From Planctomycetales bacterium (lineage in GTDB: Bacteria > Planctomycetota > Phycisphaerae > Sedimentisphaerales > Anaerohalosphaeraceae): a stretch of DNA of 48,460 nucleotides. Positions 1 to 48,460 of the stretch are shown here, one piece after another (positions within the stretch are counted from its first letter, which is position 1; every line of letters starts with the position of its first letter). The stretch spans positions 1 to 48,460 of the forward strand of contig JAKEGM010000039.1 of assembly GCA_022615575.1 (NCBI GenBank). The letters run 5' to 3'. Under the pieces are notes generated by a model that worked only from the letters and a program-made list of their open reading frames with translations, was not told the DNA's origin and made no database searches. The translations under genes and the position numbers were made by a program.

Positions 1-752
1 ATGCGGTCGTTGAGGAACGAAAACGGCACGGGCTCGGCGTCGCCGGGCTGGAGCTGCACCTTGTCGTAGTCAACGGTCGTCCCGTCCAGGCGGCAGGGTG
101 TGCCGGTCTTGAGCCGCAAAACAGTCAGCCCCAATCGCCGCAGGCCGTCCGAAAGCTCATTGCTGGCGGGCTCGTCCAGTCGGCCGCCCTGCCATTGCGT
201 TGTGCCGAGGTGCATGATGCCGCGAAGGAACGTGCCGGTCGTCAGAATCACGCAGGGCGCCGTGAATGTTCGTCCGTCTGTGCAGGTGACGCCGCACACG
301 GCGCGTCCCGAACTTGTCAAGGTTTCAGCTTGGCCCTGTTCCTGCGAGTTGTCGCCTTGTCCTGTGAGTATCTCCGCGGCGGTTCCTTCATCGATAGTCA
401 GGTTGGGGCAGTTTTCCAGATATTGACGGACGGTGTTTTTGTATTTGTATTTGTCCACTTGGGCGCGAGGGCTTTGCACGGCGGCTCCCTTCGAGCGGTT
501 GAGCATGCGGAACTGGATGCCGGAAGCGTCCGTGGCCCGGCCCATCAGGCCGCCCAGGGCGTCGATTTCGCGGACGATTTGACCTTTGGCAAGGCCGCCG
601 ATGGCCGGATTGCAGCTCATCTTGGCAATCGTATCCCGGCTCATCGTCAAAAGCAGCGTCTTTGCCCCCATCCGCGCAGCCGCCCACGCCGCCTCCGCCC
701 CGGCATGCCCCCCCCCTGCTATAATCACATCATATTTTTGCGTACCTGTCAT
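1..752 (-). CDS. mnmG: tRNA uridine 5-carboxymethylaminomethyl modification enzyme MnmG, 5' part (runs off the left edge)
   Basis: I translated this by hand; it is absent from the ORF track because no stop lies inside the window. The protein opens MTGTQKYDVIIAGGGHAGAE, with the FAD-binding GxGxxG-type loop (AGGGHAG), then SCNPAIGG and KGQIVREIDALGG, which are hallmark MnmG/GidA segments. About 250 N-terminal residues of a usual ~620 are present. MnmG works with MnmE to place a carboxymethylaminomethyl group on U34 of certain tRNAs, using FAD, NADH and methylene-tetrahydrofolate or glycine. Its partner mnmE lies about 16 kb away at 17082, so the two are not co-transcribed. The gene is divergent from htrA. 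The start at 752 is the first ATG and gives the canonical N-terminus. Confidence 0.95.
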   Translation of the reverse strand, partial: MTGTQKYDVIIAGGGHAGAEAAWAAARMGAKTLLLTMSRDTIAKMSCNPAIGGLAKGQIVREIDALGGLMGRATDASGIQFRMLNRSKGAAVQSPRAQVDKYKYKNTVRQYLENCPNLTIDEGTAAEILTGQGDNSQEQGQAETLTSSGRAVCGVTCTDGRTFTAPCVILTTGTFLRGIMHLGTTQWQGGRLDEPASNELSDGLRRLGLTVLRLKTGTPCRLDGTTVDYDKVQLQPGDAEPVPFSFLNDR

Positions 753-1078
753 GTCGTAATCTAAGCATTAAAAGTTCTGCTAAAAAACAACGTATTTTAT
801 TATGTTAATCCGAAACACCTCAAAAAACAACGATACACAATCGAATGCGATTTTTCGGGGGTTTTTCGAACAAGAAAAAAGGAATAAACGTAAATTTCAA
901 AATGCCCTGTTTTGTGCGGGAGGGGGAGTTTTTTTGTCTTGAGGCCGGCAGCAAATAATGGGAAAATCATAATCTCGGAAGAAGGGAAAAATGCGGACGA
1001 GACGGCCGCGCTTGTGTTTTTCAGCATCAATGGTTGGAATTGAACAGAGTTAAACTGAATGGAAGAAAGGAATTAGGT
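753..1078. other. Intergenic region between divergent mnmG and htrA
   Basis: This stretch of about 326 bases separates two divergent genes and must hold both promoters. It is AT-rich near 780-900. A loose -35/-10 pair for htrA (TTGTGT at 1012, TGGAAT at 1035, 17 bases apart) is visible but too weak to call. The 76-residue minus-strand ORF at 800-1030 shows no domain or ribosome-binding site and was not accepted. I see no repeat or RNA structure here. Confidence 0.4.
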
Positions 1079-2512
1079 ATGAAACGAACAATTGTGATAT
1101 GGACAACGGTTGTCATGATTTCTCTGCTGAATGCGGGTGCATGGGGGGGTGAACAAGACACCAACGGCATTGAAACGCTCCGCAGGACCGGCAAGGCCTT
1201 CTCGGCAGTCGCCAAAAAGACGACGCCGGCGGTGGTGGCAGTGCAGGTCAGGGCCAAAATCTCGACGCTGCCGCCGGGTTTGGGGTACGGTTCGCCGTTT
1301 GACAGCGACTTTTTTGAGCGGTTTTTCGGGCAGCGGATTCCGCGAACCCCGCAACAGCCGCGGGAACGCTGGCGCGAAGGTCAGGCATCGGGATTTATTA
1401 TCAGCCCCGACGGCTATGTGCTGACGAATAATCATGTGATTGACGGGGCCGACGAAATTGCGGTGCTTTTGGACGACGGGCGGAAGTTTGAAAAGGTTAA
1501 GCTGGTCGGTTCGGACGACAAGACCGATGTAGCCCTGTTAAAGATTGAAGATGTTGACGGTTTGCCATCGGTTGCGCTGGGCGACTCGGATGCGCTGGAA
1601 ATTGGCGAGTGGGTCATTGCCATTGGCAATCCGTTCGGTCTGACGGAAACGCTGACGGTGGGCGTGGTCAGCGGGTTGAGGCGAAATCTCGGCGGAGAGG
1701 GGTTTCAGGACTTTATCCAGACCGATGCGGCGATTAACCCCGGCAATTCCGGCGGACCGCTGCTGAATCTCAACGGCGAGGTTGTCGGCATCAATGCGGC
1801 CATTGTTACGGGCGACGGCGGCTATATGGGCGTGGGACTGGCAGTGCCGATCAATATGGCCAAGGCGATCAAGGAGCAGCTTATCGCAACCGGCAAGGTG
1901 CAGCGGGGCTACCTGGGGATTTCGATGCAGGATATCAGTGCGGATATGGCGGATTTCTTTAAACTCAAAGACAGCAAAGGGGCGCTGGTTACCGATGTGT
2001 CCGAGGATTCGGCGGCGGAGAAGGCGGGCCTGCTGAAAGACGATGTGATTATTCAGATTGGCAATAAAAAAATCAATGATTTACAGGATGTCAGGAACAT
2101 CATCGGGTTTACGGCACCGAACACGACGGTCGAGATAACGATTCTCCGCAACGGCAAGGAAAAGAAAGTGACTGTCACAGTGGGTTCGCAGGAAGAAAGC
2201 GAACTGGCCTCCACGTCGGATGTCGGCAGGAAACTGGGTCTGACGGTACTGACAATCGATAAGGAGGTCGCCGGCGAATACAATATAGCCGCCGGCAAAG
2301 GCGTTGTCGTCAGCGAAGTCGAAGCCGACAGTGCAGCCCATTATGCGGGTCTCCAGCAGGGGATGGTGATTCTGGAGGTCAATCGTACGGCGGTCAATAC
2401 GGTGGGTGAATTCAATGCGGCCATTACAGAATCCGAAACCAGCAGGAAGGTGCTGCTGCTGGTCAAGGTCGGACAGTATGCCCGATATGCCGTGCTGTCG
2501 CTGGAAGAATGA
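1079..2512 (+). CDS. HtrA/DegP-type periplasmic serine protease with two PDZ domains
   Basis: This is a 477-residue S1C-family protease. An N-terminal hydrophobic signal (about residues 4-22) points to export. The trypsin-like domain has His119 in NNHVIDGA, Asp150 in KTDVALLKI and Ser224 in NPGNSGGPL, so the triad is intact. Two PDZ domains follow (about 270-360 and 385-470), as in DegP/DegQ. HtrA proteins degrade or refold misfolded envelope proteins. The ORF track starts 15 codons earlier, but the ATG at 1079 is preceded by AAGGAAT and begins with the charged start of the signal peptide (MKRTIVIW), so it is preferred. A shared terminator separates it from convergent pyrE. Which Deg paralogue it corresponds to cannot be told from sequence alone. 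Confidence 0.93.
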   Translation: MKRTIVIWTTVVMISLLNAGAWGGEQDTNGIETLRRTGKAFSAVAKKTTPAVVAVQVRAKISTLPPGLGYGSPFDSDFFERFFGQRIPRTPQQPRERWREGQASGFIISPDGYVLTNNHVIDGADEIAVLLDDGRKFEKVKLVGSDDKTDVALLKIEDVDGLPSVALGDSDALEIGEWVIAIGNPFGLTETLTVGVVSGLRRNLGGEGFQDFIQTDAAINPGNSGGPLLNLNGEVVGINAAIVTGDGGYMGVGLAVPINMAKAIKEQLIATGKVQRGYLGISMQDISADMADFFKLKDSKGALVTDVSEDSAAEKAGLLKDDVIIQIGNKKINDLQDVRNIIGFTAPNTTVEITILRNGKEKKVTVTVGSQEESELASTSDVGRKLGLTVLTIDKEVAGEYNIAAGKGVVVSEVEADSAAHYAGLQQGMVILEVNRTAVNTVGEFNAAITESETSRKVLLLVKVGQYARYAVLSLEE

Positions 2513-2530
2513 TTTTGTGAAGATAGAATC

Positions 2531-2566
2531 AAAAAAAGCCCGGCCTTTCGCAGACCGGGCTTTTTT
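2531..2566. terminator. Bidirectional rho-independent terminator between htrA and pyrE
   Basis: The stem GCCCGG (2538-2543) pairs with CCGGGC (2555-2560). It is flanked by an A-run on the left and a T-run on the right, so it reads as an intrinsic terminator on either strand. It serves the convergent genes htrA (+) and pyrE (-). Confidence 0.9.
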
Positions 2567-2574
2567 ATTGGCGG

Positions 2575-3099
2575 CTAATCGACAATGCCGAGGTCTTCTT
2601 TGGTGATGATGCTGTCAAAGACGAAGCCCGCGCCCTCGATGTTTTCGCGGGCGCCCTGCTTGCGGTCGATGACGCAGACGATTTTTTTGACCGTCGCCCC
2701 GGCCTCGGTGATAATCCTGGCGGCTTCGAGCACCTGCCCGCCGGTGGTGGCGATGTCCTCGACCAGCAGCACCACATCGCCGGCTTTGAGGACGCCCTCG
2801 ACCATCTTGCTTGTGCCATAGTCCTTTTTACTGTTGCGGACGATGATCCACGGCTTGTTGGCCTCCATCGCGGTGGCCGCGGCCAGCGCCACACCGCCCA
2901 GCTCCGCCCCGGCGATGAGCGTTACATCCTTTGTCAGATGCCGGCAGAATTCCTTGCCCAGCTGCCGCAGCACATCCGGCTGGGTCTCGAACAGGTACTT
3001 GTCCATATAATACTTGCTGCGTTTGCCGCTGCGCAGAACAAAATCACCTTCCAAATATGCCACTTCTTTAATCCGTTTGGTCAATTGCTGTTTATCCAT
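2575..3099 (-). CDS. pyrE: Orotate phosphoribosyltransferase
   Basis: The 174-residue cytosolic enzyme joins orotate to PRPP to make orotidine 5'-phosphate in de novo pyrimidine synthesis. The PRPP-binding signature VLLVEDIATTGGQV is clear (about 118-131), and the N-terminal LRSGKRSKYYMDKY segment fits the bacterial/archaeal PyrE form that binds orotate. Length is normal for the short PyrE class. The start lies 11 bases after the purB stop, so the two are probably one mRNA. That operon pairs pyrimidine and purine synthesis. A terminator follows directly. Confidence 0.93.
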   Translation of the reverse strand: MDKQQLTKRIKEVAYLEGDFVLRSGKRSKYYMDKYLFETQPDVLRQLGKEFCRHLTKDVTLIAGAELGGVALAAATAMEANKPWIIVRNSKKDYGTSKMVEGVLKAGDVVLLVEDIATTGGQVLEAARIITEAGATVKKIVCVIDRKQGARENIEGAGFVFDSIITKEDLGIVD

Positions 3100-3110
3100 T
3101 TAGAAATCCC

Positions 3111-4544
3111 TTAAACCTTTAGTTCGACTTTTTTGTTTAGTTCTTTACGATATTTTCGCCGGATGGGGGCCACGACTTCGGCGACAAACTCATCCACCTG
3201 CTGCGGTGCTCTGCCGATGTAATCCTTAGGGTTCATGACCTTTTTGAAATCGACCTTGGCAAAGGCCGGGTCTTTTTTGAGCCGTTCAATCAGGTCGTTC
3301 TGCAGGCCGTGCTGCTTGACCTGTGCCGCGGCGGCGTGCGAATGCACACGAATCCGTTCATGCAGGGCCTGCCGGTTGCCGCCGGCCGTAACGCCGGCCA
3401 TCATGATATTTTCCGTCGCCATAAACGGCAGCTCTGCGCTGACATGGGCGGCAATGACCTTGGGATACACTGCCAACCCGGATGCAACGTTCATCATAAT
3501 CTCCAGAATCCCGTCCGTCGCCAAAAATGCCTCGGCCAGCGTAATCCGCCGGTTGGACGAATCATCCAGCGTGCGTTCCAGCCATTGCTCGGCGGCGGTC
3601 ATCGTCGGGCTGGTTGCCAGCGACATGACGAATCGGGCCAGTCCGGTGGCGCGTTCGCAGCGCATCGGGTTGCGCTTGTAGGCCATTGCGGAAGAACCGA
3701 CCTGTGATTTTTCAAACGGCTCTTCAATTTCCTTGAGGTTGGCCAGCAGGCGGATATCGTTGCACATTTTATGCGCCGACTGCGCAATCGAAGCCAGTGC
3801 ATCGACAACCTGCTTGTCAATCTTGCGCGGATACGTCTGCCCCGTAACGGCGCAGCACGCTTTGAAGCCGAAGGCCTGTGCGACCATCGCATCCAGTTTT
3901 TTGACCTTGGCGTGATTGCCGCCGAACAGCGACAGGAACGACGCCTGTGTGCCGGTCGTGCCCTTGATGCCGCGGAAGGGAATACGTTCAATCCGGCATT
4001 CAAGGTCGCCCAAGTCCGCGACAAAATCCGCACACCACAATGTCGCACGTTTGCCGGCGGTTGTCAGTTGTGCGGGCTGGTAATGGGTAAAGCCAAGTGT
4101 CGGCAGGGAACGATGCTGTTTGGCAAAGCGTGCCAGTCGGTCGATGAGGGCGGCTAATTTGCCCGCCAGAATTTGCATGCCCTCCCGAAGAATAATAATA
4201 TCGGCGTTGTCGGTGATGTCGCAGCTTGTTGCGCCCAGATGAAGAATCGGTGCGGCCTTGGGCGCGGCATCACCGAACGTGTGAACATGCGCCATGACAT
4301 CGTGGCGGAATTTCCGTTCGTAATCGGCGGCCTTTTTATAGTCGATGTCGTCCAGATGCTTCTGCATGTCCTTAATCTGCGCATCGGTAATCTTCAGCCC
4401 CAGTTTTTTTTCTGCCCGTGCCAACTCCAGCCACAGCCGCCGCCACGTTGAAAACTTCTTGTCCGCGCCGAGCAATTCAGCCATCTCTTTGGATGCGTTC
4501 CGCTCTACCAGCGGACAGGTATATATACTCGTGTCTTTTGTCAT
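3111..4544 (-). CDS. purB: Adenylosuccinate lyase
   Basis: The 477-residue enzyme of the fumarase/aspartase superfamily acts twice in purine synthesis, splitting SAICAR and adenylosuccinate with release of fumarate. The superfamily signature is present as GSSAMAYKRNPMRCE (about 288-302), and GATSCDITDNAD (about 103-114) is the conserved His/Thr-Ser substrate region. The ORF track offers a start 10 codons earlier. The ATG at 4544 is preferred because AAGGAAG sits 6 bases upstream and the protein then begins MTKDTSIYTCPLVERN. It is first in a purB-pyrE operon. The leader carries an inverted pair of 7-bp arrays (see the repeat entries). Confidence 0.95.
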   Translation of the reverse strand: MTKDTSIYTCPLVERNASKEMAELLGADKKFSTWRRLWLELARAEKKLGLKITDAQIKDMQKHLDDIDYKKAADYERKFRHDVMAHVHTFGDAAPKAAPILHLGATSCDITDNADIIILREGMQILAGKLAALIDRLARFAKQHRSLPTLGFTHYQPAQLTTAGKRATLWCADFVADLGDLECRIERIPFRGIKGTTGTQASFLSLFGGNHAKVKKLDAMVAQAFGFKACCAVTGQTYPRKIDKQVVDALASIAQSAHKMCNDIRLLANLKEIEEPFEKSQVGSSAMAYKRNPMRCERATGLARFVMSLATSPTMTAAEQWLERTLDDSSNRRITLAEAFLATDGILEIMMNVASGLAVYPKVIAAHVSAELPFMATENIMMAGVTAGGNRQALHERIRVHSHAAAAQVKQHGLQNDLIERLKKDPAFAKVDFKKVMNPKDYIGRAPQQVDEFVAEVVAPIRRKYRKELNKKVELKV

Positions 4545-4565
4545 AATTACTTCCTTTTCCATATT

Positions 4566-4614
4566 AAAAATCAAAGATTAAAATGTAAAATGACAATGCA
4601 AAAATTAAAATGGC
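4566..4614. repeat. Degenerate 7-bp tandem array (7 units, AAAATGA-like)
   Basis: The stretch divides cleanly into seven 7-base units: AAAAATC, AAAGATT, AAAATGT, AAAATGA, CAATGCA, AAAATTA, AAATGGC. It lies about 20 bases upstream of the purB start. A second array in inverted orientation follows at 4632-4659. Confidence 0.7.
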
Positions 4615-4631
4615 TCAGACGCACTCTTTTT

Positions 4632-4659
4632 GATTTTTACACGTTGATTTTTACATTTT
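4632..4659. repeat. Inverted partner 7-bp array overlapping the aldo/keto reductase stop codon
   Basis: Four units GATTTTT, ACACGTT, GATTTTT, ACATTTT are the reverse complement of the AAAAATC/AAAATGT type seen at 4566-4614. The array supplies the stop codon (4651-4653) and final codons (Lys-Met) of the aldo/keto reductase read on the minus strand. The two arrays together form an imperfect palindrome around a ~17-base centre. Confidence 0.65.
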
Positions 4660-5598
4660 CAGTATAGTCTCAATCTCTTCTATCACGTCTTTATCCAGTA
4701 TCCAGTCGCCCGCCCGGACGGTTTCTTCGATTTGTTTGGGTTCTCGTGCGCCGACAATCGCGGCGGTAACTTCCTCTTTTCGCAGCACCCATGCAATGGC
4801 CAACTGCGCAACGGTTCTGCCGTTTCGTCGGGCAATCGGTTTCAGGGCCTCGACGATGTCCAGATTCCGCCGGAACTTTTCCCCGGCGAAATTCGGATCC
4901 TGCAGGCGGTGGTCATCGGCCGCCAGCGTCTTGACATGCTCCGGAGTGAACTTGCCCGTCAGCAGCCCCTTCTGCATCGGGCTGTAGGCAACGAGGCCGA
5001 TTTTATTTTCCGCACAATACGGAATCAGCTTTTTTTCAATATCCCGCCGGAGCATACTGTACGGCGGCTGCAAAGCGGCTGGCGGATAAATTTTGGCGGC
5101 CCGCCGCAGGTGGTCAACGGCAAAATTACACGCCCCGATATGCCGCACCTTGCCCTGCTCAACAAGCTTGGCCATCGCTTCCCAGCCCTCTTCGAGCTGT
5201 TCATCCGGCTGCGGCCAGTGCATCTGATGCAAGTCAATCACCTCGACACCCAGCCGCCTCAGACTGTCATCGCATTCCCGGATGATGCTGTCAGAGTCGA
5301 GGCAGTTTATCTTTTCGCGTTTATCATTCCACAACAGCGAACATTTGGTTGCAATCAGCGGCTTTTGGCGCATTTGTTTGATCGCCCGCCCGACGATTTC
5401 TTCGGAATGCCCGCAGCCGTAAATCGGCGCCGTATCGAGCCAGTTGATGCCGGCATCGACCGCCGCCCGAATGGTCCGAATGGAGTCCGTATCATCCTGT
5501 GGCCCCCAGCCGAACTGCCACGGCCCGCCGATGGCCCATGTCCCCAGCCCGATCACCGTCAATTCCAAATCCGTTTGTCCAAGCCGTCGTGTCCGCAT
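4651..5598 (-). CDS. Aldo/keto reductase family protein
   Basis: This 315-residue NAD(P)H-dependent (beta/alpha)8-barrel oxidoreductase has the AKR catalytic tetrad in order: Asp and Tyr in DTAPIYGCG, Lys in ATKCSLLW, and His in LHQMHWP. The N-terminal RRLGQTDLELTVIGLGTWAIGG is typical of the AKR11/YajO-like group that includes general stress aldehyde reductases. The substrate cannot be inferred. The last codons (ILKM, stop) fall inside a 7-bp array, so the native C-terminus may have been altered by the array. It is co-directional with the upstream M50 gene, 65 bases apart. Confidence 0.9.
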   Translation of the reverse strand: MRTRRLGQTDLELTVIGLGTWAIGGPWQFGWGPQDDTDSIRTIRAAVDAGINWLDTAPIYGCGHSEEIVGRAIKQMRQKPLIATKCSLLWNDKREKINCLDSDSIIRECDDSLRRLGVEVIDLHQMHWPQPDEQLEEGWEAMAKLVEQGKVRHIGACNFAVDHLRRAAKIYPPAALQPPYSMLRRDIEKKLIPYCAENKIGLVAYSPMQKGLLTGKFTPEHVKTLAADDHRLQDPNFAGEKFRRNLDIVEALKPIARRNGRTVAQLAIAWVLRKEEVTAAIVGAREPKQIEETVRAGDWILDKDVIEEIETILKM

Positions 5599-5663
5599 TT
5601 ATCCACTAAAAACAAAAATCAATGCCGCAATATACCACAAGACCGCCCTTTCGGCAAGAAGCC

Positions 5664-6374
5664 CTATCCGTATGTTGTCCCGCGCCAAATGTACAGCGCG
5701 TTGAGAGCCAGCAGATGGAGGGGGCCGTAAATGAAATCCATCACCGTCCAGGCAATAAAGATGCCGAATGCGCGGATCGTCGGATGGGCCATCAGGGCGC
5801 GGTAGTTATGGAGCGTGTTGCCCTTCAGGATAAACTCCATCAATGCGGTGCCGTCCAGCGGCGTAACAGGAATCAGGTTAAAGACGCACAGCAGCACATT
5901 GAGCGTGAATAAAATGCTGACCAGCACCGCCGCGGCCTTCGGCAAACCGTCGGATGTGGCCTCAACAACGGTTGTGAAATTAATCTTTTCGGGGGCGATA
6001 AAAATCCCCGCCGAAATCCCGATGTGGACGAGAATTCCCGCAACGATGACCAGTATCAGATTAGCCGCTGGCCCGGCCAGCCCCATCAGAGCCGCCTGCT
6101 TTGGATAGCGATGCGCCCAGTACGGGTCATACGGCGTACTCGCCCAGCCGATCATCCAGCCAAACTGAGTGCCGATAAAACTCAACAGCGGCACAACCAC
6201 CATCCCAAGCGGCGAGCGCTGAATGTGCGGAACGGGATTGAGCGTGACCAGGCCGTGACGCAGGGCCGTATGGTCGCCGAATCGATATCCCGCAAACGCA
6301 TGCGCAAATTCATGAAACACCGTTGAAAACACAAACACCAGATACCAGGCGATGCAAAGTTGCAAGGGGTCCAT
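5664..6374 (-). CDS. Site-2 protease (M50) family membrane metalloprotease
   Basis: The 236-residue multi-pass membrane protein carries the M50 zinc motif HEFAH (about 22-26) in its first membrane segment and a second metal-binding segment TPLDGTALMEFIL (about 172-184) that corresponds to the NPxPxLDG motif. PDZ and CBS domains are absent, so it is a minimal S2P like the YwhC/rhomboid-sized group. Such enzymes cut membrane-embedded substrates in regulated proteolysis; the target is unknown. The start codon is embedded at the edge of a 7-bp array (6374-6408), leaving no visible Shine-Dalgarno. The start cannot be much later because HEFAH follows closely. Confidence 0.88.
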   Translation of the reverse strand: MDPLQLCIAWYLVFVFSTVFHEFAHAFAGYRFGDHTALRHGLVTLNPVPHIQRSPLGMVVVPLLSFIGTQFGWMIGWASTPYDPYWAHRYPKQAALMGLAGPAANLILVIVAGILVHIGISAGIFIAPEKINFTTVVEATSDGLPKAAAVLVSILFTLNVLLCVFNLIPVTPLDGTALMEFILKGNTLHNYRALMAHPTIRAFGIFIAWTVMDFIYGPLHLLALNALYIWRGTTYG

Positions 6375-6408
6375 ATCAGTTACCAGTCATCAGTCAGCAG
6401 TTATCAGT
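6374..6408. repeat. 7-bp tandem array (5 units, TATCAGT-like), left end of candidate cassette
   Basis: Five contiguous units TATCAGT, TACCAGT, CATCAGT, CAGCAGT, TATCAGT fill the gap between the M50 start codon and the four-helix-bundle stop codon. The reverse complement (ACTGATA, ACTGCTG, and so on) matches the array at 6790-6810 on the other side of the small gene, so the two arrays are inverted. Confidence 0.85.
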
Positions 6409-6770
6409 TATTTGTTTATCCGCGTTGCCTTTAGAACAGAAAATAACATCTTAGCGATTTCGTCCGCATCTGCAAACAAACTTTCATATTCTTTTTTGAG
6501 CAGGTATCCTGTATCTTTTAACAATGACAACCAATATTTCGTTTCAAGACATTCCTTGTACGAGAGAGGCATTTTATGAGAAAAATCATCCTCAGAGATT
6601 GCACCATTTGCTTCAGCGATGTTAGCTCCTATCGAAGTTCCGCATCTTAAAAGTTGTTTTGACAATACATACTCTTTCTTGTGTTCACAAAGATACTGAT
6701 AGAGCTTTACCATTCGTATAGAAAAGGCATACGCTTTCTGATACACTTTGCTTTTTCGACCATCACTCAT
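6408..6770 (-). CDS. Four-helix bundle protein (23S rRNA intervening-sequence / S23 family)
   Basis: The 120-residue protein matches the four-helix-bundle family first known from intervening sequences in 23S rRNA genes. Diagnostic pieces are VYQKAYAFSIRMVKLY in helix 1, the RCGTSIGANIAEANGA turn (about 42-57) and the KECLETKYWLSLLKDTGYL helix. The biochemical role of the family is unsettled; related folds occur in the Avd accessory proteins of diversity-generating retroelements. A strong AAGGAG lies 5 bases before the ATG. The gene is visibly more AT-rich than its neighbours and is enclosed by inverted 7-bp arrays, which suggests horizontal or mobile origin. No rRNA gene is near. It sits inside an otherwise co-directional HD-SDR-M50-AKR run. 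Confidence 0.9.
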   Translation of the reverse strand: MSDGRKSKVYQKAYAFSIRMVKLYQYLCEHKKEYVLSKQLLRCGTSIGANIAEANGAISEDDFSHKMPLSYKECLETKYWLSLLKDTGYLLKKEYESLFADADEIAKMLFSVLKATRINK

Positions 6771-6789
6771 AAAAACTCCTTCATTGGCA

Positions 6790-6810
6790 ACTGCTGACTG
6801 TTAGCTGTAA
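6790..6810. repeat. 7-bp array (3 units, ACTGCTG-like), right end of candidate cassette
   Basis: Units ACTGCTG, ACTGTTA and GCTGTAA run into the end of the SDR gene. The SDR stop codon (6801-6803) and its last two codons (Tyr-Ser) come from this array. It is the inverted counterpart of the array at 6374-6408; the segment CAGTCAGCAGTT is shared exactly on the opposite strands. Confidence 0.75.
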
Positions 6811-7559
6811 ATCATTTTGGTTGTCATTCCGCCGTCGATAACGATGTTTTGGCCGGTGACAAAACCTGCTTTGTCCGAGCATAAATACAGCACCATCTCA
6901 GCGACGTCTTCCGGCCTGCCGACCCGCCCTGCCGGATGCTGGGCATGGTCTTGTGCTGACAGTTTTGTATGCTGACATCCGTGCTGATAGGCATCGGTCA
7001 CAATCCAGCCGGGGCTGATGCAGTTGACACGCACCTTCGGTGCTAAGCTGATGGATAGCGCGCGGGTTAATGCGACAAGGCCGCCCTTCGATGCCGAGTA
7101 GGCCTCGGTGTTCGGTTCGCTCATCAGGGCGCGCGTTGAGGCGATATTCACAATCGCGCCGCGATTTTTTTCCAGCTGTTCTTTGCAATGTTTTGCGCAC
7201 AAAAACGCGCCGGACAAATTGACAGCCAGCACGGCCTGCCACTGCTCCCAGGTCAACCTGTCCATTGGCTGATTGCAGGCCGTTGCCGCGTTGTGAATCA
7301 GAAAGTCAATGCGGCCAAAACGCCGTACGGCGTCTTCGGCCATCGACTGCACGGATGACTCCGATGCAACATCTGTTGCCGAAAAGAAGAACTTGTCCGG
7401 TGCGTTGAGGAACGCTTCGGCGCTGGATTGCAGCTCCGCGCTGTGTTCGGCGATGACCACATTGGCGCCGGCCTTCAAAAACAGTTGCGCGATGCACAGC
7501 CCGATCCCCCGGCCTGCGCCGGTGATAATCGCTGTTCTGTGTGAAAAGCATGAGTCCAT
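6801..7559 (-). CDS. Short-chain dehydrogenase/reductase (SDR) family oxidoreductase
   Basis: This is a 252-residue classical SDR. It has the cofactor loop TGAGRGIG, the NNAG-equivalent HNAAT, catalytic Ser in NIASTRALMS, the YxxxK pair in AYSASKGG and the C-terminal FVTGQNIVIDGG. The enzyme would oxidise or reduce an alcohol/carbonyl with NAD(P)H; the substrate is unknown. The ORF track begins 15 codons earlier and would overlap the upstream HD gene; the ATG at 7559 removes the overlap, has GGA upstream and leaves a 13-base gap. The stop codon and last residues lie inside a 7-bp array, so the C-terminus may have been trimmed or altered by that insertion. Confidence 0.9.
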   Translation of the reverse strand: MDSCFSHRTAIITGAGRGIGLCIAQLFLKAGANVVIAEHSAELQSSAEAFLNAPDKFFFSATDVASESSVQSMAEDAVRRFGRIDFLIHNAATACNQPMDRLTWEQWQAVLAVNLSGAFLCAKHCKEQLEKNRGAIVNIASTRALMSEPNTEAYSASKGGLVALTRALSISLAPKVRVNCISPGWIVTDAYQHGCQHTKLSAQDHAQHPAGRVGRPEDVAEMVLYLCSDKAGFVTGQNIVIDGGMTTKMIYS

Positions 7560-7572
7560 AAAATATCCTGCA

Positions 7573-8361
7573 TCACATTTGGATTCGATTTTGCACGTAC
7601 GCAAGAATATGGTCCGTTACCGGCCGAAGCTGGCTGGTGTTCGGCAGGAAGCTGATTATCGCCTGCAAATAGCCGCGGTCGCGGATTTGTTTGAGCGTGT
7701 GGCCAAAGTACACATCGAATACCCAGCCCAACTGCAGCAGCTTGGCGTCGTTGATGGTTCGGATCAGGCGATAGTCGATTAAGGTGTTGTTCAGGAGCGC
7801 CTCGATGATGGCCGGATTGCATTCCGGCGTGTTGGGAAACTCGATTTCCCACTTAAACTTTTCCGGCGTGTCGGCCAGAATACGGTAATTTGTTACCAGC
7901 AGATCAAAGATGTCCAGCTTGTCCGTATCGCGGATCATTTTGGAAAAATGCAGCGAGCGGTCATCCAGGGCGGGGAGTTCTTTGGCCCCGTGGAACTCGA
8001 CGGCCTGTTTGATGATCGCCCTTTCGTCAGCGGGCAGATTCTCCAGCAGGCGATGTTCATCCAGCACCGTCAGCGCCAGGAGACAATGATTTTCACTGAT
8101 TTGATCCTTGTAGGTGCGGTGGCGTTGAAACTGCGGGAAACGGCCGACATCATGGAACAAGGCGATGGCCTCCGCCAAAATCGCGTCGGGCCGAGCCATT
8201 TCAAGGGCAGCGGCCAAATCGCGCATCTGTTTGCAGACGCGGTGCGTATGGCATTCCTTGAGCCGGATGTTCTCATTTAAAAAATCATCGCCGTCGGCAT
8301 AAAAGCCCGCCGCAAAGCCGGTGAACCACCGTTTGTAATCCTCAAGCTGGGATTGCTGCAT
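7573..8361 (-). CDS. HD-domain metal-dependent phosphohydrolase
   Basis: The 262-residue protein has an HD-type fold: His in CHTHRVCKQM, the HD doublet in ALFHDVGRFPQ (about 69-70 of that segment) and a downstream Asp in RDTDKLDIFDLL. That is the H...HD...D metal ligand order of the family. HD proteins hydrolyse phosphoesters such as nucleotides or cyclic nucleotides; this one matches none of the named subfamilies I can recognise. It is 13 bases upstream of the SDR gene and probably co-transcribed with it. No signal peptide is present, so it should be cytosolic. Confidence 0.85.
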   Translation of the reverse strand: MQQSQLEDYKRWFTGFAAGFYADGDDFLNENIRLKECHTHRVCKQMRDLAAALEMARPDAILAEAIALFHDVGRFPQFQRHRTYKDQISENHCLLALTVLDEHRLLENLPADERAIIKQAVEFHGAKELPALDDRSLHFSKMIRDTDKLDIFDLLVTNYRILADTPEKFKWEIEFPNTPECNPAIIEALLNNTLIDYRLIRTINDAKLLQLGWVFDVYFGHTLKQIRDRGYLQAIISFLPNTSQLRPVTDHILAYVQNRIQM

Positions 8362-8555
8362 TGTTTTTTGTTCCTGAATTCTTATGGACGATTTCGGGCC
8401 TTATCTTACCAGACCGGCCGCAGGATTCCAGCAGGCAGTTGATTTATCCAAATTTTTTGAGAAAAAGTTTGGGCAAAATCTTCTCCGAGAGGGTATAAAT
8501 ATCTCCGTCAACCCGGTGTTCTCTGCGGCAAAAGCAAAAAGAAAGGATGCGATGT

Positions 8556-8837
8556 ATGCCGGCAATTAAGGATGTTGTCGTCAGAAAGCCCTCCGGGCAG
8601 GAGGCCGATATATGCCGAACCTGGCCGATTTGGACCTGCGGCGTCAGTACGTTTGAGTGGGAATATACGCAAACCGAAAAATGCCTCATTCTGGAAGGCC
8701 GCGTTACGGTTCGCGGTTTGCCCGATACAGGAGCGTCTGTTTCGTTTGGTCCGGGGGATTATGTGCAGTTTCCAAATGGCCTAAAGTGCGTCTGGAATGT
8801 TGCCGAGCCGGTCAGAAAACATTACGATTTCGAATAA
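8556..8837 (+). CDS. Small cupin-domain protein (DUF861 / cupin_3 type)
   Basis: The 93-residue single-domain protein fits the small cupin family related to the ureidoglycine aminohydrolase cupin: CLILEGRVTV is cupin motif 1 in reduced form and FGPGDYVQFPNGLKCVW is motif 2, ending in a basic-aromatic tail. Cytosolic; the ligand is unknown. The track start (8547) is three codons earlier; the ATG at 8556 is better placed 8 bases after AAAGGA. The gene stands alone, with about 190 bases upstream that contain an AT-rich stretch and no clear promoter. Confidence 0.8.
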   Translation: MPAIKDVVVRKPSGQEADICRTWPIWTCGVSTFEWEYTQTEKCLILEGRVTVRGLPDTGASVSFGPGDYVQFPNGLKCVWNVAEPVRKHYDFE

Positions 8838-8920
8838 ACAGACCGGTTGGTATCTAAAAATACAGAATTGGTGCGGCAAGGGATTTTCTCTTCCTTAAGT
8901 TTTATCTGAAAGGTTGTAAA

Positions 8921-10420
8921 ATGTTTTTTCAAAAGGAATTACGGTGTTTCACAAAGGACCGAAACAGGATTGTATCCCTGTTAGTTCTTAGTGCGGCCAT
9001 TCTTTCGGGCGGCCTGTGTGTTGCTCAGGAATCGGGCACATACGAACAATCGGTCGTAATGATTTTGGCGGTTAATCAGGAGTATGATTACGCGACCCCT
9101 TGGAAAAAGGGGCCAATGGGCCGCGGCGTGGGGTCAGGGTTTATTATTGAGGGGAACCGAATTCTGACCAATGCTCACAATGTGGCCAATCAGCGGTACC
9201 TTGAGGTCAAAAAGCAGAATCTTGCCCAGCGGTACCCGGCTCAGGTTGTGTTTGTCGGCCATGATTGCGATTTGGCGCTGTTGGCAGTTGCTGACCCAAC
9301 GTTTTTTGAGGGGACAGCCCCCCTGGAATTCGGCGGGCTGCCGAAGGTCAATTCCATGGTTCAGACCTGCGGTTTTCCGGTCGGAGGCCAGCAGATATCC
9401 ATCACCAAAGGAGTTGTATCTCGTTTAGAAACAAGCGTTTACGGACACAGCCAATCGGCGCAGCATTTGGCAGTGCAAACCGATGCCGCTATCAATCCAG
9501 GCAATTCCGGAGGGCCGGTTCTGCAGGACGGCAAGGTGGTCGGCGTGGCCTTTCAGGGCTTGCAGTCGGCGGATAATATTGGATTTATGATTCCCACGAC
9601 CATTATCGCTCATTTTCTTAAGGATGTTCAGGACGGCACTTATCATGGATTTGGAACGATGGGTGTGTCGATGTTTCCGGGGCTGCATAATCCGAGCTAC
9701 AAAAAGTACTTAAAAGTCCCGGATGAGGATGATGGCGTCGTTATCACTCATGTCTTGCTCAACAGTACAGCTTACGGCATCCTTGAAAAAGGGGATGTCA
9801 TCACAAAAATCGATGATTTCAATATTGATAACGACGGTCTGATTATGATTGACGGCCTATTGCTGGAATTGACCGAGGCCATGGATCGCAAGCAAGTCGG
9901 CGAAACCCTGCAAATCACCGGCTATCGCGGCGGGGAAAAAATACAGAAAGAGATTTCCATTGCGCTGAATAAAACCATTCTTCCATGGAATCGCCAGTAT
10001 GATACGAAGCCGGCCTACCGGATTTTTGCGGGGCTGACATTTGTGCAGCTCAATCGCAATTTTCTGGAGGATTGGGGGCAGAACTGGGTGTCGGCTGTCC
10101 CGTTTGAGCTGCGGTATTTGTTTGTCGACTCCAATCTGCTCAACAAGGACTCCGCCCGAAAGGAGTATGTCGTGCTTTCTGAAATCCTCCCCGATGAGGT
10201 CAACGCCTATTTGGAGGGCTACAAAAACCAGGTTGTCGAAAGCATTAACGGCATTCGTATAAATGAGTTAGGTGACCTTGACAAGGCCTTCCAAGAAGAT
10301 AAAAACGGATTCTGGGTTGTCAAGTTTCTCAATAATGACAGTTCTATGGTTGTCAATGCCGAACAGGCGAAGCTTCGCCAGCCGGCCATTCTTGAACAGT
10401 ATCAGATTCCTTCAGAATAA
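8921..10420 (+). CDS. Exported trypsin-like serine protease with PDZ domains (active member of a tandem pair)
   Basis: This is a 499-residue HtrA-like protease. A signal segment (about 17-36, ending near LCVAQ) indicates export. The S1C triad is intact: His86 in TNAHNVAN, Asp117 in HDCDLALLAV and Ser196 in NPGNSGGPV. A PDZ domain follows (about 240-345, with ILEKGDVITKID), then a ~150-residue C-terminal region that includes a second PDZ-like fold. The arrangement resembles plant-type Deg proteases with an extended C-terminus rather than DegP. The next gene, 12 bases downstream, is a full-length homologue with all three catalytic residues replaced. The substrate is unknown. The two are probably translated together and may form a mixed complex (inference). 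Confidence 0.9.
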   Translation: MFFQKELRCFTKDRNRIVSLLVLSAAILSGGLCVAQESGTYEQSVVMILAVNQEYDYATPWKKGPMGRGVGSGFIIEGNRILTNAHNVANQRYLEVKKQNLAQRYPAQVVFVGHDCDLALLAVADPTFFEGTAPLEFGGLPKVNSMVQTCGFPVGGQQISITKGVVSRLETSVYGHSQSAQHLAVQTDAAINPGNSGGPVLQDGKVVGVAFQGLQSADNIGFMIPTTIIAHFLKDVQDGTYHGFGTMGVSMFPGLHNPSYKKYLKVPDEDDGVVITHVLLNSTAYGILEKGDVITKIDDFNIDNDGLIMIDGLLLELTEAMDRKQVGETLQITGYRGGEKIQKEISIALNKTILPWNRQYDTKPAYRIFAGLTFVQLNRNFLEDWGQNWVSAVPFELRYLFVDSNLLNKDSARKEYVVLSEILPDEVNAYLEGYKNQVVESINGIRINELGDLDKAFQEDKNGFWVVKFLNNDSSMVVNAEQAKLRQPAILEQYQIPSE

Positions 10421-10432
10421 AAAGGGCACATT

Positions 10433-11917
10433 ATGAAATGCAATAGTTTTACCTGGATGGTGATTGCGGTTTTTGGGGCATTGACCCCCCTGCCGCTTTG
10501 GGCTGAAGAGCCGGCGGATTTGACCGAGCCGATGAAAAAATCGCTGGTTTATCTGGAGATATCCAACAGCCGTTACGAACAGTATCAGCCGTGGAAACAG
10601 ACGGCCATCAGCAAGGAAGACGGGTATGCCTGCGCTGTCGGGCCGTACGAAGTCCTGACGACCGCAGAAAATGTATTGAATGCAACCTTAGTTCAAGCAA
10701 GGTGTTACGGACAAAATGAATACATCCCGGCCAAGGTGTCGGTCGTGGATTATGAATACAATCTGTGCTTGCTGGAGTTGGATAAATCGGCGATGGAAGG
10801 GCCTTTAACGCCCTTGCAGTTTGTGGAAAAGTTCCCGAAAGGCAAGTCCCTGGATTCGTATTGGCTGTCGGGCGGCGGACAATTGACAAAAGCCCGCTGC
10901 ACATTAGACCGGGCGGAAATGCAGCGCTCGAGCGTCTCGTATGTTTCGAATTTAATCTTTTTTGCCACGAATGTGTCGCGGGGATTTGGCGACGGAGAGG
11001 TTTGCTGTTTTGAAAAAGAGACGATAGGGATGGCTTGTTGGGGAACGGATTCAGATTCGGGAATCATCCCTTCCGAAACAATCAATAGATTTTTAACCTA
11101 TTGCAAAAAAGAGGGTTACTCCGGTTTCGGCACTGCCGGCTTTGAGGTGCACGAGCTGCTGGATCCAACGATGCGGCAGTATTTAAAGCTGCCCGGTGAG
11201 ATCAAGCATGGGGTCTATGTTGGTACGGTCTATTCGCTTGGCACGGGAAGCAAGGAGCTTAAACAGGGTGACGTTATTCTGACCATTGATGGGCAAACGC
11301 TTAATCCTTATGGACGGTACGAGCATCCGCAATATGATCGCATCTCCTTTTCAAATCTGATTTTACAGAAGCCCGATGGCGCCGTTATTCCCTTTGAAAT
11401 CTTTCGTGACGGCACAAAGCGAACCGTGGATGTGGTTGCCAGAAATATAAAATCAAAGGAAATGTTGATACCGTACTATCTGTATTCACAACAACCTGAA
11501 TATATTGTTGTCGGCGGCTATATTTTGCAGAAGCTTTCACGCGATTTCCTGGGCATGTGGGGGAGCGACTGGGCGGGTGAGGTCCCCCCACACCTCTACC
11601 ATTATTATCAGGATTTTTCGTTTAAGCCGACAAGTGAGCGGAAAGACATCGTTGTATTAAGTTATGTACTGCCGGCAGAAATCAATCTGGGCTATCAGGA
11701 ACTTTCCATGCTTGTGGTTGATTCTATCAATGGTAAAAAAATCCGCGAAATGAAGGATATCCCGGCAACACTCGAGTCCAATGATTCGGAGTTTATCGAA
11801 ATCACATTTGAAATGAATTCTCCGGCCATTATCATTCCCAAAGACAAACTGGCCGTGGCGAATATGCAAATAGCTCAGATGTATGGAATCTCAAAGACGA
11901 TGAACATCCGGCAGTAG
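10433..11917 (+). CDS. Catalytically dead paralogue of the upstream protease (pseudoprotease)
   Basis: The 494-residue protein aligns along its whole length with the preceding protease: QPWKQT with TPWKKG, TTAENVLN with TNAHNVAN, YEYNLCLLEL with HDCDLALLAV, GYSGFGTAGFEV with TYHGFGTMGVSM, and LKQGDVILTIDG with LEKGDVITKIDD. His86, Asp117 and Ser196 correspond to Glu79, Asn110 and Gly186, so no triad remains and the GNSGG oxyanion loop is gone. The signal peptide (about 8-25, cut near WAEE) and PDZ region are kept. The frame is intact with no stops, so this is a maintained non-catalytic protein rather than a decaying gene. It could act as regulator, adaptor or substrate holder for its neighbour (inference). 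Confidence 0.88.
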   Translation: MKCNSFTWMVIAVFGALTPLPLWAEEPADLTEPMKKSLVYLEISNSRYEQYQPWKQTAISKEDGYACAVGPYEVLTTAENVLNATLVQARCYGQNEYIPAKVSVVDYEYNLCLLELDKSAMEGPLTPLQFVEKFPKGKSLDSYWLSGGGQLTKARCTLDRAEMQRSSVSYVSNLIFFATNVSRGFGDGEVCCFEKETIGMACWGTDSDSGIIPSETINRFLTYCKKEGYSGFGTAGFEVHELLDPTMRQYLKLPGEIKHGVYVGTVYSLGTGSKELKQGDVILTIDGQTLNPYGRYEHPQYDRISFSNLILQKPDGAVIPFEIFRDGTKRTVDVVARNIKSKEMLIPYYLYSQQPEYIVVGGYILQKLSRDFLGMWGSDWAGEVPPHLYHYYQDFSFKPTSERKDIVVLSYVLPAEINLGYQELSMLVVDSINGKKIREMKDIPATLESNDSEFIEITFEMNSPAIIIPKDKLAVANMQIAQMYGISKTMNIRQ

Positions 11918-11941
11918 CCGTATTCTCCGTGTGTGATTTTC

Positions 11942-11979
11942 AAAAACGTTGTGTTTCACGTGAAACACAACGTTTTTTT
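11942..11979. promoter_or_regulatory. parS site centred in a perfect 36-bp palindrome with T-run (parS / terminator)
   Basis: The 16-base core TGTTTCACGTGAAACA (11952-11967) matches the classic parS consensus that ParB binds. It is the centre of a perfect inverted repeat with 18-base arms (11942-11977) ending in a run of seven T. The hairpin lies 25 bases after the pseudoprotease stop and has the form of an intrinsic terminator. The parB gene begins about 150 bases later. Confidence 0.93.
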
Positions 11980-12013
11980 GTTAATGTTGACGCCCTTCCG
12001 TTCTTTTTTGCAA

Positions 12014-12029
12014 TGTTTCACGTGAAACG
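12014..12029. promoter_or_regulatory. Second parS site
   Basis: TGTTTCACGTGAAACG differs from the parS consensus only at the last base. It lies 46 bases from the first site and about 100 bases upstream of the parB start. ParB binding here could both nucleate the partition complex and affect parB transcription. Confidence 0.9.
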
Positions 12030-12130
12030 TTAAAATTTTTAGTTTTCTTCTGGCATTTTGTAATTGATTTTGTTTAATTAGGCCGACGATTAAAAACAGG
12101 ACTTTAACGCAGTTGTATTCGGAGGCAAGA

Positions 12131-13069
12131 ATGACGGAAACAAAAAAAATCAAAAAGCCGCACCTTGGCCGCGGCCTGGAAGCGCTGATGGGCCCTGTTT
12201 CGAGGAATAGAGAAGATATTCAGCATCCAGGCAATTTGGCCGGTTCCCCGCCGGATCCGGCCATTGAATCGGCTAAAAATATACTTCCTGTTGGGCAGAT
12301 ACGCTCAAATCCATACCAGCCGCGAACAACCTGGGACGAAGAGCAGCTCAAAGGGCTTTGTGATTCGATTCGAGAACACGGTATTATCCAGCCGATTATC
12401 GTCCGCAAAAATACAGACGGCTACGAAATCATCGCCGGAGAACGTCGTTTTCGGGCTGCCTGCATGGCTGGACTTGAAACGGTCCCTGTTTTGGAAAGAG
12501 CCGCCTCCGACGAAGAAATGCTCGAATTGGCGCTGATTGAAAATATCCATCGTTCAGATTTGAACCCAATTGAACGGGCAAGGGCGTATCAGAACTTTAT
12601 AAATTCGTTCAATTTAACACAAACCGATGCCGCCAAACGGCTTGGAGAGGACCGCGCGGTAATCGCTAACTATTTGAGATTGCTTGACTTACCGTCAGAC
12701 CTCAAGCAAATGCTCAGTGGCGGGCAGCTCAGTATGGGGCACGCACGCGCAATCCTTGCGCTGCCGTCAGACGATCTGAAGCGGAAGCTGGCCAATCGGG
12801 CAATGGCAGGGCGGCTGAGTGTCCGGGAGGTCGAACGTCTGGTGCGAAAGTATGTTGAGGAAAAAATAGAAGAGCCAGCCACAAAGAAGGAAAAAGCGGC
12901 CCATATAGTCCATTTAGAGAAGAGATTGCAGGAAGTGCTTGGCACAAAAGTTAACATTAAGGCAAACAAACGCGGGCATCGAGGCAGAATCATTATCGAT
13001 TATTATTCAATTGATGAATTCGAGCGCCTGGCAGAGCGAATGGGTCTTTCGCTTGAGGAGACAGTATAG
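12131..13069 (+). CDS. parB: Chromosome-partitioning protein ParB
   Basis: The 312-residue protein begins with the usual basic tail and LGRGLEALMG box. The N-terminal CTP-binding ParB/Srx domain includes NPYQPR and GERRFRAACMAG (CTPase motifs), followed by ENIHRSDLNPIERARAY and the helix-turn-helix LTQTDAAKRLGEDRAVIANYLRLLDLP that reads parS. A C-terminal dimerisation region ends the protein. ParB clamps slide from parS and organise the origin region with ParA and SMC. The start at 12131 has GGAGG 6 bases before it; the track start is six codons too early. No parA is adjacent, which is unusual, since parA normally lies directly upstream. Two parS sites lie in its leader. Confidence 0.96.
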   Translation: MTETKKIKKPHLGRGLEALMGPVSRNREDIQHPGNLAGSPPDPAIESAKNILPVGQIRSNPYQPRTTWDEEQLKGLCDSIREHGIIQPIIVRKNTDGYEIIAGERRFRAACMAGLETVPVLERAASDEEMLELALIENIHRSDLNPIERARAYQNFINSFNLTQTDAAKRLGEDRAVIANYLRLLDLPSDLKQMLSGGQLSMGHARAILALPSDDLKRKLANRAMAGRLSVREVERLVRKYVEEKIEEPATKKEKAAHIVHLEKRLQEVLGTKVNIKANKRGHRGRIIIDYYSIDEFERLAERMGLSLEETV

Positions 13070-13094
13070 CGTTATGTGAAAACAGTCACAAAAC

Positions 13095-13127
13095 GCCGCA
13101 AAAAACCCATTTCTTGCGGCTGTATTT
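13095..13127 (+). terminator. Possible weak terminator after parB
   Basis: GCCGCAA (13095-13101) pairs with TTGCGGC (13114-13120) across a 12-base loop and is followed by TGTATTTT. The T-run is interrupted, so termination would be partial. Confidence 0.5.
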
Positions 13128-13180
13128 TATGAACCAACCGGTCTGTATATATAAAAACAAGTTATTTTTTAAGGAATAAT

Positions 13181-13897
13181 GTGGAAATTATGCCGAAATC
13201 AAGCCCTTTCGAGGGTGTTTACAAGCAATTAGGCGCACGATTTGAAGCATACGACGGCTGGCTGCTGCCGGCCGATTTTGGCAATATCGAGGCCGAAAGT
13301 GATGCGCTGAACAACCACTGCGCGGCGGTTGACCTGAGCAGTTTTGGCCGAATAAGCGTAAAAGGCGAACATCTTAAAGAAACGCTGAATACGGTTTTTG
13401 AGTCGAAAAGCGGGTCTTTTGCGATGGATCACTGGGTTTGGGGGAAGACGACGCTGGATAGTCAATCGGTACTGTGCCGGATTGCACGCACCAATGGGGA
13501 CTGTGTGCTCCTGACGCCTCCGGGGCAAGCCGAAGCGATGTTTGAAACAATCCAGGCAAAGGCCGGAAAGGGAGTTACGGCCGCCAATATTACCGAAAAA
13601 ACGGCGATGCTTGGCTTATACGGGCCTGCGGCAGTAAGGTCTATGCGAGGCGTTTTGCCGTTTGATATTGACGATTTGGAGCAGGGCGATGCGACGCGGA
13701 TGTCGTTTTTTATGATGTCCTTTACACTGCTGCGCGGCAGCTGGCTCGGATGCGACGGGCTGGAGCTGATTTGTCCGGCCTCAGCAGGGCCGATGGCGGC
13801 AGGCGCTGTCGTTAAGTATCGGCACAAGCATAATATAACGCCGGCGGGGATGGAAAGCTTTCGTTTGGCGATGGCGCAGATGGAGTCGCCGCTTTAG
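13181..13897 (+). CDS. Short GcvT/YgfZ-like (aminomethyltransferase-fold) protein
   Basis: The 238-residue protein resembles the folate-binding domain of glycine cleavage T-protein: FEGVYKQLGARFEAYDGWLLPADFGNIEAES near the start, CAAVDLSSFGRISVKG, and MLGLYGPAAVRSMRG in the middle. Full GcvT is ~360-370 residues; the C-terminal barrel is missing, and the KGCYxGQE motif of YgfZ is not present. It could bind folate in a repair or regulatory role. The start is a GTG at 13181, five bases after AAGGA; the ATG at 13190 is the alternative. It sits between parB and a phosphoesterase, with no other glycine cleavage genes in the window. Confidence 0.7.
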   Translation: MEIMPKSSPFEGVYKQLGARFEAYDGWLLPADFGNIEAESDALNNHCAAVDLSSFGRISVKGEHLKETLNTVFESKSGSFAMDHWVWGKTTLDSQSVLCRIARTNGDCVLLTPPGQAEAMFETIQAKAGKGVTAANITEKTAMLGLYGPAAVRSMRGVLPFDIDDLEQGDATRMSFFMMSFTLLRGSWLGCDGLELICPASAGPMAAGAVVKYRHKHNITPAGMESFRLAMAQMESPL

Positions 13898-14038
13898 GGG
13901 GGACATTACAGGGCTTGTGGGAATTTCATTTGTAAATGGGGGGTGGTTTTTCGTGGATTGCGGCGACGGTTTGTGTTATATAAAGCGGTCTGAGAATTTA
14001 TCCGGAATTTAATGGCTCCATAAAGACAGGTATTTTTT

Positions 14039-14815
14039 ATGTTTGCGATCATCAGTGATATACATTCAAATCTTGAGGCCCTGACGACGGTGTTGAATGA
14101 CATCGAAAAACGGGGCATCAAGACGATTTACTGCTTAGGCGACGTGGTCGGTTACGCGGCCAATCCGCTGGAATGCCTGGATTTGGTCATCGCCAAAACC
14201 CAAAACTGCGTGATGGGCAACCATGACTATGCGGCGATGTTTGAGCCGACGAATTTCAACTCGGGCGCCGAGGCCGCCTCGTACTGGACGAGAAAGGTGC
14301 TCGAAGATGAAACCGGCCGCGAAAAAAGCGACAATCGCTGGCGCTATCTGGGCAGCCAGAAGATGCGATGGACGCTCGAAACCCGGATAGGCAATGTCAA
14401 TGCGACACTGGATTTTGTGCATGCCTCGCCGCGGCGGCCGATCAATGAATATGTATTTCCGGACGATGTTTATACAACCACCGGCAAAATGAACGCATTG
14501 TTTGAGCGTGTCAAGCATGTCTGCTTTGTCGGGCATACGCATCTGCCGGGCGTGTTTCTGGAGGACCCGGATTTTTACTCGCCGGATGAATTGGGTGGGA
14601 CCTATCCGATACTGGCGGACGAAAAGGCCATCATCAACGTCGGTTCGGTCGGGCAGCCGCGGGACCGCGACAACCGTGCCAGTTATGTTTTTATCGAAGA
14701 AAACGTCGTGAATTTTGTGCGGCTGGACTATGACTTCAAGGCGACGGCGGCAAAAATTTATGCCATTGAGGAACTGGACAACTTCGAGGGCGACCGCCTG
14801 GCGGACGGACGATAA
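14039..14815 (+). CDS. Metallophosphoesterase (YfcE/MPP-type)
   Basis: The 258-residue calcineurin-like phosphoesterase has the ordered metal motifs DIHSN (7-11), GDVVGY (about 34-39), GNHD (about 60-63) and GHTH (about 166-169), with a further NVGSVGQPRD segment that is typical of the bacterial DUF/YfcE-like branch. The substrate is unknown; close relatives act on phosphodiesters. It is cytosolic by the lack of a signal. A hairpin (14856-14872) separates it from yidC. Confidence 0.88.
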   Translation: MFAIISDIHSNLEALTTVLNDIEKRGIKTIYCLGDVVGYAANPLECLDLVIAKTQNCVMGNHDYAAMFEPTNFNSGAEAASYWTRKVLEDETGREKSDNRWRYLGSQKMRWTLETRIGNVNATLDFVHASPRRPINEYVFPDDVYTTTGKMNALFERVKHVCFVGHTHLPGVFLEDPDFYSPDELGGTYPILADEKAIINVGSVGQPRDRDNRASYVFIEENVVNFVRLDYDFKATAAKIYAIEELDNFEGDRLADGR

Positions 14816-14855
14816 CATAAAACAAGAATAAAAAGGTAAAATGCAAAAACGAAGA

Positions 14856-14882
14856 GTCCGCCGAAGGCGGACAGTGTTTTTA
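14856..14882 (+). terminator. Hairpin upstream of yidC, possible terminator
   Basis: GTCCGCC (14856-14862) and GGCGGAC (14866-14872) form a 7-bp stem with a GAA loop, followed by AGTGTTTTT. It could end the phosphoesterase transcript. The GTCCGCC-GAA-GGCGGAC form also looks like a dispersed palindromic unit. Confidence 0.55.
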
Positions 14883-14896
14883 TAATTAAGGATTGA

Positions 14897-16948
14897 ATGA
14901 AAACGAAAATCGCAGTTATCACCGGTGTTTCTGTTTTTTTTCTGTTATGTGCTGCGCAGATTGTCCATACGGTTATGCGTCACCCGCAGCGGGCGAAGGC
15001 AATGGCAGGGCGTCTGGTGTCTTTGGCCGGCGAGGTCGAAAACCCCGGAAAAACCGTCACAGTCGAAGAAGCCGGAGAGCCGGTTGAAGCCGATGCCGTT
15101 CAAACGGTTTACCCGCAGCTTGCGGCCGTCAGCGCAAAAAAAGAGCGGATTATTGCGCTGGGCGCGGTCTATGACGACATTAAACGCACCGACGACCCCG
15201 AGAAGTACAAGTTCAGGGTGGAGTTGACCAGCAGGGGCGCAGCCGTCAAAACGGCGGCGCTGAGCGAGTTTAAGGATCGCAACACCGAACACCCCGCGCC
15301 GCTGGTGCTACTGGCCCCGCTGACGAATGGGCGGACGGCCTATTCGCTGGCCAGTGCAAATCTGTGGATAGCGCCAGCAGAGGCCCAAAGTTTCGGGACA
15401 AAGGCGTTTCCGCTGGACAAACTCAATTGGAACCTTGTTGAGACCGAGGCGAAGGATGAAGCGCGGTTTGAGGCCGTGCTGAGCAATGCGGTTACGGGCG
15501 GGGGGATGGTCAGGGTTATTAAGACGTACCGTGTGCAGCCGGGAAGTTACGACCTGATATGTGAGGTTGCGGTTGAGAATCTTTCGGACCAGCCGCTTAA
15601 GACGCGGATGCTGATGCAGGGGCCGGGAGGCATTCTTCTGGAAGAGGTGAGGCAGGATACCCGGAGGGTTGTGGCGGCCTACGAAATCCCCAAAACAGGC
15701 ATTGAGACAAGAGCGCTGGATTTTCCGTCCATCCGCAAGAAAGTCAAAAAGAACGACACCGAAGATTTTACGCTGGCTCACAGAAGCAGCGAGGCCGATT
15801 TTGTGTGGGCGGCGGTGACGAACAAATACTTTACGGCGATTGTCCGCCCCGTGCCGGTCGAGGGACAGGAGCGGGCATGGCTTCAGTTTGGCGGTGTGCA
15901 GTACTATCCGGCCCCCGGCCAGAACGAAGATGAACACAACGGTTCATTCGGCATGACGTCTGAGGTCGCCGCGCTGGCGGCGGCAGGGCAGGAGGGGTCT
16001 GTTCAATCCTGTTCGCTGCAGATGTACCTGGGACCCAAGGACAAAAAGATTTTCGAAAAGAACGACACTTATCGCTCGCTGAAATACTTTCAGACGATTG
16101 ATTTTCGCGGGTGCTGCTGCCCGGCCTGGATGATTGCACCGATGGCCTTCGGCATTATCTGGCTGATGAATATGACATACACACTGATGGGGCCGCTGGG
16201 CAACTATGGCGTGATTATTATGTTCCTGGTATTCGTGGTGCGGCTGGCCCTGCATCCGATTACCAAGAGCAGCCAGGTCTCGATGATGAAGATGCAGAAG
16301 CTGGGCCCCAAGATGCAGGAAATCCAGAAGAAGTACGCCAACAACAAGGCGGAAATGAACAAGCAGGTGATGGCGATGTACCGCGAAATGGGGGTTTCGC
16401 CGGTGTCGGGAATGCTGCCGATGTTTTTGCAGATGCCCATCTGGATTGCCCTGTGGACGGCGGTCAATACGAGCATCGACCTGCGCGGCGCCGGCTTTCT
16501 GCCGTTCTGGATTACCGATCTTTCGATGCCGGATCAGTTGTTTGCGATTCCATTTGTGGCGCAGCTGCGGACGATTCCGTACATCGGGAAAATTATCCCC
16601 GGTTATTTCAACCTGCTGCCGATTCTGATGGGCGTGGTGATGTACTTCCAGCAGAAGCTGATGCCGGCGTCGCAGCCGGGCACCCAGACCAATCCGCAGA
16701 TGGCCCAGCAGCAGAAGATGATGATGATTATGATGCCGCTGCTGTTTCCGGTGATGCTGTACAGCGGGCCGTCGGGCGTGAATCTGTATATCATGGCCAG
16801 TATCGGCGCCGGCGTCATCGAGCAAAAGGTCATCCGCAAGCACCTCAAGGAAAAAGATGAACAAGAAGCCATCGGCAAGGTGCCCGTTACGGCCAAAACC
16901 GGCGGCAAGATAAAAAAGAAAAAACCCAAACCCTTCTTCAAGGGATAG
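14897..16948 (+). CDS. yidC: Membrane protein insertase YidC
   Basis: The 683-residue inner-membrane insertase starts with a membrane anchor (about 6-24), has a large periplasmic beta-sandwich domain (about 60-400) of the Gram-negative long-YidC type, then the conserved insertase core from PMAFGIIWLMNMTYTLMGPLGNYG onward with about five membrane segments. KMQKLGPKMQEIQKKYANNKAEMNKQVMAMYREMGVSP is the cytosolic coiled-coil hairpin, and the C-terminal tail is Lys-rich. YidC folds and inserts membrane proteins alone or with SecYEG. Start at 14897 has AAGGA in front. In many bacteria it lies beside rnpA/jag/mnmE; here mnmE follows but jag is missing. Confidence 0.97.
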   Translation: MKTKIAVITGVSVFFLLCAAQIVHTVMRHPQRAKAMAGRLVSLAGEVENPGKTVTVEEAGEPVEADAVQTVYPQLAAVSAKKERIIALGAVYDDIKRTDDPEKYKFRVELTSRGAAVKTAALSEFKDRNTEHPAPLVLLAPLTNGRTAYSLASANLWIAPAEAQSFGTKAFPLDKLNWNLVETEAKDEARFEAVLSNAVTGGGMVRVIKTYRVQPGSYDLICEVAVENLSDQPLKTRMLMQGPGGILLEEVRQDTRRVVAAYEIPKTGIETRALDFPSIRKKVKKNDTEDFTLAHRSSEADFVWAAVTNKYFTAIVRPVPVEGQERAWLQFGGVQYYPAPGQNEDEHNGSFGMTSEVAALAAAGQEGSVQSCSLQMYLGPKDKKIFEKNDTYRSLKYFQTIDFRGCCCPAWMIAPMAFGIIWLMNMTYTLMGPLGNYGVIIMFLVFVVRLALHPITKSSQVSMMKMQKLGPKMQEIQKKYANNKAEMNKQVMAMYREMGVSPVSGMLPMFLQMPIWIALWTAVNTSIDLRGAGFLPFWITDLSMPDQLFAIPFVAQLRTIPYIGKIIPGYFNLLPILMGVVMYFQQKLMPASQPGTQTNPQMAQQQKMMMIMMPLLFPVMLYSGPSGVNLYIMASIGAGVIEQKVIRKHLKEKDEQEAIGKVPVTAKTGGKIKKKKPKPFFKG

Positions 16949-16987
16949 CGGGTCGTTTTGAGTTCCTGGTTTTACGCGATGTTTTTT

Positions 16988-17062
16988 GCCGCAGAGGGCA
17001 CAACGTTCACAGAGAGGACAAGTTTTTTTTCTGAGTCCTCTGTGGTCTCTGCGGCATTTTTT
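16988..17062 (+). repeat. Imperfect palindrome between yidC and mnmE, probable terminator
   Basis: GCCGCAGAG (16988-16996) pairs with CTCTGCGGC (17047-17055), and an inner stem pairs CACAGAGAGGAC with GTCCTCTGTG (two bases bulged), around a T-rich loop. T-runs occur just before and just after it. It can act as a terminator for yidC. The GCAGAG/CACAGAG wording looks like a dispersed palindromic family; no second copy was found in this window. Confidence 0.65.
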
Positions 17063-17081
17063 ATTCAAGGGACAGACAGAG

Positions 17082-18476
17082 ATGCTGAATCTGGATGATA
17101 CGATTGCGGCGGTCAGCAGCGCATCAGTTGCGGTCGTGGCGGCAGGGCGGAGCATTCTTCGCATCAGCGGGCCGGAAACCTTCACAATCCTTTCCCGAAT
17201 AGCGACGCCCGCGCAGCCGATAGAGAAAAACCGCATCGTTCTCTGCCGGGTGCACGTCGAGGAAGGGCTGGACGCGGAAGGGCGGGTGTATGCGTTCTTC
17301 CAGCCGCATTCCTATACAGGCCAGGACCTGGCCGAGCTGCATCTGGATGCCTGCGGCGCAATTGTCGAGGCCGTCCTGAAAAAAATCTATCGCTATGCCC
17401 GGCCTGCGGGACCGGGGGAATTTACGCAGCGGGCCTATCTGAACGGGCGGATTGACTTGACGCAGGCCGAGGCCGTCGCCGAAATCATTACGGCGGCCAA
17501 CACCGCTCAATTGGCCGCCGCCGAACGCCTGCTGGGAGGGCGGTTTTCCGACGCTGTTTCGGACGTGCGCGCTGGAATTATGGACCTGCTGGGGTTGCTG
17601 GAGGCAGGGCTGGATTTTGCGGAGGAGGATATTGAGCTTGTGTCCAAAGACCGCGCCTGCGCCCGGATGGCCGATTTCCGGCGGCAGGTATCCGACCTTC
17701 TGGAAGGCAGCATTCGGTGTGAGCGGATGATCGATCTGGATTCGGTCGGGTTGGCCGGCGTTCCGAATGCGGGCAAAAGCAGTTTGCTCAATGCGCTTCT
17801 GGGCGCAGAGCGGAGCATTGTGTCCGACGCCCGCGCGACGACGCGGGATGTGCTGACCGGCGTCCTGCCGCTTGACGGACTGGATTGTGTTTTATTTGAC
17901 TGTGCCGGCCTGCTCCTGCCGGAAGACCAGGCCGCGCCGATTCATCGGTTATCGCATCAGGCCTCGCTTGCCGCTCTCAACAAAGCCGCCGTAGTGTTAT
18001 TTTGTGTGGATGCCGGCAAGAGAGATGTGACGGCGGATGTGCAGATGCGAAAGCAGGTCGCCGCGCCCGCTGTGATTTATGTGATGACCAAGCTTGATGC
18101 CATTTCGCCGCAGGACACCCGGCGAAGGCGCGAGTATTTAAATGGTAGGTTTGAAGCCGACTTTATTCCAACCAGCGCTGCAACGGGGGAAGGCCTGGGC
18201 GAATTAAAGGAGCGAATCCGAACCGAATTGATGCGGCTTCGAGCGGGTGATCGGGAACATCAGGACCGCCTGACAATCAACCAGCGGCATGAACAAAAGC
18301 TCATGGAAGCGGTAACGCTGCTCGGCGAAGCCGCCGACGAAATGAAGAACGATGCTGCGGAAGTTGCCGCGATGCTGCTGCGGCAGACCCACCGTCTGCT
18401 GGGGGGACTGGAGCGCGAAGATGTCAGCGAGCAGATTCTGGACCGCATTTTTTCGCGGTTTTGCATCGGCAAATAG
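17082..18476 (+). CDS. mnmE: tRNA uridine-5-carboxymethylaminomethyl(34) synthesis GTPase MnmE
   Basis: The 464-residue protein has the N-terminal folate-binding TrmE domain (DTIAAVSS..., GPGEFTQRAYLNGRIDLTQAEAVAEII), a G domain with GVPNAGKSSLLNALLG (P-loop), TTRD (switch) and DCAGL (G3), MTKLD (G4), and the terminal FCIGK motif with the catalytic Cys. It is the partner of MnmG in U34 modification. The ORF track begins 32 codons early; the ATG at 17082 gives the canonical LNLDDTIAAVS start and clears the upstream palindrome, with AAGG upstream. The G3 motif ends DCAGL, a small departure from DTAGL. Confidence 0.96.
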   Translation: MLNLDDTIAAVSSASVAVVAAGRSILRISGPETFTILSRIATPAQPIEKNRIVLCRVHVEEGLDAEGRVYAFFQPHSYTGQDLAELHLDACGAIVEAVLKKIYRYARPAGPGEFTQRAYLNGRIDLTQAEAVAEIITAANTAQLAAAERLLGGRFSDAVSDVRAGIMDLLGLLEAGLDFAEEDIELVSKDRACARMADFRRQVSDLLEGSIRCERMIDLDSVGLAGVPNAGKSSLLNALLGAERSIVSDARATTRDVLTGVLPLDGLDCVLFDCAGLLLPEDQAAPIHRLSHQASLAALNKAAVVLFCVDAGKRDVTADVQMRKQVAAPAVIYVMTKLDAISPQDTRRRREYLNGRFEADFIPTSAATGEGLGELKERIRTELMRLRAGDREHQDRLTINQRHEQKLMEAVTLLGEAADEMKNDAAEVAAMLLRQTHRLLGGLEREDVSEQILDRIFSRFCIGK

Positions 18477-18500
18477 AACCACGGCTGCCGGCAGGTTTCA

Positions 18501-19088
18501 TTAAAAGTTTTTGATGCCCGTGAACACAATTTGGGCCGCCAGCGCGGTCAGGACCAGGGCGGTCAGCTTGGTCATTATGGCGAGGACTTTTTGCCCGAAA
18601 ATTTTCTGGAGCCGCTCGGCCTGCAGCAGAAACATCGCCATTGTGATGCCGCCCGCCAAAATTCCCGCAAACGTTACCATGCGCAGTTTCAGCTCCGTGA
18701 TTTCTGTCCCCCAGACCATCAGGGTGCCGATGGTGCCCGGCCCGACGATAATCGGCAGCGCCAGGGGAACGATGGAAAAATCTTCATCTTTGGTTTGCTG
18801 CGGCGGTTTGCTGATGCCCAGCACCAGCATCACCGAGGTCAGAAAAAGCGTGGTTCCCGTGCCGATCTGAAACGCCGCCAGCGTGATTCCCAGCAGTCCG
18901 AACAGCGGCTTGCCGAAAAAGAAAAACACAGTAATGGCAATCAGGACCGTCACCGACGCCCGCACGGCAGCCCGCCGGCGGGCGTGAGAATCCATCCCCT
19001 CGGCCATCATCAAAAACATCGACATCGTAAAGAACGGCGCCAGCAGAAAAAACATTTTGACATACGTATTCACAAATTCCTGAAGCAT
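18501..19088 (-). CDS. MarC-family integral membrane protein
   Basis: The 195-residue protein has six predicted membrane segments and the MarC-family region LALPIIVGPGTIGTLMVWG (about 107-125). The family is widespread, of unsettled function, once tied to multiple antibiotic resistance, with later work disputing this. It is convergent with mnmE and separated by 24 bases. Start at 19088 is the first ATG and gives a normal full-length protein. Confidence 0.88.
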   Translation of the reverse strand: MLQEFVNTYVKMFFLLAPFFTMSMFLMMAEGMDSHARRRAAVRASVTVLIAITVFFFFGKPLFGLLGITLAAFQIGTGTTLFLTSVMLVLGISKPPQQTKDEDFSIVPLALPIIVGPGTIGTLMVWGTEITELKLRMVTFAGILAGGITMAMFLLQAERLQKIFGQKVLAIMTKLTALVLTALAAQIVFTGIKNF

Positions 19089-19175
19089 AGGTCCTCACTG
19101 TTCAATATGCAGACGCCGCCGCCAAACGACCGTCGATCAGCGTCCATTTTCAGTTACACAAAAACGACATGCCGC

Positions 19176-19952
19176 TTATCGAACCGGGCCGTATTTATCC
19201 TCGAACCGGCGGATGATGTCAACGAATTCCTCCGGCAGGCGTGCGAGGGCTTCGTCTGCGAGCCGCGAGGGGATTTCTTTGTAATACGCCTGGGCAATGC
19301 CGCCGGCGATGCAGGCCAGCGTGTCGCTGTCGCCGCCCAGCGAGATGGCCAGCCGGATCGTGTTCTCAAAATCGGTGGAATCCAGAAATGCGATGATGGC
19401 CTCCGGCACGGTACCCTGACAGGATTCATTAAAGACGTGAGTGGGACGAATCTGTTCGATTGTTCGGTTAAGGTTATAACCGAAACGACCGGCAATCTCC
19501 CGCCGAATAGTTTCTTTATCGCCGCCGGTACGGGCCAGGTATATCGCCAATGCCGTTGCCTGGGCGCCCTTGATGCCCTCAGGATGGTTGTGTGTAACCT
19601 CGGCGCTGCGCCCGGCCTCCTGCAAGACTGCATCGGCGCTGTCAAACGCAAAGCCCACCGGAGCCACCCGCATCGCCGAGCCGTTGCCCCAACTGTTGTA
19701 AGGTCCGGCATCGGCGGACATCAGCCAGGCGCCGAAATTGCCGCCGTAGCCGCGTCCCGGATAGCGTCTGCCGAAATCCCGGTAGGCCGCCGCATAGTCG
19801 GTTCCGTTCAGAATCGCCTGTGCCGTTGCGGCGGTCAGCACCGTATCGTCCGTAAAGGTGCACCCCTGACCGAACATGGCAAACGAGGTGGTCTTAACCG
19901 GCTCAAACTCATGGACAGACCCCGCAATGTCTCCAATAATTGCCCCACGCAT
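19176..19952 (-). CDS. ADP-ribosylglycohydrolase family protein
   Basis: The 258-residue all-alpha enzyme has the family's metal-binding elements: FTDDTVLT near residue 33 and SLGGDSDTLACIAGGIAQAY near 205-224, with GWGNGSAMR (as NSWGNGSAMRVAP) between. DraG-like hydrolases remove ADP-ribose from proteins or small molecules using two Mg ions. The specific substrate is unknown; no ADP-ribosyltransferase or nitrogenase gene lies near. It follows the PH-domain protein by 24 bases on the same strand, so the two may share a transcript. Confidence 0.92.
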   Translation of the reverse strand: MRGAIIGDIAGSVHEFEPVKTTSFAMFGQGCTFTDDTVLTAATAQAILNGTDYAAAYRDFGRRYPGRGYGGNFGAWLMSADAGPYNSWGNGSAMRVAPVGFAFDSADAVLQEAGRSAEVTHNHPEGIKGAQATALAIYLARTGGDKETIRREIAGRFGYNLNRTIEQIRPTHVFNESCQGTVPEAIIAFLDSTDFENTIRLAISLGGDSDTLACIAGGIAQAYYKEIPSRLADEALARLPEEFVDIIRRFEDKYGPVR

Positions 19953-19976
19953 TGTAATTCCTTTCTGCCAAGTGCC

Positions 19977-20729
19977 TTAGTCCAGATGAACCACACCCTG
20001 CTTACGGTCGGCAGCGAGGGAGGCCTTCTTGATGGCGTCATAAAGGTTTTTCGGTTCGGCCACCTTTTCGAATTCAAAGACCGGGTCCGTTTCGTCTTTG
20101 GTCACCAGCGTTACCGCCCCCACGCCCGTGATGCAGTCCAGCAGCGAGCGGTGCAGTTTGATATCAACCACGCGGAACATATCGAGATTATCAATATGCC
20201 GGCTGAAAATCCCGCGGGAAAACTCGATTCGGTCGGGATTGACCTCGTAGCGAATGCGCTTCAACTGGGCAATCTGAAAGAAGAGACAGCCAAATACGAT
20301 TATCGCCAACCCCAGCCCTATGCGGACTGCATAGCCGTCTATCCTTTCGGCCGTTTCCGCAGAGATGTTCGGGAATATCTTTGCGGTCCATGTTCCGACA
20401 GGGGACGCCATTATAAACACGGCGACGGCCAAAAACATGGCTGCCGTAACGAACGAACCCAACAGTCCCCACAACGACGGCGAAGCGGCAAACAGCACAT
20501 AATCTGGCTGGTCATTCTCGTCTGGCGAAACCGGGGCATCCTGCGTGCGCCGCGCCGCCGCGACCTGTCTCCCTGTCGTTGGCTCAGGGCGCGGACCCCG
20601 GCGGGCATGATGCGATACCGGCAAACCCTCCTTGTCTTCGAGAAACTCCCGGCAGAACCGGCACTTGACGGCCTCGACGTGAATCATTTCCCCGCAAAAC
20701 GGACATTTTTTCGTCGCATTCTCAACCAT
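19977..20729 (-). CDS. Membrane protein with N-terminal zinc ribbon and bacterial PH (bPH2) domain
   Basis: The 250-residue protein starts with a zinc ribbon (CPFCGEMIHVEAVKCRFC, two CxxC pairs at about 9-26), a charged linker, two membrane segments (about 84-108 and 135-155) and a YdbT-type bPH2 domain (about 158-240: IRYEVNPDRIEFSRGIFSRHIDNLDMFRVVDIKLHRSLLD). This layout is common in planctomycetes. The role is unknown; bPH2 proteins are thought to act in envelope signalling or assembly. It precedes the ADP-ribosylglycohydrolase gene on one strand. Confidence 0.82.
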   Translation of the reverse strand: MVENATKKCPFCGEMIHVEAVKCRFCREFLEDKEGLPVSHHARRGPRPEPTTGRQVAAARRTQDAPVSPDENDQPDYVLFAASPSLWGLLGSFVTAAMFLAVAVFIMASPVGTWTAKIFPNISAETAERIDGYAVRIGLGLAIIVFGCLFFQIAQLKRIRYEVNPDRIEFSRGIFSRHIDNLDMFRVVDIKLHRSLLDCITGVGAVTLVTKDETDPVFEFEKVAEPKNLYDAIKKASLAADRKQGVVHLD

Positions 20730-20793
20730 AGTGCCGCCCAGCGTACCCCAAAACCGAAATTTTGCAAGCGAAATCGTCCGTAGTTGTTTACAC

Positions 20794-20822
20794 TTCCCAT
20801 AAGCCGTTATTTCGGTTATAAT
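20794..20822 (+). promoter_or_regulatory. Predicted sigma-70-type promoter of der
   Basis: TTCCCA (20794-20799) and a perfect TATAAT (20817-20822) are 17 bases apart. The start of transcription would be near 20829, so the mRNA leader would be the 7-bp array at 20830-20864. Confidence 0.55.
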
Positions 20823-20829
20823 TTTTCCT

Positions 20830-20864
20830 AAATTGAAAATTTGAAATGTGGAAATTGGAAATCC
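20830..20864. repeat. 7-bp tandem array (5 units, AAATTGA-like) in the der leader
   Basis: The units are AAATTGA, AAATTTG, AAATGTG, GAAATTG and GAAATCC. The array lies between the predicted promoter and the der start at 20871 and would be the bulk of its 5' leader. No good Shine-Dalgarno is seen between it and the ATG; GGAAAT within the last unit is the closest. Confidence 0.7.
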
Positions 20865-20870
20865 AACCCT

Positions 20871-22202
20871 ATGGCATTACCTATTGTTGCAATAATCGGG
20901 CGGCCCAATGTGGGCAAAAGCAGCTTGCTCAACTCGCTGTCGGGCCAGATGATCAGTATCGTGGACCCGACCGCCGGCGTGACGCGCGACCGGGTCAGCA
21001 CGATTATCAATGAGGGCGACCGGTATTTCGAGCTGGTCGATACCGGTGGCTACGGCATTGTGGACAGCGACGCCCTTGAATCGCATGTCGAAAACCAGAT
21101 TTTTCTGGCCATCGAATCCGCCTGCCTGGTGCTGTTTATGGTCGATATCCGCGAAGGCGTGATGCCGCTGGATGAAACCATTGCTGCGCTGCTGCGGAAA
21201 CACGCACTCAAGGTTATTCTCGTAGCCAACAAGGCCGACAGCCCCAAGCAGCTTTCGGGAGCGGGGGAGTTTGTCAAACTCGGTTTCGGGGAGCCGATTT
21301 GTATTTCGGCGGCCAATCTGGTGAATCGGGCAGACCTGATGGAGCAGATTTGCCGGGTGATGGACCATCTGCCCAAGGTAAAACCCGCTAACGCGGTGAT
21401 GAAACTCGCCATCGTGGGCAAGCGCAACGCCGGCAAGAGCACCTTCATCAACTCTGTCGTGGGCGAGGAACGCGTGATTGTCAGCGAAATCCCCGGCACC
21501 ACCCGCGATGCGGTGGATGTCCGCTTTGAAAAGGACGGCCGGCAGTTTCTTATCATCGACACCGCGGGTGTGCGGAAAATCGGCAAGATGCAGAACGACA
21601 TCGAGTATTACGGCTATACCCGTGCCGCCCGCAGCGTGCGCCGGGCCGATGTGGTGCTGTTCATGATGGACGCGACGACTAAAATCTCGCAGGTTGATAA
21701 AAAACTCTGCGCCCTGATTGCCGCCGAATACAAGCCCTGCGTGATTATCGTCAACAAGTGGGACCTGGCCAAAGAGGCGGCCGACACGCAGGATTACGCC
21801 GACTACCTCGACCGGGTTCTGGTCGGCATCCGCCGTGCACCGATCGCCTTTACCACCGCCAAAGACGGCAAAAACACCCAGAGCGTGCTGGACCTGGCCG
21901 CCGAACTGTTCAAACAGGCCACAGCCAAAATCTCGACAGGGCGTCTTAACAGGGCCGTCGAAATTCTCTCTCAGGAAAAAACCAGCACCCCGCACAAAAA
22001 GGGCGGTTTTCCGAAGATTTATTACGCCACGCAGGTGGCCTCCAATCCCGTTTGCATCCTGCTGTTCGTCAATAACCCGTCCCTGTTCGACGAGTCCTAT
22101 CAGCGGTTTGTCATCAGCCGCCTGGGGGAACTGCTTGGGCTGGATGAAGTCCCCATCCGGCTGCTGCTGCGAAAACGCGGCTCGGAAAAACAAAAAAAAT
22201 AA
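20871..22202 (+). CDS. der: Ribosome biogenesis GTPase Der (EngA)
   Basis: The 443-residue protein has two G domains and a KH-like C-terminus. Domain 1: GRPNVGKSSL (10-ish), DTGGYG, NKAD. Domain 2: GKRNAGKSTFINS, DTAGVRK, NKWD. KH-like tail from about 355. Der is an essential 50S assembly GTPase. The second P-loop reads GKRNAGKS instead of the usual GRPNVGKS; the key GxxxxGKS residues are kept. The ORF-track start is ten codons early and within the 7-bp array; the ATG at 20871 begins MALPIVAIIGRPNVG, the family-typical N-terminus. Confidence 0.96.
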   Translation: MALPIVAIIGRPNVGKSSLLNSLSGQMISIVDPTAGVTRDRVSTIINEGDRYFELVDTGGYGIVDSDALESHVENQIFLAIESACLVLFMVDIREGVMPLDETIAALLRKHALKVILVANKADSPKQLSGAGEFVKLGFGEPICISAANLVNRADLMEQICRVMDHLPKVKPANAVMKLAIVGKRNAGKSTFINSVVGEERVIVSEIPGTTRDAVDVRFEKDGRQFLIIDTAGVRKIGKMQNDIEYYGYTRAARSVRRADVVLFMMDATTKISQVDKKLCALIAAEYKPCVIIVNKWDLAKEAADTQDYADYLDRVLVGIRRAPIAFTTAKDGKNTQSVLDLAAELFKQATAKISTGRLNRAVEILSQEKTSTPHKKGGFPKIYYATQVASNPVCILLFVNNPSLFDESYQRFVISRLGELLGLDEVPIRLLLRKRGSEKQKK

Positions 22203-22289
22203 GCGATGGTCCGGCTGTACCCCACTAAATCCCTGTTCCCGCGGCAAGAGCCAAAGACCCGCCCGGCCTGGCTTGCCGCCTTAATTTTC

Positions 22290-22318
22290 TTGCAATCGCG
22301 GCAGGGGGGCTGTAGAGT
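22290..22318 (+). promoter_or_regulatory. Possible promoter of the tRNA-Ser gene
   Basis: TTGCAA (22290-22295) and TAGAGT (22313-22318) are 17 bases apart, each 4 of 6 to consensus. The tRNA begins 35 bases after the -10 box. Confidence 0.4.
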
Positions 22319-22352
22319 AGGCGGGAATTTGCGTGACGGTCAAAAACAACCG

Positions 22353-22439
22353 GGAGAGGTGTCGGAGCGGCTGATCGAGCTGGTTTCGAAAACCAGTGTG
22401 CTCGTAAGAGTACCGCGGGTTCGAATCCCGCCCTCTCCG
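22353..22439 (+). tRNA. tRNA-Ser (anticodon CGA)
   Basis: The acceptor stem GGAGAGG pairs with CCTCTCC (22432-22438) and the discriminator is G. The anticodon arm CTGGT-TTCGAAA-ACCAG gives anticodon CGA, reading UCG. A long variable arm (GTGCTCGTAAGAGTACC) is characteristic of class II tRNA-Ser, and the T arm is GCGGG-TTCGAAT-CCCGC. CCA is not encoded; the gene is followed by a T-run that could end transcription. Confidence 0.96.
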
Positions 22440-22520
22440 TTTTTTTACCGCGGTTGCGCCCGGATGGTTTGAAACGCGATTCAGGGTGTTCATTCCTGAC
22501 TGCCGCAAGGGCGGCCTTTT

Positions 22521-23621
22521 CTAAAAGGTCTTTCGGGACGGCATTTTTCGATATTGGCGCAGGGCATCGAGGAAGGTCTGCATATCTTCCGGCAGGGGGG
22601 CCTCAAAGGTCATTCGCTGCAGGGTCGCAGGGTGTGTGATTTCCAGTTTCCATGCGTGCAGGGCGCAGCGGGCCAGCAGGGGTTCTTCGGCCGCCGGTTC
22701 GCGGTTTTCCATCTGCCAGGGGTACACAACCTTGCCGCCGTACATATCATCGGCCACAATCGGGTGCTTGATATAGGACATGTGGACGCGAATCTGGTGG
22801 GTGCGTCCGGTTTTGAGGTCCAACTGCACCAGCGAAAACCCGCGAAACGCCTCCAGCACCTCGTAACAGGTGACGGATTCTTTGCCGATGTCCGGGCGAA
22901 TCGAAAACTTCTCCCGTATCGTCGGATGCATCCCCAGCGGCTGCTTGATGCAGTCGGCGTGCAGTTCGGGCGTGCCGTGAACGATGGCGATATAGGTTTT
23001 CCTGGTGGTGCGGTCGGCAAACTGCCGCGACAGCTTCCAGTGAGCCGTGTCGGTCTTCGCGACGACCAGGCAGCCGGTGGTGTTGCGGTCCAGCCGGTGG
23101 ACAATGCCGGGACGGATGTCATCGGGGCACGACGACAGGCGCTGAAAATGATAGACCAGCCCATTGACCAGGGTGCCGTTTTTGTACCCGCGGGCCGGAT
23201 GTACAATAAGGTTGGCCTGTTTATTGAGCACCAGCATATCGTCGTCCTCATAAAGGACGTGGATGGGGATATTTTCGGGAATCAGTTCGCGCAGTTCCCG
23301 CGCGGGCAGAATCAGGTCAACGGCATCGCCGGACTGGAGTTTATGGCTGGGCTTGGCGGGACGGCCGTTGACATTGACGCCCTGTTCCCGGATGAGCGCC
23401 TGAAGACGCGTCCGACTGAACTGGCTGAACCGGCCGCACAGGTATTTGTCCAGCCGGTTAAATTTCAGGTTGGCCCCCACGCGGAACCGCAGCTGCCGAC
23501 CCGCCAGCTCATCCGTTTCCTCGTCGGTCAGGGAACGGTCCAGATCGATGACCGGGTTGTCTGACGCAGCATCTTCGCCGCCGTTGATGTCGTCCGGGAG
23601 AATGTCTTTTGGATCCGGCAT
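22521..23621 (-). CDS. RluA/RluD-family 23S rRNA pseudouridine synthase with S4 domain
   Basis: The 366-residue protein has an acidic N-terminal stretch (about 1-45), an S4 RNA-binding domain (RLDKYLCGRFSQFSRTRLQALIREQGVNVNG, about 56-86) and the RluA catalytic domain. The active-site box is GIVHRLDRNTTGCLVVAKT with the catalytic Asp in HRLD; KTYIAIVHG and TGRTHQIRVHM follow. RluD-type enzymes modify helix 69 of 23S rRNA. The gene lies 3 bases after the stop of the TPR-like protein and is surely co-transcribed with it. Confidence 0.93.
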   Translation of the reverse strand: MPDPKDILPDDINGGEDAASDNPVIDLDRSLTDEETDELAGRQLRFRVGANLKFNRLDKYLCGRFSQFSRTRLQALIREQGVNVNGRPAKPSHKLQSGDAVDLILPARELRELIPENIPIHVLYEDDDMLVLNKQANLIVHPARGYKNGTLVNGLVYHFQRLSSCPDDIRPGIVHRLDRNTTGCLVVAKTDTAHWKLSRQFADRTTRKTYIAIVHGTPELHADCIKQPLGMHPTIREKFSIRPDIGKESVTCYEVLEAFRGFSLVQLDLKTGRTHQIRVHMSYIKHPIVADDMYGGKVVYPWQMENREPAAEEPLLARCALHAWKLEITHPATLQRMTFEAPLPEDMQTFLDALRQYRKMPSRKTF

Positions 23622-23624
23622 AAA

Positions 23625-24482
23625 TTACGGTTCGGTCGCTGGCTGTTGGGGCGTTGAGTCGCCGGTCGGCACGGTCTGTTCAGCGTCCGATGCTTTTGCC
23701 GCCGGTCCGTCTAAAACCGGCTGGGGTGCGGCCTCGATGACGGAGGTTGTTTCTGTTGCCGTCTCAAGGGCTTCCGTATCTTCAGCCGGGAGAACGTCCG
23801 CGGGCGACGGCGCAAATGTAAAGACCTGGGAATTATCCGCCAGTCCATCCAGGCGCTGCTGGGCCTGCTTGGGCAGCGCGGTGGCCTCGAAGGTTTTGTC
23901 GGCAATGATACCTTTGTAAATATCAGCGGCCTGGGTTGTTTGTCCGAGTTCTTCGGCACACAGGCCCAGCCCGAACTTGGCCATGGCCTTCAATTCAGGC
24001 GTTCCTGCGGCCTCGGCGGCTTGTTCGTAGGCGGCCCGGGCCTTCTGTGTCTGGGTTTCGAGCATTTCGGCGCTGACATCGGGGCGCAGGTGAAGTTCTG
24101 TGCGAATGGCCTGGGCGGCCTTAATCCGGGCCAATGCGGCCAGATTCGGATTGTCGATGTCCGAGGCCTGTCCCAGCAGGGCGTCGGCATTGACCAGAAG
24201 CGTGCTGAGCGCCTTGTTTTTGGCCTCAGCGTCGCCCTCGGCGGCCTGCAGGACGTCGTACACATTCTGATCCAGCGTCTGGATGGATTGAGTTACGCTG
24301 CTTTGGGCGGCAACATCTCTCTGACGGCTCATCCGAGTGAACATCGGCCAGGTAATCAGCCCGGCGGCAATCAGCACAACGCCAATAATGACGTTTGAGT
24401 TCTCCTTGATAAGCTGCGGCAGATGACCGAGCTGCTCAGCCAGTTCGTTTGTTTTCAGTTCATGACGGTGTCCGGCGTCCAT
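23625..24482 (-). CDS. Single-pass membrane protein with TPR-like domain (YfgM-like)
   Basis: The 285-residue protein has a short cytosolic N-terminus (MDAGHRHELKTNELAEQLG), one membrane segment (about 32-50, VIIGVVLIAAGLITW) and an alpha-helical repeat region (about 60-200, with FGLGLCAEELGQTTQAADIY) like YfgM/Tol-Pal-associated TPR proteins. A Pro/Ala/Thr-rich disordered tail ends it. The track start is 67 codons early and passes through unlikely sequence; the ATG at 24482 has AAAGG upstream. It may have a role in envelope protein folding beside YidC/SecYEG, by comparison with YfgM (inference). Confidence 0.72.
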   Translation of the reverse strand: MDAGHRHELKTNELAEQLGHLPQLIKENSNVIIGVVLIAAGLITWPMFTRMSRQRDVAAQSSVTQSIQTLDQNVYDVLQAAEGDAEAKNKALSTLLVNADALLGQASDIDNPNLAALARIKAAQAIRTELHLRPDVSAEMLETQTQKARAAYEQAAEAAGTPELKAMAKFGLGLCAEELGQTTQAADIYKGIIADKTFEATALPKQAQQRLDGLADNSQVFTFAPSPADVLPAEDTEALETATETTSVIEAAPQPVLDGPAAKASDAEQTVPTGDSTPQQPATEP

Positions 24483-24694
24483 GATTGACCTTTCGATTGT
24501 ATAAGGGTCTATAGTGTCGTTTAATTTTTGCCGGGATACAGGTTTTCCGCCGGGCAAAACCGGCCGCAGGAAACCTGCCGGCATAAATACGAACCAACCA
24601 TTATAGGAAAAATACCTTTGACATGCAATAGTTTTTAGTGATACTGCGTTTTCCTGAAAAAATGGGAATGAACAGATAAGCACAAGGAATCAAA

Positions 24695-26488
24695 ATGAGA
24701 CATTTTGGGGCTAAAACAGCGGTTTTCTGCGTTTTTTGGGCAGGACTTATGGCCGGATTTTCCGGGGCCGCCGAAACCTTGGATAATACGCAATACATCG
24801 ATATTGACGAAATCCGCACCGATATGGACGCCTATTGCCTGACCGTTTTTGCGCCGGGGTCAACGGTGGAAAAATTCGGTCTTAAAGTCCTCAGTGTCGT
24901 GCGAAATCACACCGCCGGGCGGCATATGATTCTTGTGAAGGGCACCGATGAGCGGTTTATACACAGCGGTGCCGTTCAAGGGTGCAGCGGTTCGCCGGTC
25001 TTTATTGACGGCCGTCTGGCGGGTGCGCTGGCGGCTGGATGGTCCGGCAATTTAGATTCTTTGTATCTGGTACGTCCGATTAAGGACATGCTCGCGGTCG
25101 GCAGTGTCGAAACGGCGGCCTTGTCCGGTGCGGCGAAGGCGGAGTTTGATTTTTCCCAGCCGCTGGATTTGACGGTGTACCATCAGCAATTTTTGGAGCG
25201 GCAGCAATCGCGTCCTCAAAGCGGGGGTACGCTGTTGCCGCTGTCCACCTCGCTGCCGGCGGAGGTCTGTCAGCAATACGGCGGCATGCTTGGGCAGATG
25301 GGGCTGATGCCTGCGGCGGCAGGGCCTGCCGTGCTGGGCGAATCGGCGAAGGAGGCCGGTTCATTTGAGCGGGGCGGCGTGCTGTCGGTGATTCTCTGCG
25401 GCGGCGATATTTCTCTGGCGGGCGTTGGTACGGTAACCGAAATCGTCGGGGATCAGGTATATGGTTTCGGGCACGCCATGGAGGGCGAGGGGCCGATTCA
25501 TCTGCCGATGGCCGCCGGTGTGGTGCATTCCGTCGTGGCCAACCGGGACAGCGCATTCAAATTGGCCTCACCCGGTCCTGTTCTCGGCACACTTGAGTTT
25601 GACCAGAGCAGCGCCGTGCGGGGAACCATCGGAAAAGTTCCCAAGACCATCCCGCTGCGGATTGAAGTCAGCCGTTTTAATGATCCTCAACGGCGTGTTT
25701 ACAACTGTTTTCTGGCGGACGATCGATCGAAAACATCCGCTATCCTGCAGATGGCTCTTGCCGGCGCCTGTCAGATGCAGGGTCCGCTGCCGCCGGAACA
25801 CACCATTCGCTATACCGGACGAATTGTCCTGGAGGATGGCCGCTCGCTTGACATTGACAACATTTCGTCCGGACGTCAATTGGCGGAAGCGGTCACGGAG
25901 ATGGCCTCCGCCGCGAATATGCTGATGAATAATCCCTTTGAGAGGGTGCCCATCCGTTCCATCGAGGCCCGGATGGATATTGAACCAGTCAGCATTGCCG
26001 CCTCCATCTGGAGCGTCAATGTGTCGAACACAAAGGTTCGTCCCGGCCAGACCATAACGGCGTCGGTTGTTTTGAGATTTTTCCAGGCGCCCCAAAAAAC
26101 CGTGACGCTTGACCTCCAGGTGCCGGATACCCTCGCTCCGGGAAAATACAAGGTTCGAATTGTCGGCGCCGCCGGTTATCAGGCGTTTGCGGCCAAGGCA
26201 GCCCCGCAGAAGTTTCGCGCATATGACCTGGAGTCGCTCACGGGCAGTCTGGAGCGGCTGTTCAAGTATCGCCGCGACCGGCTCTATGCGGTGATGCCGG
26301 TTCCCGCGACGGGAGTGGTCCTCCGGCAGCACGAACTGGGCGAACTGCCGCCGACCAAAATGCTGCTGATGCAGGACGCCAAGCGGCTGCTGCCGCTGGA
26401 ACCGTACAATGCCTGGGCCGAAAGCAGCATTTCGCTGGAGGCCGTTGTGGACGGCGCCGCTGAAGTTGAAATCACTGTGGAAAAGTAA
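24695..26488 (+). CDS. SpoIVB-like S55 peptidase domain protein, exported
   Basis: The 597-residue protein begins with a signal peptide (cut near SGAAE at ~26). An S55 (SpoIVB) peptidase domain follows: VQGCSGSPVFIDGRLAGALAAG with the nucleophilic Ser at 98 or 100 in the GxSGSP box, a His in TAGRHMILVKG as a likely triad member, and later VYGFGHAMEGEGPIHLPMA, which matches the GFGH segment of the family. In SpoIVB the box reads GMSGSP; Cys replaces Met here. The C-terminal half (about 400-590) is Ig-like/beta-rich. Found here without any sporulation genes. It heads a run with the beta-propeller gene 26 bases downstream, so they are likely to act in one envelope process. Confidence 0.85.
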   Translation: MRHFGAKTAVFCVFWAGLMAGFSGAAETLDNTQYIDIDEIRTDMDAYCLTVFAPGSTVEKFGLKVLSVVRNHTAGRHMILVKGTDERFIHSGAVQGCSGSPVFIDGRLAGALAAGWSGNLDSLYLVRPIKDMLAVGSVETAALSGAAKAEFDFSQPLDLTVYHQQFLERQQSRPQSGGTLLPLSTSLPAEVCQQYGGMLGQMGLMPAAAGPAVLGESAKEAGSFERGGVLSVILCGGDISLAGVGTVTEIVGDQVYGFGHAMEGEGPIHLPMAAGVVHSVVANRDSAFKLASPGPVLGTLEFDQSSAVRGTIGKVPKTIPLRIEVSRFNDPQRRVYNCFLADDRSKTSAILQMALAGACQMQGPLPPEHTIRYTGRIVLEDGRSLDIDNISSGRQLAEAVTEMASAANMLMNNPFERVPIRSIEARMDIEPVSIAASIWSVNVSNTKVRPGQTITASVVLRFFQAPQKTVTLDLQVPDTLAPGKYKVRIVGAAGYQAFAAKAAPQKFRAYDLESLTGSLERLFKYRRDRLYAVMPVPATGVVLRQHELGELPPTKMLLMQDAKRLLPLEPYNAWAESSISLEAVVDGAAEVEITVEK

Positions 26489-26514
26489 TCATTCATCAGA
26501 ATAAGGGATATGGC

Positions 26515-28704
26515 ATGAGACAAAAAGAGTATATGGCAGTCGGGATATTTTTAAGCATAGCGGCGGCAGGGCTGGCGGTGACCTCGGTCATTACCCGCCA
26601 CCAGTCCAGCGCGGATTTCATCAAAGGCCAGACGGACAACATCATTGTTGATTCGTCCGGAACGCTCCGGCTGGCCTGCCAAAGCAGCGATGTGGACTGC
26701 GGCGGGCTTCTGGGCGAGGTCTGGTCGATTCACGCAATACTGGCGGACTCCGACGGGACGCTGTTTCTGGGCACCGGGCCGAATGCCGAGGTGATTCGAT
26801 ATGCCGGTCAAACCGCCGAATGCGTCTATCCGCTCGCTTCAGCCGAACCCAATCAGACGGCCAATCCAACCATCCGCAATGAACATGTCTTTGCCCTGGC
26901 GCAGGATGTATCGAACCGGCTGCTGATTGGCGTAAGCGGTGCTGAAGGCAAACTCGTTCGGCTGGCCCCGGATGCCGAAGTGGTGTTCACGGACGCTCGG
27001 GTACAGTATATTTTTGCCATCGTCAAAGACGCGGACAACAATATTTATCTGGGCACCGGCCCCGAGGGACTTGTTTTTCGGCTGGACCCGTTCTGCCAGA
27101 ACCCCGAGGTCATCTGGGATGCCAAAGACAAAAATATCCTTTCACTGGCGGTAAAAGATGCGATTCTCTATGCCGGCAGCGACCAGCGGGGACTGATTTA
27201 CAGGATTGACATCGCCCGGAAGCAGGCGTCTGTTTTATACGATACCGATCAGGACGAAGTGCCGGCCCTTTGGGTTGATCCCGAAGGCGCTGTGTATGCC
27301 GCCGCCGCCAGCGCCCAGGCCGCCATGCTGCAGCTTCAGACGCCCGGGGTATCGCTGAAACAGGCACCGGGCCGCCCCGATATTGCCGACGGCCCAAAGC
27401 CCGTTCCGATGGAGGGCTCGCTTACGACCCCCAACAGCGATTCGGCGAAGGAAAAGAAGGATGAAACGCCTCCTTCTCAGCCTCAGCAGCCAGCACCGGC
27501 GCCGCCGGCTGCCAAAGCGGCCGGCCATATTTATAAGATAACGCCGGACGGTTTTGTAACCGATGTTTTCAGCGAGATGGCCGTCCTGTATTCGCTGCAT
27601 CAGCACGATGGAAAACTCTGGCTCGGCACCGGCAACAAGGGCCAGTTGTTTGCCGTCGATCCGGCGGCTGATGAGCAGGCCGTTGTGTTTGAGGATAAAA
27701 CCTCCACGCAGATTACCGCTATGGTTTGGAATGGGAATATTGCCTACCTGGGTCTTTCCAATCCCGCCCGGCTGGTGCGGCTTGACCCGTCGCCGGCACA
27801 GCAGGGCACATTTGAGTCGGTGCTGCTGGATGCCGGACAGCCCGCCCGCTGGGGCAAACTCCAGATTGAAGCCGATATCCCATCCGGCAGCCGGATCAAA
27901 ATGGCCTGCCGCAGCGGCAATGTCCAGGACCCCAACGATGCAACATTTTCGGGCTGGAGCGGCGAGACGGTTGTTACCGGGCCGGTGGAATTGGAGTGTC
28001 CCGCGGCGCGTTTCTGCCAGTACCGGCTGACCCTGACGGCAGGCGATAACGACGCCTTGCCGGTGGTGCGGCAGGTGGCGGCGGCGTTTGTTATTCCAAA
28101 CCTGGCGCCGATGGTAACCGCCGTCAAGGCCGAACGGTCCCGAGACAAGAGCAAACCAAACATTATTGAGATTACCACGACCGCTCGCGACGACAACCGG
28201 GATGAACTGGACTATACCCTTGAATTTCGCAAGGTTGGCCGCACGATGTGGGTCCTTCTCAAGGAAAAGCTGGATCAGAACCGTTTCGAGTGGGATGGCC
28301 GCACCGTTGAAGACGGCCGCTACGAAGTGCGCGTCACCGCCAGCGACCGCAGGAACAACACGCCCGAAACAACCCTCACCGGTTCGCGCATCAGCGACCC
28401 GTTTGTGATTGATAATGCCGCGCCCGAAATTCGGGAAGCCGAAGCGACCGTCGAAGGAACGGCGGCGGTGATGCGGCTGACGGTTGCCGATGCCCTGTCC
28501 GTGCTGGGCAGGGTTCAGTACACCGTTGACAGCAACGAAAAATGGGTCACGGCGCTGCCGGCGGATTGGGTGTACGATACGCTGACCGAGTCGTTTGAAG
28601 TTCGAATTGAAGACCTCTCGTCCGGCGAGCATGTGATTGCCTTTTCAGTTGCCGACGACCTGAACAATACCCTGTACAAGACCTACGAGGTAACGATTCC
28701 CTGA
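26515..28704 (+). CDS. Membrane-anchored beta-propeller protein with Ig/FN3-like C-terminus
   Basis: The 729-residue protein has an N-terminal membrane anchor (about 8-25), then repeated beta-propeller blades with the recurring LGTG.. / YLGTGPEGLVFRLDP / YAGSDQRGLIYRID / WLGTGNKGQLFAVDP wording (about 70-440). A Pro/Lys/Glu-rich linker (about 305-345) interrupts the propeller. The C-terminal third is beta-rich (DYTLEFRKVG, DGRYEVRVTASDRRNNTPET), like Ig or fibronectin III folds. I do not recognise a named family. It is read after the S55 peptidase and overlaps the next gene's start by one base (TGATG), so the three are translationally linked. A role as a surface sensor or scaffold is an inference. 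Confidence 0.75.
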   Translation: MRQKEYMAVGIFLSIAAAGLAVTSVITRHQSSADFIKGQTDNIIVDSSGTLRLACQSSDVDCGGLLGEVWSIHAILADSDGTLFLGTGPNAEVIRYAGQTAECVYPLASAEPNQTANPTIRNEHVFALAQDVSNRLLIGVSGAEGKLVRLAPDAEVVFTDARVQYIFAIVKDADNNIYLGTGPEGLVFRLDPFCQNPEVIWDAKDKNILSLAVKDAILYAGSDQRGLIYRIDIARKQASVLYDTDQDEVPALWVDPEGAVYAAAASAQAAMLQLQTPGVSLKQAPGRPDIADGPKPVPMEGSLTTPNSDSAKEKKDETPPSQPQQPAPAPPAAKAAGHIYKITPDGFVTDVFSEMAVLYSLHQHDGKLWLGTGNKGQLFAVDPAADEQAVVFEDKTSTQITAMVWNGNIAYLGLSNPARLVRLDPSPAQQGTFESVLLDAGQPARWGKLQIEADIPSGSRIKMACRSGNVQDPNDATFSGWSGETVVTGPVELECPAARFCQYRLTLTAGDNDALPVVRQVAAAFVIPNLAPMVTAVKAERSRDKSKPNIIEITTTARDDNRDELDYTLEFRKVGRTMWVLLKEKLDQNRFEWDGRTVEDGRYEVRVTASDRRNNTPETTLTGSRISDPFVIDNAAPEIREAEATVEGTAAVMRLTVADALSVLGRVQYTVDSNEKWVTALPADWVYDTLTESFEVRIEDLSSGEHVIAFSVADDLNNTLYKTYEVTIP

Positions 28705-29567
28705 TGCGAACCGTTCCATACGAACAACTCGTCGGACACGTGGGGGCGCTGTGCATGGACAGCGCCTGCCTGCTGCCGGACGATGTTGTCGAAGCACTCC
28801 GCAACGCCGCCCGGGATGAATCCAATCCGCGGGCCAAAGAAATCCTGAACCGGCTGCTTGAGAATGCGCAGATTGCCGCCGATGAGCGGATTCCGCTGTG
28901 CCAGGATACGGGACTGGCGGTGGTTTTTGTCGCGCAGGGGGCCGAGGCGAGAATAGCGCCGCCGGCGGACAGACCCTCCGCGACGATTATCGACGCGATT
29001 CAGGAGGGCGTGGCCGCCGGCTACGAAAAAGGCCTCCTGCGAAAGAGCGTTGTGGCCGAACCGCTCCATCAGCGAAAGAATACCCAAACCAATACGCCCG
29101 CGATTATCCATTACACCGTTGTGCCGGGCGACAGGATTAAAATTTCCATGATGGCCAAAGGCGGCGGCTGCGAGAACAAAAGCCAGTTCAGGATGTTCAA
29201 TCCCACCGAGCCCAAAGAAACGGTGATGGCCTGGATTGTCGACGTGGTCAAACAGGCCGGGGCGAACGCCTGCCCCCCGTTTGTGGTGGGCGTCGGGCTG
29301 GGCGGCAATTTGGAGGTCGCGTGCCTGTTGGCCAAGAAGTCCCTGCTGCGGAACATCCGGGACGCCAACCCCGACCCCTTCTATGCAAAAATGGAGCAGG
29401 GCCTGCTTGCGGCAATCAATGCCACCGGCCTTGGCCCGCAGGGACTGGGCGGCGACACCACCGCGCTGGCCGTCTGCATCGAAACCGCCCCCTGCCACAT
29501 CGCCTCCCTGCCGGTCGCCGTCAACATCGAATGCCACAGCCACCGCCACAAAAGCATCACGCTTTAG
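28704..29567 (+). CDS. Class I fumarate hydratase, alpha (N-terminal) subunit
   Basis: The 287-residue protein is the alpha subunit of the two-subunit, iron-sulfur, oxygen-sensitive fumarase/tartrate dehydratase family. Conserved pieces are IPLCQDTGLAVVFV, KGGGCENKSQFRM and PPFVVGVGLGGNLE; their three Cys would bind the [4Fe-4S] cluster. It converts fumarate to malate with the beta subunit. The beta subunit is not next to it nor elsewhere in the window. The start overlaps the propeller gene by one base (TGATG). It runs tail to tail into the sulfatase gene with a 4-base overlap of stops. L(+)-tartrate dehydratase alpha is a possible alternative. Confidence 0.9.
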   Translation: MRTVPYEQLVGHVGALCMDSACLLPDDVVEALRNAARDESNPRAKEILNRLLENAQIAADERIPLCQDTGLAVVFVAQGAEARIAPPADRPSATIIDAIQEGVAAGYEKGLLRKSVVAEPLHQRKNTQTNTPAIIHYTVVPGDRIKISMMAKGGGCENKSQFRMFNPTEPKETVMAWIVDVVKQAGANACPPFVVGVGLGGNLEVACLLAKKSLLRNIRDANPDPFYAKMEQGLLAAINATGLGPQGLGGDTTALAVCIETAPCHIASLPVAVNIECHSHRHKSITL

Positions 29568-31060
29568 CGGCTCCGTTGTTCCGCCGCATCGCTCCTCGCC
29601 CATGGATCGGAATAGTTTTTCAGCAGCCGATCCAGTTTGGCAGTCAGTTTTTTGACCCGGTCGGGCTGCTGGTCGGCGATGTTTTCAAGCTGATAGGGGT
29701 CGGCGATATTATCGTACAGCGCGCAGGTGTCGGCGGCGCCGTCCTTGCGCTCAAGGATGAACGTGCAGCTGGCATTTCGCAGCCCCCGCCGTCCCAGATG
29801 GGGTTTGTCCGCCGATGTTGCCATATACCACTGCCACTCGGGCCGTGCGCCTTCGCCGGTCAGAAACAGTCCGGCGAAACTGATTCCGTCCATCTGCGGC
29901 GGGATTTGCTTTTTGAAGCCCATCAGGTCCAGCAGGGTGGGCGCCATGTCCAGCGATGAAAACAGCGCATCGTCCCGGCGGGGCTTGATTTTGCCGGGCC
30001 AGCGAATCAAAAAAGGTATTCGAATGGATTCCTCGAAGGGGTTATTTTTGGAAATTTCGTGATGGATGCCCAGGCAGTTGCCGTGGTCGGATGTGAAAAC
30101 AACAATGGTTTCTTCGCCAAGCCCCTGCCCGTCGAGGGCATCGAGGATTCGCCCGACCTGTTCATCCACGCCGGTAATCATCGCGAAATAGTTTTTGATG
30201 TTCTTCCGGTACAGGTCGCCCATCCGTGTCCCTGCGGGCGGGATATTGGCTCGTCGGCACAGGTCGTCGGCTGTGCGGTCCCGATAACGGTCCACATACT
30301 TGCCCGGCACCAGTTCATACGGCATGTGCGGCGGATTCATCGACACCACCAGCGCAAACGGCCGGTCGGCTTTGCGGAAGCGTCCGTCTTCATTGCGGAT
30401 ATACCGGATAGCCATGTCCGCCTCATGTTCAGGTCCCCACTGGTCAATCAATGCAAAGCCCTCGCGTGCGGCCTCGGTCGCCCAGTACATCGGCCGGGTG
30501 TGCTGGTCATAGGTTCCGTAAGCGTACCAGAAATCAAAGCCGTGCCGTCGGTCGGGCGGGCACCACTCGTTCCATGCAACCGGACCTTTGTTGTTGTAGC
30601 AATCGACATACGGCTTGCGGGGTGCATCGAGATGCCACTTGCCGACATACCCCAGTGCATAGCCGGCCTCTTTGAGTATGTCCGACCAGCACGGCTCCGT
30701 CGTCCGAAGCTCGCAGTCATAAGGGGTGGTGTCGGAATTGCAGTTGTCGGTAACGCGGCTGGCGTGAGGATACCGGCCGCTCATCAGCATGGCACGAAAC
30801 GGACTGCACAACGGGTAATTGCTGACCGTCTGAGGAAGCGTCAGCGACTGGGCGGCCAACCGGTCCAGCCGGGGCGTCAGCACCGGCTCTTCGCCCAGAA
30901 ACCCCATTGCCTGACCGCGCATCTGGTCGGGGAAGATAAAGACCAGGTTGGGCCGCTTGATTGCCGGGGCTGTTTTTTTTGCCGCCGCCTGGCACAGTTG
31001 GCCCATCAACGGCGTTTGAATCGAAAGACCCATCCATCTGAGAAACGTTCGCCGTTCCAT
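29564..31060 (-). CDS. Exported sulfatase (alkaline-phosphatase superfamily), Tat-type signal
   Basis: The 498-residue arylsulfatase-like enzyme opens MERRTFLRWMGLS, a twin-arginine signal. The metal-binding N-terminal box is RPNLVFIFPDQMRG, the formylglycine motif is LCSPFRAMLMSGR with Cys85, and TSDHGNCLG is the second metal site. The usual CxPSR is CSPFR here, which still meets the minimal C-x-P-x-R rule. It would remove sulfate from sulfated polysaccharide or a related ester, as many planctomycete sulfatases do. A formylglycine-generating enzyme is needed for maturation and is not in the window. No neighbouring glycosidase was found. Confidence 0.92.
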   Translation of the reverse strand: MERRTFLRWMGLSIQTPLMGQLCQAAAKKTAPAIKRPNLVFIFPDQMRGQAMGFLGEEPVLTPRLDRLAAQSLTLPQTVSNYPLCSPFRAMLMSGRYPHASRVTDNCNSDTTPYDCELRTTEPCWSDILKEAGYALGYVGKWHLDAPRKPYVDCYNNKGPVAWNEWCPPDRRHGFDFWYAYGTYDQHTRPMYWATEAAREGFALIDQWGPEHEADMAIRYIRNEDGRFRKADRPFALVVSMNPPHMPYELVPGKYVDRYRDRTADDLCRRANIPPAGTRMGDLYRKNIKNYFAMITGVDEQVGRILDALDGQGLGEETIVVFTSDHGNCLGIHHEISKNNPFEESIRIPFLIRWPGKIKPRRDDALFSSLDMAPTLLDLMGFKKQIPPQMDGISFAGLFLTGEGARPEWQWYMATSADKPHLGRRGLRNASCTFILERKDGAADTCALYDNIADPYQLENIADQQPDRVKKLTAKLDRLLKNYSDPWARSDAAEQRSR

Positions 31061-31259
31061 GTCTGATTCCCTTTCGCTGTTTGAGATTTAAGTCGGCTGT
31101 CGTGGTAAATCACGGCATTATCGTATCTTGCCGACAAATCAAGCAATCTGTTCGAGGGTCTGGAAACCCAATCGCGCCGGATGACCTTCCGGCCGCCAAT
31201 CCCTCAGAGGCGGCGGCAGAAGATACCATTTTTCCCGGAAAAATCAAGCGTGCGAACTA

Positions 31260-32141
31260 TCATTTTTGCTCAAAGCAGAGATTGGCAATGGAGATGTACT
31301 GATCGGCGGTGAGTTCCTCGGGACGGCAGTGGGGGTCGATAAAGGCCTCTTCGAACACCTCCGGCCAGTGGCGGATGTGCTCCAGCGCGGCGGGGGCGAA
31401 TTTGACGCACGCCTTAAGCATCTTGCGTCGGTGGCCCATAAACAGGCCGATCACCTCCTGAAACATTTTCATATCGTGAATCTGGGCGATCTTCGCCTCG
31501 TCCCGCTCAAAGCTGACCATCGCCGAGTCCACCTGCGGCCGCGGCCAGAACACCGCCGGCGGCAGCTTGCGCAGGATATGCACCTGCCCGGCAGCGGCCA
31601 TGAGGATACTCAGCGTGCCGTACATCTCATGGTTCGGTTCAGCGGCCATTCGCTCGGCCACCTCCTTCTGCACCGTCACATACATCCCCTGGGCCGCAAC
31701 CGGCCCGCTGATAAGGTTGGCCATCACGCTGGAACCGACGTTATACGGCAGGTTGGCCACCAGCAGCAGCCGGCCCCCCAACTCGTCGCGGGCGGACCGG
31801 AGAGCATCCAGCACCTCGCGGTGGATCGCGTTTTTGTTTTCGAGGACATCCATGTTAAACAGGACAACATTGGAAAACCGCTGCAGCTGCGAACGGGCGA
31901 TCTTTGCAAGGGCGACATCGCATTCCACCGTGATAACCCGTCCGCACTCTTCGGCAAGCGACTGGGTGAACGACCCGGTGCCGGTGCCGACCTCCAGAAC
32001 CACATCCTGCTCGTGGAGGGATGCGGCCTTCACCAGCAGACGCATCAGGTTCAGGTCGATCAGAAAGTTCTGACCCAGCCGCCGATTCGGACTGGCCCCT
32101 GCCCCGGCCAGCAATCGCTCAATGTCCTGCTTGGTTTGCAT
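31260..32141 (-). CDS. rsmA: 16S rRNA (adenine(1518)-N(6)/adenine(1519)-N(6))-dimethyltransferase
   Basis: The 293-residue RsmA/KsgA enzyme uses SAM to dimethylate two adjacent adenosines near the 3' end of 16S rRNA. Motifs: GQNFLID (N-terminal), LEVGTGTGSFTQSL (SAM motif I), and NLPYNVGS (motif IV, catalytic). VFWPRPQVDSAMVSF is the family C-terminal segment. The gene is last in a ribE-pdxA-rsmA run; the pdxA-rsmA pair is a known arrangement in many bacteria. It starts 13 bases after the pdxA stop, in the margin of a 7-bp array. Confidence 0.96.
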   Translation of the reverse strand: MQTKQDIERLLAGAGASPNRRLGQNFLIDLNLMRLLVKAASLHEQDVVLEVGTGTGSFTQSLAEECGRVITVECDVALAKIARSQLQRFSNVVLFNMDVLENKNAIHREVLDALRSARDELGGRLLLVANLPYNVGSSVMANLISGPVAAQGMYVTVQKEVAERMAAEPNHEMYGTLSILMAAAGQVHILRKLPPAVFWPRPQVDSAMVSFERDEAKIAQIHDMKMFQEVIGLFMGHRRKMLKACVKFAPAALEHIRHWPEVFEEAFIDPHCRPEELTADQYISIANLCFEQK

Positions 32142-32150
32142 AATTCAAAA

Positions 32151-32192
32151 CATTTCACATTTGGCATTTCACATTTGGCATTTGGCATTTTT
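32151..32192. repeat. 7-bp tandem array (6 units, CATTTGG-like) forming the pdxA 3' end
   Basis: Units CATTTCA, CATTTGG, CATTTCA, CATTTGG, CATTTGG, CATTTTT. Read on the minus strand the array encodes the last residues of PdxA (KCQMPNVKCQM) and the TGA stop at 32155-32157. Three units are 21 bases, hence the heptapeptide KCQMPNV that starts to repeat. Confidence 0.9.
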
Positions 32193-33207
32193 TTGTTTTC
32201 GCCATTTGCACGGCTGTGCGGATGGCCTCTTTCATCGCGCTGGGATTGGCGATGTTCTTGCCGGCGATGTCAAACGCCGTGCCGTGGCCCGGCGAGGTGC
32301 GGATAATCGGCAGCCCCAGCGTTACATTGACCGCCCTGTCGAACGCCGCCATCTTGACGGGAATCAGCCCCTGGTCATGGTACATCGCCACCACCCCGTC
32401 GTATTCGCCCTGAGCGGCATGGTAAAACAGCGTATCGGCCGGATACGGCCCCGTGCAGTGAATACCTGCTTCCTGGGCCAACAGAATGGCCGGGCTGATA
32501 ATCCGTTTTTCCTCGTCACCGAACTGGCCGTCCTCGCCCGCGTGGGGATTCAGACCCGCCACAGCAATGTGGGGTTTAGCTATCCCGAAATACTGCTTCA
32601 GGGCTGCATCCAGAAGGTCAATCGGCTCAAACACGCATCCAATGGTAAACTTGTGGCGTACCTCGAACAGCGGCACATGAATTGTCGCCAGCGCCAGTTT
32701 CAGCGGACCGGCGATAAACATCATCACCTTCCGCGGCGACTTGCAGCGGTCAGCCAGCATCTCGGTGTGTCCCGTCCATGGGCTTTCGGCCAAGTGCCAG
32801 CTGGTCTTGCTGACGGGCGCCGTTACGACGGCATCAATCAGCCCGTCTCGGGCCGCATCGATGGCGTCCAGACAGAACCGCATCGACGCTTCGCCCGATG
32901 TTCGTGCGGGGGCGTGCAGCCATGCGGGCACCGAGTATTCATCATAATCGGCGATGACCACCTGCCGCGGATAATCGCGGCTGATTTTTTCGTGGGGATG
33001 CCGCAGCCAGAATGGTTCGACCTCCGCCAGGTCGGCGGCATATTCAATCTGTTCGTCCAGGCCGAAGATGATGAACTTGGCCATCCGGCGGATGGAAGGG
33101 TCGGCCAGCGCCTTGACGATGATTTCCGGGCCGATGCCGCCGGGGTCGCCCATCGTAATCCCAATGACCGTCTCATTGCCCAGCAGGTTGTTCATGGCGT
33201 CGTTCAT
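32155..33207 (-). CDS. pdxA: 4-hydroxythreonine-4-phosphate dehydrogenase
   Basis: The 350-residue enzyme of pyridoxal phosphate synthesis oxidises 4-phosphohydroxy-L-threonine with NAD. Clear segments: GITMGDPGGIGPEI at the start, TAPVSKTSW, TGHTEMLA with a metal His, AGLNPHAGEDGQFG, GPYPADTLFY and MYHDQGLIPVKM. The natural end should be near AIRTAVQMAK; the following TKKCQMPNVKCQM tail is encoded by a 7-bp array, so the C-terminus was extended by the array. The start abuts the ribE stop. PdxA in a riboflavin/rRNA methylase operon is plausible for cofactor supply. Confidence 0.95.
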   Translation of the reverse strand: MNDAMNNLLGNETVIGITMGDPGGIGPEIIVKALADPSIRRMAKFIIFGLDEQIEYAADLAEVEPFWLRHPHEKISRDYPRQVVIADYDEYSVPAWLHAPARTSGEASMRFCLDAIDAARDGLIDAVVTAPVSKTSWHLAESPWTGHTEMLADRCKSPRKVMMFIAGPLKLALATIHVPLFEVRHKFTIGCVFEPIDLLDAALKQYFGIAKPHIAVAGLNPHAGEDGQFGDEEKRIISPAILLAQEAGIHCTGPYPADTLFYHAAQGEYDGVVAMYHDQGLIPVKMAAFDRAVNVTLGLPIIRTSPGHGTAFDIAGKNIANPSAMKEAIRTAVQMAKTKKCQMPNVKCQM

Positions 33208-33846
33208 TTAGAAGCCGTGGTCTTTGAGCTTTTCGAGGGTCAGCCCCTGTTGCGGCAGGATGGCCGACAGTTGTTTTTTAACGATCTTGACCAGAATATC
33301 CGTTTCAATGTTCACCACATCGCCGACCCGCGCCGTCTGCCAGGTTGTCTCTTTCAGCGTCGTCGGGATGACCGCCACCTCAAAGCCGGTTGCGTCTAAT
33401 TGGGCGACGGTCACACTGATGCCATCGACGGCGACGGACCCTTTCAGGACCATTTGGCTCAGCAATTCCGCCGGGGCCTCGAACCGAAACTCGGCAAAAT
33501 CCCCCCGTTTCCGTATGTTCGTCAGCATAGCCATCCCATCCACATGCCCCTGCACTATATGACCCCCGAACCGCCCCTGGGCGCTCATAGCCCCCTCCAG
33601 ATTGACCTTAGCCCCCGGCTTGAGGCGACCCAGATTGCTCCGATCAAGGGTTTCCGAGCTGACATCGAAGGCGGCGCACCCTCCTTCCACCCGGCAGGCC
33701 GTCAGGCATACCCCGTTGACCGCGATACTGTCGCCTGCCCGTATCCCCTCGCCAGCCCGCCCCAGGCCCACCACGAGTTGCATCTGCCCGCCTTTGGACA
33801 GAATCTGCCGAACATCGCCAATGGTTTCAATAATTCCTGTAAACAT
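33208..33846 (-). CDS. ribE: Riboflavin synthase (alpha subunit)
   Basis: Cut out of a 1056-codon ORF in the track, whose first 844 codons are only an antisense open frame. The real protein is 212 residues, starting MFTGIIETIGDV at 33846, with GGGGAAAAG before the ATG. It has two similar lumazine-binding halves: SIAVNGVCLTACRV with GGHIVQGHVDG, and SVAVDGISVTVAQL. The enzyme dismutates two lumazines into riboflavin. It is first in the run with pdxA and rsmA. The upstream 219 bases contain no FMN riboswitch that I can see. Confidence 0.95.
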   Translation of the reverse strand: MFTGIIETIGDVRQILSKGGQMQLVVGLGRAGEGIRAGDSIAVNGVCLTACRVEGGCAAFDVSSETLDRSNLGRLKPGAKVNLEGAMSAQGRFGGHIVQGHVDGMAMLTNIRKRGDFAEFRFEAPAELLSQMVLKGSVAVDGISVTVAQLDATGFEVAVIPTTLKETTWQTARVGDVVNIETDILVKIVKKQLSAILPQQGLTLEKLKDHGF

Positions 33847-34065
33847 CGCTTTTCCCCAAATTGTGTTTTTATCAATACTTAAAAACATCCTACGCCCTTG
33901 CCCATAAAAAGTCAAATGAGTTTTCGACCGCATCCGTGCCACAATGACCCGTCTGCGGACCCTAAAATCACCGAAGATTTTCTTTTCGGACAGGATTTTC
34001 AGTGGTAAGATATTGCCATCGGCTTTATTGCTAAAATAACGGGGATGTTTACGGGAGTGGCTTAA

Positions 34066-36195
34066 ATGTTGAACACGATAACACGTCAGCGGCGAGGCGT
34101 CTATTTGGGCCTGGTCTTGGTACTGATGTCGGCGGGGACCGCCGTGTCGTATGGGGGCGGGCAGCGGGGGGAGCGTCCGGGCGGCGCCGGTATGGCCGCT
34201 GGCGGGGTTCAGGACGAAAAACAAGCCCAACTGCGGCGGGAAGCCCAGACGGCAATGACGCAAATCAGTCAGACCTTGACGACAATAATGGAACAAACCC
34301 GCCAAAATCAGCGGCCAACGCAATCGCTCATCGAAAACGCCGAAACCATTCTGGGACAGAGCAAGCAGTATGCACCTGTTTTGGACGACAAGCAGAAGGC
34401 CGATTTTATGCTCTTGCAGGCATGGAAAGGGTTTTATCAGAAGAATCCGGTCGAGGCGGTCAACTGGTCGATGCGGGCCTGCAAAACATACGACGCCGGT
34501 CAAGACGGATGGATCAGTCAGGCCTTGTTCTGTCTGCTCAATGACAAGCGGCCGCTGAAACCGCAGGCGGAAAAACCCCGTCAAGCGCCGCGCCGCCCGG
34601 TTAATCCGCGTCCTCGCCGCGGCGGTGAAGCGGCGGTGGCCGAAGCGGTCAAGCCGCAGCCGTTCAGCGAAAAGGGGGTGCTGGAGTTTGACCTGATGGG
34701 ACTGCGCGAGGAACTGCTGCGGGATCCCTTCAGCCGGCTGGAATGCGTTACAGCCGGCGGCGACAAGGTGGAGTACAAACCCGGCCAGGACACCCTGTGC
34801 ATCCTGTTCTGGCAGGACGAGGCCGCAGGGGCAGATGCCAACGATGTGCCCGTTGCGCCGATGCCGCAGACGGACGCCGCGATAATGCCCGGCACGGTGG
34901 AGATGGGTACGGCGGGTGCCTATGACACACAGAAAACAACGCTGGAAGCCCAGCGGGACTACGTCGGGCTGCTGATGGAGGCCTGCGAAAAGACCCCGAC
35001 CGTGAAATTCATGCAGGTCAATACCGTCAATCCCAAGGACTTGCCGGCGTTCCTGGATGCCCTGCCCGATTACAGCGAACAGAGGGTTCCCGTGGTGGTC
35101 GCGGCGCATCCGGCGGCGAATGCCCGGCGGTTTGCCGGCCTGAACGCCGCCACGCCGTTTATGCTCATCGTGGACACGGCGGGAAAGGTCAAGTATGCCG
35201 GGACGGCGGGGGATTTTATGCCCGCCTTTATTTTGACGGAATTGACGGGCGTTCCGATTCCGCTGGAAAAAAAGACGGACCAGGAAACAATGCCCGGTCA
35301 AATGATGATGCCGGGGCTGTTTGAGCCGATGCCGACCGATCCCAACAAGCCAACCCCGGATTCCAGCGAGCCAAACAGCGGACCTGGAACGTCTGACAAG
35401 GTGCATCCGTTCGCCAATCAGGTCATCCCCGGTTTTCCCCTGCCCTCGCCTAAACCCGCCGCGATGCTTCGGTCGCTGACATGGATCAAAGGCCAGCCCG
35501 TGAAGTTTCAGCCGGGACAGGTCTATGTCGTCGAGTTTTGGGCGACATGGTGTCCGCCCTGCAAAACGAGCATCCCTCATCTGACGAAGATTCAGGAAAA
35601 ATTCAAAGATAAAGGCGTGACCGTTATCGGCATTACAAATGAAACAGCAATCGGCGATGTCAAAAAATTTGTTGCCGAACAGGGCGGCAATATGAATTAT
35701 ACGGTAGCGATTGACAGTGAACAGCAGGTTGCGGCGGCCTATATGGGCGCTTATGGACAAAACGGGATTCCCACAGCGTTTGTCGTGGACAAGGCCGGAT
35801 TGGTTGTCTGGCATGGGCACCCGGGCGAGTATCTGGAGGAGGTGTTGCGGCGGGTTACGGACCAGCCGCATGACGCGGCCATCGCGGTTCAAAGTCCCGG
35901 CGGGCCCGAGCCGGAGAAGCCCTCTTCCGTTGTCAGCCAGGCGTCTGATTTTCCAACCCAGGCGCTGGAAGATCAGCTTCGTGCCGAAAACCTGCTCCGG
36001 TCGGCTCAGATGCATATCGAGGAAAGCCGCAAGCTGACGATGAAAAATCCCCAGCAGGGCATCGAAGACGCCCGCACCGTTCTGACGGAGTTTCCCGGCA
36101 CTCCGTATGCCGAACAGGCCAGAGAATTGCTGCGGCGTGTTCCCGAAAGATGGAAGAAAAGACATAATATCACAGACGCTGAGTTGGGATTTTGA
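34066..36195 (+). CDS. Large exported protein with two thioredoxin-like domains, the second with WCPPC
   Basis: The 709-residue protein has a signal segment (about 10-29), a helical region (about 50-165), a first thioredoxin-like domain (about 205-410) and a second TlpA/ResA-like one (about 460-610) with the redox motif WCPPC at 495-499 and a cis-Pro segment NGIPTAF. The first domain has DTLCILFWQDEAAG where the active site should be, so it lacks CxxC and is likely structural. A TPR-like tail (about 635-709) ends it. Linkers are Pro-rich. It probably reduces or reshuffles disulfides in the envelope. ATG at 34066 has GGGAG upstream. The 1056-codon minus-strand ORF over this gene is a shadow. 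Confidence 0.85.
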   Translation: MLNTITRQRRGVYLGLVLVLMSAGTAVSYGGGQRGERPGGAGMAAGGVQDEKQAQLRREAQTAMTQISQTLTTIMEQTRQNQRPTQSLIENAETILGQSKQYAPVLDDKQKADFMLLQAWKGFYQKNPVEAVNWSMRACKTYDAGQDGWISQALFCLLNDKRPLKPQAEKPRQAPRRPVNPRPRRGGEAAVAEAVKPQPFSEKGVLEFDLMGLREELLRDPFSRLECVTAGGDKVEYKPGQDTLCILFWQDEAAGADANDVPVAPMPQTDAAIMPGTVEMGTAGAYDTQKTTLEAQRDYVGLLMEACEKTPTVKFMQVNTVNPKDLPAFLDALPDYSEQRVPVVVAAHPAANARRFAGLNAATPFMLIVDTAGKVKYAGTAGDFMPAFILTELTGVPIPLEKKTDQETMPGQMMMPGLFEPMPTDPNKPTPDSSEPNSGPGTSDKVHPFANQVIPGFPLPSPKPAAMLRSLTWIKGQPVKFQPGQVYVVEFWATWCPPCKTSIPHLTKIQEKFKDKGVTVIGITNETAIGDVKKFVAEQGGNMNYTVAIDSEQQVAAAYMGAYGQNGIPTAFVVDKAGLVVWHGHPGEYLEEVLRRVTDQPHDAAIAVQSPGGPEPEKPSSVVSQASDFPTQALEDQLRAENLLRSAQMHIEESRKLTMKNPQQGIEDARTVLTEFPGTPYAEQARELLRRVPERWKKRHNITDAELGF

Positions 36196-36217
36196 AAATT
36201 CAGCACGGAGGACAGTT

Positions 36218-37105
36218 ATGACGCATTCCTTGTCAGCGGCGGATGTGCCGGCTCTGAGCATCACTGCGCGGTGTCTGCCCGAAGCGTGGGAAAAGGCGGT
36301 GATCGCCGTCTGGGAGCAGGGTCTGACGATTAAGACCCAGTATGACAAGCCCGACGACCCGCCCAGCAAAGACGCCACGGTGATGATTACCGTGGCCGAC
36401 CCGTTCAGCGAACCGCGGATTCATAAGAATTTTCCCGGCGGGCCCGAGGAACTGGAGGCCTACCGGCAGGAGGTGGTGGCGGGCATCCATGACCACTGGA
36501 TCGACCCGGCGGCGGGCAAGTGGACCTATACCTATCATGAGCGGCTGTTTGCGTATTCACCGGTGGAGGATATTCGCGACCCGAAAAGTCCCAGGCCGTT
36601 CATTCCAGTAGATCAGATTCAGTATATAATTGATTCCCTTTCGTCATGTACCCACACCCGCCGCTCGCAGGCGATTACCTGGATGCCGACCTGCGACCCC
36701 AAAACCGACGACCCGCCGTGCCTGCAGCGCATCTGGTGCCGCCTGGTGCAGGAGAAGGGAGGGTACGTCCTGAATATGAATACGCATTGGCGCAGCAGGG
36801 ATTTGTATAAGGCGTGGTTCATGAACGCCTACGCATTGACCGACCTGCAGAAAATCATTGCGGAAAAAATCTCCCAAAAACTCGGCCGTCCCGTGCGGGT
36901 TGGGCGGTATGTCGATATAAGCGATTCGCTGCATATTTACGGATCCTATTTTACCAATGCCCAGGTGGAAGTGGATAAAATGAAGAACACCCCGTTTATT
37001 GCCCGTGCGTGGGATTCATCGCATCCGGCGTTTGAGATGATGACGCAGGAAGCCCGGGAAAAGCTCGCGCAGGACCCCGACTGGTACGCCAGGGCGAAAG
37101 GATAA
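36218..37105 (+). CDS. Thymidylate synthase family protein (divergent ThyA)
   Basis: The 295-residue protein retains the ThyA framework: THTRRSQAITW (phosphate-binding Arg pair), DDPPCLQRIWCRLV with the catalytic Cys, NMNTHWRSRDLYKAWFMNAYAL (QRSxD and FNxAxYAL region) and DSLHIYGSYF (the His-Tyr pair). It methylates dUMP to dTMP using methylene-tetrahydrofolate; a dCMP hydroxymethylase role is less likely because Asn is kept in FMNAYAL. The sequence is far from E. coli ThyA and closer in style to archaeal/other divergent TS. The start at 36218 has GGAGG upstream; the track start 37 codons earlier lies inside the preceding gene. FolD and Fhs, which feed the same folate pool, lie about 6 kb on. 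Confidence 0.85.
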   Translation: MTHSLSAADVPALSITARCLPEAWEKAVIAVWEQGLTIKTQYDKPDDPPSKDATVMITVADPFSEPRIHKNFPGGPEELEAYRQEVVAGIHDHWIDPAAGKWTYTYHERLFAYSPVEDIRDPKSPRPFIPVDQIQYIIDSLSSCTHTRRSQAITWMPTCDPKTDDPPCLQRIWCRLVQEKGGYVLNMNTHWRSRDLYKAWFMNAYALTDLQKIIAEKISQKLGRPVRVGRYVDISDSLHIYGSYFTNAQVEVDKMKNTPFIARAWDSSHPAFEMMTQEAREKLAQDPDWYARAKG

Positions 37106-37111
37106 CATCAA

Positions 37112-38341
37112 ATGACCCGGAATACGTTACGATACCGCGCCGAAATCGGGCTGTTTTGTCTGCTGGCTTCGGCGGCGTGGGCCGAGGCGTGGAATTACCC
37201 GTCGCCGGACCCGGGGCGTGATGTAAGGGACCGTTCATTTTACCAGGCCCCTGCGGAAGAGGGGCTTTTGAAAAACAGCGCCGCCGGATGGCCGCGGAAT
37301 GTCATTTTGCTGATTGGCGACGGCATGGGCCTCAATCACGTCGCGCTGGCGCGGCACAGCAGCGTCGGGGCGGGCGGACGTTTGCACATGGAGCGGCTGC
37401 CGGTCGGCGGGCTGGCGCGAACGTATGCCGCAAACTGCGTAATTACCGATTCGTCCGCGGCGGCGACCGCGCTGGCCTGCGGCATCAAGACCGACAACGG
37501 CAGGGTCGGGATAAGTCCCGATGGGACGGCTTACTGCAGCATTCTGGAACTGCTGGAGAAGAGGGGCTGGCGCACGGGGCTGGTCGCGACTTCGACCATC
37601 AGCCATGCGACGCCGGCGGCCTTTGCCTCGCATGTGGAATCGCGGAGCAATGAAAACGAAATCGCCGCACAGCTGGCGGGCAGCCGGGTCGATGTGCTTT
37701 TCGGCGGCGGACGGAAATACTGGAGCGACGAGCTTTTGGCCCGGGCGGCCGCCGAGGGGTATCAGGTCGTCTGGACGTGCGACCAGCTGCTGGCGCTTGC
37801 GCCCGGACCGGCGGTTGGGCTGTTTGCCGAGGACGGCATGACTACCTTTTCCCCGGAACCGTCGCTGGCCCAAATGACGCAAACGGCGATCCGGCTGCTG
37901 AGTTTTCCCGCTAAAGAGTGGTTTGCCCCAAAGCCGAAATTTTTCCTCATGGTCGAGGGCAGCCAGATTGACTGGGCCGCCCACAACGGCGATACCGACA
38001 CGTGCGTGCGCCAGACGCTGCTGTTTGATATGGCGGTGCGCGAGGCGGTCGAGTTTGCCCGGCGGGACGGGCATACGCTGGTGATTGTTTCCGCCGACCA
38101 CGAAACCGGCGGACTGGTGCTTGAAACCGACGAGGAAGGCCGTCTCGCGGCGGACTGGAATACCAAAAATCACACGGGCGCCGATACGCCGGTTTTTGCC
38201 TTCGGACCCGGCTCGGAAAAATTCGCGGGCACGCTGGACAATACCGACATCCCCAAACGCATCGCCGAACTGACGGGAATTGAACCATTTCCCGTCGTCC
38301 GGCATCAGGTCCCGGCCGAAGAAGCAGCCCAAGTCCGCTGA
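37112..38341 (+). CDS. Alkaline phosphatase (PhoA family), exported
   Basis: The 409-residue protein has a signal peptide (about 8-25, FCLLASAAWAEA). The metal and nucleophile sites are GDGMGLNHV, VITDSSAAATALACG with the phosphorylated Ser, VEGSQIDWAAHNGD, SADHETGG and HTGADTPVFAFGPG. All PhoA ligands seem present. It hydrolyses phosphomonoesters in the periplasm to release phosphate. It is 6 bases after the thymidylate synthase gene, so the two may be co-transcribed although their roles differ. No PhoB box was identified. Confidence 0.93.
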   Translation: MTRNTLRYRAEIGLFCLLASAAWAEAWNYPSPDPGRDVRDRSFYQAPAEEGLLKNSAAGWPRNVILLIGDGMGLNHVALARHSSVGAGGRLHMERLPVGGLARTYAANCVITDSSAAATALACGIKTDNGRVGISPDGTAYCSILELLEKRGWRTGLVATSTISHATPAAFASHVESRSNENEIAAQLAGSRVDVLFGGGRKYWSDELLARAAAEGYQVVWTCDQLLALAPGPAVGLFAEDGMTTFSPEPSLAQMTQTAIRLLSFPAKEWFAPKPKFFLMVEGSQIDWAAHNGDTDTCVRQTLLFDMAVREAVEFARRDGHTLVIVSADHETGGLVLETDEEGRLAADWNTKNHTGADTPVFAFGPGSEKFAGTLDNTDIPKRIAELTGIEPFPVVRHQVPAEEAAQVR

Positions 38342-38604
38342 GGAAGGCAAATACCGGCTGCCGTCCGCCGTTTAAAAAAATGGCAGAGCCGAGGTTTTAT
38401 TGGCGATTGTCCGATAAAACCCCGCCTTGTTTAATTGGAACTGTGTCCCCTCGAAAAAAAACGGTTATCGTCGTATCTTTCCGGTTGTCTTCTTGTCAAT
38501 CGCCGGCAATTATGATAAGATAAGGGCAGTGGGGTTGATGAAAGGTTTGCTCGGCGTTTCCAATGGAAGCCCTTGCGAATCGCCGGCAAAACGGAAGGGA
38601 GAAC

Positions 38605-39420
38605 ATGATACTCTGGCTGGAAACAGGCGGGATTTTACTGGTCGCGGCGGCGGGGATTGTCCTGGGCCTTGCGGCATCGCGCATCTCGGTGCGGGCGCGT
38701 TTATTTGCCATGACGGCGGCGTTTGCCGTTGTGGGCCTGATCCTGCTGGCGCGTCAGAGCGGGCTGTGGGATGCCTTCCCCTTCCTGATTCCCATCGCGG
38801 CAAGCCGTTTGCGGTTCACCCTTCTGGCCTTTGCGGTTTCGCTGGGACTGACGGCTCCGCTGGGTCAGCTTCAGCGGTTCATTTCCCGGCTTGTCACCTG
38901 CTCCATTATGAGCGTTTTTATTGTGATTTTGGTCAGCTTGCCGTTTCTGGGACCGGCGATGATCCAGTCCGACCTGTCAGCCGTCCAGACCCGTATCGAT
39001 ATTGACGGTGTCTGCCGCCAGACCCAGCCGTTCACCTGCGGCCCGGCGGCGGCGGTAACCGCCCTCAATCGCCTGGGTGTCCAGGCCGCCGAAGGCGAAC
39101 TTGCGCTGCAATCCCGCACCAGCCCCATCATCGGCACCTCTCCGTGGAATCTCTACCAGACGCTCAAAACCAACTACAAATCCGAAGGCATCAAATGTTC
39201 CTTTCGGCATCTTGCCTCCATTGACCAGCTTCCGCCGGACGCCATCCTGCTGGCGGTTGTGCGCGATGCGATAACCACCGACCATTGCGTGGCCGTCCTG
39301 GGCGTGAATGAAAATACCATTACGGTGGCCGATCCGGTGGCCGGACTGGTCTATATTCCCCGCGACAGCTTCAATCACCTCTGGCGCAACTGCGGCATCC
39401 TCCTCCAGCGGACGCTCTAA
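38605..39420 (+). CDS. C39-type cysteine peptidase domain membrane protein
   Basis: The 271-residue protein has about four membrane segments in its first 120 residues (ILLVAAAGIVLGLAAS, LFAMTAAFAVVGLILLA, FTLLAFAVSLGLTAPL, SVFIVILVSLPFLGP) and a C39 peptidase domain at the end: RQTQPFTCGPAAAVTALNRLG with Cys145, TTDHCVAVLGV with the His, and VADPVAG with the Asp. The membrane part is N-terminal and differs from bacteriocin ABC exporters. It may cut leader peptides or process exported proteins; no bacteriocin precursor was found. The ATG at 38605 follows GGAAGGGAG and is preferred to the track start 14 codons upstream. Confidence 0.85.
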   Translation: MILWLETGGILLVAAAGIVLGLAASRISVRARLFAMTAAFAVVGLILLARQSGLWDAFPFLIPIAASRLRFTLLAFAVSLGLTAPLGQLQRFISRLVTCSIMSVFIVILVSLPFLGPAMIQSDLSAVQTRIDIDGVCRQTQPFTCGPAAAVTALNRLGVQAAEGELALQSRTSPIIGTSPWNLYQTLKTNYKSEGIKCSFRHLASIDQLPPDAILLAVVRDAITTDHCVAVLGVNENTITVADPVAGLVYIPRDSFNHLWRNCGILLQRTL

Positions 39421-39460
39421 AAACAGAGACCAGGTTGCACCTGTTCCTGTTTTTAACGAG

Positions 39461-39924
39461 CTATTCCTCAAAAAACCGGTAATGGCTTGGACGCATTCCC
39501 AGCCGCTGGTAGCAGGTTTGGGCGCTGGCGTTGTCTTTTTCCACATACAGGCGAAGCCCGCAGACATCGCTGCGCTGGGCGGCCATTTCTTTGACGGCCT
39601 GGTACAGCCGCCGCAGCGCCCCCCGGCGGCGGTATTCCGGCCGCACATACACGCTCTGAATCCACCAGAAGGCGCCGTTGCGCCAGTCGCTCCACTCCGG
39701 CGTAACCAGCAGCGACCCCGCGACCTGCCCATCCGATTCAGCGACCAGGTAGAAGCCCAGGTGCGGGTTCTCGAAAACGGCACGCACTCCGGCGGCCAAA
39801 ACCTCCGGATCCAATTCGAGCTGTTCGGTTTCGCGGGCCATGCGGAGGTTGAAATCCACCAGGCAGGGGATATCCTGCTGCTGGCCGGGGCGGATGCGGA
39901 TGGAAGTGTCGTTATTCATAACGG

Positions 39925-39928
<4 letters not shown>
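39461..39928 (-). CDS. GNAT-family N-acetyltransferase
   Basis: The 155-residue protein shows the GNAT acetyl-CoA fold: VAESDGQVAGSLLVTPEW (beta4), WWIQSVYVRPEYRRRGALRRLY (the R/Q-x-x-G-x-A/G motif, with RRRGA) and LYVEKDNASAQTCYQRLGM (motif B). The acceptor is not known. It overlaps the end of ackA by 4 bases (ATGA), so translation is coupled to acetate kinase, which suggests some link with acetyl-phosphate or acetyl-CoA metabolism (inference). Confidence 0.92.
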
Positions 39929-41127
<1,199 letters not shown>

Positions 41128-41411
41128 GAGCGTATATAACCTTTCTGTGTCTATAATATCCGCCGCAGCGTTCAAAGGAAGCCCAAATTATGCCCGCCGG
41201 CGGCGAGTCCGTCAATGCCCAAAAACGGCGAATTGGGAGATGTCCGGAAATTGTTCGAAACAGGGGGCTTGGGGCTGTCATGGTCCGATAAAGATGAGGG
41301 CGGGCGGCATTGATTCTTGAAAAATCGCGATTAAGCCGGCCGGCCAAAACGCCGAAAAAAGACCATCGTGAAGAAACCATTGAAAGCGTGTGAAATCTAA
41401 AGGAGCAGCGT

Positions 41412-42059
41412 TTGGCTTCCAGAAACAATAAACGGGCACTGACGGTTCTTCGGTTTCTGCGTGCCCGTCAGCAGCGTCAGACCGAACAGATTGATATTCT
41501 CTGCCGGGATGTCGTGGCGGCACACCGGGATTTTTCCGTCAAACTGGCTCAATTGAATTTTGTGTCGTCTTTTTACGAAACCCTGCTGGGCTGTGCCGAT
41601 TTGGAAACCCTTTTGGATGCCTCTGTTGACAAGTTCCGGCAAGCGATTGACGGTGCCGATGCCGCGATTTTTCTGCTGGGTGAAAACGGCTTCGATGTCC
41701 ATATTGCCGATTCCGGACTTTTTAACCCGATTGAGAAAGACCAGTTTCAAAACTGGTTCACCCCGCGGCTGGTGAACAACATCAGCCGGATGAACCGCGT
41801 CTGTTCACTGGACCAGCTGCTGCGGATGGGTCTTCAAGGACCGCCGGCGATTATGAAAACGATTTCGGCCGCCGCCGTGCCGTTGGGCCGGATCGGACAG
41901 GGCACTGGATTTGTTTTTGTCTATCGTCCCGCGCACCTGCCCCTTCAGCCGGAGGAGCTGGCGCATGCGGCGGCTGTCAGCATCGGTCTGCGGGAGGCCA
42001 TCGGCTCGTTTAATCTGAAAAACCTGCCTTCCCCCGAAAAAAAAGGACTGTCCGTTTAA
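41412..42059 (+). CDS. GAF-like domain protein of unknown function
   Basis: The 215-residue protein has an N-terminal basic helical region with coiled-coil character (about 5-45: RALTVLRFLRARQQRQTEQIDILCRDVV) and a GAF-like domain (about 46-200: LNFVSSFYETLLGCADLETLLDASVDKFRQAIDGADAAIFLL...ISAAAVPLG). Such domains bind small molecules or chromophores; no output domain is attached, so it may act with a separate partner. The start is a TTG at 41412 six bases after AGGAG, and no better ATG is close. It is divergent from ackA; about 280 bases between them show nothing else. Confidence 0.65.
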   Translation: MASRNNKRALTVLRFLRARQQRQTEQIDILCRDVVAAHRDFSVKLAQLNFVSSFYETLLGCADLETLLDASVDKFRQAIDGADAAIFLLGENGFDVHIADSGLFNPIEKDQFQNWFTPRLVNNISRMNRVCSLDQLLRMGLQGPPAIMKTISAAAVPLGRIGQGTGFVFVYRPAHLPLQPEELAHAAAVSIGLREAIGSFNLKNLPSPEKKGLSV

Positions 42060-42105
42060 CCGGTCTTCCCGTGTTTCGTTTTTTTACTGTTCTTGCGAAG
42101 GAATC

Positions 42106-42990
42106 TTATTGGCTCAGCGTTTTTTCGGCGGACTGAACGGTGTTATAAAGCAGCATGGTAATCGTCATGGGGCCGACACCGCCGGGAACCGGGGTAATCA
42201 GGGATGCCTTTTCCTTGACCGCTTCAAAATCCACATCGCCGACCAGCCGGAAGCCGTTTTTCTTTGTTGCATCTTCGACGCGGTTGACGCCCACGTCAAT
42301 GACCACCGCGCCGTCTTTGACCATATCCGCGGTGATGGTATGGGGTCGGCCCGCGGCGGCGATGATGATGTCGGCGCGTTTGCAGTGTTCGGCGATATTT
42401 TTTGTGCGCGTGTGGCAGACGGTAACTGTGGCATTGCCGGTTTTGCTTTTCTGAATGAGCATGTTGGCCAGCGGCTTGCCGACGATGTTGCTTCGCCCGA
42501 CGACCACGACTTCAGCCCCGTCCAGCGTGACCTTGCTGCGAATCAAAAGCTGGATAACGCCGTGGGGCGTGCAGGGCAGGTAGGCGTCCTGACCGACGAC
42601 CATCTTGCCGACGTTGACGGGGTGAAAGCCGTCCACGTCTTTTTTTGGGTCAATCGCTAAAAGCACTTTGTCTTCGTCGATGTGTTTGGGCAGCGGCAAT
42701 TGAACCAGAATCCCGTGAATCTTCGAATTTTTATTGAGTTTATCTACCAGCGCCAGCAAGTCCTTGTCGCTGGTGTCGGCGGGCAGGCGATTGTCGTCGC
42801 TGTAGATGCCGATTTCCTCGCAGGCCTTTTCTTTGGCGGTCACATACGATTTGGAGGCCGGGTCATCGCCGACCAGAACTACCGCCAGGCCGGGCGTTAC
42901 ACCTTTGGTTTTAAGCCGGGCGACCTTTTCCTTCAATTCGTCCCGCATCTGAGCGGCGACCTGTTTTCCGTCAATAATTTTTGCCGTCAT
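42106..42990 (-). CDS. folD: Bifunctional methylene-tetrahydrofolate dehydrogenase / methenyl-tetrahydrofolate cyclohydrolase
   Basis: The 294-residue FolD interconverts methylene-, methenyl- and 10-formyl-tetrahydrofolate. Marks: [30 protein letters not shown] with the catalytic Yxxx[48 protein letters not shown] and [15 protein letters not shown]. Its partner Fhs makes 10-formyl-THF from formate and lies directly upstream, so the pair supplies methylene-THF for ThyA and purine synthesis. The leader holds five 7-bp units ending 9 bases before the ATG; GGAG at the junction serves as the ribosome-binding site. Confidence 0.97.
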
Positions 42991-42998
42991 TGATACTC

Positions 42999-43033
42999 CA
43001 GAAGTCAGAAGACAGTATTCAGAATACAGAAAA
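42999..43033. repeat. 7-bp tandem array (5 units, CAGAAGT-like) in the folD leader
   Basis: Units CAGAAGT, CAGAAGA, CAGTATT, CAGAATA and CAGAAAA lie between fhs and folD, starting 8 bases before the folD ATG. The unit is close to that of the array at the right edge (CAGAAAT). Confidence 0.8.
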
Positions 43034-43084
43034 TAAAACTAAGAATTTATTGTAAAGTTTTCCGTCGGTTTGGCAAGCATGCAA

Positions 43085-44851
43085 TCAGAACATTCCTGTT
43101 ACCTTGCCGGTCTTGACGTCCACGTCGATTCGCCGATACGCCGGATCAGAGCCGGTTCCCGGCATCAGTTTGATGTCGCCGGCGATGGGAACGACATAGC
43201 CGGCGCCTTCGTAAACCATCACATCGCGTATCGGCAGTTCCCAGCCGACGGGACGTCCTTTGAGGTCCGGGTCGTGCGACAGCGACAGATGCGTTTTGAC
43301 CATGCAGGTTCCCAACTGCCGCATCTGCGGCTCGCTGTCGATTTTTCGGATCTTCGCCAACGCTTTTTCGGTATAAACAACGCCTTTGGCGCCGTAAATT
43401 TCTGTGGCAATCTTTTCGATGCGTTCTTTGTGCGGCATTTCCAGATTGTACAGATACCGGAAGTCCTTTTCCTCCTGTGCGGCGGCGGCCACTTTTTCGG
43501 CCAGTTCGACAGCGCCCTGGCCGCCTTTGAGCCAATGGTCGGACAGGGCCGCTTCTGCGCCGTATTTTTCCGTAATCCGCTTGACGAATGTTATTTCGGC
43601 TTCGGTGTCTGTGTGGAATTTATTGATGCAGACGATAGGCCGGATGCCGGATTTGCGGACGATGTCGATATGGGCAATCAGGTTTTCGCAGCCCTTTTCG
43701 AGCAGGTCAAGGTTTTCTTTCGTGTACTCTTCAGCAAGCGGTTTTCCGGGTTTCACCGTGGGACCGCCGCCGTGCATTTTCAACGCGCGAATCGTGGCGA
43801 CGATGACGACCGCATGGGGCCTGAGGCCCGACATGCGGCACTTGAGGTTCCAGAATTTTTCAAATCCGATATCCGCCGCAAAGCCGCTTTCCGTCACCAC
43901 ATAATCGCTCAGCTTGGTGGCAACCAGGTCGGCGATAATGCTGCTTTGGCCGATGGCGATGTTGGCGAACGGTCCGGCGTGCACAAGAATCGGCTGGCCT
44001 TCGATGGTCTGGACGAGATTGGGATTGAGCGCATCGACCATCCATGCGGTCATTGCGCCGTCGACCTCCAGGTTGCGGGTGGTGATTTCATTGCCGTTTT
44101 TGTCGTAGGCGACAACGATTTTGGCCATACGCTCCCGCAGGTCCCGCAGGTTTTTCGCTACCGCCAGAATGGCCATCACCTCGCTGGAAACGGAAATCTG
44201 GGCGCCGGATTCCATTTCAAAACCGTCCATCTTGCCGCCTTTGCCGATGGTTATATTTCGCAGCGACTGAGCGCAATAATCAATCGCCCATTTGATCTGG
44301 ACATTGTTGGGGTCGATATTGAGGCGTTTGAGGCCGATTTGGGCCAGCCGGTCGTCATCGTAGTTGTGTTCGTGCTGCATCCGGGCGGTCAGGGCAACCA
44401 TGGCCAGATTGTGAGCGTTTGTGACGCATTCGATATCGCCGGTCAGGCGGATTGAAAAGGGAACCATGGGGATACACTGCGACAATCCTCCGCCGGCCGC
44501 AGACCCCTTGATGTTGAATGTCGGGCCGCCGCTGGGCTGGCGGATGCATCCGCAGACCCGTTTGCCCAATTTTCCAAGGCCCTGCACCAGGCCGATGGTG
44601 GTGGTTGTTTTTCCCTCACCAAACGGGGTTGGGGTAATGGCCGTAACGTCGATGTACCGGCCGGTGGGGGCATAGCGAAGCCGGTCGAGGATTTTGGCAT
44701 AGTCCAGTTTGGCCAGTTTTTCGCCCATCGGCAGCAGTTCGCCGTAAGCCAGCCCTAGGTCGCGGGCAAGCTGGTAGAGGGGTTTCATGTTCTCTTCGGC
44801 GGCTTCGGCAATCTGCCAGTCCTTCATTGTTACAGGGTCCAGTTTTGGCAT
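43085..44851 (-). CDS. fhs: Formate-tetrahydrofolate ligase
   Basis: The 588-residue enzyme couples ATP hydrolysis to make 10-formyl-THF from formate. The P-loop signature [13 protein letters not shown] (about 70-82) and [19 protein letters not shown] (about 104-122) are diagnostic, and [14 protein letters not shown] is conserved near the centre. In acetogens it serves the methyl branch of the Wood-Ljungdahl route, and in other anaerobes it supplies one-carbon units; the window alone cannot distinguish these. The ORF-track start is 12 codons earlier; the ATG at 44851 gives [16 protein letters not shown] with a GGGA upstream. It precedes folD with a 94-base gap filled by a 7-bp array. Confidence 0.96.
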
Positions 44852-45130
44852 TTTTATGTCCCGTTTCTTAAATAATTTCAAATTCACAATCCAGCCGGTA
44901 AAACTGGGCTTAGTATGACAGGTTTTCGCCTTACGGGCTATATCTGGATGAATATTTTTTAGTACTATCCTGCTTTTTCGGGTGTTTTTTGCGGAAACAG
45001 GATAAGATTTTTAAAAAGAGGCCGCCGTCAAACGTATTTCCCTGAAAAAAGTTGTATTCGTAAGATGTTGTTTTTAAGGAGGTTATAAAAAATATCCGCG
45101 TGCACCGAATGGTTTTTTTGCGGAAAAAGC
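44852..45130. other. Intergenic region between divergent fhs and the PEP-CTERM gene
   Basis: About 280 bases precede the promoter at 45131. It is AT-rich with a 7-base inverted repeat TATCCTG/CAGGATA (about 44966-45005) around a long loop and an AAGGAGG near 45077 not followed by an ORF of note. A faint AATTTCA/AATTCAC pair near 44873-44886 might be another decayed 7-bp array. The 142-residue minus-strand ORF crossing it is rejected. Confidence 0.35.
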
Positions 45131-45158
45131 TTGACAAACCCGATTCTTCCGATAGAAT
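45131..45158 (+). promoter_or_regulatory. Strong sigma-70-type promoter of the PEP-CTERM gene
   Basis: A perfect TTGACA (45131-45136) and TAGAAT (45153-45158) are 16 bases apart. Transcription would start near 45165, giving an 80-base leader before the start codon at 45248. Confidence 0.8.
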
Positions 45159-45180
45159 GAGCGTTAATGAGTAACCATCT

Positions 45181-45215
45181 GGAGGAGAGGTGAGACACCT
45201 CAAGTTTTCCCTCTC
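45181..45215 (+). promoter_or_regulatory. Structured 5' leader of the PEP-CTERM gene
   Basis: GAGGTG-AGA-CACCTC (45187-45201) forms a tight hairpin. GAGAGG (45185-45190) can instead pair with CCTCTC (45210-45215), so the leader has two mutually exclusive stems. That is the form of a switch or a stability element; no known riboswitch class fits. Confidence 0.45.
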
Positions 45216-45247
45216 AAACGGAAAGAACGTTTTATTGGAGGTGCAGG

Positions 45248-45787
45248 ATGAGAAAGATTGGTTTGTTAGTCGCAATTCTTGGGGTGTGCGCAGTCGCGCA
45301 AGCAGGGGTGTTCCTCGATGTTGTCTGTTCAAATCCCAACGATCCGACCTTTGATGCAACCCACACGTGGGGTTTTGTTCCGGAACAGCAATTGGTTTGG
45401 CTGCAGGAACAATATCTTATTGTGGGACCGGACAGTGTTTATGTCAGCGGTGTAACAGAAGGCGACCCTGATCTGACGATGACGAAAGCCGTTACGAACA
45501 GCAATGGTCATGTCTGGACGGCGTATTCGCTGACGCTGGGCGGCAATGCCACCTTTGTCAGCGGTTCGAGCGACCTGCTGCCGATTGTCAGTTACAGCCC
45601 TACTGAGCTTGTTTTCAGCGGCGGAACCGTGGATATTGGCCAGACATTGAATATGTCGTTTGTGGTCAATGTTCCGGTAATCGGGAATTTCCAGTTCTGC
45701 CTGACGCAGTTGGCGATTCCCGAACCGGCGACGATGGTTCTGCTGGGTCTTGGCGGTCTGGCGACGGTGCTTTTCAGGAAGAAATAA
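45248..45787 (+). CDS. Exported PEP-CTERM sorting-domain protein
   Basis: The 179-residue protein has a signal peptide (1-19, MRKIGLLVAILGVCAVAQA), a beta-rich middle with no recognised domain, and a C-terminal PEP-CTERM tail (IPEPATMVLLGLGGLATVLFRKK): PEP, a membrane segment, then basic residues. Such proteins are cut and attached by an exosortase-type transpeptidase and are usually parts of extracellular matrix; no exosortase is in the window. GGAGG lies 7 bases before the ATG. The gene has its own promoter, structured leader and terminator, hence a single-gene transcript likely to be strongly expressed. Confidence 0.93.
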   Translation: MRKIGLLVAILGVCAVAQAGVFLDVVCSNPNDPTFDATHTWGFVPEQQLVWLQEQYLIVGPDSVYVSGVTEGDPDLTMTKAVTNSNGHVWTAYSLTLGGNATFVSGSSDLLPIVSYSPTELVFSGGTVDIGQTLNMSFVVNVPVIGNFQFCLTQLAIPEPATMVLLGLGGLATVLFRKK

Positions 45788-45819
45788 GCAGCCGGCATCA
45801 TTTTGGCTGGTAAAAAATG

Positions 45820-45855
45820 AAAGGGATTCGGTCTCATGACTGAGTCCCTTTTTTT
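45820..45855 (+). terminator. Rho-independent terminator of the PEP-CTERM gene
   Basis: AAAGGGA (45820-45826) pairs with TCCCTTT (45845-45851), with further pairing inside (GTCTCATGAC), followed by a T-run to 45855. On the minus strand it also has a T-run, so it may end the pheT-linked small gene as well. Confidence 0.88.
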
Positions 45856-45924
45856 ATGTCGCAAATCCGACAGTGAGGGTCTCTAATGCACCCCTGTTTC
45901 TGACAGGCCGGTTTGGATAGTTTA

Positions 45925-46122
45925 TTACAAGTTCCACGCCCTGGCGAACGCCCTGAAACTGCGGTCGCAGGTCTTCTCTGCCTCCGGCGGAAAACAGCAG
46001 CCGGGCAGTTGTTTGCTCTGCAGGTGGTACCGCAGACACTCGCAGCAGATGCCCTTGCTGCCGCACCCCGGATAGGTGCATTTGCAAAATTCCAGGTTCT
46101 GTTTTTTCCTGCATTCCATCAT
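45925..46122 (-). CDS. Small Cys-rich protein, DUF6485-like
   Basis: The 65-residue protein contains CKCTYPGCGSKGICCECLRYHLQSKQLPGCCFPPEAEKTCDRSF, with CxC, CC and CxxxxxCC clusters that look like a metal-binding site (zinc or iron-sulfur). The pattern matches the DUF6485 family as I recall it; no function is known. The gene begins 18 bases after the pheT stop and so is probably in that transcript. AGGA lies before the tandem ATG ATG start; either is usable. The overlapping 86-residue minus ORF at 45854-46114 is in another frame and lacks such a pattern. Confidence 0.72.
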   Translation of the reverse strand: MMECRKKQNLEFCKCTYPGCGSKGICCECLRYHLQSKQLPGCCFPPEAEKTCDRSFRAFARAWNL

Positions 46123-46140
46123 ACGGCGTTTTTCCTGCGG

Positions 46141-48165
46141 TTAAGCGGTTCTCAGTTCTGCGCCAAACGCTTCCGTCAGGCCTGCCAGAATCTCGTTTTG
46201 AAATCCATCCACTGTCTCATGCCGCAGGGTTCCCTGCTCATCGCGGAACCGCAATGAAACGGTAACGCTCTTTTTGCCGTCGGCGATGGGCTTGCCCCGG
46301 TACAGCCCGCCAAAGTCAATCTGTTCTAATTCGGCGGGGGCCTTGCTTTGCACCGCCGAGACGATTTGCGTCCAGGCGACCGGCTCATCGACAATCAGCG
46401 ACAGGTCGCGTACAATCGCCGGAAACCGCGGAAGGGGCTTGGCCGAAGGAATTGCCCCGGCGTGTTCCAGCAGCAGGTCAAAATCCAGCTGGGCCGCCGA
46501 AACGGTCTGTTTCTCCAAATCCAGCCGGGCCGCTGTTTCGGCATTCAGCAGCCCCGCAAACCCCAGCGGCTTTTTGTTCAGCAGGATATCCGCTCCTGCC
46601 TGTGCCCACGGAAGCGAACCCGGCTTGAATTCCAGCGTCCCGGACGGGCAGATTTTCTGCACCAGTCCCTCGATCGCCCCCCGCATCGCCCGAAATTCAT
46701 CGTCCATCATCAGCCCGATGCAGGAATGTTCATTCGGCAGCGTGCCCGGCCGGCGGCCGGCATCGGGAATGAACGTATCAGCCAATTCAAACAGGCGGCA
46801 CGGCTTGTTGCCGACGCGGGTATTGGACTGGAAGACCTGGGCCAAAGAGCCAATCAGGTTCTGCCGCAGCAGGGTCATATTTTTTCCGAACACCCCTGAA
46901 ACCGAAAGGTGCTCCCCGGCTGTCCTGCCGGTGAAGAGCGTCGCGGTTTGTTCATCGACGAAACTGACCGTTACCGTTTCAAAGAACCCCGCCCCCGTCA
47001 AAAAGGCGCGAACCTTGCCGGCGGTCTTTTCCCGCAGGTTCGGCTTGCAGACCTCGATGTGAATCTTGGGCTCCACCGGCACCTTGTCGTAGCCGTAAGA
47101 ACGCGACGCCTCTTCAATAAGGTCCGCCTCCCGGTACACGTCATGCCGCCAGCTTGGCGGGGTACACATAATCAGGTCTTCGTGCCTGAACTCGGGCGAA
47201 AACCCCAGCGCCGTAAAGATCGAAAGCACGTTGTCCGGCGGAATATCAATCCCCAGCAGCGTCCGCATCCGGCCCAGCCGCATCCCGACGGTATCGCGGT
47301 CGGATTTCCGGGGATAGATATCCACAATGCCCCGGGCGACCTGTCCGCCGGAAACCTCCGCCATCAGGTGGGCGCAGCGGTTGGAAACCCATTCGAGATT
47401 TTCCGTATCGACCTGCCGTTCGAACCGAAACGAGGCCTCCGATTTAATCGCCAGCCGCCGGGCCGTGCGGCGGATGGTTACCGGCTCAAAATGAGCGGCC
47501 TCCAGCAGAATGGCCGTGGTTTGGCCGGACACTTCCGAATCCAGCCCGCCCATCACGCCGGCCAGGGCGACCGGCTGCCGGGCGTCGGCAATCACCAGCA
47601 TCGAGTCGTCCAGGTCGCATTTGGTGCCGTCGATGCTGACCAGCCGTTCGCCATTGACAGCCCGTCGGACGATGATCTTCTGCCCGCCGACCTTGTGATA
47701 GTCAAAGGCGTGCGTCGGCTGCCCCGCTTCCATCATCACGTAATTGGTGACATCGACAATGTTGTTGACGCAGCGAACCCCGACCGCCTCCAGACGCCGC
47801 TGCATCCACGCCGGCGACGGGCCGTTTTTGACATGCTCGATAACCCGCGCCGTGTAGCGGTTGCACAGGGCCGGCTCATGAATCTCGACGCGGATTTTCA
47901 GGCAGGCCTGTTCAGCGGATTCGTGCAGCGGGACAGCAGGCAGCTTCAGCGGCTTGCCCGTGGCGGCCGCCAGTTCCCGCGCGATGCCGATATGTCCCAG
48001 GCAGTCGCCCCGGTTGCTGGTAATCTCCACATCCAGTACGGTATCTTCCCCGGCCTGCTCAATGCTCTCGATGGGGAAGCCCCGATTGCTCAGAATATCG
48101 CCGATGGCCTCCGCCGGCAGTCCCGTATCTATATAGTCCCGCAGCCACTCCAAAGAAATCTTCAT
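46141..48165 (-). CDS. pheT: Phenylalanine-tRNA ligase beta subunit, short form without the tRNA-binding OB domain
   Basis: The 674-residue protein begins MKISLEWLRDYIDTGLP, keeps the B3/B4 editing region (EITSNRGDCLGHIGIAREL; VDVTNYVMMEAGQPTHAFDYHKV), B5 (RLGRMRTLLG...PPSWRHDVYREADLIEEASRSYGYD), the core, and the C-terminal FDX-ACB domain (PLPRFPAIVRDLSLIVDEPV). The OB-fold tRNA-binding domain of about 110 residues, normally inserted after residue ~40, is absent: sequence goes straight from GFPIESIEQAGED to TVLDVEITSN. Normal bacterial PheT is ~790-800. The reading frame is intact. pheS is not in the window. The start at 48165 has GGGAG upstream; the ORF-track start is eight codons early. 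Confidence 0.95.
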   Translation of the reverse strand: MKISLEWLRDYIDTGLPAEAIGDILSNRGFPIESIEQAGEDTVLDVEITSNRGDCLGHIGIARELAAATGKPLKLPAVPLHESAEQACLKIRVEIHEPALCNRYTARVIEHVKNGPSPAWMQRRLEAVGVRCVNNIVDVTNYVMMEAGQPTHAFDYHKVGGQKIIVRRAVNGERLVSIDGTKCDLDDSMLVIADARQPVALAGVMGGLDSEVSGQTTAILLEAAHFEPVTIRRTARRLAIKSEASFRFERQVDTENLEWVSNRCAHLMAEVSGGQVARGIVDIYPRKSDRDTVGMRLGRMRTLLGIDIPPDNVLSIFTALGFSPEFRHEDLIMCTPPSWRHDVYREADLIEEASRSYGYDKVPVEPKIHIEVCKPNLREKTAGKVRAFLTGAGFFETVTVSFVDEQTATLFTGRTAGEHLSVSGVFGKNMTLLRQNLIGSLAQVFQSNTRVGNKPCRLFELADTFIPDAGRRPGTLPNEHSCIGLMMDDEFRAMRGAIEGLVQKICPSGTLEFKPGSLPWAQAGADILLNKKPLGFAGLLNAETAARLDLEKQTVSAAQLDFDLLLEHAGAIPSAKPLPRFPAIVRDLSLIVDEPVAWTQIVSAVQSKAPAELEQIDFGGLYRGKPIADGKKSVTVSLRFRDEQGTLRHETVDGFQNEILAGLTEAFGAELRTA

Positions 48166-48346
48166 TGCATCTCCCGTGTACAAACCCAAAAAAAGACAAC
48201 AAACAACCTGATTGTCCGGACTATTCTAACGAATTTACCACGCCTTGACAAGAGATGAGCAAAAATGGCCTTACTGGCGGCAGGGGGTTCTCAATGACTC
48301 GACAAGCAAATTCTTCCCGAGCCGCGGCCCTTTGCCCCTTGACATG

Positions 48347-48427
48347 CAGGAATCAGAAATCAGGAATCAGGAATCAGGAATCAGAAATCAGAACGCAGAA
48401 TGCAGCAATCAGGAATCGGGAATCAGG
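48347..48427. repeat. 7-bp tandem array (11 units plus a part, CAGGAAT-like)
   Basis: Eleven full units (CAGGAAT five times, CAGAAAT twice, CAGAACG, CAGAATG, CAGCAAT, CGGGAAT) and a partial CAGG. It is the longest array in the window and lies upstream of pheT, about 180 bases from its start. It contains no long ORF or other signal. Confidence 0.95.
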
Positions 48428-48460
48428 CCTGTGAATTTGTCCGTCGGGCGCGCAGGGCGC

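Follow-up and report, generated by a model that had tools for sequence, protein, structure and literature searches.

In the analyzed window, a stretch of 48 460 nt that represents one contig of a 2.39-Mb genome (160 contigs, ∼90% completeness), we found a unit at approximately positions 6375–6809 that we interpret, with a probability of roughly 0.7, as one copy of a minimal mobile element, in which a gene of the S23 family lies between inverted heptamer or octamer arrays specific to the particular element; transposition itself was not observed. Our best reading is that this cassette is kin to the S23-bearing intervening sequences of 23S rRNA genes, but lives between the genes of operons. It would thereby link the 23S rRNA insertion puzzle to unexplained intergenic 7-base repeats as a widespread and barely noticed kind of mobile DNA. 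If this holds true, a protein family hitherto associated mainly with fragmented 23S rRNA obtains a function-level context, the origin of many bacterial heptamer arrays is explained, and a very small candidate mobile element composed of one 120-aa protein and co-evolving ends is at hand. As each element tests what the protein recognizes, the long-standing problem of the origin and spread of intervening sequences becomes directly testable.

The gene encodes a four-helix-bundle protein of 120 aa (S23/23S_rRNA_IVP; 6408–6770, minus strand; PF05635, E = 2e-31) and, by sequence reading, has a Shine–Dalgarno sequence AAGGAG (6776–6781, minus strand) 5 nt upstream of its ATG. It is located between an SDR gene as upstream host gene (6801–7604, minus strand; PF13561) and an M50 peptidase gene as downstream host gene (5664–6374, minus strand; PF02163). 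The 3′ terminal array (6376–6410, minus strand) comprises five in-register heptamers of the TAACTGA type, which read in gene sense TAACTGA-TAACTGC-TGACTGA-TGACTGG-TAACTGA-T and are followed by the M50 ATG (at 6374). Its first TAA is the stop codon of the S23 gene, and the array, which takes up the leader of the M50 gene, stays 1 nt short of the M50 start codon; because cassette insertions replace ribosome-binding leaders inside operons, host genes may be retuned. The 5′ terminal array (6789–6809, minus strand) is inverted with respect to the 3′ array, consists of only three heptamers (TACAGCT, AACAGTC and AGCAGTT). The SDR stop codon (TAA, 6801–6803) falls within it. Both arrays share an exact inverted 12-mer, with CAGTCAGCAGTT at 6391–6402 and its reverse complement AACTGCTGACTG at 6789–6800 (both on the plus strand), each occurring a single time in the window. 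The unit between the two host genes measures 436 bp with a GC content of 37% compared to 56% for the contig (S23 gene 36.4%, M50 56.1%, SDR 55.3%, window 55.9%). The S23 gene is the sole ORF between the arrays, and a transposase is absent there. The first-pass annotation had described a low-GC gene of the four-helix-bundle family known from 23S rRNA intervening sequences, enclosed by oppositely oriented 7-bp arrays that have an inverted sequence in common and touch the coding ends of both neighbors, in a unit of ∼440 bases with one protein and no transposase, and our analysis bears out this description. The array-to-flank match of the cassette is significant against shuffled sequences (p = 0.0006) and was equalled by none of 3190 other 60-nt stretches. 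Strong arrays with a lag of 7 were observed four times in the window, while no strong arrays were observed there at lags of 4, 5, 6, 8, 10, 11 or 13. With a looser statistic based on 220-nt flanks the cassette scored 15, which is by itself unexceptional, so that the case for this copy rests on recurrence; moreover, its boundaries are fixed to within a few bases only.

For the evaluation of recurrence we defined an arm score as the best match between the left flank and the reverse complement of the right flank, and applied it to S23 genes and to control frames of the same geometry in the same loci. We observed a score of at least 18 in 50 of the 76 usable loci (66%; 80 loci from many phyla, collected with a single protein query), compared to 62 of 1431 control frames (4.3%; Fisher p ∼1e-42). 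This cut-off was chosen after the first loci had been viewed; a further 25 loci from the phylum of the window's genome were scored later with it and gave 16 of 25, compared to 15 of 123 control frames. Among the control genes PilC, RnfA and M50 the fraction was 0%. The recurrence fraction is nevertheless approximate, since some GC-rich loci (e.g. L140, L144, L315, L316 and L332) score high and show no heptamer arrays by eye. About one-third of the S23 homologues have no clear arms. The period of the left arrays was 7 in 44 of 64 cases and 8 in 18, with other values found almost never, and the median number of units per array was 4.6–4.9. In the window's genome, ten PF05635 genes are present, most of them with their own matched inverted arrays, whose unit varies from copy to copy (CAGTCCC/GACTGAA, TGAATTA/ATAATTC and ATTGTAA/TTACAAT); in the whole phylum the family occurs in 151 of 294 genomes. 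The genomes compared are mostly draft assemblies, and the inverted-array layout was found in isolate genomes as well (Flavobacterium, Chryseobacterium and others). Taken together, the arrays recur across many phyla; a search for them around homologues had been suggested as a check. We also noticed one locus (L029) with a near-palindromic match of >100 nt between the flanks of the S23 gene and heptamer arrays on both of them, apparently a paired double array.

The elements show a preferred placement. The upstream neighbor is co-directional with the S23 gene in 66 of 70 cases (control 117 of 151, p = 0.002) and the downstream neighbor in 59 of 68 (p = 0.07). The stop codon of the upstream gene is mostly found within ∼30 nt of the point where the left arm begins. 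In the 5′ arm G exceeds C in 62 elements and falls below it in 7 (repeat: 14 versus 2); this excess represents polarity and not composition, because the 3′ arm shows the reverse skew on the same strand. An Rfam search of 40 cross-phylum S23 loci revealed no rRNA, and therefore the usual home of the S23 family is not 23S rRNA. Near one S23 locus (L103, KSB1 bacterium) two Acido-Lenti-1 RNAs (RF01687; 3474–3519 and 4047–4092) were found ∼530 bases apart.

Next, the host sites were compared between genomes. The SDR gene lies directly upstream of the M50 gene, without an S23 gene, in seven relatives, one of them from the same genus, and at the rnfE–rnfA junction a 432-bp cassette is present in the window's genome alone of 30 genomes, with a gap of 3–192 bp in the other 29. 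Occupied and empty sites, which had been suggested as a check, thus both exist, and the cassette is inserted DNA. The nearest empty sites are too diverged from the occupied ones for a target-site duplication to be resolved, and the genomes offer no strain-level pair of occupied and empty sites. At pilB–pilC an S23 cassette was found in 12 of 26 resolved genomes with heptamers differing among them, and in the protein tree (∼107 columns) these copies form one old clade, so that some copies are long resident. The earlier interpretation as a mobile unit is supported by the empty SDR–M50 and rnf sites, with the qualification that the cassette has a long history at pilB–pilC. The same old clade is what can be said for an ordinary, vertically inherited operon gene with repeats that arose by chance or as assembly artefacts, an explanation that is scarcely tenable in view of the empty sites, the low scores of the control frames in both sets and the identical layout in isolate genomes.

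The alignment of the rnfE–rnfA and pilB–pilC copies of the window's genome (L008 and L010) extends across the cassette, arrays included, and breaks down beyond them; their proteins group as sisters in the tree (support 100/93). Their dS of ∼1.5 rules out a recent copying event, and the rnf copy need not derive from the pil copy in this genome. A gene of the window's genome (L004) and one from another genome of the genus (L027) have 77% protein identity and common heptamers at different sites. More generally, array similarity tracks protein identity (Mantel r = 0.18, p = 0.0005); for pairs at different sites it amounts to 0.36 at >65% identity and 0.74 at >75% (n = 2), with a baseline of ∼0.19. 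Closely related proteins at different sites hence carry similar arrays. Relics were detected at both junctions: at pilB–pilC one genome retains the two arrays plus the final codons of the S23 gene (L088) and another a 24-bp footprint (L071), and one rnf site (L052) holds an array pair without a gene. In the pilB–pilC junction with the footprint, which comes from the same genus, only GGATTGT-CAGAAGT-ACAATT is left, possibly what excision or deletion has spared of the cassette that the window's genome carries.

Within the pilB–pilC series, left and right arms agree inside each genome with a mean score of 20.5, compared to 12.9 for swapped pairs (permutation p < 1e-5, 12 genomes), and both ends of each copy thus stay matched while the sequence changes between genomes. 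One explanation for matched ends is an RNA-processing insert, whose arms pair in the operon transcript, with RNase III cutting the stem and selection keeping the pairing and not mobility. The ends of the cassette do pair in both the MFE and centroid RNA folds, RNase III is known to excise 23S intervening sequences (PMC4990558), and the elements are sense-oriented within operons. However, a wobble-asymmetry test of the arm transitions gave 130 G–U-compatible versus 141 G–U-incompatible changes (p = 0.54), i.e. no excess and no sign of selection on the arms at the RNA level. Folding of the complete unit is no more favorable than that of shuffled versions (z = −0.05); the insertions are sporadic, and we consider this explanation unlikely. 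From the suggested check of RNA structure, the pairing of the ends was therefore retained, whereas a fold of the whole unit was not.

We next turned to the protein. A solved relative (PDB 2rld, E = 4e-30) has five chains, whereas a single-sequence AlphaFold model of the S23 protein was set aside for its low confidence (pLDDT 62). The dN/dS ratio is ∼0.05–0.11 in most computable pairs and 0.27 in the most divergent one, values that correspond to strong purifying selection on the protein. In-frame stops were observed in four S23 homologues (L035, L036, L109 and L110), so that decayed copies exist beside conserved ones. No recognizable catalytic or nuclease domain was found in the protein.

Genes of another family, GxxExxY/PDDEXK_3 (PF13366), are flanked in relatives by inverted arrays with three units per end and a period of 9–10, for example of the CCACGAAGNNCACGAAG and CACAGATT types (L203, L207 and L225 of the set L200–L229). 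An arm score of at least 18 was reached by 18 of 22 of them, and none occurs in the window's genome. The GxxExxY cassette is therefore analogous to the S23 cassette, with units of 9–10 nt. Small GIY-YIG genes, considered as further cargo, were rejected with inverted arrays in only 1 of 17. The design of a single gene between inverted short-unit arrays, shared by two families, together with the missing nuclease domain of S23, would be expected if the S23 gene were passive cargo and a host transposase or recombinase recognized the arrays and moved several small genes in trans. This is rather unlikely in our view, as the unit length is family-specific (7–8 nt for S23, 9–10 nt for GxxExxY), the arrays track the S23 protein as described above, and neither a reverse transcriptase nor a Y1 transposase emerged as a partner. 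A reverse transcriptase (PF00078, RVT_1) was not found in the ∼90%-complete genome of the window and was dismissed as a partner. The same genome has one partial match to a Y1 transposase, and a relative with three S23 genes (G028) has no Y1 match at all; a Y1/RAYT partner was discarded, since the Y1 distribution does not follow the S23 genes. Avd, the accessory protein of diversity-generating retroelements, forms a related five-membered ring of four-helix bundles; unlike in such a retroelement, no reverse transcriptase domain was found in the window's genome.

For the mobile element with its own S23 protein we can outline a possible course of events. In this model the element lies, in sense, where the stop codon of one gene meets the start codon of the next co-directional gene, and it moves together with its arrays. 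The S23 protein, as a five-membered ring like that of the solved relative, probably recognizes the arrays, with ∼5 units bound in each, either as DNA or as a transcribed stem. This recognition is an inference without binding data, argued from the family-specific unit length. The bound ring could bring the ends together and mark them for mobilization, while strand transfer may be carried out by a host enzyme or an unidentified one. Hairpin-templated repair or arm-to-arm conversion is conceivable as the process that keeps the arms matched, and loss of the gene would leave solo or paired arrays. The same kind of insertion inside 23S rRNA would correspond to the known intervening sequences.

Several known systems resemble the cassette. 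The intervening sequence of Coxiella measures 428 nt; it carries an S23 ORF in sense, preceded by tandem GACAGAT heptamers, and its ends form a stem of 28 bp (PMC4990558). S23-ORF intervening sequences also occur in Leptospira and others, as cited there, and the proposal of a mobile origin is an old one (PMC4990558). With these the cassette has in common the protein family, the size of ∼430 nt, the sense orientation, the low GC content and inverted repeats at the termini that can pair into a stem, with direct heptamers upstream of the ORF in the intervening sequences. Unlike them, it is located between protein genes and not in helix 9, 25 or 45 of 23S rRNA, its gene looks expressed and is conserved, and its arrays are present at both ends and differ between elements. 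Of the criteria for an intervening sequence, the SDR–M50 cassette meets the sense S23 ORF and the terminal stem-forming repeats, but not the location inside a 23S rRNA gene. The suggestion of a so far undescribed mobile unit gains support from recurrence and empty sites as far as mobility goes, but the layout was already known from S23-bearing intervening sequences (PMC4990558). Like insertion sequences and MITEs, the cassette has inverted ends, empty sites and gene-less derivatives, but it has no transposase, its ends are short-unit arrays varying between copies and no target duplication has been shown. With REPIN/RAYT systems it shares the association of a single protein family with small, dispersed inverted repeats, but its distribution requires no Y1 transposase and its repeats are heptamer arrays and not REP hairpins.

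TAACTGA direct repeats were described in Beggiatoaceae, Cyanobacteria and Bacteroidetes (MacGregor 2015, PMC4679880), where they lie beside start codons without a protein, and a binding protein was suggested as a possible mobile element. The 3′ array of the cassette is of the same type and, like the largest class in PMC4679880, stops 1 nt short of a start codon. The published repeats, however, are mostly solo with no protein assigned, while those of the cassette form an inverted pair associated with an S23 gene. We found no open-access paper that links S23 genes to TAACTGA repeats or describes inverted arrays around S23 genes. It could be argued that regulatory or slippage repeats, in the form of heptamer arrays of the STRR/TAACTGA type, were there before the S23 genes, which merely lie in or beside them; solo arrays upstream of start codons are indeed common here and have been published as well (PMC4679880). 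This is improbable, because insertion into an array would give direct and not inverted flanks, the empty SDR–M50 sites and most of the rnf sites are free of arrays, and the matched arms are element-specific.

Within the window, three further heptamer arrays were found without an S23 gene, of which the first two abut the rsmA and folD start codons from upstream. A TGCCAAA-type array between the pdxA stop and the rsmA start (32149–32199, minus strand) is a probable relic; the second (42999–43033, minus strand) lies directly 5′ of the folD start, and a CAGGAAT-type array of ∼12 units (48341–48427) lies near the contig end. The pdxA–rsmA junction is gapless or overlapping in most of the family. 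In the window's genome and three others of the genus it carries differing solo heptamers, which, judged from their sequence, look like relics of repeated insertion. Both the solo arrays and those without a gene have the appearance of relics and may account for the published TAACTGA repeats. As a possible rather than probable generalization, we propose ‘iteron cassettes’ as a separate class of minimal mobile DNA with members in many phyla. It would combine a small protein, an S23 ring or a GxxExxY nuclease-like protein, with mirrored short-unit arrays. The protein family would determine how long the unit is, and the array sequence would be rewritten jointly at both ends; the products or relics of this class would be 23S intervening sequences, heptamers of the STRR/TAACTGA type and related repeats without a gene. 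In other genomes the pdxA–rsmA junction holds GxxExxY-like pairs without a gene (L282 and L295), and inverted pairs of this type were also seen at the pilB–pilC operon junction (L072, L084 and L085); they resemble miniature derivatives.

Follow-up and report, generated by a model that had tools for sequence, protein, structure and literature searches.

A parS site predicted to double as the stem of an intrinsic terminator upstream of parB in a Planctomycetales bacterium

Can one palindrome serve both as a DNA site for ParB and as the RNA hairpin of a transcription terminator, and if so, are the two functions linked? These questions are raised by a locus in a 48,460-nucleotide stretch of a Planctomycetales bacterium (class Phycisphaerae; contig JAKEGM010000039.1; this stretch at its full length is referred to as the window). 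Positions 11942-11977 read AAAAACGTTG-TGTTTCACGTGAAACA-CAACGTTTTT, a perfect 36-bp palindrome (no strand) made up of a parS core and a 10-base arm on each side of it (strict arm, 18 bases). The 16-bp core, TGTTTCACGTGAAACA (11952-11967, no strand), is an exact match to the parS consensus. The palindrome starts 24 bases 3' of the stop codon of a pseudoprotease gene (end 11917), and parB lies downstream; an earlier note on this DNA, which had centred parS in such a palindrome just 3' of this stop, gave its coordinates correctly. A second parS that is absent from that note, TGTTTCACGTGAAACG (12014-12029, no strand), has one mismatch to the consensus and outer arms that are unpaired. These two sites, referred to here as distal and proximal with respect to parB, are the only parS sites in the 2.39 Mb draft genome, plus one two-mismatch match on another contig. 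As one of two predicted ParB-binding sites before parB, the distal parS should bind this protein.

The genes on either side of the parS pair are all on the + strand. The first (8921-10420) encodes an HtrA/DegP-like serine protease in which the GNSGGP motif is intact and which matches Pfam Trypsin_2, PDZ_2 and PDZ_3 (the match to NCBIfam degP_htrA_DO is below the family cut-off). It is separated by 12 bases from a gene for an HtrA-like pseudoprotease (10433-11917; PDZ_3 match, 5.6e-29), and the two presumably form one operon, referred to here as the htrA operon. In an alignment with its upstream paralogue, the pseudoprotease has Glu in place of the catalytic His and Asn in place of Asp, and the Ser motif is lost. 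This same gene is found upstream of parB in genera g1, g2, g12, g13 and g16, five genera of the family. The parB gene (12131-13069) encodes a 312-aa protein with Pfam ParB_N, HTH_ParB and ParB_C domains and a TIGR00180 (parB_part) match above the cut-off. Between the proximal parS and parB, a promoter-like CTGGCA-17 bp-TTTAAT (12050-12078, + strand), found by eye without a statistical test, is probably the parB promoter. An alternative promoter-like TTGCAA-TAAAAT overlapping the proximal parS was set aside in its favour, also by eye only. In several relatives, the proximal parS is likewise followed, at varying distances, by CTGG and, downstream of that, a CCGA-like motif. No parA gene was seen adjoining parB; genes for two ParA/Soj-like ATPases lie on other contigs of the source genome, G000 (C156, C157; L143, L142). 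GC skew placed no origin within the window.

With respect to its exact 16-bp core beside parB, a second site approximately 60 bp away and a three-domain ParB, this locus resembles chromosomal ParABS systems with the B. subtilis-type consensus TGTTTCACGTGAAACA. It differs from them in that no parA gene was seen beside parB and in that the core is extended to a longer RNA hairpin with a U-tract, positioned after another gene. Transcribed in the direction of the htrA operon, the palindrome stretch is predicted to form a stem of 16 bp capped by an ACGU loop (-19.6 kcal/mol; z of -4.8 relative to dinucleotide shuffles), and the RNA of the proximal parS gives a weak fold. The candidate terminator stem-loop, CGTTG-parS-CAACG (11947-11972, + strand), is supported by both the RNA fold and the covariation of its arms, although its stem base is only moderately G+C-rich in the source genome. 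It is followed immediately by seven T (11973-11979, + strand), the putative terminator U-tract. The earlier note had placed all seven T after the palindrome: the tract exists, but its first five T also pair with the A residues at 11942-11946 and had been counted twice, such that only two of the seven lie beyond the palindrome. A U-tract right after a stem is the signature of a terminator. Classical hairpin-plus-T terminators are found at other gene ends in the window, including a strong bidirectional one between two converging genes (2537-2560), indicating that this organism uses them. In four genus members (L005, L009, L010 and L011), the axis of the parS core is occupied by a CA or TG step (GTTTCACATGAAAC or GTTTCATGTGAAAC); this change falls in the RNA loop and the hairpin is intact.

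ParB was found in 54 of 59 related genomes, and the closest named relatives by ParB similarity are Phycisphaerae metagenome assemblies. Genus g1, to which the source genome belongs, comprises 10 genomes picked by taxonomy without regard to arms; the three genomes of g16 were added after their arms had been seen, so that of the pairing figures given below, the one for g1 by itself is the one without selection. In all 10 g1 genomes, parB is preceded by two parS-like sites, one distal and one proximal, with the distal one located 3' of the same pseudoprotease gene. In nine of them, the distal core is surrounded by paired arms that vary in sequence from species to species and is followed by a 3' T-run, and the same arrangement is present in 3/3 genomes of g16, a sister lineage. 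Examples of these arms are CGTTG/CAACG (source genome), AAGAGA/TCTCTT (G007), ACAGGGG/CCCCTGT (G006) and GGGGTG/CACCCC (G005). G001 and G002 have one stem mismatch each, and in G003, a 57% complete draft, the stem is broken at the distal site and the T-run is retained. The distance from the pseudoprotease stop to the hairpin axis is roughly 28-50 bases throughout g1 and g16, except in G002 (138 bases). The parS hairpin is usually the sole credible terminator in the gap between the htrA operon and parB; in G002, it is the proximal parS that forms part of the top-scoring hairpin there.

The arms vary in sequence and remain paired. At positions 9-14 of the g1 distal arms, 55/60 pairs are Watson-Crick, whereas 20,000 shuffles gave a mean of 34 and never more than 53; the same positions at the g1 proximal parS give 24/60 pairs versus a shuffled mean of 20, which is about chance. 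Among the 13 genomes of g1 and g16, both partners have changed at each of the seven outer pairs tested; the score for covariation, 0.77, exceeds that in shuffles (0.20; 0/500 reached it) and those obtained on sliding the partner (0.26 at most). The shuffles leave relatedness in, but members of the sister pairs G000/G007 and G002/G004 in the ParB tree still differ at paired positions: between G000 and G007, double changes have occurred at 4/6 outer pairs and pairing is still full. The T-run is one-sided. In each of the 13 genomes, it lies on the 3' side as the htrA operon is read, with 6-7 T in a stretch of 8 bases, and A residues are fewer at the mirrored 5' position in every one of them. A terminator for the htrA operon needs such asymmetry, while a symmetric DNA site does not. 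The element has three features of an intrinsic terminator: a stable predicted hairpin, a 3' U-tract directly after the stem and compensatory pairing across relatives.

We consider it very probable that the distal parS has been put to a second use as the stem of a terminator of the htrA operon, of the ordinary intrinsic (Rho-independent) type, one that would shield the proximal parS and the parB promoter. Polymerase arriving from the htrA-pseudoprotease operon would transcribe across parS, and the palindrome in the RNA, reinforced by its paired outer arms, would form a hairpin beside the U-tract, releasing polymerase approximately 10-15 bases past parS. Transcription would thereby be kept from continuing into the proximal parS and the promoter of parB, which follow within a few tens of bases. 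In its DNA form, the 16-bp core would be one of two ParB loading sites. The core would be held by selection for ParB binding and the arms and T-run by selection for RNA pairing, so that both functions would share the sequence and mutual regulation would not be required. That transcription ends here in vivo, that ParB binds the core and that the downstream sequences are shielded are inferences. The earlier note suggested that one element could both end transcription and bind ParB; at the level of sequence, a terminator that also carries parS gains good support from the variable but paired arms, the 3' T-run, the fixed place after the same gene and the usual lack of another credible terminator.

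Beyond these two genera, arm pairing at parS is about what chance would give. At 82 parS-like sites of other relatives, positions 9-14 are paired in 33% of the cells scored, with at least 5/6 pairs at only four sites. In genera g2 and g12, the upstream pseudoprotease gene is retained and the gap contains parS sites, but their arms are not G+C-bearing; other terminators in the gap were considered for these genera, and the candidates were weak only. In G060, a g2 genome, the proximal parS is flanked by GATTT/AAATC arms and followed by a T-run, and one g13 genome, G033, has a bulged version of the arrangement. Scans for a core followed by a T-run gave matches in 27/397 genomes of the class and 3/294 of the phylum; among the matches with the left arm examined, no G+C-bearing paired arms were found outside g1, g16 and the one bulged g13 case. 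In most of the other class matches, the core runs straight into T. The ParB tree places g1 with g13 and g16 with g2, and the arm-terminator label needs two changes; two gains and one origin with losses are both possible. As parS occurs without arms and a T-run both at the proximal site and in relatives outside the clade, arms are not needed for parS itself.

The earlier note had gone further, proposing that ParB clamp loading is linked to polymerase passage at this site. Under such a scheme, ParB occupancy would tune how often htrA-operon transcripts terminate and how often they run on into parB, or stopping polymerases, through their passage or release, would clear ParB or reset its loading. 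Both signals do overlap base for base, at a site between the htrA operon and parB, and the arrangement has been kept in two genera. We nevertheless regard mutual regulation as unlikely. Polymerase must transcribe the whole of parS before reaching the T-run, and because it crosses the distal parS in order to terminate, the terminator gives that site no protection. ParB-DNA clusters (B. subtilis ParB) had no effect on E. coli RNA polymerase in vitro and did not slow it, and transcription did not prevent condensation (PMC10681803). Furthermore, a parS without arms of this kind is kept at a similar position in g2 and g12, and no terminator accompanies the proximal parS. According to a review, loss of Spo0J in B. 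subtilis left the expression of genes beside parS sites unaffected, and ParB of P. aeruginosa repressed genes adjoining two parS sites (PMC7022226). The latter observation makes local ParB effects possible in principle. On these sequences, use of the site for both purposes appears well supported and a coupled switch unsupported; when arm conservation was checked in relatives, a terminator in the genus was upheld (9/10 genomes), but coupling as a general property was refuted by the armless parS sites elsewhere. If coupling were true, there would be feedback between transcription of proteostasis genes and chromosome segregation.

Strong 3' hairpins of any kind can protect mRNA, and the parS hairpin is stable, so the element might instead stabilise the 3' end of the htrA-operon mRNA, or be a site at which this mRNA is processed, and not mark the point of termination. 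We judge this slightly less probable again than coupling: a U-tract directly 3' of the stem is present in nearly all genomes, and most have no other credible terminator in the gap. It is more doubtful still that the outer arms simply extend the ParB-binding site into a longer centromere with no terminator. The palindrome is perfect and symmetric in the DNA and its core is parS, as such a site would have it, but arm sequences vary between species while pairing persists, the T-run is one-sided, and arms are missing both from the proximal parS and from the parS sites of other relatives. Coincidence in one genome has a negligible probability: simple scans do yield terminator-like sites in shuffled sequence too, but this one is kept with covariation in 9/10 g1 and 3/3 g16 genomes, and a perfect 10-base arm beside a given core has a chance of approximately 4^-10.

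The terminator that we favour is similar to other intrinsic terminators in having a hairpin and U-tract soon after a stop codon, with compensatory changes that keep pairing. It differs in that a DNA site for a protein dictates the sequence of the upper stem, leaving only the stem base free to vary. A precedent for such reuse is provided by the DNA uptake sequences of Neisseria and the Pasteurellaceae, which have been co-opted as terminator stems (PMC1852404, PMC2397512). In both cases, a DNA motif kept for another purpose would be reused as a terminator stem; uptake-sequence terminators, however, are built from pairs of motifs that are scattered in many copies through the genome, whereas the element described here is a single palindromic centromere site, used once, in a draft genome with only two parS sites. 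No report of a parS terminator was found in the literature searched, which covered few subscription journals. This locus looks like a clear example of the second use of a bacterial centromere site, as an RNA signal: the core is fixed for the protein and the arms covary for the RNA. It offers a natural setting for asking if transcription through parS disturbs ParB, and it serves as a warning that a parS palindrome can also belong to a terminator.

Cores resembling parS and followed by T are also found in viral contigs. A scan of these contigs (L147-L226) recovered at least 120 stretches in which a parS-like core is followed by six T, with near-identical flanks common to several contigs. Among the matches listed, the arms are not paired beyond chance (140/414, versus a shuffled mean of 135). 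In one contig, L222, the sequence at approximately 2800-2840 reads GGGAGGT-GTTTCAC|GTGAAAC-GCCTCCC, followed by a T-run. Among the products of this contig is an N4-gp56-like major capsid protein (match below the family cut-off), and the element is possibly a separate parS-like terminator.
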